From the NCBI GenBank assembly GCA_017628235.1, contig JAGBZM010000033.1, forward strand, positions 1-33,591: DNA of 33,591 bases. Direction: 5' to 3'. Of the stretch, positions 1 to 33,591 are shown piece after piece (within the stretch, counting starts at the first letter, position 1; each line of letters begins with the position of its first letter). The position numbers and the translations under genes are program-made. The notes under the pieces were generated by a model that did not search any database, had not been told where the DNA came from, and was given only the letters and a program-made list of their open reading frames with translations. Source of the stretch: Lentisphaeria bacterium (GTDB lineage Bacteria > Verrucomicrobiota > Lentisphaeria > Victivallales > Victivallaceae).

Positions 1-188
1 AATTTGTTTCGCCGTTGTCGCTGGCGGCAGTAGCAGCCGGAGCCGACGGCCTGATCATCGAAGTACACAACAATCCCTCCTGCGCCAGATGTGACGGTAT
101 GCAAAGTCTGACTATGCCGGATTTTGAAAAACTGATGCAGAAAACTGCCATGATAAAAGAGGCACAGCTCGCCTGTGCCGCTATGTGA
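1..188 (+). CDS. aroF: 3-deoxy-7-phosphoheptulonate (DAHP) synthase, C-terminal fragment
   Basis: Open from the window edge to a TGA at 186-188, in the frame starting at base 3; only the last 61 residues are present. The peptide contains LSLAAVAAGADGLIIEVH, the typical final barrel strand of type I-beta (AroA/AroF, KDO8P-synthase-like) DAHP synthases, where the glutamate and histidine belong to the metal/phosphate site. The enzyme condenses PEP and erythrose-4-phosphate at the entry of the shikimate pathway. pheA follows after 12 bases, so the pair probably forms an aromatic amino acid operon. The 5' part, including any N-terminal regulatory domain, lies outside the window. Confidence 0.85.
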   Translation, partial: FVSPLSLAAVAAGADGLIIEVHNNPSCARCDGMQSLTMPDFEKLMQKTAMIKEAQLACAAM

Positions 189-200
189 AAGAGGTGAAAA

Positions 201-1340
201 ATGGATATTTCTGAAGCAAGAAAAGAGATCGACCGGATCGACAGTGAAATGCTTTCACTCTTTGCCAGACGCATGGAATTGGGCGGAGTTATCGGGAAGT
301 TGAAAGCAAATAAGCATCTGCCGATCGAAAATCCTGAACGTGAACGGGAGATTCTGCTGAAGATCTCCCGGGAATCCGGCAGTGAATTGCAAAGCTGCGC
401 CCGGATATTGTTTTCCACCCTCTTTGAGTTGAATAAATCTTTCCAGCGGCGCAAACTTGCGGAAAATGGTACATTTGCCCGGAAACTTGCTGATTCTCTG
501 ACCGGTACTGCCGCGCTGTTTCCCGCCACCGCCAAGGTCGGCTGCTGCGGAGTGCCGGGAGCTTACGCCCAGCTGGCCGCTGACCGCTTTTTTCAATTGG
601 CGGATATCACCTATTTCAATGATTTCAGCGCAGTGTTTCAGGCTGTGGAAAAGAAACTCTGCCGTTACGGGGTCCTGCCGATCGAAAATTCCACTTCCGG
701 GACGATCGATCAGGTTTACGATCTGATGCTTGATCACCGTTTCCATATTGTCCGCAGCTGCCGTCTGCAGGTCAGACATGCCCTGCTGCTGCCGCCGGGA
801 GCTGAAATCAGCCGGATAAAAGAGGTCATCTCTCATGAACAGGGGTTGAAACAGTGTGCCAATTTTCTGAAAACTCTCGGCGATGTAAAGACTTCCACTG
901 CCGGCAGCACCGCACTGGCCGCCCGGATCGTCAGTACTTCCGGCCGGGATGACATTGCTGCCATCGCCAGTATGGAGTGTGCCGGGATCTACAATCTGTC
1001 CGTTGCCGCCGACAATATTCAGGATCAGGATTCCAATTACACCCGCTTCATCTGCATTTCCCGTGAACCGGAGATATATCCGGGCGCATCGAAAATCAGC
1101 ATCATGGGAACCTTGCCCCATAAACCCGGCGCACTCTACCGGCTGTTGGCACGGTTCGCGGTTCTGGGGGTGAATCTGACCAAACTGGAGAGCCGTCCCC
1201 GGCGCGGCGGAAGCTTTGAATATATGTTTTATTTTGATTTTGAAGCATCCCCGGCCGATCCGGAGATCCGGATGCTGCTGGAGGAACTGGTCTCCGATGG
1301 CGGCAAATTCACCTTTTTAGGCAGTTACAGTGAAATTTGA
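201..1340 (+). CDS. pheA: Bifunctional chorismate mutase / prephenate dehydratase
   Basis: 379 residues, the usual length of a fused P-protein. Residues 1-88 form an AroQ-type chorismate mutase helix bundle (EIDRIDSEMLSLFARRMEL). Residues about 110-290 form the prephenate dehydratase domain, with GVPGAYAQLAADRFF, ENSTSGTIDQVYDL and the catalytic TRF motif in NYTRFICI. A C-terminal ACT domain carries GALY (in HKPGALYRLL) and ESRP (330-333), the phenylalanine-binding signature, so feedback inhibition by Phe is expected. It converts chorismate through prephenate to phenylpyruvate. AGAGGTG lies 6 bases before the ATG. It follows the DAHP synthase gene directly. Confidence 0.95.
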   Translation: MDISEARKEIDRIDSEMLSLFARRMELGGVIGKLKANKHLPIENPEREREILLKISRESGSELQSCARILFSTLFELNKSFQRRKLAENGTFARKLADSLTGTAALFPATAKVGCCGVPGAYAQLAADRFFQLADITYFNDFSAVFQAVEKKLCRYGVLPIENSTSGTIDQVYDLMLDHRFHIVRSCRLQVRHALLLPPGAEISRIKEVISHEQGLKQCANFLKTLGDVKTSTAGSTALAARIVSTSGRDDIAAIASMECAGIYNLSVAADNIQDQDSNYTRFICISREPEIYPGASKISIMGTLPHKPGALYRLLARFAVLGVNLTKLESRPRRGGSFEYMFYFDFEASPADPEIRMLLEELVSDGGKFTFLGSYSEI

Positions 1341-1355
1341 AGTTGCTTTTTTCGC

Positions 1356-1384
1356 TTGAAAAATATGTTTTCAGGTGATATATT
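1356..1384 (+). promoter_or_regulatory. leuS promoter (TTGAAA-17-TATATT)
   Basis: TTGAAA at 1356-1361 and TATATT at 1379-1384 are separated by exactly 17 bp. The predicted start is near 1391, about 40 bases before the leuS ATG. The same hexamers recur at several other operons in the window. Confidence 0.7.
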
Positions 1385-1402
1385 ACCTGTGAAACATATT
1401 TT
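1360..1402. repeat. Long imperfect palindrome centred on the leuS -10 box
   Basis: The left arm 1360-1376 (AAAATATGTTTTCAGGT) is complementary to the right arm 1385-1402 (ACCTGTGAAACATATTTT) apart from one small bulge. The 8-base loop (1377-1384) contains the whole -10 hexamer. As RNA from upstream it would fold into a long stem ending in a T run, so it could terminate pheA transcripts. As DNA it is operator-like. Which role applies cannot be decided from sequence. Confidence 0.6.
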
Positions 1403-1429
1403 TTATTGATATTTGCAGGGAGATGATTT

Positions 1430-3982
1430 ATGAATCCGGAATATGATTTTTCGGCCATTGAGAAAAAATGGCAGCGTTTCTGGGAAGAGAACAAAACTTT
1501 CCGGGCAGAAGATTTGGCGGATAAACCGAAATATTACTGTCTGGATATGTTCCCGTATCCGTCGGGAGCCGGTCTGCATGTGGGCCATCCGGAGGGGTAT
1601 ACGGCAACTGATATCGTTTGCCGCTACAAGCGGATGAAAGGTTTTAACGTGCTTCATCCGATGGGATGGGATGCATTCGGTCTGCCCGCCGAACAGTATG
1701 CGGTCGATACCGGAACCCATCCGGCGATCACGACTGAAAAAAATATCAATCACTTCCGCGAACAGATCAAATCCCTCGGTTTCAGTTACGATTGGGACCG
1801 GGAGATCAATACTACCGATGTCGATTACTACAAGTGGACCCAGTGGATCTTTATGCAGCTGCATAAAAAGGGTTTGGCTTATCTGGATGAAGTGGCGGTG
1901 AATTGGTGTCCGGCTCTGGGAACGGTTCTGGCCAATGAAGAGGTCATCAACGGCCGCAGTGAACGCGGCGACCACCCCGTTGAACGCCGCCCGATGAAAC
2001 AGTGGATGCTCAAAATCACTGAATATGCGGAAAGATTGCTCAACGATCTGGATGAACTTGACTGGCCCGAAGGCATCAAAGAGATGCAGCGCAACTGGAT
2101 CGGCAAATCCATCGGTGCGGAAGTCATTTTCCAAACCACCTGCGGTGAAAGTGTCACCGTTTACACCACCCGTCCGGATACTCTTTTCGGCGCGACTTAC
2201 ATGGTTCTGGCTCCGGAACATCCGCTGGTGGACAAGCTGACTTCCGCTGAATGCCGTCAGGCGGTTGAAGCCTACCGGGATGCCGCCGGCAAAAAAAGCG
2301 ATCTGGCCCGGGCCGAATCCACTGAAAAAACCGGTGCATTCACCGGTGCTTATGCGATCAATCCTGTCAATGGAGATAAAATCCCCATCTGGATCGCGGA
2401 TTATGTGCTGATTTCCTACGGTACCGGTGCGATCATGGCGGTGCCGGCACACGATACCCGCGACTTTGAATTTGCTCAGGTTTTCGATCTGCCGGTGAAG
2501 TGCATCATCGCTCCGGATGCGGCAGCGGCTCAGGCCGAAGGTGTCGATCTGGAAGCGGTTCTCGCCGGTAAGGCCTGCTGGACGGGGGAAGGCAAACTGA
2601 TAAATTCCGCCAATGCCGACGGTCTGGATCTCAATGGTCTCTCGGTCAAAGATTCCAAACCGGCCGCCACCAGATGGCTCGCTGACCGCAATATGGGACG
2701 CGAAGCGGTGAAGTACAAATTGCGCGACTGGCTTTTCAGCCGTCAGCGTTACTGGGGGGAACCTTTCCCGATCATCCACTATGAGGATGGTTCAGTGGAA
2801 TTGGTCAGCGAGAGTGAATTGCCGGTAGCTCTGCCGGAGATGCCGGATTTCAAACCCAGCGGCACCGGTGAACCGCCTTTGAGCAAGGCCGGAGAGTGGC
2901 TCAATTACACCGATCCGGTCACCGGACGCAAGGGCCGCCGCGAAACCAATACCATGCCGCAGTGGGCCGGTTCTTGCTGGTATTATCTGCGTTATATCGA
3001 TCCCAGAAATACGGAAGCAGCATGGGATAAGAAGTTGGAAAAATACTGGCTGCCGGTCGATCTTTATGTCGGCGGCGCGGAACATGCCGTACTGCATCTG
3101 CTTTATGCCCGTTTCTGGCACAAAGTCCTCTATGATCTGGGCTATGTCCACTGCAAAGAACCTTTTACCAAACTGGTCAATCAGGGTATGATTCTGGGCA
3201 TTTCTTATAAAGATTCCCGGGGCGCGCTGGTACCGACCGATCAGGTGGATTTCACTGCTAATGGTCCTGTTCGCAAAAGTGACGGCGAAGCATTGGTCGA
3301 ATTCCCGGCGAAAATGTCCAAGAGTCTGCGCAATGTGGTCAATCCGGACGATGTCATCGCCCGTTACGGTGCCGACAGTATGCGCCTTTATGAGATGTTC
3401 ATGGGGCCGCTGGAAGCGGTCAAACCCTGGAATACTGCCGGGGTGGAGGGCGTACACCGTTTCCTGAAAAAGGCTTACCGGGTCATCGGACTTACTCCGG
3501 TGGTCGATGAACCGATGAGCAAAGAGCTGGAACGCATTGTACATGCCGCGATCAAAAAGGTCGGTTCGGATCTGGAGACTTTCGGCTTCAATACCGCCAT
3601 CAGTGCGATGATGGTCTGCTTGAATGAATTGGCAAAATTGTCCGCCATCCCCCGGGAAGCTGCAGAAAAATTCACTTTGCTGCTTGCTCCGTTCGCACCC
3701 CATCTGGCCGAGGAACTCTGGGAAAATCTCGGACACAGCAGCACACTGGCATACGAAAAATTCCCGGAATATGATGAAGCTGTCCTGCAGGTCAGTGAAG
3801 TCGAAATTCTGGTGCAGGTACTCGGCCGGCCCAAGGCCCGCGTGATGATGCCGGTGGATTGTGATGCCAAAACTGCAGAAAGCATCGCTCTGGCCGATGA
3901 GACGGTCCAGGCTGCTCTCGGCGGCAAGACTCCGAAAAAGGTCATCTTTGTCAAAGGGCGTCTGGTCAATATCGTTATTTGA
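1430..3982 (+). CDS. leuS: Leucyl-tRNA synthetase
   Basis: 850 residues, a normal size for bacterial LeuRS, a class Ia synthetase that charges tRNA-Leu in the cytosol. The HIGH-like motif is HVGH at residues 50-53 ([19 protein letters not shown]), and KMSKS lies at 628-632. The inserted CP1 editing domain is recognisable from [19 protein letters not shown] and the [19 protein letters not shown] block, which hydrolyses mischarged tRNA. A C-terminal anticodon-binding region follows ([11 protein letters not shown]). AGGGAG precedes the ATG. The promoter and palindrome immediately upstream suggest independent regulation from pheA. Confidence 0.97.
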
Positions 3983-3998
3983 AACAGCAGGTGATGAG

Positions 3999-4427
3999 AT
4001 GAAATTTACGGTGAAATCGATTTCGCTGGCGGTGGTTTTGATGCTGCTTTGCGGGTGTGAAGTGGTCCGTTTGAGTAACGGAAAATATGAATCGACTCTG
4101 CCGGGACGGGGGGATTTCGCTGCGGTGTACGGAGATTTGATCATTTTGCGTCTGCGTAATCCGATCAATGAATCCGGTACCGGTGACGGTTACTGGGATT
4201 GGGGCGGCAAATACAAGGTCATTGACGGCAATACGATCGAATTGGATATGGATCGGGAGACCGGGCGCAACTGGAAGTTTTACTACGAGCTGCGCAAGCA
4301 GGACAATGCGATCCGGGTGCTGGATCACCGGGCGGAAAACAGTTTCCGGCTGGAATACATCCCGGCAGTACCTGATAACCGGAGAAATCCGGTCAATTCT
4401 CCGGCATCTTATCCGGTTTACAAGTAA
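3999..4427 (+). CDS. Small hypothetical lipoprotein
   Basis: 142 residues from ATG 3999. The open frame extends further upstream into leuS, but this start has a GTGATGAG ribosome-site-like stretch and gives a clean signal: a basic MKFTVK start, a hydrophobic core and the lipobox LCGC with Cys at about residue 23. The mature part is small, charged and rich in aromatic residues (GDGYWDWGGKYKV, GRNWKFYYELRK), resembling a small beta-barrel or META-like fold; I do not recognise a family. It begins 16 bases after leuS and may be cotranscribed with it. Exported and lipid-anchored is a fair inference; function is unknown. Confidence 0.75.
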   Translation: MKFTVKSISLAVVLMLLCGCEVVRLSNGKYESTLPGRGDFAAVYGDLIILRLRNPINESGTGDGYWDWGGKYKVIDGNTIELDMDRETGRNWKFYYELRKQDNAIRVLDHRAENSFRLEYIPAVPDNRRNPVNSPASYPVYK

Positions 4428-4440
4428 ATTCAATAACCGT

Positions 4441-4517
4441 GCTCTCTTAGCTCAGTTGGATAGAGCGGCTCCCTCCTAAGGAGCAGGCCGCGCGTTCGAT
4501 TCGCGCAGAGAGCACCA
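4441..4517 (+). tRNA. tRNA-Arg(CCU)
   Basis: Complete cloverleaf: acceptor stem GCTCTCT (4441-4447) pairs with AGAGAGC (4507-4513); D-stem GCTC/GAGC; anticodon stem GCTCC/GGAGC enclosing loop CTCCTAA, hence anticodon CCT, reading AGG; five-base variable loop; T-stem GCGCG (4490-4494) and CGCGC (4502-4506) around TTCGATT. Discriminator A and CCA are encoded (4514-4517). Seven T residues follow the CCA directly and may help termination. Confidence 0.96.
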
Positions 4518-4545
4518 TTTTTTTGTCCGCTTCCGGGAGGCGGGA

Positions 4546-5256
4546 TCATTCAGTTTTGGCGTAAAGCAGATGCTGACAATTGTCGCAATGTTCGATTTTG
4601 CCTTTGGATAATTCGTTGGCGGTCTGCAGTGTCACGCGCATATGGCAGTTGCCGCAGCAGCCATTATCCAGCTCTGTCAGCGGCGGAGTATTGTCCTTGC
4701 CTTTAAGCAGCCGGTTATAGGTGGTCAGCAATTCGTCTCTCACATTGGCCGCGAGAACGGGGCGGTCCTTGAGGGCCTGGTCGATTTCGGCTTTCACAGT
4801 CTTGGAAAAGGCCAGCAGCTCTTCAAATTCAGTGCGGGCATTGCGTAATTCCAGAGCATTGGAGCGTTTGATCTTTTCCGCTTTTTCCTTCAATTCAGCG
4901 ACCAGATCGAGTTTGAGGATCAGCTCCTCTTCTATCTCACCGATCTTGCGTTTGTTGTCGGCGATCTGGGCGAGCATGGCCTGATATTCGTTATTTTTCT
5001 TGACCAGTGCGGATTGCTGCTGCAGCTTCTGGCTGTCGGCGGTCAGTCTGGCGATTTCCGCTTCGCTGCTTTTGATGGCGAGTTCCTCTTTTTTGACGGC
5101 ATCGGCAGCGGCGGCGGTGGCGGCATTCAACTTGTCCCGGCGGGCGATGATAGCATCCATTTCTTTGGGAAGCAATTGCAAACGCTGTTCCATTCCTTTG
5201 CGCCGCAAATCCGCTTCCTGCAATATCAACAATGCTTCCAAACTGGGGTCGGTCAT
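4546..5256 (-). CDS. Coiled-coil protein with C4 zinc ribbon (COG1579 type)
   Basis: 236 residues from the ATG at 5256, chosen because AAGGAGT lies 12 bases upstream; the frame is open 11 codons further. Residues about 10-170 are strongly heptad-like, rich in K, E, L and A (two long antiparallel helices expected). The C-terminus carries a zinc ribbon, CCGNC at 200-204 and CDNC at 224-227. This architecture matches the CT398/COG1579 family, whose proposed role in nucleic-acid or flagellar/secretion-related functions is not settled. It is transcribed away from nusA from its own perfect promoter and converges on the tRNA gene. Confidence 0.85.
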   Translation of the reverse strand: MTDPSLEALLILQEADLRRKGMEQRLQLLPKEMDAIIARRDKLNAATAAAADAVKKEELAIKSSEAEIARLTADSQKLQQQSALVKKNNEYQAMLAQIADNKRKIGEIEEELILKLDLVAELKEKAEKIKRSNALELRNARTEFEELLAFSKTVKAEIDQALKDRPVLAANVRDELLTTYNRLLKGKDNTPPLTELDNGCCGNCHMRVTLQTANELSKGKIEHCDNCQHLLYAKTE

Positions 5257-5308
5257 GATTTTTGTACTCCTTGAAATAGTTATCTGCAATTACTTCGTAA
5301 TACGGAAG

Positions 5309-5337
5309 AATATACGGCAACTTTGCCCCGATGTCAA
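5309..5337 (-). promoter_or_regulatory. Promoter of the zinc-ribbon gene (TTGACA-17-TATATT)
   Basis: On the minus strand TTGACA (5337-5332) and TATATT (5314-5309) are separated by 17 bp, a full consensus sigma-70-type promoter. The predicted start is about 45 bases before the ATG at 5256. Confidence 0.75.
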
Positions 5338-5387
5338 GTTATTATAATAAAATAAATTGCAAAAATATGATTTTCGTTTGAATAATG

Positions 5388-5420
5388 GCCGGATTGACAT
5401 CAATATTGTACCAATCCGGC
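5388..5420. repeat. 9-bp inverted repeat upstream of the nusA promoter
   Basis: GCCGGATTG (5388-5396) and CAATCCGGC (5412-5420) are perfect complements around a 15-base spacer. The right arm abuts the nusA -35 box. No T run follows, so it is more likely an operator or protein site than a terminator; its role is unknown. Confidence 0.55.
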
Positions 5421-5449
5421 TTGACAATGACTTGTTTAACATATATATT
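5421..5449 (+). promoter_or_regulatory. nusA operon promoter (TTGACA-17-TATATT)
   Basis: TTGACA at 5421-5426 and TATATT at 5444-5449 with 17 bp between them. A start near 5456 gives a leader of roughly 105 bases before nusA, which contains the attenuator-like hairpin. Confidence 0.75.
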
Positions 5450-5466
5450 ATGAGTGTGAAGGTTTC

Positions 5467-5525
5467 AGACCGGAGAAAAAAATTGTTTTTTTGGATGCCA
5501 AGCGGGACGGTCTGCCCGCTTTTTT
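5467..5525 (+). terminator. Attenuator-like intrinsic terminator in the nusA leader
   Basis: AAGCGGG (5500-5506) pairs with CCCGCTT (5515-5521) around an 8-base loop and runs into six T residues (5520-5525): an intrinsic terminator placed between promoter and gene. The loop bases CGGTCT (5508-5513) are also complementary to AGACCG at 5467-5472, allowing a pseudoknot or a competing fold. An A7/T7 hairpin (5476-5482 with 5486-5492) sits between them. The rest of the 305-base intergenic stretch 5257-5561 holds the two divergent promoters and the inverted repeat. Confidence 0.65.
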
Positions 5526-5561
5526 AGTCCCTTGAAGTGATGAAATGAGGAGGAACATACA

Positions 5562-6800
5562 ATGAGTAATGAGTTATTGACTGTTATTGAATATTTGAGT
5601 CAGAGCCGCAGCATCAGCCGGGAAAATATCATCCGGGCACTGGAAAATGCCATCCTGTCCGCTTCCCGGAAAAGCATTCATCCGGCCAGCGAATTGAAAA
5701 TCAAAATCGACCCGCCTACCGGACGTATTCAGGCCTGGGCGGTGCTGGAAGTGGTCGATCATATCCCGGAAAACAGCGATCAGATTGTTATCGGCCGGGC
5801 GCAGGAGCGTTATCCGGATGTGAAAGTCGGTGACCGCATCGAGTGGGAGGTCACTCCCAGCAACTTCGGGCGGATCGCGGCTCAGGCGGCCCGGCAGAAT
5901 CTTACCCAGCAGCTCCGCCGCGCGGAAAAAGAGAATGTGCAGGAGGAGTTCGCCGGACGGCTCGGACAGATCATTTACGGAACTGTGAAAAAGATCGAGA
6001 CCGGCAATGTCCTGATCGACTTCCAGAAAGCCGAAGGCATCCTGCCGCTGCGCGAACAGATCCGCGAGGAGAAATATGCTCCCGGCGACCGGATCAATGC
6101 CCTGCTGATCAAAATTGATGTCAATTCTTCCGGCCCGGCTCTGGTCGTTTCCCGGACGGTTCCGGAATTTGTAACCAGATTGTTTGAGCGCGAAGTCAGC
6201 GAGATCCATGACGGCGTGGTCACGATCAAAGGCATCGCCCGCGAACCAGGTAAACGCAGCAAGATCGCAGTTGCTTCCAGCGATCCCCGGGTCGATCCGG
6301 TCGGCGCATGTGTCGGCGTGCGCGGCACCCGGGTCAAACGGATCACCGATGAACTCGGAGCCGAAAGAGTCGATATCGTACCATTCGATGAGGATATCGC
6401 CGTTTATGTTTCCAATGCCTTGCAGCCCGCCCAGGTGCAGAGCGTGAAAATCGATGAGGAAAACCATGCGCTGCTGGTCATAGTCAATGAGGATCAGTCC
6501 AAAGTCGCTTTCGGCAGAAAAGCGCAGAATGTCCGGCTGGCAGGCAAACTGGTCGGCTGGACCATCAAACTGTGCGATGAAACCAGCAAGGAACGGGCCC
6601 CGTCGATCGAAGAACAGATGAAAATCGCCGCCGGTAAACTGGTGGAGGCATTGAATATTTCAGCCGATGATGCCGCCAGGCTGGTCGCCAGCGGATTCGT
6701 GACCGTCGATGGCCTGAAAGCCGCCGATCCGGAGGCCCTGGAAGCCGTCGAAGAGATCGACCTGAATGCTCTCCGCAACGCGCTGGAGAATCTTGACTGA
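5562..6800 (+). CDS. nusA: Transcription termination/antitermination factor NusA
   Basis: 412 residues. The order is an N-terminal RNA-polymerase-binding domain (1-130, including the conserved MSNELLTVIEYLSQSR-like start), an S1 domain (about 135-200, GQIIYGTVKKIETGNVLIDF), tandem KH domains (200-340, with DPVGACVGVRGTRVKRI and GRKAQNVRLAGKLVGW) and one short C-terminal helix-hairpin-helix unit (ISADDAARLVASGFVTVDGL). It is shorter than the E. coli protein, which has two C-terminal acidic repeats. It modulates pausing, intrinsic termination and antitermination. AGGAGGAAC precedes the ATG. rimP, commonly in front of nusA, is absent here; infB and rbfA follow in the usual order. Confidence 0.96.
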   Translation: MSNELLTVIEYLSQSRSISRENIIRALENAILSASRKSIHPASELKIKIDPPTGRIQAWAVLEVVDHIPENSDQIVIGRAQERYPDVKVGDRIEWEVTPSNFGRIAAQAARQNLTQQLRRAEKENVQEEFAGRLGQIIYGTVKKIETGNVLIDFQKAEGILPLREQIREEKYAPGDRINALLIKIDVNSSGPALVVSRTVPEFVTRLFEREVSEIHDGVVTIKGIAREPGKRSKIAVASSDPRVDPVGACVGVRGTRVKRITDELGAERVDIVPFDEDIAVYVSNALQPAQVQSVKIDEENHALLVIVNEDQSKVAFGRKAQNVRLAGKLVGWTIKLCDETSKERAPSIEEQMKIAAGKLVEALNISADDAARLVASGFVTVDGLKAADPEALEAVEEIDLNALRNALENLD

Positions 6801-6821
6801 CGCATAAGGAGGGTATGAATC

Positions 6822-8870
6822 ATGGATGTAACAGTAAAAAGTCTGGCTAAAAAGTATGGGGTTTCCGCCCGCGATATCGTCCGCGAACTCAATGATCAGG
6901 GGTTCGATGATATTTCAGATGTCAATGACGTGATCCCGGCAGACTCCATCGAATTGGTCGAGTCATACTTCAATGACCTTTATGATACCGAGGAGATCGA
7001 TACTCCGAAAAGTAAACGCGGCAACAAAAATCAGCGCAGCAAAGGGCAGGAAAAGAGTATGCCCAAAGGCAATGAATCCCGCCGCCAGAACAACAGCGGG
7101 GATACCCCCGATGCCATCACTCTTCCATCTCCGGTCATTGTCAAAGATCTGGCTGAAGCTCTCGGCAAACGCCCCAACGAGATCATTACCGAACTTATCA
7201 AACTCGGTGAATTGGCCGGGATCAATCAGGCCATCAGCGATGCCAACGCCAAAAAATTGTGTGCGGCAATGGGCGTGGAACTGACCTTCGGCGCGGCTCC
7301 GAAAGCTGCAGCTCCGGCGGCTCCGGTGCGTAAAGTTGCGGTGGTCGATCCGGCCATGCTCAAAGAACGTCCGCCGGTGGTTACATTCATGGGACACGTC
7401 GATCACGGTAAAACTTCTTTGCAGGATAAAGTGCGTCATACCAATGTCACGGCCGGAGAAGCTGGTGCTATTACCCAGCATATCGGTGCTTCAACGGTGA
7501 AATTCAATGAAAAAGATATCACTTTCATCGACACTCCCGGACACGCGGCTTTCTCCAAAATGCGCGCACGCGGTGCCGATTGTACTGATATCGTGGTGCT
7601 GGTCGTCTCTGCCGCTGAGGGATTCAAACCCCAGACCATCGAAGCAATGAACCATGCGCTCGGAGCCAAAGTACCCATTATCGTGGCTATCAACAAGATC
7701 GACCTGCCTGAAGCTGATCCTGACAAGATCCTGCTCCACATGCAGCAGAATGGTCTGACCAGTGAAGACTGGGGCGGTGATATCGGTACGGTACGGGTTT
7801 CCGCCAAAACCGGTGCGGGCATCCCGGATCTGCTGGAACGTATCCTGCTGGAAGCACAGATGCTGGAACTCAAAGCCAATCCCAAAGCTCCGGCCGACGG
7901 CGTGGTGCTGGAGGCCCAGTTGGAACAGGGATTCGGGCCGACCGCGCATGTGCTGATCCAGGACGGAACTTTGAAAGTCGGAGATTTCGCGCTGTGCGGT
8001 GAACATCACGGCCGGGTCCGTACTCTGATCAACGATAAAGGGGAAAGGGTCAAATCGGTTCCGCCGGGGTTCCCGGTGAAGATCGTCGGCCTTTCCGGTA
8101 TTCCTGAAGCCGGTGACCGTCTGGAGATCTGTTCTTCGGATAAAGAAGCGCGGCAAATCGCTGCGGAAAGGGTCGCCGCCAAACGGCAGGAAACTCTGGC
8201 CAGCAGTGCGATCAATTCCGCAGAGGACCTTTTCAGCAAATTGAATAAGGAAGAGGTCAATTCTCTGAATATCATCATTAAATCCGACGTGCGCGGTTCC
8301 GGTGAGGCGATCGCCCAGTCCCTTGAACAGCTGCCCAGCGAAAAGATCAAAGCCACCGTCGTGGCCAACGGGGTCGGGCCGATCAGTGAAAGCGACATCG
8401 ACCTCGCAGCGGCGACCGATTCTCTGGTGGTCGGTTTCCACGTCCGGGTCAATCCCGGCGTGAACGATCTGGCGAAAAAGCAGGGCGTGGAGATCCGGTT
8501 GTACAGCATTATTTATGAATTGCTTGAAGATATCACCGATGCGCTTGCCGGTAAACTGGAACCGGAACGGAAAGAGAAGATTTCCGGCAGTGCCCGCATC
8601 CTCCAGATCTTTGAATTGAGCAAAGGGCCGAAAATCTGCGGCTGCCGGGTCGATTCCGGGGTGGTCAAAGTCGGTTCCAAAGCGCGGGTCTGGCGCAACC
8701 GTGAACTCATCTACAACGGTGAAGTGGTCAGCTTGCGCCACTTCCGTGACGATGTGCGGGAGGTGAAAGCCGGTCTGGAATGCGGTATCCGTCTGGATAA
8801 CTTCGCTGATTTCATCGAGGGTGATGAGATCGAATTGTACGAAATCGAATATAAAAAGGCAACACTCTGA
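6822..8870 (+). CDS. infB: Translation initiation factor IF-2
   Basis: 682 residues. Two IF2_N-type modules flank a basic linker (about residues 1-55 and 105-155). The G domain follows with G1 GHVDHGKT (191-198), G3 DTPGH, G4 NKID and a SAKTGAG G5. Domains II, III and IV complete the factor, with domain IV binding formyl-Met-tRNA. The N-terminal extension is short compared with E. coli IF-2. AAGGAGGG lies before the ATG, 21 bases after nusA. The stop overlaps the rbfA start by one base, so the two are translationally coupled. Confidence 0.97.
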   Translation: MDVTVKSLAKKYGVSARDIVRELNDQGFDDISDVNDVIPADSIELVESYFNDLYDTEEIDTPKSKRGNKNQRSKGQEKSMPKGNESRRQNNSGDTPDAITLPSPVIVKDLAEALGKRPNEIITELIKLGELAGINQAISDANAKKLCAAMGVELTFGAAPKAAAPAAPVRKVAVVDPAMLKERPPVVTFMGHVDHGKTSLQDKVRHTNVTAGEAGAITQHIGASTVKFNEKDITFIDTPGHAAFSKMRARGADCTDIVVLVVSAAEGFKPQTIEAMNHALGAKVPIIVAINKIDLPEADPDKILLHMQQNGLTSEDWGGDIGTVRVSAKTGAGIPDLLERILLEAQMLELKANPKAPADGVVLEAQLEQGFGPTAHVLIQDGTLKVGDFALCGEHHGRVRTLINDKGERVKSVPPGFPVKIVGLSGIPEAGDRLEICSSDKEARQIAAERVAAKRQETLASSAINSAEDLFSKLNKEEVNSLNIIIKSDVRGSGEAIAQSLEQLPSEKIKATVVANGVGPISESDIDLAAATDSLVVGFHVRVNPGVNDLAKKQGVEIRLYSIIYELLEDITDALAGKLEPERKEKISGSARILQIFELSKGPKICGCRVDSGVVKVGSKARVWRNRELIYNGEVVSLRHFRDDVREVKAGLECGIRLDNFADFIEGDEIELYEIEYKKATL

Positions 8871-9229
8871 TGGCGGAAAAAGTCGATCGTCTGACCCGGG
8901 TGAATGAGTTGATCAAGCGGGAACTGGCCGGATATCTGGAAAAGTTCCCGCCGGTGAAAGCGGCTAATATGCTTGTTTCCGTCACGGAGGTCAATACCAG
9001 TGTCGATCTGCGTAATGCGACGGTATCGATCAGTATTTTCGGCGGTAAAAACAGTGAGCGCGCGGAGATATTCAAGGAGTTGAATTCCAGACGGCCGGAT
9101 ATGCAGAAGGTTCTGGCCAGAACTCTTGGATTCAAGCATACGCCGGTACTGGCATTCAAACCGGATCGCCGGCTGGAACTCGGTGACCGCGTGCTGGCAC
9201 TGCTCAATGAGCCGACGGAGAATATCTGA
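8870..9229 (+). CDS. rbfA: Ribosome-binding factor A
   Basis: 119 residues, typical of RbfA, a single KH-like domain that binds immature 30S subunits during 16S rRNA 5'-end maturation. Recognisable features are the N-terminal helix RLTRVNELIKRELAGYL, the central VTEVNTSVDLRNATVSISIFGG strand block and the LGFKHTPVLAFKPDRRLELGDRV segment. Its ATG shares the last base of the infB TGA, which is the usual gene order. It ends immediately before the nrnA-like ATG. Confidence 0.92.
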   Translation: MAEKVDRLTRVNELIKRELAGYLEKFPPVKAANMLVSVTEVNTSVDLRNATVSISIFGGKNSERAEIFKELNSRRPDMQKVLARTLGFKHTPVLAFKPDRRLELGDRVLALLNEPTENI

Positions 9230-10216
9230 ATGAATAATCTGCCGCCGGAATCCATCACTGAAAAACTGCTTCAGGCCAAACGGGTTCTGCTCCTGACCCA
9301 TCTGCGTCCGGATGGTGATGCGTTGGGCAGCACTTTCGGCATGCGGGCCTTTCTCCGGTCGCAGGGCGTGGCGGCGGAAGTATTGATCCCGTGTGCCATC
9401 CCCCGGAGATACAGCCGTATGTGCCGGGATTTTGCCGTTTCGCTCTCCCGCCGGGAGTTGGATGATTTTGATCTGGTGCTTGCTCTGGACTGCGCCAATG
9501 AAGCGCGTTTGGGGTGCGGGGAATTTACTCCGGCGGAGTTGCGGGAAAAGAATTTCATCTGCATCGACCACCATCGCGGCAATTCGCTTGCCGCCGGGGA
9601 GTCGTGGATCATGCCGGAAGCCGCTTCGACCTGTCAGATGGTCATGCAGCTGATCTCTTCAATGGAGCTGCCGCTGGTGCCGGAGAGTGCGACATTTCTG
9701 CTTACCGGTATGATGACCGACACCGGATGTTTCTGTTTTTCCAACACCAGCGGTGAATCATTGCGGGCGGCCGCGCTGACAGTGGATGCCGGGGCAGATA
9801 TCGAAAAGATCGCCAATGACATCTTTTTCAGTAAGCCGCTGACCCAGTTGAAATTTGAAGCGGAATTGATCGAAACACAGTTGCGTACAGTCTGCAATGG
9901 ACAGGTGGCTTACGCCTGTGTTACAGATGAATTGCTGGAAAAATATGATTTTGATTTACGGGAAGATGAAGGATTGATCGACATTCTCCGGGGCTTGGAA
10001 GGGGTGGTCATCGCCATGTTGGTGCATCACCGTCCGGATGGCTGGAGGATCTCACTGCGCAGCAAGGATTCCCGGTTTCCGGTGGTGGATATCGCCCGGG
10101 ATTTCGGCGGCGGCGGTCATACGATGGCGGCCGGATGTACGATCGATGTTCCGGAATTTGCTGAGGTCGAGCGTCTGCTGCTTCCCCGGTTTGAAAAGCT
10201 GCTTGCAGGTGAATGA
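9230..10216 (+). CDS. nrnA: DHH-family oligoribonuclease / PAP phosphatase (NrnA-like)
   Basis: 328 residues. The DHH domain shows HLRPDGD (H24, D28, D30), D87 in LDCANEARL, the DHH triad at 113-115 (IDHHRG) and D164 in MTDTGCF, all metal ligands of the phosphoesterase centre. The DHHA1 domain ends with GGGGHTMAAG (293-302), the substrate-binding motif. Family members degrade nano-RNAs to mononucleotides and hydrolyse pAp. Starting immediately after rbfA it forms the common rbfA-nrnA pair, and its TGA overlaps the nfo start. Substrate preference cannot be read from sequence. Confidence 0.9.
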   Translation: MNNLPPESITEKLLQAKRVLLLTHLRPDGDALGSTFGMRAFLRSQGVAAEVLIPCAIPRRYSRMCRDFAVSLSRRELDDFDLVLALDCANEARLGCGEFTPAELREKNFICIDHHRGNSLAAGESWIMPEAASTCQMVMQLISSMELPLVPESATFLLTGMMTDTGCFCFSNTSGESLRAAALTVDAGADIEKIANDIFFSKPLTQLKFEAELIETQLRTVCNGQVAYACVTDELLEKYDFDLREDEGLIDILRGLEGVVIAMLVHHRPDGWRISLRSKDSRFPVVDIARDFGGGGHTMAAGCTIDVPEFAEVERLLLPRFEKLLAGE

Positions 10217-11061
10217 TGAAATTTATCGGTCCTCATGTTTCTATTGCCGGCGGGGTGGAAAATGCCCCGGTAAATGCCGCTTCATTCGGAGCAACTGCAT
10301 TTGCCCTGTTTACCAAAAATCAGCGGCAGTGGAGTGCGCCGCCGATACCGGAAGCGTCGATCGCGGCATTCAAAGAGAACTGCCGCAAATACGGTTATTC
10401 TGCCGCAGCTATTTTGCCGCATGACAGTTATCTGATCAATCTCGGTCAGCCTGATCCGGTCAAGCGGGCGGCGGCATTGCGCGCATTTATTGATGAATTG
10501 CAACGCTGCCGGCAACTCGGTTTGACGATGTTGAATTTCCATCCCGGCAGTCATCTGAAACTGGTTTCCGAAGATGAAGGATGCCGGATCATTGCTGATT
10601 CGGTGCGTTCGGCTCTGCTGGAGGTGCCGGATGTGTGTGCGGTATTCGAGAATACTGCCGGTCAGGGAAGCAATCTGGGCTATTCATTTGAACAGTTGGC
10701 CATGATGCTGGAAGCTGTCGGCATGCCGGAACGTACCGGTGTATGTATCGATACCTGTCACGCTTTTGCCGCCGGTTATGATCTCTCCGGCGAGGAGGGA
10801 TTTGAAGAGTGTTTTTCCCGGTTCGATCAATTGATCGGTCTGCAGAATCTGCGGGCGATGCACCTGAATGATTCCAAAGGCGTTTTATCCGGACATCTTG
10901 ACCGGCATGCTCCGCTGGGTCAGGGAAGTATCGGATTGGAGACTTTCGGAAAAATTGCCGCCGATCCCCGGTTTGAGAATATCCCTCTGATCCTCGAAAC
11001 TCCGGATGAATCCCGGTGGCAGCAGGAGATTTCCTACTGTCTGGCCCGGGCCAACGGGTGA
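10213..11061 (+). CDS. nfo: Endonuclease IV (apurinic/apyrimidinic endonuclease)
   Basis: 282 residues, a TIM-barrel AP endonuclease with three zinc ions. Zinc-ligand motifs are visible in order: GPHVSIAGG, FHPGSH, FENTAGQGSNLG, CIDTCHAFAAGYD, MHLNDSK, DRHAPLGQG and ILETP. It cuts 5' of abasic sites in base excision repair. The ATG at 10213 (or 10216, both possible) overlaps the upstream stop, so it is part of the nusA-infB-rbfA-nrnA transcription unit. Its stop lies one base from the stop of the convergent phage-type repressor gene. Confidence 0.95.
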   Translation: MMKFIGPHVSIAGGVENAPVNAASFGATAFALFTKNQRQWSAPPIPEASIAAFKENCRKYGYSAAAILPHDSYLINLGQPDPVKRAAALRAFIDELQRCRQLGLTMLNFHPGSHLKLVSEDEGCRIIADSVRSALLEVPDVCAVFENTAGQGSNLGYSFEQLAMMLEAVGMPERTGVCIDTCHAFAAGYDLSGEEGFEECFSRFDQLIGLQNLRAMHLNDSKGVLSGHLDRHAPLGQGSIGLETFGKIAADPRFENIPLILETPDESRWQQEISYCLARANG

Positions 11062-11062
11062 T

Positions 11063-11965
11063 TTACATTTCTGAGATTTTTTTGACCACAATGCCGATCC
11101 AGGCGATGTCTGCCGGAGAAAAGGGGATGATACGTCCTTCCGGATTGTCGCTGGTGAGCATCAACTGACTGTTTTGACGGCGGAAACGTTTGCACACCAC
11201 CTTTTCCGGAGTGTTGCTCTGTTCGGTGAAACGGGCAACCACAACTTTATTATCCGGGATCAGGTCACAATTTTCCACCGGTTCGACCAGCACGATATCG
11301 TCATCCAGAATACGCGGTTCCATTGATATGCCATGCACCCGGAAAGCTCTGGTATCCCGCCGGGAATCAGCCGGTACCGGCACCGTCGGAGTGGTTTCCG
11401 GGTCCCATTGCCCCATTACCACAGTATCGGATTCCAGAGATTCCAGCGAACTGGCGGCATTGGCCCACTCCACGACCGGAACCGGCCGGACCAGCATGGC
11501 TCCATCCCGGTACATGCCGCGCGGCGACAACAGGAGCTTTTCCGCCGGCGTGACCGGGGCAAGATCCGGATCACAGTTGAGAATATCAAATACCGCCGAA
11601 AGCACATCCGGAAACCAATTCAATTCGCCGTCGAATATCCGCCGGAGCGACCGGCTGGAATCATAACCGATGGCCCGGCGCAGCTGATCCACATTGTCGA
11701 TCCCGGCTTTTTGCATGGCATCGGTGACAAAGGCGCGCAATTCCGGAGTGTTGGCAATGGTACCGGAAGTGCGGGGGGGCTGCGGCAATTCCAGTACGGC
11801 AGAGAGTTTTTCCCAACACTCATCGGTGATCCAGAGTACTTTGCCATTCAGATAACGGGAGATATTGGATTCACTGATCTGACATCTGGCAGCCAGTTTT
11901 TTAGCCCCGCCAGCCCGGATGACCGCCTGCTGCAGCGCGTGCAGAATAGTCTCATTCAACCGCAT
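11063..11965 (-). CDS. LexA/CI-like repressor, two HTH domains plus S24 peptidase
   Basis: 300 residues. An XRE-type helix-turn-helix lies at about 7-50 (KKLAARCQISESNISRYLNG), and a second HTH-like unit at about 88-130 (VDQLRRAIGYDSSRSLRRIF). The C-terminal S24 peptidase has the catalytic Ser214 in HGISMEPRI and Lys259 in VVCKRF, so the self-cleavage dyad is intact. The probable cleavage stretch VPVVEWANAAS carries Ala170-Ala171 where relatives usually have Ala-Gly. GGAAAGGGAAG precedes the ATG. It is divergent from the capsid genes, and its own promoter overlaps operator O1, so it should repress both itself and the right-hand operon, and be relieved by RecA-stimulated cleavage (known for the family, inferred here). 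Confidence 0.9.
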   Translation of the reverse strand: MRLNETILHALQQAVIRAGGAKKLAARCQISESNISRYLNGKVLWITDECWEKLSAVLELPQPPRTSGTIANTPELRAFVTDAMQKAGIDNVDQLRRAIGYDSSRSLRRIFDGELNWFPDVLSAVFDILNCDPDLAPVTPAEKLLLSPRGMYRDGAMLVRPVPVVEWANAASSLESLESDTVVMGQWDPETTPTVPVPADSRRDTRAFRVHGISMEPRILDDDIVLVEPVENCDLIPDNKVVVARFTEQSNTPEKVVCKRFRRQNSQLMLTSDNPEGRIIPFSPADIAWIGIVVKKISEM

Positions 11966-12008
11966 GATAAACTTCCCTTTCCATATTTATAATTATCTAC
12001 TTCAATAT

Positions 12009-12039
12009 ATAATATACACTGCTATTACATGCATGCAAG
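12009..12039 (-). promoter_or_regulatory. Repressor promoter overlapped by operator O1
   Basis: On the minus strand TTGCAT (12038-12033) is followed after 16 bp by TATATT (12016-12011), or after 18 bp by TATTAT (12014-12009). The 16-bp operator copy O1, ATTACATGCATGCAAG (12024-12039), covers the -35 box and part of the spacer: two mismatches to the perfect palindrome at O3. This arrangement implies autoregulation. Confidence 0.6.
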
Positions 12040-12069
12040 CAATTTTTTGAAAAAAGTTGATTTTTGCCC

Positions 12070-12098
12070 TTGAAAAATTGCACACATGCAATTATATT
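12070..12098 (+). promoter_or_regulatory. Rightward island promoter with operator O2 filling its spacer
   Basis: TTGAAA (12070-12075), 17 bp, TATATT (12093-12098). The spacer contains operator O2, ATTGCACACATGCAAT (12077-12092), ending at the base before the -10 box. A repressor bound there would block RNA polymerase directly. The predicted start is about 12105, leading into the small ORFs and capsid operon. Confidence 0.75.
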
Positions 12099-12148
12099 GA
12101 GTTTTTGCCGGGACGAAAGAGGTTTCCCGGAATTTTTTGCCCGGTTTG

Positions 12149-12164
12149 ATTGCATGCATGCAAT
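12149..12164. promoter_or_regulatory. Operator O3, perfect 16-bp palindrome
   Basis: ATTGCATGCATGCAAT is a perfect palindrome, the best of three related copies. Centre-to-centre distances are 53 bp (O1-O2) and 72 bp (O2-O3), close to whole helical turns, which would suit cooperative binding. It lies about 45 bases downstream of the main rightward start; a weak second promoter (TTGCAT-18-CATATT) overlaps it. Confidence 0.7.
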
Positions 12165-12225
12165 AACAAAAAACATATTTCAGCCGGGAATGGTTTGGAA
12201 ATTGTCCAGAGGGGAGGAAAATCAG

Positions 12226-12294
12226 ATGTCCGGAATGAAGAGCAGGAGCTTTGCAGCAGCAGAATATCAACAGAAATCACAGGAGGAAAGATGA
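12226..12294 (+). CDS. Possible 22-residue leader peptide
   Basis: An ATG at 12226 follows a strong GGGGAGGAA ribosome site and encodes MSGMKSRSFAAAEYQQKSQE plus two residues. Its TGA overlaps the ATG of the next ORF (ATGA at 12291-12294), so translation could be coupled. The frame is open further upstream but without a usable start after the predicted transcription start. It could be a real micro-gene or just a coupling leader; nothing indicates a function. Confidence 0.35.
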   Translation: MSGMKSRSFAAAEYQQKSQEER

Positions 12295-12506
12295 TGGATA
12301 TTGCGATCGGTCATATCGATGATCCGTTGATTGCACCGTCAGGCATGGTGTATTCATTAAGAGGTTTGCGGCGTCTGGCGTCGGTATTGTGCGGTATTGG
12401 TGTTGACGATATGCGGCAGAAGCGCAGGAGGTCAACGGCGTGGAAGAAGGAGGGCGCATGGACGGAACAAACACCAAGCGGGAGGAAAATTTTGATGAAT
12501 TGCTGA
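12291..12506 (+). CDS. Small unrecognised island protein
   Basis: 71 residues starting at ATG 12291 (or the adjacent ATG 12294), with an excellent CAGGAGGAAAG ribosome site. The sequence begins MMDIAIGHIDDPLIAPSGM and becomes very basic in the middle (MRQKRRRSTAWKK). I recognise no family. It is the first substantial ORF behind the repressed promoter, the position where phages often keep an early regulator or a packaging partner. Its last third overlaps the start of the TerS-like ORF in another frame by about 50-67 bases, so one of the two starts may differ from that given. Confidence 0.45.
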   Translation: MMDIAIGHIDDPLIAPSGMVYSLRGLRRLASVLCGIGVDDMRQKRRRSTAWKKEGAWTEQTPSGRKILMNC

Positions 12507-12700
12507 AATCAGTGGAAAGCGCATTGCTCCGCCGGGCAACCGGATATGAGGATGCTTCAGGCAAACTGGTGCCGCCGGATGTCCGGGCCGCGATGTATTG
12601 GCTGGAAAACCGCTGTCCGGAGCGATGGAAAAAATCCCGCACCCAGGAAAAGGATGAAGACCCGGAAAAATTGCTTTCCGGCGAAGAGAGTGCTTTATGA
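12440..12700 (+). CDS. Terminase small-subunit-like protein, short form
   Basis: 86 residues from a GTG at 12440 with AGGAGG 8 bases upstream; an ATG at 12458 with AAGGAGG close by gives 80 residues instead. The stretch LLRRATGYEDASGKLVPPD, followed by VRAAMYWLENRCPERWKKS, resembles the C-terminal half of many TerS proteins (RAxGYE ... PPDxxAAxFWLxNRxPExW). The usual N-terminal DNA-binding HTH is missing from this frame, since a stop lies about 35 bases upstream. It may be a shortened TerS, or the HTH role may be filled by another island protein. TerL lies 4.1 kb away at the other end, which is unusual. Confidence 0.55.
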   Translation: MEEGGRMDGTNTKREENFDELLKSVESALLRRATGYEDASGKLVPPDVRAAMYWLENRCPERWKKSRTQEKDEDPEKLLSGEESAL

Positions 12701-12736
12701 GAATTATCAATCGGTCAACAGTGAGGAAATAATACT

Positions 12737-14122
12737 TTGAACAACTATATTTTTCAGCGTAAAAACGCTCAATACAGTGCCAATGAACGCCGTTGGCGGC
12801 GGTCATCGGATGCTTATTCCGGCGGCAGAGAATACATTGAGCAGGCGTTGATCCGCCACGTTTCAGAGATCGATCTGGAATTTGCCGAACGCCGCCGCCG
12901 TGCCTATTACTTCAACTATCCGCGTGCCATCGCGCGGCGGATCACCCAGTATGCGTTGAGTGTCGATCCCGTACGGCGCAATGCCGATCCGGAACTGGTC
13001 GAGGATTGGAGCCGCAACGGTCTGCGTACCAATGAAGTAATGCGGCAGTTATCCACTTTGCTCAATGTTTACGGCCGGGCATGGCTGTTGGTGGAAATGC
13101 CGCTTTTCAGCGGAAATCCCACCCGTCAGCAGGCCAGAGAAGCGCGGCTGCGTCCCTATGCCCGGGCATTGTCGCCGCTGCAGGTGGTGGATTGGGCGTA
13201 TGGTGAAGACGGTAAATTGCTCTGGGCCCTGGTTGCCGAGGAACAGTATTGCTGCGAAGATCCGTTTTCACCGCCGGTACGGGTCAGACGCCGGAGATTG
13301 TATGACCGGAATTGCTGGCGGCTTTTTGAAAACAGTTCTTCCGGGGTGCATGAGATCGCTTCGGGGATCAATCCGACCGGATGTGTACCGTTGATCCCGG
13401 TCACTGAACCGGATGGTTTCGGGCTGGCGGCCAATCACTGGTTCGAGGATGTGGTCAGGATCAGTGAAGCGATTTTGAATAATGAATCTGAAGCGCAGAT
13501 GAATACGGTCAAACAGATGTTCGGCATGCTGGTGGTTTCCGATTCGTTTGCCCGCAGTGCCAGGAAACAGATCGGTCACAACGGCAGCGGCGACAGTTTT
13601 TCCGCCACCGTCGCCCGCAGTGCCGCCATCGTGGAATCTGTGGAGGAAAAAGGTATCAGCCGCTATATCAGTCCGTCCGGAGTGGCGACCGATACGATCC
13701 GCGCGGAGAACCGTTACCTGAAACAGGAGCTGTACGATGTGGTCGGTTTGGCAGTGCAGGGGAATTTGCGGGAAAATCAGAGTGCCGAGAGCAAAGCGTG
13801 GGATTTCCAGAATGTCAATCAGTTCCTCGCCGCCAGAGCCGATCTGCTGGAACAGACCGAGTTGGAGGCGTGGAAACTCATGCGTCGTTACGATCTGGAT
13901 CTTCCGGTCCCGGAAATACGCTACAACCGCCGGTTCGCGGTCAATGATCTGGCTGGAGGCATCGCCGGGCTGCTGCAGCTTTCCGGGATCCCCGCCGGTA
14001 ATGCCTATCGCCGGGCAGTAGGTAAAACTGCCGTCGAATTACTCGATGCCATCGGTCATGTCGGCACGCGGGAAAAAGAAAACATCATCAGAGAAATCGA
14101 TCAGGAGACGAAAAATGAGTGA
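12737..14122 (+). CDS. Phage portal protein (DUF4055-like)
   Basis: 461 residues. The only plausible start is TTG 12737, with GAGGAA 10 bases upstream, since an in-frame TGA lies just before. The N-terminal region RRRRAYYFNYPRAIARRI, with a long middle domain and the helical RAENRYLKQELYDVVG region, fits dodecameric portal proteins of the DUF4055 type, which sit at a capsid vertex, bind terminase and conduct DNA. The gene overlaps the start of the scaffold-like gene by eight bases (ATGAGTGA), as is common in head modules. Assignment rests on general resemblance and neighbours; the head context strongly supports it. Confidence 0.75.
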   Translation: MNNYIFQRKNAQYSANERRWRRSSDAYSGGREYIEQALIRHVSEIDLEFAERRRRAYYFNYPRAIARRITQYALSVDPVRRNADPELVEDWSRNGLRTNEVMRQLSTLLNVYGRAWLLVEMPLFSGNPTRQQAREARLRPYARALSPLQVVDWAYGEDGKLLWALVAEEQYCCEDPFSPPVRVRRRRLYDRNCWRLFENSSSGVHEIASGINPTGCVPLIPVTEPDGFGLAANHWFEDVVRISEAILNNESEAQMNTVKQMFGMLVVSDSFARSARKQIGHNGSGDSFSATVARSAAIVESVEEKGISRYISPSGVATDTIRAENRYLKQELYDVVGLAVQGNLRENQSAESKAWDFQNVNQFLAARADLLEQTELEAWKLMRRYDLDLPVPEIRYNRRFAVNDLAGGIAGLLQLSGIPAGNAYRRAVGKTAVELLDAIGHVGTREKENIIREIDQETKNE

Positions 14123-14546
14123 ATCACTTCCGCCAGTTGCGGAAAATCCGGTTGCCGTACCGGAAAATCCGGCCGATCCGGCTGTCCGGTTGGCTGAATT
14201 GGAAAAAGATTACGGCACTTTACAGGAAAAATATGAGCAGCTGCATAAACAGAGCATTCTGGAAAAGATCAGCATGGAAACCGGATGTACCGATCCCGGA
14301 TATCTGGAATATCGCGCCGGACGGCAGGGTATCGATCTCGGTGATCCGGCGGCAGTGCGGGCATTCGCCCGGGAATTGTCGGCCCATTCGCCGGGCTGTT
14401 TCCGCGCCCGGATCACCCCCGGCAGCAGTGCCGGCAGCTCTGTGACCAATCCCCCGTCCGGAGGTCAGGATGAGGGAATTTGCGGGGACCGTATCGGTTT
14501 GATCGCCAGATGTATCGGCGATGCTCCCGAAGCGGTCGGACGATGA
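14115..14546 (+). CDS. Putative capsid scaffolding protein
   Basis: 143 residues from ATG 14115 (CAGGAGACG upstream), overlapping the portal stop. A Pro/Ala-rich N-terminus is followed by a short coiled coil (VRLAELEKDYGTLQEKYEQL) and a less ordered C-terminal half rich in Gly and Ser. Position between portal and major capsid genes, acidity and coiled coil are typical of scaffold proteins (DUF4355-like), which guide capsid assembly and leave before packaging. No protease motif is visible here or elsewhere in the island, so a maturation protease is not identified. Confidence 0.6.
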   Translation: MSESLPPVAENPVAVPENPADPAVRLAELEKDYGTLQEKYEQLHKQSILEKISMETGCTDPGYLEYRAGRQGIDLGDPAAVRAFARELSAHSPGCFRARITPGSSAGSSVTNPPSGGQDEGICGDRIGLIARCIGDAPEAVGR

Positions 14547-14633
14547 TATATTCACCCCAACGGATGATTATCGGAATCATTCAACAAATTGAGAAATTTT
14601 GAAGTTGTTTCAAAACACCAAGGAGAAAAAACT

Positions 14634-15791
14634 ATGCTTTACAACTATTCTTTTGCCAATCGCAAGCGTGACCTGTCTGATGTTATGTCAACTGTCATCA
14701 AAGATGAGCCGCGCTTCATTTCCAATTTCCGCATGGCCCCGGATGCCATGTCGGCCAAACATGAGTATCTGGAAGACCAGCTCACCGGTCGCGGGATCTC
14801 AGTTACCGCCATTGCCGACGGGGTATTGACCCTTTCTGCCGGGGATGCCGGCAAACTCAAAACCGGTACTTTGATCGCCATTAAAGATAATCCGGCACTC
14901 TTGCGGGTGGTGGAAGTTTCCGCCAATTCCGCCAGAGTGGAGATCGCAGCGGTCAACGGTTCGGAGTATTCCGACGTTGCCTCCCTGCCCTCCGGCGGCG
15001 GGAAATTCATCATCGTTTCCACCCCGATGGGCGAGGGTACTTCCAACGGCGACGGTGAGGAAAATTATCATCTGTCAACAGTGGAGTGGAATGCAACACA
15101 GATCTTCCGCAAGGAGATCGTGCTTTCCGGAACTTCTCTGGCCGTCAGTCTCTCCGGCAATGCGGACAATCAGCTCAACCGTCAGACTGCCTTTGCTCTT
15201 GCCGACCTGGCCCGTGATCTCAACCGTGTAGCCCTGTTCGGCCGCCGGGTGGAAGCAAGTGCCAATACCAGAGGTGAAGCCGGCGGACTCTACTTTTTCG
15301 GTACGCAGTCCGGAGTGCCGGTCATCGATGCGAACAAGGTGAAACTGGACAGTTTCATCATCAATGATGCTGCACAGGCGATCCTCGGTGAAGGTGGTGA
15401 TCCCATGCAGATCCTCTGTTCTCCCGGTCAGGCGCGGGTCATTTCCAATGAATACCGTGACCGCATCCAGATCCTGCGTTCCGATGAACGTCGCGGGGCG
15501 TATGTGGCGGTTATCGTCAACGAGATCAATGGTCGCGGCATGACCATCATGGCTGATCCGGATATGCCGGATACTGATGCATGGGTACTGGATACCGGTT
15601 GTTTTGCTCTGGCCAGTCTTTCCGGCAGAGCGATCACCGATATGGATGCTACTCCCAATGGCTTTGACGGTATCCGCCGGGTGGCGATCGGTGAATTGAC
15701 TTTTGAATTCAAAAATGTCAAACAGCGTTGCTGCCGGATCAAAAATCTGCTTGCCAGCGGCGAAGCGATTGCGGCTCTGCGCGGCGCATAA
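14634..15791 (+). CDS. Major capsid protein, SU10/DUF5309 type (HK97 fold)
   Basis: 385 residues from ATG 14634, chosen for the AAGGAG seven or so bases upstream; the frame is open 15 codons earlier. The core NATQIFRKEIVLSGTSLAVS, followed by NQLNRQTAFALADLARDLNRV, is the hallmark of the SU10-like major capsid family, where a repeated helix packs in the A/P domains. About residues 55-115 form an inserted beta-rich domain (GISVTAIADGVLTLSAGDAG ...), probably surface-exposed. It would build the icosahedral shell. A 7-bp hairpin (14597-14603 with 14609-14615) precedes the ribosome site. A very stable hairpin follows the stop. Confidence 0.88.
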   Translation: MLYNYSFANRKRDLSDVMSTVIKDEPRFISNFRMAPDAMSAKHEYLEDQLTGRGISVTAIADGVLTLSAGDAGKLKTGTLIAIKDNPALLRVVEVSANSARVEIAAVNGSEYSDVASLPSGGGKFIIVSTPMGEGTSNGDGEENYHLSTVEWNATQIFRKEIVLSGTSLAVSLSGNADNQLNRQTAFALADLARDLNRVALFGRRVEASANTRGEAGGLYFFGTQSGVPVIDANKVKLDSFIINDAAQAILGEGGDPMQILCSPGQARVISNEYRDRIQILRSDERRGAYVAVIVNEINGRGMTIMADPDMPDTDAWVLDTGCFALASLSGRAITDMDATPNGFDGIRRVAIGELTFEFKNVKQRCCRIKNLLASGEAIAALRGA

Positions 15792-15808
15792 TCGGTATTC
15801 AGCCGGAT

Positions 15809-15847
15809 TTTCCCGCCGTACCGGCCGGTTGCCGGTACGGCGGGGAA
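15809..15847 (+). other. Very stable hairpin behind the capsid gene, without T run
   Basis: CCCGCCGTACCGGC (15812-15825) and GCCGGTACGGCGGG (15831-15844) form a perfect 14-bp stem with a five-base loop, extended by three weaker pairs. AATACTATC follows rather than T residues, so it is not a standard terminator; it could stabilise the capsid mRNA or partly reduce downstream expression. Confidence 0.75.
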
Positions 15848-15877
15848 TACTATCATGTGTAGAGAGAGGTTCCAGCA

Positions 15878-16246
15878 ATGCAATATCAGGAAATTGAAAA
15901 ATATTTTGAAAATCACCCGTTGAAAGAGAAGTTCTCGTCCTTTCCGGATGATGAACGCCGCAGTTGCGTTTCAGTGGCCGAAAGGGATATTCTGGCCGCG
16001 ATCCATCCGGTTGTACCGCAACATTCTGAAGCAGACATATTCCTGGCGGCGGTAGCGGAACAGACATTGTTTCTGCTGCTCAATCCGGAAAATCTTACCG
16101 GCATAAACAGCGGAGTATCAGCAGTGTCTTCGGCCGGAGAAAGTCGGAAATTCGGTCAAGCCGGTGCGCCTCTGCTTGGTCAACGTGCTGCCGGACTGGC
16201 CGGGATGCTTTCCGGTGCGCCGGAGATGAAACTGGTACGCGGCTGA
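15878..16246 (+). CDS. Putative head completion / connector protein
   Basis: 122 residues from an ATG at 15878, with AGAGAGGTTCCAGCA upstream. The first 75 residues look helical (FPDDERRSCVSVAERDILAA, then ADIFLAAVAEQTLFLLL), as in gp6/adaptor-like head-tail connectors, and the C-terminal part is Gly/Ala-rich. Position after the major capsid gene is the usual place for such adaptors, which in tailed phages plug the portal below the capsid. Without tail genes here its function is open. Identification is by position and general shape only. Confidence 0.5.
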   Translation: MQYQEIEKYFENHPLKEKFSSFPDDERRSCVSVAERDILAAIHPVVPQHSEADIFLAAVAEQTLFLLLNPENLTGINSGVSAVSSAGESRKFGQAGAPLLGQRAAGLAGMLSGAPEMKLVRG

Positions 16247-16302
16247 CTGCGATATGCCGCCGGGTGAAATTTTTACAGTAAATTAATTGAGGAGAAAAAA
16301 AT

Positions 16303-16803
16303 ATGGATTGTCCGGAATGCTACGGCAAATTTCCCAACGGTACCGTTCCGTGTGCCAAATGTGAATTTTTTGATTCATGCCGTTATTGGCAGGCAACTGC
16401 CGGCAGTGTCAACAGCCGCACCCATGTCGTCAGTTTTGAAGCGGCTGAGAGCATTATTCCCGATACGCCGGATTTTGATCACATCCCCGGTATGGAGGAG
16501 GAGAATATTCAGGATATCATCATCGACCGGCTGGGAAAATTTTTCCGTTATCTGCTGGAACTTGATGAGTACACTCTGGGGATCGTCACCCAGATCGTTG
16601 CTCCTGCCGGCAGTAAAGCTCCGGCAACGGTCAGAGAATTGGGAGCTCTGCACGATTGTTCCCGGCAGGCGATGCATCGTAAAATGCTGCGGATCATCAG
16701 CCGCCATCCGGAATTATCTGCACTTTTCCAGCTTCTGATGCCCAAACTTTCTGCCGGCAGGAGAGTTTTTCTCCGCCGCCGGGCCTGCGGAAATTGCGGA
16801 TGA
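16303..16803 (+). CDS. Zinc-knuckle and helix-turn-helix protein
   Basis: 166 residues, TGAGGAGAAAA before the ATG. The N-terminus has cysteines at positions 3, 6, 17, 20 and 26 (CPECYGKF ... CAKCEFFDSCRYW), consistent with a zinc site, and the last residues add CGNC (162-165). The middle is acidic (FDHIPGMEEENIQD). Residues about 108-150 hold a helix-turn-helix-like segment (VRELGALHDCSRQAMHRKM). I do not recognise a family. Lying just upstream of terL, the position of TerS in most phages, it may be the actual DNA-recognition partner of the terminase, or a late transcription regulator. Confidence 0.6.
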   Translation: MDCPECYGKFPNGTVPCAKCEFFDSCRYWQATAGSVNSRTHVVSFEAAESIIPDTPDFDHIPGMEEENIQDIIIDRLGKFFRYLLELDEYTLGIVTQIVAPAGSKAPATVRELGALHDCSRQAMHRKMLRIISRHPELSALFQLLMPKLSAGRRVFLRRRACGNCG

Positions 16804-16823
16804 TAAAGAAAGAGAATTGATCC

Positions 16824-18083
16824 ATGTTTACCTATACTTCCGGTCAGAAAGAGGCCCTGCGTCTGCTCTCCGGCCGGGCGCGGCACTGTATGCTCTACGG
16901 CGGTTCGCGTTCCGGCAAGAGCTTTGTCTTGTGCTGTTCGCTGGTTGCCCGGGCTTTACGCGCTCCGGGCAGCCGCCATGCGGTGATCCGCCGTTACTGT
17001 GTCAGTGCCCGCAACACCATCGGCGCCGATACCCTGCCCAAAGTATTACGCAGCCGCTTCGGCAACCGGGTACGTTACCGTTTTCACCGGGCGGAAAGTC
17101 TTTTCCGTTTCGCCAACAACTCCGAAATCTGGCTGATCGGTCTGGACGATGGAGAGAGAGCCGATAAAATACTGGGTAAGGAATTTGCCACTGTCTACTT
17201 CAATGAGTGTTCTGAATTGGATTACGCCAGCGTGCAGACCGCATTGACCCGGCTGGCCCAGAATATCCCGCCGCTGCTGAACCGCGCTTACTATGACTGC
17301 AATCCTCCGGGCAAGAACCATTGGAGCTACCGGCTGTTTGTGGAAAAGTGCGATCCGGTTTCCCGGAAAAAACTTCCGTATCCGGAAGATTATGCCGCCA
17401 TGCGGATCAACCCGGATGCCAACCGGGAGAACCTGCCCGCCGGCTATATCGAATATACCCTTGGTTCTCTCCCGGAACGTCAGAAAAACCGGTTTCTGGC
17501 CGGAGAGTGGGCCGATGATCTGGCCGGAGCATTGTGGAATTGGACCATGATTGATCCCTATCGCGTGACGGAGGTTCCGGAATTGATATCAACGGTTATC
17601 GCGGTCGATCCGGCAGTCAATTCCGGAAAGGAGTGCGATACCACCGGGATCATTGCCGCCGCCTGCGGCAGGGATGGGGATTTCTATATTCTGGAAGACC
17701 GGAGTATGCAGAGTTCTCCGGTCGTCTGGGTGCGGCGGGTGATCGAAATGTATCACCGGCTGCGGGCCGATCGCGTTATCGTGGAGGTGAATAACGGCGG
17801 CGAATTGTTTTCCGCCCTCTTTGCCAGTGAAGATGATTCAGTCCGGGTCGAACCGGTCCGGGCGGTCAGAGACAAGTTTTCCCGGGCCGAACCGGTTGCC
17901 GCTTTCTATGAAAAAGGAATGGTTCACCATCTGGGGGTGTTCCCGGAACTGGAACAGGAGATGTGCGCTTACCAGCCGGGGATCTATACTTCTTCGCCTG
18001 ACCGGATGGATGCGATGGTTTGGGCCGTGACCGGATTGGCAGCCGACCGCCGCCGCAGCAGTGACCGGTTCATCCTTTCTTAA
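16824..18083 (+). CDS. Terminase large subunit
   Basis: 419 residues, full length. The packaging ATPase has Walker A GGSRSGKS (26-33), Walker B ATVYFNE (122-128) with catalytic Glu128, and motif III DCNPPGK (158-164). The nuclease domain is RNase-H-like with acidic residues at D262 (VDPA), D272, E321 (VEVNNGG) and D396 (RMDAMVWA). It cuts concatemeric DNA and pumps it into the procapsid through the portal. All active-site residues are present, so it may be functional. It ends the island, and its TAA overlaps the stop of the convergent rodA gene. Confidence 0.93.
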   Translation: MFTYTSGQKEALRLLSGRARHCMLYGGSRSGKSFVLCCSLVARALRAPGSRHAVIRRYCVSARNTIGADTLPKVLRSRFGNRVRYRFHRAESLFRFANNSEIWLIGLDDGERADKILGKEFATVYFNECSELDYASVQTALTRLAQNIPPLLNRAYYDCNPPGKNHWSYRLFVEKCDPVSRKKLPYPEDYAAMRINPDANRENLPAGYIEYTLGSLPERQKNRFLAGEWADDLAGALWNWTMIDPYRVTEVPELISTVIAVDPAVNSGKECDTTGIIAAACGRDGDFYILEDRSMQSSPVVWVRRVIEMYHRLRADRVIVEVNNGGELFSALFASEDDSVRVEPVRAVRDKFSRAEPVAAFYEKGMVHHLGVFPELEQEMCAYQPGIYTSSPDRMDAMVWAVTGLAADRRRSSDRFILS

Positions 18084-19243
18084 CGGTCAGTTTCATCCAG
18101 CCGGGCGTGACGGTGGACCGACTGCATTATTCCCAGCGTGATCATTGCGGTCATGATGAATGAACCGCCGTAACTGACCAGCGGCAGTGGCAGTCCGGTC
18201 ACCGGTGCGATCCCGGCACTCATACCGATATTGATAAAAACATGGCAGAAGATCAATGTGGCGATCCCGCATGACAGATACCGTCCGTAACCGGATACCA
18301 TGAATGCTGTCCGCAAAATGGAATAGAGCAGCAGCGCGTAAAGCAGCAGCAGCGCGGCAGCTCCGAGAAAACCGGTCTCTTCAGCGATAACGGAAAATAT
18401 GAAGTCGTTGTTGGAAACAGTATGCGGCAGAAATCCCAGTTCATTTTGCGTTCCCCGGCCGATCCCGGTACCGGAAAGTCCACCGGAACCGACGGCAAGT
18501 TTGGCCTGATAAGCATTGTGTCCCCGGTTGCCCCGGTCGGAATTGGGATTGAGAAAAATTTTGATCCGGTCACGCTGATAGTTACGCAGCAGCAGCGGTT
18601 CTTCCCGGAAACTGTCCAGCAGAATAAAGGCGGTTCCGGCTGCGATCGCCGCCAGACCCAGCATTACATAACGCCATTTGATCCCGAAGCAAAAGAGCAT
18701 CGCTCCGGCCACCGGCAGCAGAACCAGCGCACTGCCCAGATCCGGTTCGATAACGATGAGAAAAAAGGGCAGAGCGATCGTCAGTCCGGCAAGAAATATG
18801 CACAAAAGTTTGTTTTGGGCCAGTCTCGGGGCGGCGAATACTTCTGCCATCATGCCGATGACCATCAATTTTGCCGGTTCCGACGGCTGGAGCCGGAAAC
18901 CGAATACATTCAGCCAGCGCGTGGCACCAAACACTTTCAAACCGAAAAAAAGCACCACCACCAGCAGGATCAGAGCCAGTATGTAGCCCAGTATCATCGC
19001 GCTGCGGCAGAAAAAAGAACGGTAATCCAACAGGGAAAACAGGATATAAGCTGCCGTACCGGCAGCGATCCAGAGCAGTTGCCGGTGGAAAAATCCCCGG
19101 CTGGCCTCCGTATCGATCTGCATACCGGTGGAACGGATGAAAATCAGTCCCACCGTCAGCAGCATCGCCATTACCAGCAGCTGCAGATAATCAATGCTCC
19201 GCAAAAAGGTCCAAAGAGCCTGACTCCTGCCGGAATTCCGCAT
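18080..19243 (-). CDS. rodA: Rod-shape peptidoglycan glycosyltransferase RodA
   Basis: 387 residues with about ten hydrophobic membrane segments, SEDS family (FtsW/RodA/SpoVE). RodA-like motifs include WLNVFGFRLQPSEPAKL, RIKIFLNPNSDRGNRGHNAY and the loop GIGRGTQNELGFLPHTVSNN, DFIFSVIAEETGF. It polymerises lipid II glycan strands together with a class B PBP during cell elongation, in the cytoplasmic membrane. Ribosome site GGAGGGAGG; the start is 20 bases after the purA stop, so the two genes are probably cotranscribed. No PBP gene lies beside it, which differs from the usual mrdA-mrdB pair. Confidence 0.92.
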   Translation of the reverse strand: MRNSGRSQALWTFLRSIDYLQLLVMAMLLTVGLIFIRSTGMQIDTEASRGFFHRQLLWIAAGTAAYILFSLLDYRSFFCRSAMILGYILALILLVVVLFFGLKVFGATRWLNVFGFRLQPSEPAKLMVIGMMAEVFAAPRLAQNKLLCIFLAGLTIALPFFLIVIEPDLGSALVLLPVAGAMLFCFGIKWRYVMLGLAAIAAGTAFILLDSFREEPLLLRNYQRDRIKIFLNPNSDRGNRGHNAYQAKLAVGSGGLSGTGIGRGTQNELGFLPHTVSNNDFIFSVIAEETGFLGAAALLLLYALLLYSILRTAFMVSGYGRYLSCGIATLIFCHVFINIGMSAGIAPVTGLPLPLVSYGGSFIMTAMITLGIMQSVHRHARLDETDR

Positions 19244-19263
19244 GGCCTCCCTCCGGGAACAGC

Positions 19264-20538
19264 TTATTCAGCGTCAGCGGCAAAGGTCTGATCCCGGCGC
19301 GGACCGACGGAGATGATCGCCACATTGGAATCGACCAATTCCGCCATGCGGGCCAGATATTTACGGGCATTTTCCGGCAGATCGGCAGCTTTGCGGGCAT
19401 CGCTGGTACTGCACTTCCAGCCGGGCATGTATTCGTAGACCGGCACCGCTGCTTCCAGTTCTGCAACGGAAGCCGGAAATTCGGTGGTCAGCACGCCATT
19501 GACCTGATAGGCCACACAAATGGCGATCTCATCGAGATCATCCAGACAGTCGAGTTTGGTGACGGCAAGTTTGTTGATACCGTTGACCATGCAGGCGTAA
19601 CGGGAAGCCACTGCATCGAACCATCCGCAACGGCGGGGACGGCCGGTGGTCGCTCCGTATTCTCTGCCGACCTGACGGAGTTTTTCGCCGGTGGCATCAA
19701 ACAATTCAGTGGGGAAAGGTCCTTCACCGACCCGGGTGGTGTAGGCTTTGATCACTCCCCAGACATCGCGGATGCTCTGGGGCGGCACACCACCGCCGGT
19801 ACAGGCTCCGCCACTGGTGGTATTACTGCTGGTAACAAAGGGATAAGTTCCGTGATCGATATCCAGCAAAGCTCCCTGCGCGCCCTCAAACAGCACATTC
19901 TTGCCCTCTTTTACTGCGCGGTTGACGGAATAAACGGTGTCGCAAACCATCGGAGCCAGCCGGGAGGCAGCTTCAAGAACTTTGGTAAGTTCAGCTTCCA
20001 CATCCAGTTCCGGAACTCCGGCAGCGGCAAAAATTTTATTGTAACGGGCGCACTCGGCACGGAATTGTTCAGCCAGTTTTTCCGGGAACTTCAAGTCGAT
20101 CGCCCGGATACCGGTACGGCGCATCTTGTCCATGTAAGCCGGTCCGATACCGCGTCCGGTAGTACCGATTTTAGTGGTCGCTCCGCTTTCGTTGAGCGAA
20201 TCAGCCACGCGATGGTAGATGAAAATCAACTGAGCGCGGTTGCTCAATTGGACATTGCCGGTGGTAAACCCTTTTTCCTCAATGGCGCGCAATTCTTCAT
20301 CCAGAGCCACCGGATCGACGACCAGACCGTTGCCGATGACACAAGTGACTTCCGGACGGAAGATCCCGGAGGGAACCAGATGCAGCACATAACGTTTATC
20401 ACCGATCTCCACTGTATGACCGGCGTTGTTGCCGCCCTGAAAACGCACGACCATATCCACATCCCGGGTAAGCACATCGATCAACTTACCTTTACCCTCG
20501 TCCCCCCATTGGGTACCGACCAGAATATCTACCGGCAT
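19264..20538 (-). CDS. purA: Adenylosuccinate synthetase
   Basis: 424 residues. Motifs include the P-loop GTQWGDEGKGK (8-18), NNAGHTV with the catalytic histidine, IGTTGRGIGPAYMDK, the SSNTTSGGACTGGG block and the TTGRPRRCGWFD segment. It joins IMP and aspartate using GTP, the first committed step to AMP. Ribosome site TTGGAG before the ATG; TTGAAA-17-TATTTT about 85-110 bases upstream is the probable promoter. rodA follows closely in the same direction. Nothing unusual in the sequence. Confidence 0.97.
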   Translation of the reverse strand: MPVDILVGTQWGDEGKGKLIDVLTRDVDMVVRFQGGNNAGHTVEIGDKRYVLHLVPSGIFRPEVTCVIGNGLVVDPVALDEELRAIEEKGFTTGNVQLSNRAQLIFIYHRVADSLNESGATTKIGTTGRGIGPAYMDKMRRTGIRAIDLKFPEKLAEQFRAECARYNKIFAAAGVPELDVEAELTKVLEAASRLAPMVCDTVYSVNRAVKEGKNVLFEGAQGALLDIDHGTYPFVTSSNTTSGGACTGGGVPPQSIRDVWGVIKAYTTRVGEGPFPTELFDATGEKLRQVGREYGATTGRPRRCGWFDAVASRYACMVNGINKLAVTKLDCLDDLDEIAICVAYQVNGVLTTEFPASVAELEAAVPVYEYMPGWKCSTSDARKAADLPENARKYLARMAELVDSNVAIISVGPRRDQTFAADAE

Positions 20539-20621
20539 AACTTTTTCTCCAAATAGTATTTGTTCCTTACAGCCGCAGACTGCCCGGAACGTTTCCTGTT
20601 AAAAATAAACACTTAAACCAT

Positions 20622-20650
20622 AAAATAGCATTCATCCGGTGATTTTTCAA
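20622..20650 (-). promoter_or_regulatory. purA-rodA promoter (TTGAAA-17-TATTTT)
   Basis: On the minus strand TTGAAA (20650-20645) and TATTTT (20627-20622) are separated by 17 bp, matching the other promoters in the window. The 240-base gap 20539-20778 otherwise shows only a short perfect palindrome TTTTTCCGGAAAAA (20664-20677) and no gene. Confidence 0.6.
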
Positions 20651-20778
20651 ATGCGCTGACCGCTTTTTCCGGAAAAACCTTGCTTTTTAACGGGAAACGC
20701 CGGCGCTGCAGATCAAACCGGTGCTGCATTCATATTTCCCGCCGGATCAGATGCATACAGTTTGCTGGACAGACGGTA

Positions 20779-21162
20779 TCATTCACCGGTCAGGACAACG
20801 GTGGCTACCGCGTATTTGGTTTCGTGACTGATGGACAGTTTGATATCCGTCACACCGAGCGAATCGGCCAGTTTGGCCGCAGAACCGGAAAAGGTCAGTA
20901 CCGGGCGGCCGTAATCATCGTTAAGTATTTCGATATCAGTGAATGTGCAATTTTCTCCGATACCGCATCCCAGAGCTTTGGCCGCCGCTTCTTTGGCTGC
21001 CCAGCGTCCGGCAAAATAGGGGATGTGTCCGCTTTTGGTATCCGCCAGGATCAATTCATCCACCGTATAAACTCTCTCGCGGAAACGGCAGTCAAAACGG
21101 TCAAGAACAGCTTTAAGACGGGCAATTTCAACGATATCAGTACCCAAACCGATGATTTTCAT
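20779..21162 (-). CDS. acpS: Holo-[acyl-carrier-protein] synthase
   Basis: 127 residues, the standard size of a trimeric AcpS. The magnesium-binding Asp lies in IGLGTDIVEIARL, and the second signature is FAGRWAAKEAAAKALG; the C-terminus has the typical LSISHETKYAVATVVL. It transfers 4'-phosphopantetheine from CoA to apo-ACP for fatty acid synthesis. GAGGTAAC is the ribosome site. It lies nine bases downstream of rnc and is presumably on the same transcript. Confidence 0.95.
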   Translation of the reverse strand: MKIIGLGTDIVEIARLKAVLDRFDCRFRERVYTVDELILADTKSGHIPYFAGRWAAKEAAAKALGCGIGENCTFTDIEILNDDYGRPVLTFSGSAAKLADSLGVTDIKLSISHETKYAVATVVLTGE

Positions 21163-21171
21163 AATGTTACC

Positions 21172-21900
21172 TCATTTTTTGAAACGGCGGAGCAGAAATC
21201 TGACCAGCTTCACCGCTGCATTGACTTCAGCAGCTTTCCGGCTCAAACCGGTGCCGACTGCGACAAATTTATCCACGCGCACTTCCACATCGAAATATGG
21301 AGCATGCTGCGGACCGCCGCTGCGTAAAAGCGTATATTCCGGAGTGATATGCCACCTGCCCTGGGAAAATTCCTGCAGCTGTCCTTTGGGATTGAGCGTA
21401 TCCAGCAGTTGCGCCGGATCGGAAAAATCTTCCCGGAAAAGGTTGTGGATGAATTTGCGGGTGTGTTCCAGACCGCAGGCCAGATACATGGCCCCCAGCA
21501 CTGCTTCAAGCAGATCGCACAAGGTGGATTCGCGGTCATTGCCGCTGCACTCTTTTTCACCGTTGCCGATCAGCAGATAACTGCCCAGTTCGATCTGCCG
21601 AGCCAGCCGAGCCAGAGTTCCCTCGCAGGAGAGTGCAGAACGGATCTTGGTCAAATCCCCCTCCGGCAGATCCGGGTAACGGAAGTAAAGATATTCCGTA
21701 TGGACTATTTCCAACACCGCATCACCGAGAAATTCCAACCGCTGATTGTCGTAGTCAAGGGAATTTTCCACGGCGTATGTCCGGTGGGTGAGAGCCTCTT
21801 TGAGCAATGGCAGTTTGTCTGCCGGAAATCCGAGCTTTCTGCCGAGAGCCGGGATTTTTTCCACATTCATAATCTGTTGATTCCAAACAAAGTCATCCAT
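21172..21900 (-). CDS. rnc: Ribonuclease III
   Basis: 242 residues from ATG 21900; an internal ATG at codon 11 is an alternative, and neither has a strong ribosome site. The signature NQRLEFLGDAVLEI and the second acidic cluster DLLEAVLGAMYLACG form the dimeric catalytic centre. A double-stranded RNA-binding domain occupies about residues 165-240 (NPKGQLQEFSQGRW ... GLSRKAAEVNAAVKL). It processes rRNA precursors and other duplex RNA. It follows argG by 45 bases and precedes acpS. Confidence 0.95.
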   Translation of the reverse strand: MDDFVWNQQIMNVEKIPALGRKLGFPADKLPLLKEALTHRTYAVENSLDYDNQRLEFLGDAVLEIVHTEYLYFRYPDLPEGDLTKIRSALSCEGTLARLARQIELGSYLLIGNGEKECSGNDRESTLCDLLEAVLGAMYLACGLEHTRKFIHNLFREDFSDPAQLLDTLNPKGQLQEFSQGRWHITPEYTLLRSGGPQHAPYFDVEVRVDKFVAVGTGLSRKAAEVNAAVKLVRFLLRRFKK

Positions 21901-21945
21901 TCCGGCACATTGGTACCGGAATGGAGAAAAAATTTGTATGAATGC

Positions 21946-23148
21946 TCAGTAGCGTTTCTGTTTGCTCCGGGCAAGAACCCGCAGACGCAGACCGTTGAGC
22001 CGGATGAAACCGGAAGCATCTTTGTGATCGTAGACCTCCGCACCCTCAAAGCTGGCGATCTCATCATCGTAAAGACTGTATTCACTGCGCCGTCCGGTGA
22101 CATGGCAGGCACCTTTGTAGAGTTTGACCCGGACATCACCGGTGACGAACTTCTGACTTTCGGTGATCATGACCTGCAGCATCTCTCTTTCCGGAGCGTA
22201 CCAGAAGCCGTTGTAGATCATATCCGCATAACGGGGGATCAGGCTGTCGCGCAGGTGCATGACTTCACGGTCGAGGGTGATCTCTTCCAGACCGCGATGT
22301 GCTGCCTGCAGAATGGTACCGGCGGGAGTTTCATAAACGCCCCGGGATTTCATACCGACGAAGCGGTTTTCCACGATATCGATCCGGCCGACGGCATGTT
22401 TTTTACCGATGGTGTTGAGAGTACGCATGATGTTGGCCGGGGAATATTCTTTGCCGTCGATTTTGACGGGGATACCCTTTTCAAAGGTGATGACCACATC
22501 TTCAGCTTCATCAGCAGCTTTGCTCAGAGGTTCGGTCATGACCGCGATATCCTCCGGAAATTCGTTCCAGGGATCTTCCAGAATGCCGCCTTCAAAACTG
22601 ATGTGCAACAGATTGCGGTCCATGCTGTACGGTTTTTTGGCGGAGACATTGACCGGGATATTGTATTTTTTGGCATATTCGATCATATCCATCCGGCCGG
22701 TGAAGTGCCAGTTGGGGTCACGCCAGGCGGCGATAACTTTGATGGACGGATCGATCGCGGCGGCGTTGAGTTCAAACCGGACCTGGTCATTACCTTTACC
22801 GGTGGCACCGTGACAGATGGCATCGGCACCTTCGGCTTTGGCGACTTCGACGAGGCGTTTGGCGATCAGCGGGCGGGCGATGGAAGTACCCAGCAGGTAG
22901 TTGTTTTCATAGATGGCTTCGCCCTGAAGCATCGGGAAGATGAAATCGCGGGCGAATTCTTCATTCAGATCGTCGATGATGCACTTGCTGGCACCGGTGG
23001 CGATCGCTTTGGCTTCCAGACCGTCCAGCTCCTCCTGCTGACCGACGTCGGCACAGTAGCAGATGACTTCTGCGTTGTAAGTTTCTTTGACCCATCTGAC
23101 GATCACCGAAGTGTCCAGACCGCCTGAATACGCGACTACAACTTTCAT
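21946..23148 (-). CDS. argG: Argininosuccinate synthase
   Basis: 400 residues, full length. N-type ATP-pyrophosphatase motif [10 protein letters not shown] (6-15); the aspartate and citrulline binding region includes [18 protein letters not shown]; the C-terminal domain contains [19 protein letters not shown]. It joins citrulline and aspartate in arginine synthesis. Ribosome site GGGAG. Transcribed from a region shared with the divergent glycosylase gene; no argH or other arg genes are nearby, so it stands apart from a classical arginine operon. The downstream rnc and acpS may be cotranscribed. Confidence 0.97.
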
Positions 23149-23195
23149 TTTTTTCTCCCGAAAAGGTTAATTTGCGGCTTTTTTGCCGGAACTGC

Positions 23196-23253
23196 TTTTA
23201 TTTTGCCGATATGGCACTTATATTAATATAACGCATGAATATCAAAAATAAAA
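23196..23253. promoter_or_regulatory. Back-to-back divergent promoters argG / uracil-DNA glycosylase
   Basis: The palindrome TATATTAATATA (23219-23230) supplies a -10 box to each strand. Both have the same -35 hexamer, TTTTAT, at 17 bp (23196-23201 plus; 23253-23248 minus). A perfect inverted repeat, TTGCCGATA (23203-23211) and TATCGGCAA (23259-23267), brackets them and could be a regulator site. Confidence 0.5.
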
Positions 23254-23268
23254 GTTATTATCGGCAAT

Positions 23269-24069
23269 ATGACAGATTTTTTCGATCAGATATGTGAAGT
23301 TTTGGCAGAAAATGGCAGAAAACATCCGGGACAGCTGCAGCAAAATCCGGAAACAGAAACATTTTTTACCGATTTGCCGGATGATAAAAATGTCCGGCAG
23401 GAGGTCGCTGCGATCATGGAACAGGCGATGGTGCCGGAGTATCAATTCCGGACACCGCCGGAAGAACCGCTTCTGCCCGTATCTCCATCCGGCGGCAAAC
23501 CTGCCGGTGATCTGGAAAGTTTGCGGCGATCTCTGCAGAACTGCCGCGCCTGTCCGCTGGCGGCCAACCGTACCAATGTGGTTTTCGGTGAAGGCAATCC
23601 GCAGGCCAGACTGATGTTTGTCGGAGAAGCTCCCGGTGCCGAGGAGGATCAGCAGGGCCGTCCGTTTGTCGGCAAGGCCGGACAACTGCTGGACAGGATG
23701 ATCACCGCCATGCAGTTCACCCGGGAAGAGGTGTATATCGCCAATATTGTCAAATGCCGTCCTCAGGGCAACCGCAATCCGGTTCCGGAAGAGGTCGATA
23801 AGTGTGTCGGACATCTTTTCCGGCAGATTGAATTGATCCGGCCGGAGGTGATCGTCGCGCTGGGGGCGGTGGCGGCCAAAGTGCTGCTGCAGACTGATTC
23901 GGGGATCTCCAAACTGCGCGGCAAGTGGTGTTCATATGAGAATATTCCGGTGATGCCGACCTTTCATCCGGCCTTTCTGCTCCGGCAGGAAGAGGCGAAA
24001 AAGGAGGCGTGGGCGGATCTGCAGCTGGTCATGGCCCGTTTCGGCAAATACCATCGCCGGGGACGGTGA
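23269..24069 (+). CDS. Family 4-type uracil-DNA glycosylase (Fe-S)
   Basis: 266 residues. The catalytic domain (about 80-266) has four cysteines for a 4Fe-4S cluster, C92, C95, C163 and C179 (NCRACPL, VKCRPQGNRNP, EVDKC), the uracil-pocket motif GEAPGAEEDQQGRPFVG (119-135) and HPAFLLR (233-239). It removes uracil from DNA ahead of base excision repair. An 80-residue acidic N-terminal extension is not conserved in the core family. The ATG at 23269 has no Shine-Dalgarno sequence; the inverted-repeat arm TATCGGCAA sits where it would be. The amidase gene starts two bases after the stop. Confidence 0.9.
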   Translation: MTDFFDQICEVLAENGRKHPGQLQQNPETETFFTDLPDDKNVRQEVAAIMEQAMVPEYQFRTPPEEPLLPVSPSGGKPAGDLESLRRSLQNCRACPLAANRTNVVFGEGNPQARLMFVGEAPGAEEDQQGRPFVGKAGQLLDRMITAMQFTREEVYIANIVKCRPQGNRNPVPEEVDKCVGHLFRQIELIRPEVIVALGAVAAKVLLQTDSGISKLRGKWCSYENIPVMPTFHPAFLLRQEEAKKEAWADLQLVMARFGKYHRRGR

Positions 24070-24071
24070 AT

Positions 24072-24977
24072 ATGCGCGCATCAGGGTGGATCCTTTTTAC
24101 GGTATTGGCGGCAACCGGTATTTTTACCGGCTGCCGCCCGCCGGAGAAGCTGCCGCCGCCTTTGCGTTTCAATAAACCGCTGCATGCTCTGCAGCTGCAT
24201 CCGGTATCCTGTTCTCCGGAAAAATTACTGCTCCGCCGGGTGGAGAGGACTTTTCTCTTCCGTCCCGGCAGTTCTGTCGTGCAGGTATCCGGTATTCCGG
24301 TTTTTCTGCCGGAAGCGATTTCGCATAATGGCAACAACTTCTGGAGTCTGGGAGAATATTCCTGTAAAAATATACTTTTGCCGTTGACCGGCAAAAAACT
24401 GCCGCCGGTCGACCGGATATTGATCGATCCCGGACATGGCGGGCATGACACCGGGGCGGTCGCTGCCGACGGAACGACGGAAAAAGAGTTGAATCTGCAA
24501 TTATCGCAACTGCTGGCTGCTGAATTGAAAAAGCGTGGATATACGGTCTTTCTCACCCGGGCGAGCGACGTCTTTTTGTCTCTGGATGAGCGTCCGCAGC
24601 TGATTGAAAAATATCAGGCCGGGTTATTCATTTCTCTCCACCACAATGCCGCAAAAAATCCGGAGGCATCCGGACATGAAATATATGTTTACAGCTCTTT
24701 TCCGGCGGCCGGTGACTGGCAGTGCGCCGACAGTATTCCCTTTGCTTTTGCGGCGGCCGGGGCTTTGAAACTGCTGCCGGAACTGCCGGTGCGCGGAGTG
24801 AAGACGGCGCGGTTCAAAGTTCTGCGTCAGGCCCCCTGTCCGGCGATCCTGATCGAAGCCGGATTTGTCAGCAATTCAGCAGAGATAAAACTGCTCAAAC
24901 AACCGGAATTTCAACGGAAATTCGCTGAAAAACTTGCCGGTTTCCTGCCGGTACGTCCGGTCACTCCAGCGCAATAG
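24072..24977 (+). CDS. N-acetylmuramoyl-L-alanine amidase, lipoprotein
   Basis: 301 residues from ATG 24072 (GGTGAAT upstream). A signal peptide ends in lipobox FTGC with Cys21. Residues about 120-295 form an Amidase_3 zinc domain: DPGHGGHDTGAV (first His), TTEKELN (Glu), FISLHHNAA (second His) and ILIEAGFVSN (catalytic Glu). It cleaves the amide between MurNAc and the stem peptide, probably from a membrane anchor in the periplasm. Residues 22-118 lack a known domain. It is cotranscribed with the glycosylase gene and overlaps the convergent radical-SAM gene by 17 bases. Confidence 0.9.
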   Translation: MRASGWILFTVLAATGIFTGCRPPEKLPPPLRFNKPLHALQLHPVSCSPEKLLLRRVERTFLFRPGSSVVQVSGIPVFLPEAISHNGNNFWSLGEYSCKNILLPLTGKKLPPVDRILIDPGHGGHDTGAVAADGTTEKELNLQLSQLLAAELKKRGYTVFLTRASDVFLSLDERPQLIEKYQAGLFISLHHNAAKNPEASGHEIYVYSSFPAAGDWQCADSIPFAFAAAGALKLLPELPVRGVKTARFKVLRQAPCPAILIEAGFVSNSAEIKLLKQPEFQRKFAEKLAGFLPVRPVTPAQ

Positions 24978-25935
24978 AATCCGGATCATTCTCCGGGTGG
25001 ATGAAATCCGGGATGAAATCCTTTACCGCTGATTCCGCATCCTGCACAAAACCATCTTCAATGCCGGAAGCAAAGAGGGCATTTTCGGCAACTTCATACT
25101 CAAAATCCGTGATCCGGCGATTGAGTTCCGGGAAGTTTTCCTCCGACACTCTGCCGCAGGGCAGATATTGGCGCATCAGAGAAAACATCACTTGTCCGGG
25201 GCGGTATTTCCCGGCGACAAATTCGATTATCCGCAAAGTATTTTCCAACTGTTCCGGCAGGATCAGGTGGCGGATTATCACCCCTTTTTTCATCATTCCG
25301 TCGCTGCCGATGACAAAATCTCCGACCTGGCGGTACATCTCATCTATTGCCGCGACGGCGGTATCGAAGTAATCCGGAGCCTGACTGTAACGGCCGGAGA
25401 CGGCCGGATCGATATATTTCAGATCCGGCAGATAAATATCCACTTTGCCGGAGAAAAGGCGCAAAGTTTCCGGCAGTTCGTAGCCGTTGCTGTTGTATAC
25501 CACCGGGACCGGCAGCGGATCAGCAAGAGATTCTGCCACTGCCGGGGCGTAGTGACCGGCCGTGACCAGATTGATATTGTGTGCGCCCCGGTCGATCAAT
25601 TTGCGGTAAAGAGCGCGCAGTTGTTCCGTATCAAGAACTTTTCCTCCGGCGGCGGTACTTATATCGTGGTTCTGGCAGTAAACGCAGTGCAGATTGCAGC
25701 CGGAAAAGAAGACCGTACCGCTGCCCCGGGTGCCGCTTATCACCGGTTCTTCCCAGAAGTGCAGCGAAGCACGGGAAACCATCGCCTGACGCGGGGAGTG
25801 ACAAACTCCCGGCAGCGAACCGGCTCCGGCGGCAGAAAAAGGCCGCGCCGCATGACAACGGCGCGGACAGATCGAACAATTTACCGGAAAATCACTGCTG
25901 TTCATCAGTATCAGCCGGCGGTACAGCGGATACAT
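24961..25935 (-). CDS. Radical SAM protein, PflX/PflA-like (COG1313)
   Basis: About 324 residues. The SAM cluster motif is GCNLHCVYCQNHD (CxxxCxxC), and an N-terminal cysteine group NCSICPRRC precedes it, a layout seen in PflX-type homologues of pyruvate formate-lyase activases. The barrel contains INLVTAGHYAP, VYNSNGYE and DIYLPDLKY. The substrate is unknown for this family. Start is uncertain: ATG 25935 has AGGA 8 bases upstream; ATG 25905 and TTG 25941 are possible. All overlap the end of the asp23-like gene, indicating coupling. No glycyl-radical enzyme lies beside it. Confidence 0.8.
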   Translation of the reverse strand: MYPLYRRLILMNSSDFPVNCSICPRRCHAARPFSAAGAGSLPGVCHSPRQAMVSRASLHFWEEPVISGTRGSGTVFFSGCNLHCVYCQNHDISTAAGGKVLDTEQLRALYRKLIDRGAHNINLVTAGHYAPAVAESLADPLPVPVVYNSNGYELPETLRLFSGKVDIYLPDLKYIDPAVSGRYSQAPDYFDTAVAAIDEMYRQVGDFVIGSDGMMKKGVIIRHLILPEQLENTLRIIEFVAGKYRPGQVMFSLMRQYLPCGRVSEENFPELNRRITDFEYEVAENALFASGIEDGFVQDAESAVKDFIPDFIHPENDPDSIALE

Positions 25936-26326
25936 CCTCAATATCCTGCACGATGATGTGAACTTCAGTCACATTCATGCCGGTGGTGTTTTCCACCTCA
26001 TTGATCACCGCTTTCTGGATGGCTCCGGAAACTTCCGGTATCCGGCAGCCGAATTTCAGCACTACTTTGATCTCGATGGCCACATTATTGCCGTCACCGA
26101 GGATGATATTGATATTGCGTGACTGCATCCGGCGGCTGCCGACGATCTCAGCCAGATTGTCCACCAGCGAACTGCCGGCGAGCCGGGAAACCCCGGCAGT
26201 GGCCAGCGTGGCCCGGCGGGCAAGAGAAGCAATAACTCCCTCATGGATCCGGATATCACCCATTTCGGTATCATCCAGGATCATGGTTTCATTTTTCACT
26301 TGCGGTTCTTTGATTTCTTCACTCAT
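25892..26326 (-). CDS. Asp23/Gls24 family protein
   Basis: 144 residues, one Asp23 (DUF322) domain: IRIHEGVIASLARRATLATA, GVSRLAG, then IEIKVVLKFGCRIPEVSGAI and a VNEVHI-type end (MNVTEVHIIVQDIE). In Firmicutes the homologue YqhY sits beside accB and accC and is linked to acetyl-CoA carboxylase control; the same order occurs here. Its ATG overlaps the accC stop (ATGA), so the two are coupled. The acidic tail overlaps the next gene. No membrane segment, so it is probably cytosolic. A direct regulatory effect on AccC is inference. Confidence 0.88.
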   Translation of the reverse strand: MSEEIKEPQVKNETMILDDTEMGDIRIHEGVIASLARRATLATAGVSRLAGSSLVDNLAEIVGSRRMQSRNINIILGDGNNVAIEIKVVLKFGCRIPEVSGAIQKAVINEVENTTGMNVTEVHIIVQDIEDVSAVPPADTDEQQ

Positions 26327-27705
26327 TTCTGCTTCTCCTTGTGTGAGGGCTTGTCGGTCTTCTGCAATATGCTCTCCACGAATCCGGTATCGTATTTCCC
26401 CTCGACGAAATTCTTGTGTCCGAGAATCCGCCGCTGGAATGGGATCGTGGTTTTCACCCCTTTTACCACCAATTCATCCAATGCCCGCTGGCAGGTGGTG
26501 AGAGCTTCGGCGCGGTCATGTCCCCAGACGATCAGTTTACCGATCAGACTGTCGTAGTACGGCGGGATGAAGTAACCGCTGAAAGCGTGGGTATCCATCC
26601 GGACATTGGGGCCGCCGGCGGGAATGAAAAGTTCGATTTTGCCGGGACACGGGGCGAAGTTGCGTTCCGGGTCTTCGGCGTTGATCCGGCATTCGATGGC
26701 ATGTCCTTTGAACTCCACATCTTTCTGCCGGATTTTCAGTTTACCGCCGGAAGCGATCTGGATCTGAGCCTTGACCAGGTCGATGCCGGAGATCATTTCC
26801 GAAACCGGGTGTTCCACCTGGATACGGGTATTCATCTCCATGAAGTAGAACTTTTCCGGATTGGCCGGATCGAGGAGAAATTCGATGGTACCGGCACTGG
26901 TATAATTGGCGGCTTTGGCGGCTTTGACGGCAGCCAATCCGATTTTTTCGCGGATTTTGGCACTGATTCCGGGTGACGGGGTCTCTTCGATAAGCTTCTG
27001 ATTGCGCCGTTGGACGGAACAGTCACGTTCACCCAGGTGGATGACATTGCCGAAGTTGTCGGCCAGGATCTGCACTTCGATATGGCGGGGATTGACCAGG
27101 AATTTTTCCATATACAATTCGCCGTTGCCGAAAGCGTTTTCCGCTTCGGTGCGGGCCGCGTGGAATCCCTGCAGCAGACTGACTTCATTGTGAGCAATAC
27201 GCATACCGCGTCCGCCGCCGCCGGCGACAGCTTTGACGATGACCGGATAACCGAGTTTGCGCGCCCATTCAAGGGCCTGCTTTTCATCTTTGACCACGCC
27301 GTCGCTGCCGGGGGTGGTCGGAACTCCGGCCTTTTTCATCGTATCTCTGGCGATGGCCTTGTCGCCGAGGGCTTTCATGGCTTCGGCGGTTGGTCCGATA
27401 AAGGCGATCCCGTGCCGGGTGCAAGCTTCAGCGAAGTAAGGATTTTCCGAAAGGAAGCCGTATCCCGGATGGATGGCATCGACATCACAGATGGCGGCGA
27501 CGGTGAGCAGACGCTCGATAAGAAGGTAGCTTTCCGAAGGAGCTGCAGCACCGATACAGATGGCTTCATCGGCCATTTTCACCGGCATACTGTCGGCATC
27601 GGCTTTGGAGTAAACCATTACGGTTTTCACTCCCAATTCCCGGCAGGCGCGGATGATCCGCACCGCGATTTCGCCCCGGTTGGCGATCATAACTTTATTG
27701 AACAT
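26323..27705 (-). CDS. accC: Acetyl-CoA carboxylase, biotin carboxylase subunit
   Basis: 460 residues. The N-terminal start KVMIANRGEIAVRIIRACRE, the glycine-rich ATP lid VAGGGGRGMRI, and the catalytic FYFMEMNTRIQVEHPVSEM block are all present. It carboxylates the biotin on AccB using ATP and bicarbonate, the first half-reaction of malonyl-CoA synthesis. Ribosome site AAGGAGAA. It lies 41 bases after accB and overlaps the asp23-like gene. accA and accD are outside the window. Confidence 0.96.
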   Translation of the reverse strand: MFNKVMIANRGEIAVRIIRACRELGVKTVMVYSKADADSMPVKMADEAICIGAAAPSESYLLIERLLTVAAICDVDAIHPGYGFLSENPYFAEACTRHGIAFIGPTAEAMKALGDKAIARDTMKKAGVPTTPGSDGVVKDEKQALEWARKLGYPVIVKAVAGGGGRGMRIAHNEVSLLQGFHAARTEAENAFGNGELYMEKFLVNPRHIEVQILADNFGNVIHLGERDCSVQRRNQKLIEETPSPGISAKIREKIGLAAVKAAKAANYTSAGTIEFLLDPANPEKFYFMEMNTRIQVEHPVSEMISGIDLVKAQIQIASGGKLKIRQKDVEFKGHAIECRINAEDPERNFAPCPGKIELFIPAGGPNVRMDTHAFSGYFIPPYYDSLIGKLIVWGHDRAEALTTCQRALDELVVKGVKTTIPFQRRILGHKNFVEGKYDTGFVESILQKTDKPSHKEKQK

Positions 27706-27746
27706 GGGTGTATTCTCCTTTTGCGCGCAGTAACGGCAAGAAGGGG

Positions 27747-28196
27747 TTATTCCAGAACGAACATCGGCTGACCGAATTCCACCGGCTGACCGTTGGCGAT
27801 CAGAATTTCTTTGATGACGCCGGATTTTTCAGCTTTGACTTCGTTCATAACTTTCATTGCTTCAATGATGCACAAAACGGTATCCGGATTGACCCGGTCA
27901 CCGACCTGAACGAAAGGCGCGGCATCGGGGCTGGCGGCCTGATAGTAGGTGCCGACCAACGGTGAATCAATGGTCTGCAGTTTAACTGCCGGAGCTGCCG
28001 GAGCTGCCGGAACGGGGGCAGCGGCCGGGGCGGGCATGACCGGAGCCGCCGCCGGAAGTACTGCCGGGATCGCCGCAGGCATGCGGTCGTCGCCGCGCCG
28101 GAAACAGAGATTACAGTTGTCTGATTGGATTTTCACTTCGGTGAGATTGTATTCACCCATCAGTTTGACCAAATTGCGGATCTGTTCGAAATCCAT
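27747..28196 (-). CDS. accB: Biotin carboxyl carrier protein of acetyl-CoA carboxylase
   Basis: 149 residues. The C-terminal biotinyl domain has EAMKVMNEV with the biotinylated Lys115 and a thumb-like segment before it (VGTYYQAASPDAAPFVQVGD). A Pro/Ala linker (about residues 35-70) connects it to a short N-terminal domain with a CNLCF stretch (Cys pair). Ribosome site AAAGGAG. It carries the carboxyl group from AccC to the carboxyltransferase. It is the second gene of the aroQ-accB-accC unit, 22 bases after aroQ. Confidence 0.95.
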   Translation of the reverse strand: MDFEQIRNLVKLMGEYNLTEVKIQSDNCNLCFRRGDDRMPAAIPAVLPAAAPVMPAPAAAPVPAAPAAPAVKLQTIDSPLVGTYYQAASPDAAPFVQVGDRVNPDTVLCIIEAMKVMNEVKAEKSGVIKEILIANGQPVEFGQPMFVLE

Positions 28197-28218
28197 AATG
28201 AAACTCCTTTGTTTGCAG

Positions 28219-28677
28219 TTATTTACTGTTAAATTCTTTTTTCCGGGCCAGCAGGTTGTGCAGAGCGCGCAACGCCAGCAGATAGGAATCTTTGCCGAAT
28301 CCGGCGATCACTCCGGCGCAGACCGGGGCGATGAATGAGTGATGCCGGAAACTTTCTCTGGCGGCGGTGTTGCTCAAGTGAACTTCAATCGTCGGCAGGG
28401 AAACTGCGCTGATGGCATCGCGCAATGCTACGGAAGTGTGGGTATATGCGGCGGCATTGAGAATGATACCGTCGAAGCCGTTTGCCCGGGCCGAACCGAT
28501 CCATGAAACCAGTTCACCCTCGATATTGGATTGATGATCTTCGATGGTGCAGTGCAGTTCTGCGGCCAGAATTTTTACATTATTGACGATTTCCGGCAGC
28601 GTGTCACCGCCGTAAATACCCGGTTCACGAGTACCGAGCAGCTGCAGATTCGGGCCGTTGAGAAGCAATATTTTCAT
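28219..28677 (-). CDS. aroQ: 3-dehydroquinate dehydratase, type II
   Basis: 152 residues from ATG 28677; a GTG two codons earlier is possible (AAGGTG just upstream). Typical type II motifs: [18 protein letters not shown] with the flexible-lid Arg and catalytic Tyr, [44 protein letters not shown] and the closing [14 protein letters not shown]. It dehydrates 3-dehydroquinate in the shikimate pathway, which links it to the DAHP synthase and pheA genes at the left end. It heads the operon with accBC, a grouping seen in several bacteria. Confidence 0.96.
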
Positions 28678-28715
28678 ACACACCTTGCAGTTGAATTGTA
28701 TATTGACTTGTTTAT

Positions 28716-28744
28716 AATATAACCTCTCAACAGCGATTTTTCAA
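28716..28744 (-). promoter_or_regulatory. aroQ-accBC operon promoter (TTGAAA-17-TATATT)
   Basis: On the minus strand TTGAAA (28744-28739) and TATATT (28721-28716) with a 17-bp spacer, ending about 39 bases before the aroQ ATG. The rest of the 273-base gap 28678-28950 is AT-rich; near 28858-28890 there are TTGAAA and TATATT boxes with non-ideal spacing that may drive the plus-strand ORF. Confidence 0.7.
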
Positions 28745-28950
28745 GTTTTTTGTTGATATATGCCTGATTTTTGGCGGCAAACGTACCGCTGCGATAAGTG
28801 TGCCGGGCGGCAGAACGTTGGCAAAAATTATTTTTCAAAAAAATGGTTTTTTACCGCTTGAAATTTTGAAAAAATATGCTAATTTATATTAGATTAGGTG
28901 TGTAGTCTGATTGTATTTTACGATGAAGCTCAAACAAAAAGGAACAAAAA

Positions 28951-29205
28951 ATGAGCGAGAAAAAAGAAATTTTTGCAGACGGGATCGGTCAGATCCACTT
29001 CGCCGGCGGCATGGTTCGCTATGATTTCGTTACTTTGCAGCCGACCGAAGACGGCAAAGCTCCGGAGACCCAGAGCAATGTGCGTATTGTGATGCCGCCG
29101 CAGGGTTTTCTGGCTGCTTTCAACAGTATGCAGCAGCTGATCGACAAACTTCTGGAAGCTGGTGTGCTGCAGAAAAATGACGCGGCGAAAGCGGCGAAGA
29201 AGTAA
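28951..29205 (+). CDS. Small conserved-looking hypothetical protein
   Basis: 84 residues with AAGGAAC before the ATG. The sequence has an N-terminal beta-like part (IGQIHFAGGMVRYDFVTLQP) and a C-terminal helix (FLAAFNSMQQLIDKLLEAGV), ending in a basic KAAKAAKK tail. The layout resembles DUF3467-type small proteins (strand block with RIVMPPQ then a helix), but I would not assign it. No signal peptide. It opens the gene group leading to the giant repeat protein and could be an accessory factor for it. Confidence 0.65.
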   Translation: MSEKKEIFADGIGQIHFAGGMVRYDFVTLQPTEDGKAPETQSNVRIVMPPQGFLAAFNSMQQLIDKLLEAGVLQKNDAAKAAKK

Positions 29206-29251
29206 GTTCTGAGAGATTCTGTTTAAGATCATTCTGATCGGGGAAACGAAG

Positions 29252-29593
29252 ATGTTGAGTGTGGAAACCGGCAAATATTTCTATGATGGAGCGCAGGAAG
29301 GCGTGAGCTTGTCTGTGTATCCGTCTTGTGCGGAGCCGGAGCATGAAACATCTTTGTTTTTGGATGTTCCGGCTTCGGAAGTGCGTGCGGGAGTGGTGTA
29401 CACGGTACGCGGCGGTGAAGCCGGGGCATATTCCTGGAGAGATCCTGCCGGCAGATATTTTGCTGAAATATTCATTACGGTGACGACCGGGGCGAAACGG
29501 GCCTGCCGTGCGGCGAAGCGGTTTATCTGCGGCGTGGTACGGAGTCTGAAAATGTCGTTGAGCATCCGTCGTCCGTCATGCTTGAGGTTGTGA
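29252..29593 (+). CDS. Hypothetical protein of 113 residues
   Basis: ATG 29252 follows GGGGAAACGAAG, a moderate ribosome site, 46 bases after the preceding small gene. The first 75 residues are beta-rich (YFYDGAQEGVSLSVYPSC, FLDVPASEVRAGVVYTVRGG), the last 35 are very basic (KRACRAAKRFICGVVRSL). Overlapping antisense frames exist, but same-direction context and the terminator just behind it support this frame. No family recognised. The basic, cysteine-containing tail may reflect a frame that is not fully real, so confidence is moderate. Confidence 0.45.
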   Translation: MLSVETGKYFYDGAQEGVSLSVYPSCAEPEHETSLFLDVPASEVRAGVVYTVRGGEAGAYSWRDPAGRYFAEIFITVTTGAKRACRAAKRFICGVVRSLKMSLSIRRPSCLRL

Positions 29594-29625
29594 GAAGATG
29601 GATAAATTCAGTAAAAAAGCGATGA

Positions 29626-29696
29626 GGAACACGAACAGTTGCGGGAGAAGCGGCGCGGAGAGTGCTGCGGTCCGCGATTGTTCATGTTCCTTTTTT
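29626..29696 (+). terminator. Strong intrinsic terminator
   Basis: GGAACACGAACAGTTGCGG (29626-29644) pairs with CCGCGATTGTTCATGTTCC (29672-29690), 19 positions with two wobble pairs and one mismatch, then six T residues at 29691-29696. It closes the two-small-gene unit and isolates the giant gene behind it. Confidence 0.75.
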
Positions 29697-29841
29697 GTTC
29701 CGGAGAGGCGGCGGTCAGATGATCCGGAAGCGGAGGGTAGCCGCATTATATAATATATAGTATAAAGCGGCGTTGAATTGAATAACAAAAAACTTTGAAA
29801 TAAACCAACTAACCAACAACTAACAAAAGGATGAAAATGTT
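29697..29841 (+). promoter_or_regulatory. Leader region of the giant repeat gene
   Basis: TATAAT at 29749-29754 is a perfect -10 box without an obvious -35 partner; TATAGT/TATAAA follow. Bases 29798-29828 form a 31-base G-free stretch of A, C and T (CCAACTAACCAACAACTAAC), which cannot fold, just ahead of AAAGGATG and the ATG at 29842. Such open leaders suit high translation. Confidence 0.45.
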
Positions 29842-32800
29842 ATGAGTATGTACAAAAACATTTTCGTGAACGAGAATGCGGATCAGTCTGCATCCGTTCA
29901 GATCCAGGGCATCGACGGGAGCATCTCCAATTTTGGAGAGGGATTCTCCTCAGTCGAAGCGGCTCTGGCGGCGGTGACCGCCGAAAACAGTAACGCGGTC
30001 ATCCGTGTGGTATCCGGCAAATATGACGGATACAAAGTGGTCACAGACGGTGTGGAAAGTGAGCCGGCGACGGTGGTTGCGGTGAATTTCGGTGGCGGCG
30101 AAGTTGCCAATGAGGTGACTTTGGCGGATACCGGATTCAGTGCGGCGCAGCAGTTGTCGGTGATCGATGACCTGAATGCGGCGAATGCGGCCGGCGGCAA
30201 AGTTTTTGTTGTTGCCGGTGATAATGTTAATGCAGATGCCGCATTGGTAGTGGGTGTGAGTTCCGATGGTTCGCAGTATGTGGTCAGCAGTGCGGTGACT
30301 GAAACCGATATCAGTGATCTTATTCAGATCGTAGAAGGAGTTGTGCCCAGTAAACGTATTGTTGTTGACAATACGATTTCTGCCAACATTGAGGGTAAGC
30401 AGTACAAAACTTATGCCGAGGCATTAGCGTATGTTCAGGAAAATAATGCTTATGACAGTACTATTGTTTTGTCCAAAACTCCGACAGATTCCATAAACAA
30501 TACTACGACAGCTGACTATAATCATTACGATATCGGTTTTGAGGTTAAGGAAGGGGCAACGTTCTTCCTTGGCGGCAACAGTATCAAAATGAAAAAAGAT
30601 TTCGTTGTTGAAGCCGGAGCTGTGCTTATTGGCCAACGTGACAGTTTGAATCAGGTTCAGGTTGATGGCGGTAGTTTTGTCATTGGCGAAGCCGGAGATA
30701 ATAAGAATATCGCAAAAGTTGATTTTACCAGAGATACTCCTGGGAGAGGATACAGTTTGATCGTCAAGGAAAACAGCTCTCTGGTTGCGAACAATGCGGA
30801 AATAAAAACTTTTGATATGACCACCAACGGTGCGGCGGTATTCAATGATACAAATGTTAATGTCAATGGAACCCTTGCATTCGGTTGGGACCGCAGTGAT
30901 GACGAAGGCAACTTCTATGCAGCTGAAGATGTGAAGTTGAGTAATTCTGATTTCACTGTCAGCGGCAACAAAAAGTATGACTCCTCTTACTACCAGAGTA
31001 CCAATCTTCTGAACAATTTGGTGATGGAAGATGGTTCAACAATTACATTCGGCACGGCAGAAGCCGGTTCGGCGAATGTGCTGATGAAAGATGTGACGAT
31101 GGTCGATGGTTCCCAAGTCACGGTCAATGGCGGCCAGATCATTTTGGGAACGGAGGACGGTGAAGTCGGCAGCGACATTATCACTCTGGATGGTGAAGGC
31201 ACCAAACTGGCGAGCATTTGGAACGAGGGAACCGTCAGCGGTCAGAAATCGGCGGTGCTGAATGTGCTGAACGGCGCGGAAGTGTATGCTTCCAGTACGG
31301 TCAAAATCGCCGGAACGGCGAATGTGGATGCTTCTACTGTAAAATCCACCAATATCGGGGTTTACGGTGAGAATGCCGATCAGATTGCAGAAATGTATCT
31401 GACCAACGGCGCAACTCTGGCTGCAAGCGGCACTTTGAAATTGGTGCATGATAGCAATACTGACCGGGTCGGTGTGCTTTCGGTGGATAACTCCACTGTT
31501 ACTGCCGGACAGGTTCTTATCGGAGCCGGTTCATCCATTGAAGTTGCCAATGGCGGTAAATTCGGTGGTACTGCCGACAAGAAAATGACCGTTACCGGCG
31601 TGGATAAAGGCACCTGGGGAACTGGATTCTGGGCCTATGATTCCACCGTTGAAAACGTTGATTTCAACAATCAGACGGTGTTGTTTGACGGCGGAACGGT
31701 GGTCAAAGATGTGACTGTTACCGGCGGATCTGCCTTTTTCGGATACGGCGGCGGTTCAAGTGAGGCTGTCGTTATTCAGGGAACGGTTGATACGACCAAA
31801 GCCGAATGGAAAGAAAATTACACCGGAGCCGGCAATTACGGCACGCTCAAGGTCGCAGAAGGAGCTATATTCAAGACCAACTATTATGGTGACACGGCTG
31901 CCAACGGCAATACCATTATTGATGGAACATTTGAAGCTGCCACTTTCCGCAGTTATAACGGCGCGGTCAATGAAGGCGGTTTGCTCAAAGCTTCCGGTGC
32001 GGTGAATATTTACGGCACTCAGCCCGGAAAAGAAGCTTCGGTATACACCGTCAAAGGTGATATCAATGTTTCCGCAACTGATGCAAACGCTTACAACTTC
32101 AAACTTGGTTATGAAGGCGGCGATTATCAGGGTACCGGCAATGTGATCATGAATGTTGAGGGCGGTTCGATCACGGTCGGTTCTGCGGAAAAATCTGCGT
32201 ACAGCTATATTGCCAAAGATGCAAATGGTGTTCAGGCCCAATTGAATTTGACTGATGGCGCAAGTTTTGTTACTATCGGAACTTTGGAAAACAACGGTAT
32301 TATCACAGTTACCGATGCTACGATCACGGCCGGGGAGATTACCGGCAGCGGTACGATCAGTTTGACGGTGACGGCGGAAATGCTCAACAGCCTGACCGGC
32401 GATTTTGTGCTGCTCGAACAGACCGGCAATGCTGCTGCGCTTGATTTGAGCGTAAGCATCGCGGGCAAGAGCTACAAAGTCGGTGATACTTTTGAAAACA
32501 ACGGTATCAAGTTCCAGATTTCCGACGGTGTTGGTGACAATGATATCATTCTGGACATGACCATTGATCAGGTCTATGTCAATTCTGCTTTCAACGAAAA
32601 CAATGCCGGTGGTTTTGTCTGGGGAGTCAATGCGTTTGACAGCATTTCCGATGCGATTGCCAGCGGTCATAAAAATATCGTGGTGCAGAGTGATATTACC
32701 GATTCAATTTCTTCGCTTGGTGGAATTGCCATCAGTACCGACAAGGCTGACGGTGTGACTATTACCAATACCTATGCTGATTGGGTGTATTTTAATACGA

Positions 32801-33591
32801 ATGCTTCCATCGGCGAAAATGTTATTTTGAATAACGATGCGGAAAGTGGATTCTTCGCTTATGGTAATACTGTCATTAACGGTGATGTAGTTGCCTATGC
32901 TCCCTACACCCGTTATGCTGGAACTCTGACTGTCGGAACGACCGGTTCACTGACTTTCTCCGAGCAGTTTGTGATCCGTTATTCTGATAACGATACTGAA
33001 GTACCGCTGATCAACATTGTCGGTAATGCGGAAGTCGGAGCTGCTGCCGAAGACCGTACCGCACAGTTGAATTCCAATCGTGGTTACATGACGTTCTACA
33101 GTGGTACGATCAATGCCACTGATACTTTGGTTAATGGCGGCCATCTGCTGATGACTCAAACGACCGATGCCAATTATTCTGATACGCCTGCGGTGATAAA
33201 TCTGGATAATACTATTTGGAATTTTGCTTCAAACGATTCAAATGCGGCGAACCTCGACGGCAAAGCGGTTATCAATGCCACAAACAAGAGTGTGCTTAAC
33301 TTCGCAGATGACTTGATATTGAATGGCAAAGATACTGCCGTGAATCTGACCGATTCCACTTTGAATGTGGCACGCGGCGGAGTCACCAACAATGGTACAA
33401 TCAACATCACTGATTCCACTTTCAAAGCGGGAAAAGTTGACAACGACAATCTGTTTTATATCGACGGCGAAAGCACCGTGCAAATCGATGATGCCACCGG
33501 CAGCAGCTACGCTTTACGCGTTAAAGATGGTGCTACTTTGAATGATTCCTACATCAAAGCCAAAGATAACGCCACTCTCCGTATGCTCGGC
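29842..33591 (+). CDS. Giant cysteine-free beta-helix surface protein (adhesin-like), 5' part
   Basis: Open from ATG 29842 to the window edge, 1250 codons without stop; the C-terminus is missing. No N-terminal hydrophobic signal is present. No cysteine codon occurs in the 1250 codons. The composition is rich in Gly, Asn, Thr, Val and Ala with repeating short strands (VTVNGGQIILG, LTNGATLAASG, LSVDNSTVTAG), typical of AIDA/pertactin-like right-handed beta-helices. Three similar modules, at residues 4-60, 171-215 and 911-950 (IxVN ... F/YxS/TxxxALA ... IxVxS), begin new helices, and the block LLEQTGNAAALDLSV to NDIILDM looks like a helix-closing segment. It is probably exported and cell-surface bound; the secretion route cannot be judged without the C-terminus. 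Confidence 0.8.
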   Translation, partial: MSMYKNIFVNENADQSASVQIQGIDGSISNFGEGFSSVEAALAAVTAENSNAVIRVVSGKYDGYKVVTDGVESEPATVVAVNFGGGEVANEVTLADTGFSAAQQLSVIDDLNAANAAGGKVFVVAGDNVNADAALVVGVSSDGSQYVVSSAVTETDISDLIQIVEGVVPSKRIVVDNTISANIEGKQYKTYAEALAYVQENNAYDSTIVLSKTPTDSINNTTTADYNHYDIGFEVKEGATFFLGGNSIKMKKDFVVEAGAVLIGQRDSLNQVQVDGGSFVIGEAGDNKNIAKVDFTRDTPGRGYSLIVKENSSLVANNAEIKTFDMTTNGAAVFNDTNVNVNGTLAFGWDRSDDEGNFYAAEDVKLSNSDFTVSGNKKYDSSYYQSTNLLNNLVMEDGSTITFGTAEAGSANVLMKDVTMVDGSQVTVNGGQIILGTEDGEVGSDIITLDGEGTKLASIWNEGTVSGQKSAVLNVLNGAEVYASSTVKIAGTANVDASTVKSTNIGVYGENADQIAEMYLTNGATLAASGTLKLVHDSNTDRVGVLSVDNSTVTAGQVLIGAGSSIEVANGGKFGGTADKKMTVTGVDKGTWGTGFWAYDSTVENVDFNNQTVLFDGGTVVKDVTVTGGSAFFGYGGGSSEAVVIQGTVDTTKAEWKENYTGAGNYGTLKVAEGAIFKTNYYGDTAANGNTIIDGTFEAATFRSYNGAVNEGGLLKASGAVNIYGTQPGKEASVYTVKGDINVSATDANAYNFKLGYEGGDYQGTGNVIMNVEGGSITVGSAEKSAYSYIAKDANGVQAQLNLTDGASFVTIGTLENNGIITVTDATITAGEITGSGTISLTVTAEMLNSLTGDFVLLEQTGNAAALDLSVSIAGKSYKVGDTFENNGIKFQISDGVGDNDIILDMTIDQVYVNSAFNENNAGGFVWGVNAFDSISDAIASGHKNIVVQSDITDSISSLGGIAISTDKADGVTITNTYADWVYFNTNASIGENVILNNDAESGFFAYGNTVINGDVVAYAPYTRYAGTLTVGTTGSLTFSEQFVIRYSDNDTEVPLINIVGNAEVGAAAEDRTAQLNSNRGYMTFYSGTINATDTLVNGGHLLMTQTTDANYSDTPAVINLDNTIWNFASNDSNAANLDGKAVINATNKSVLNFADDLILNGKDTAVNLTDSTLNVARGGVTNNGTINITDSTFKAGKVDNDNLFYIDGESTVQIDDATGSSYALRVKDGATLNDSYIKAKDNATLRMLG

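Follow-up and report, generated by a model that had tools for sequence, protein, structure and literature searches.

Few lineages of gene transfer agents (GTAs) are known, mostly from Alphaproteobacteria, and reviews see the want of a method for finding distant ones as the main gap (PMC11841831). Published definitions expect GTA genes at several loci (PMC9662315, PMC11841831). The criteria of PMC9662315 also include particles filled mostly with random host DNA, a limited head size that keeps the agent's own genome from being packaged in full, and delivery of the packaged DNA to other cells. The agent of Rhodobacter capsulatus (RcGTA) has a 14.5-kb core cluster and ectopic loci, with the activator GafA (PMC6854486, PMC9638019, PMC9662315). 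In that of Faecalibacterium prausnitzii (FpGTA), whose particles have been seen experimentally, a second operon about 125 kb from the head operon holds further structural genes (PMC12946183). The phage-like particle PBSX packages host DNA without injecting it (PMC12946183). In the cultured Victivallaceae strain zth2 (CP071032), phage genes rise 4- to 200-fold with laminarin, and hexagonal and icosahedral particles appear (PMC11361711). In the open-access literature we found no paper linking GTAs with Victivallales; links with Lentisphaerae or the wider PVC group are made in passing only.

The locus described here lies in a stretch of 33,591 nucleotides (contig JAGBZM010000033.1, from a Lentisphaeria bacterium of the family Victivallaceae), hereafter the window. 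The island that it carries at 11063-18083 is probably the operon for heads and packaging of a GTA-like element that is dispersed in the genome and had not been described before.

Gene content of the island

Matching against Pfam and PHROG profiles confirmed the island and showed its genes to be intact at the following coordinates.

11063..11965, minus strand: S24-family (CI/LexA-like) repressor (PF00717, E=6.7e-15; phrog_4, E=1.5e-19)
12025..12038, plus strand: candidate operator O1, TTACATGCATGCAA, with one mismatch; a similar site is present in relatives
12070..12098, plus strand: promoter TTGAAA-17 bp-TATATT, assigned from sequence, its spacer filled by operator O2 (12078-12091)
12150..12163, plus strand: candidate operator O3, TTGCATGCATGCAA; most species have it about 72 bp from O2
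12291..12506, plus strand: short ORF, 71 aa counted from the first ATG, listed for its conservation, with no role assigned
12401..12426, plus strand: promoter-like element, TGTTGACGATATGCGGCAGAAGCGCA, which also precedes tail genes located in trans
12458..12700, plus strand: small terminase (TerS), aligned with the TerS of prophage L045 and with terS-terL pairs
12737..14122, plus strand: portal protein (phrog_145, E=2.7e-44)
14115..14546, plus strand: scaffold-like protein, between portal and capsid in a conserved order
14634..15791, plus strand: major capsid protein of SU10 type, HK97 fold class (PF17236 SU10_MCP, E=1.3e-44; phrog_1328, E=7e-27; tree)
15878..16246, plus strand: connector/adaptor-like protein, a function suggested by position only
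16303..16803, plus strand: Zn/HTH protein with a Cys-rich (Zn-like) N-terminus and an HTH-like part, conserved and adjoining terL
16824..18083, plus strand: large terminase (TerL) with intact ATPase and nuclease motifs (PF17289, E=4.6e-15; PF04466; PF03237)

The earlier note on this DNA had reported intact portal, scaffold-like, capsid, connector-like, TerL and S24 genes, and this is confirmed. Its list of genes and coordinates stands apart from TerS (12458-12700), which it missed, and the starts of the capsid and scaffold-like genes, corrected to 14634 and 14115; the Zn/HTH protein (16303-16803) and the conserved short ORF (12291-12506) are added. As it had also said, no tail, integrase, lysis or replication genes were found within the island. 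The minor head protein of related prophages is absent as well. Large ORFs of the window outside the island that match Pfam are housekeeping genes; ORFs 20680-21327 and 21349-23127 had no Pfam match. An Rfam search of the window found no match.

The Walker A motif of TerL (GGSRSGKS) and its acidic nuclease residues are invariant among 18 aligned homologues, and comparison with PDB profiles matched it to a large terminase (5oea, E=3.9e-7). A sequence search of PDB found no relative of the capsid protein, and when phage collections were searched with single capsid and TerL sequences, all matches were distant, with identities below 60%. Pfam and PHROG searches gave no family match for the scaffold-like protein. 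Both in prophages and at dispersed loci, the connector-like homologue comes after the capsid gene. In 28 islands, as in prophage L045/L115, the Zn/HTH gene is kept beside terL; its prophage homologue gave only weak HTH matches.

In alignment, the TerS of the window is without the N-terminal HTH half found in prophage and other homologues and retained in other island subclades; in dispersed loci TerS stands directly before terL. RcGTA TerS is also without the HTH half (PMC6854486). The loss may point to packaging of mostly random host DNA, although it is only suggestive.

Repressor switch and tail genes in trans

The S24 repressor consists of an HTH and a peptidase domain with an intact Ser-Lys dyad (GISMEP...VCKR; 21 homologues aligned), and has Ala-Ala where the usual cleavage site would be Ala-Gly. 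The candidate operator, TTGCA-N4-TGCAA, is present in two exact copies (12078 and 12150) and a third with one mismatch (12025). A promoter with O2 in its spacer recurs in about 10 species among those listed, and at other island loci exact operator copies concentrate between S24 and terS. The earlier note was right in seeing a maintained repressor-operator switch.

The description of the island as tail-less does not hold for the genome as a whole. Genes for a tail tube and for head closure, and one in the position of Dit, occur alone elsewhere in genomes of the genus, and the window's own genome carries the first and the last of these. Nor need tails be borrowed, as had been proposed, since the element's own tail genes are encoded in trans. 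A single zth2 tube query found almost nothing in the genus and profiles were required for the tail search; with these, the tail tube was matched in 27/34 genus genomes (E=1.3e-44 in the window's own). Folds matched by the tube model (pLDDT 82) are those of tail tubes, necks and Hcp, among them that of the GTA particle 6tba. The head-closure gene sometimes immediately adjoins the tube gene. In a related prophage, the homologue of the Dit-position gene comes next after the tape measure (matches at E=8.5e-23 and, with 25.5% across 286 aa, at E=5e-16). The protein model for the Dit-position gene is poor (pLDDT 60), with weak PDB matches and uncharacterised phage proteins in BFVD, so that the gene takes its name from this prophage homologue. 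No tape measure, receptor-binding, baseplate or lysis genes belonging to the set turned up in the genus.

What joins these loci to the island is the promoter-like element at 12401..12426. Derived from the upstream regions of island terS genes only, it beat all 186 controls in 11/12 tube upstream regions, and its subclade versions also lie upstream of neck and tube genes. It was a search with this element that led to the third tail gene, that in the Dit position. One tail gene pulled out in this way has no Pfam or PHROG family match. Co-occurrence of tube and island within the genus was dropped as proof because genomes G023 and G030, which lack the island, have a Dit-like match and also a weak one to neck or tube.

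Conservation and inheritance in Victivallaceae

The gene order of the island is common to about 28 species of the window's genus (Victivallaceae, Lentisphaerota), in which islands are intact with TerL identity going down to 55%. TerL was found in 31/34 genus genomes and portal in 30/34; the island is present in one copy per genome and portal is single copy in most. All of these are draft MAGs (the window's own is 54% complete), and the three without the island are all incomplete. In other genera of the family both TerL and portal were found in 20/26 genomes, the same 6/26 having neither; the two usually lie apart, and the homologues are mostly single and scattered among housekeeping genes.

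Divergence of the island follows that of the host. TerL identity correlates with that of host genes (r=0.94 for nfo, r=0.96 for ftsW), portal and TerL diverge as host genes do, the dS of island genes equals host dS, and the capsid and TerL trees of the islands give the same subclades. Compared with its nearest relative, the window has dN/dS of 0.03-0.22 for seven genes, a set that leaves out terS (portal 0.03, S24 0.12). Matches in the genus had no stop codons except in a read-through upstream extension of portal (one each in G039:C58 and G007), and in G005 the capsid gene is divided between two frames. The dN/dS values and the intact frames across the genus uphold the argument that this is not a decaying prophage. 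Relatives were checked for a complete tailed prophage at the site and none was seen among the loci examined; in another genus (G037) the head module has a tailed relative.

Genes flanking the island vary between species. In the other genus genomes searched nfo and ftsW are not adjacent, and for this reason genome shuffling and transposition of the island are indistinguishable.

Alternative readings and known systems

The earlier note held that the island fits neither satellites nor GTAs. The second half of that statement is contradicted by definitions that expect several loci. Of the traits by which GTAs are recognised (PMC9662315), derivation from tailed phages is seen in the portal, capsid and TerL matches to Pfam and PHROG and in the tube fold in trans; endogenized genes, often at several loci, in the island and the tube, head-closure and Dit-position loci; and vertical inheritance with co-diversification in the identity correlations, single copy, dS and two gene trees. 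A capsid-forming satellite packaging its own DNA and borrowing tails from a helper phage would explain why the head and packaging genes form a compact set that has a repressor of its own, variable flanks and no tail genes nearby. We consider this very unlikely and rejected it on the missing integrase (none in the island or among Pfam-matched ORFs of the window), the vertical inheritance and the element's own tail genes. Neighbouring genes abut both ends of the island, leaving no space for att sites or terminal repeats; there is one copy per genome with host-like divergence, and the tail genes in trans carry the island's promoter element. The integrase/att unit of cf-PICI-type satellites is thus missing, and tails are host-encoded rather than helper-supplied. 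The lack of replication, integration, lysis and most tail genes, together with the split capsid gene of G005, would fit a prophage remnant kept by chance beside unrelated stray tail genes. We give this hardly any credence, and rejected it on selection and conservation: disrupted genes or relaxed selection would mark a decaying prophage, but the island is intact across some 28 species with low dN/dS in the seven genes, its operators are conserved and its promoter element is common to the tail genes.

A tamed phage particle with another use, made from the island and the trans tail genes and killing relatives as PBSX does, or forming DNA-filled or empty shells, without DNA delivery, is unlikely yet deserves more weight. 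The conservation and regulon evidence applies equally to it, delivery cannot be shown from sequence, and PBSX is a precedent (PMC12946183). Against it, portal and TerL are conserved with catalytic residues intact, implying DNA packaging, and TerS of the window's subclade has lost its HTH half like that of RcGTA.

The reading as a dispersed GTA-like element would run as follows. A tailed phage would have been tamed by an ancestor of Victivallaceae and would now be inherited along with the chromosome. The S24 repressor would keep the operon off through three operators, one of them lying in the spacer of the promoter. The end of repression would allow TerS, portal, scaffold, capsid, connector, Zn/HTH protein and TerL to be made, and the tube, head-closure and Dit-position genes would be switched on with the island through the shared second promoter element, so that a tailed particle could assemble. 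TerL, with a TerS minus its sequence-recognition half, would fill the heads with host DNA that is for the most part non-specific. Co-expression, the assembly of particles, their cargo of host DNA and its delivery are all inferred. Packaging of the element's whole own genome is unlikely because its loci are scattered. The earlier suggestion of a host function is probably right, and that function looks like the making of DNA-carrying particles. On balance, we lean towards a Lentisphaerota GTA that spans the family Victivallaceae, its phage genome split into single genes across the chromosome and joined by a shared promoter element, with head order kept under S24 in this genus and the head scattered in most other genera. 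What is taken for a 'tail-less' head operon can, as here, make up one half of a machine whose parts lie scattered, with the missing tail genes recoverable through a promoter element common to both.

FpGTA resembles the present system in its head operon of TerS without a DNA-binding domain, TerL, portal, scaffold and capsid, in its gut anaerobe host and in being near-universal in its genus. It differs in belonging to another phylum and in being probably podovirus-like, whereas a tail tube is present here; the tail genes here are single rather than in one operon, and the head operon here includes an S24 repressor. Its particles have been observed, while the Victivallaceae system is read from genes. 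Compared to RcGTA, only the head is clustered here, and a repressor with operators is present. The tailed prophage G037:C10 of an uncultured Victivallaceae (L045/L115/L159) and the IMG/VR sequence L093 share the head order terS-portal-scaffold-capsid-connector...Zn/HTH-terL and have 59-65% protein identity to the island portal, capsid and TerL. Both, however, have a minor head protein between the connector and Zn/HTH genes, and in the G037 prophage a single block also holds the neck, tube and tape measure genes along with later tail genes. In other Victivallaceae, such as zth2, homologues of portal, capsid, TerS/TerL and tube each occupy a separate chromosomal site; they are fully scattered, and no S24 island was found beside them. 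As a cultured strain carrying the scattered set, zth2 is where this reading is testable.

Gene content and inheritance of the island

The window comprises a single contig from a 1.46-Mb draft genome, 54% complete. Family searches upheld the S24 repressor, portal, SU10-type capsid and large terminase (TerL) that an earlier note, made from the sequence alone, had listed; scaffold and connector are names assigned by position. A small terminase missing from that note's gene list was also found.

11063-11965, minus strand: S24 repressor (family searches)
12458-12700: small terminase (TerS), between the switch and the portal
16824-18083: TerL (family searches), at the distal end of the island

The island is tightly flanked by nfo, ending at 11061, and by ftsW on the opposite strand, ending at 18080. 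The note's view that catalytic residues look maintained holds for TerL, whose ATPase and nuclease residues are retained in 18 of 18 aligned homologues. Elsewhere in the window, an open-ended repetitive ORF (29842-33591, >1250 aa) resembles a large surface protein.

All counts reported here come from profile searches of draft genomes, one per species. TerL was present in 31 of the 34 genus genomes and portal in 30 of 34, nearly always in single copy. The gene order terS-portal-scaffold-capsid-connector-Zn/HTH-TerL, for which the earlier note had proposed a search in related genomes, was identical in the 25 islands with core genes mapped (5.5-6.2 kb). For the dN/dS check that the note had proposed for terL and capsid, the window was compared with its closest relative (terS left out): portal gave 0.034, capsid 0.072, and TerL and S24 ~0.12 each. 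In the same comparison, dS of the island genes equalled that of adjoining host genes. TerL identity tracked that of nfo (r=0.94) and ftsW (r=0.96) across 17-18 species, which are not independent, and the capsid and TerL trees gave the same subclades. Taken together, these sequence comparisons indicate that the island is vertically inherited under selection.

In the capsid tree the island sequences form a group that also contains a single viral contig and a single stray copy. The capsid gene of a 52-kb viral contig, L091 (IMGVR_UViG_3300028832_005824), lies within the island clade beside genome G006, a position suggesting that phages and the element have exchanged genes. Another contig filed as a virus, L090 (IMGVR_UViG_3300022661_003906), bears an S24 island of the genus type. 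At locus L055 (10884-11890, genome G005) the capsid gene is broken into two frames by a frameshift or an assembly error.

The repressor switch

Exact TTGCA-N4-TGCAA sites cluster in the S24-terS interval of the islands searched. One such site fills the 17-bp spacer of the window promoter TTGAAA/TATATT (12070-12098), an arrangement also seen in about 10 relatives. Loci L054, L055 and L058, which have no S24 match, likewise lack operators. Alignment showed the S24 Ser-Lys pair intact in the window's clade, with Ala-Ala at the expected Ala-Gly cut site. The catalytic serine is lost in two subclades (L042, L044, L046 and L047; L049, L051, L053 and L056), so self-cleavage would not occur there. Release of the repressor by self-cleavage after DNA damage could thus operate in the window, but it is not a general mechanism. 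A short ORF between operator O3 and terS (12291-12506), with an IxDPLIxxxGxxYS pattern and kept in at least 10 islands, is a possible small regulator.

Tail genes and a shared promoter element

The island had been called tail-less; tube and head-closure genes are in fact encoded at other sites in genus genomes. A tube profile built from scattered sets and two prophages gave single matches in most genus genomes. One built from genus sequences matched 27 of 34, among them the genome to which the window belongs (G000:C7, E=1.3e-44). In the PDB, the predicted structure of this last protein (pLDDT 82) came closest to tail-tube proteins, neck proteins and Hcp; one of the matches was chain 50 of the native GTA particle 6tba. 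The head-closure profile found short solitary genes in the genus, immediately 5' of the tube in several species. No tape measure, baseplate, receptor-binding or lysis genes were found in the genus draft genomes. A second tube gene lies beside a 243-aa helical protein in G010:C36 (L246, 3452-4183), and similar pairs occur in the cultured strain zth2 and other genera (L165, L168, L226); these could be a tube with a short tape measure.

The element TGTTGACRAT-N5-GCA is found 5' of terS. When a weight matrix from 13 island copies was scored on unseen tube upstreams against 186 control upstreams of the same genomes, 11 of 12 beat every control. The element differs in distant subclades and is still common to island, neck and tube; in one subclade 8 of 8 upstreams ranked first or second against 86 controls, and in another group 3 of 5 against 68. 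A pattern search of 11 genomes gave 52 matches versus ~16 with a reversed control. These matches included a gene of 280 aa that recurs in six genomes, one of them the window's own (G000:C48), and that matched no family in Pfam or PHROG. In the tailed prophage, the profile of this 280-aa gene matched the gene immediately 3' of the tape measure (E=8.5e-23; BLASTP 25.5% over 286 aa, E=5e-16). Of the arguments for one regulon of island and tail genes, the strongest is that a tail gene was reached through a motif search.

We propose that the repressor keeps the head operon off. Its release would allow synthesis of head and packaging proteins, and the shared element would serve to turn on the scattered tail genes, perhaps through the Zn/HTH protein adjoining TerL.

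Homologues, packaging and known kinds

Matching contig records were from Lentisphaeria, Victivallaceae and Victivallis, many from guts of ruminants or other herbivores. In other genera the homologues are mostly scattered. The capsid gene, together with scaffold and connector, adjoins leuCD or lies in the vicinity of gyrB and recA; TerL, solitary or paired with TerS, sits among housekeeping genes; and portal, with a head-closure gene, adjoins plsX/fabH. Both TerL and portal, usually unlinked, were present in 20 of 26 such genomes, and the same six lacked both. Portal near plsX/fabH in zth2, G051 and G059 (L221, L222, L225; head-closure gene next in the first two) looks like an old fixed location. 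Strain zth2 was assigned to another family by its authors (PMC11361711); it clusters with Victivallaceae in the genome collection used. Two tailed elements, the prophage G037:C10, which has a tail block, and viral contig L093, carry the island gene order plus an extra minor head protein, and the island order would most simply be the ancestral phage order.

TerS of the window's clade aligns without the N-terminal half that bears the HTH in homologues. The same loss in the Rhodobacter capsulatus agent (RcGTA) is proposed to abolish sequence choice in packaging (PMC6854486), and TerS of the Faecalibacterium prausnitzii agent (FpGTA) likewise lacks a DNA-binding domain (PMC12946183). By analogy, any particles formed in the window's clade may carry mostly host DNA.

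Searches of phage collections with single capsid and TerL sequences gave distant matches at best. The gene set lacked those defining features of capsid-forming satellites that were tested. The earlier view that it does not fit GTAs either was not upheld: of six published GTA features (PMC9662315), all three that sequence can test were found. The closest parallel is FpGTA of a gut anaerobe, whose head operon lies far from a second operon (PMC12946183) and from which the Lentisphaerota element differs in phylum, tube, repressor and one-gene-per-site scatter.
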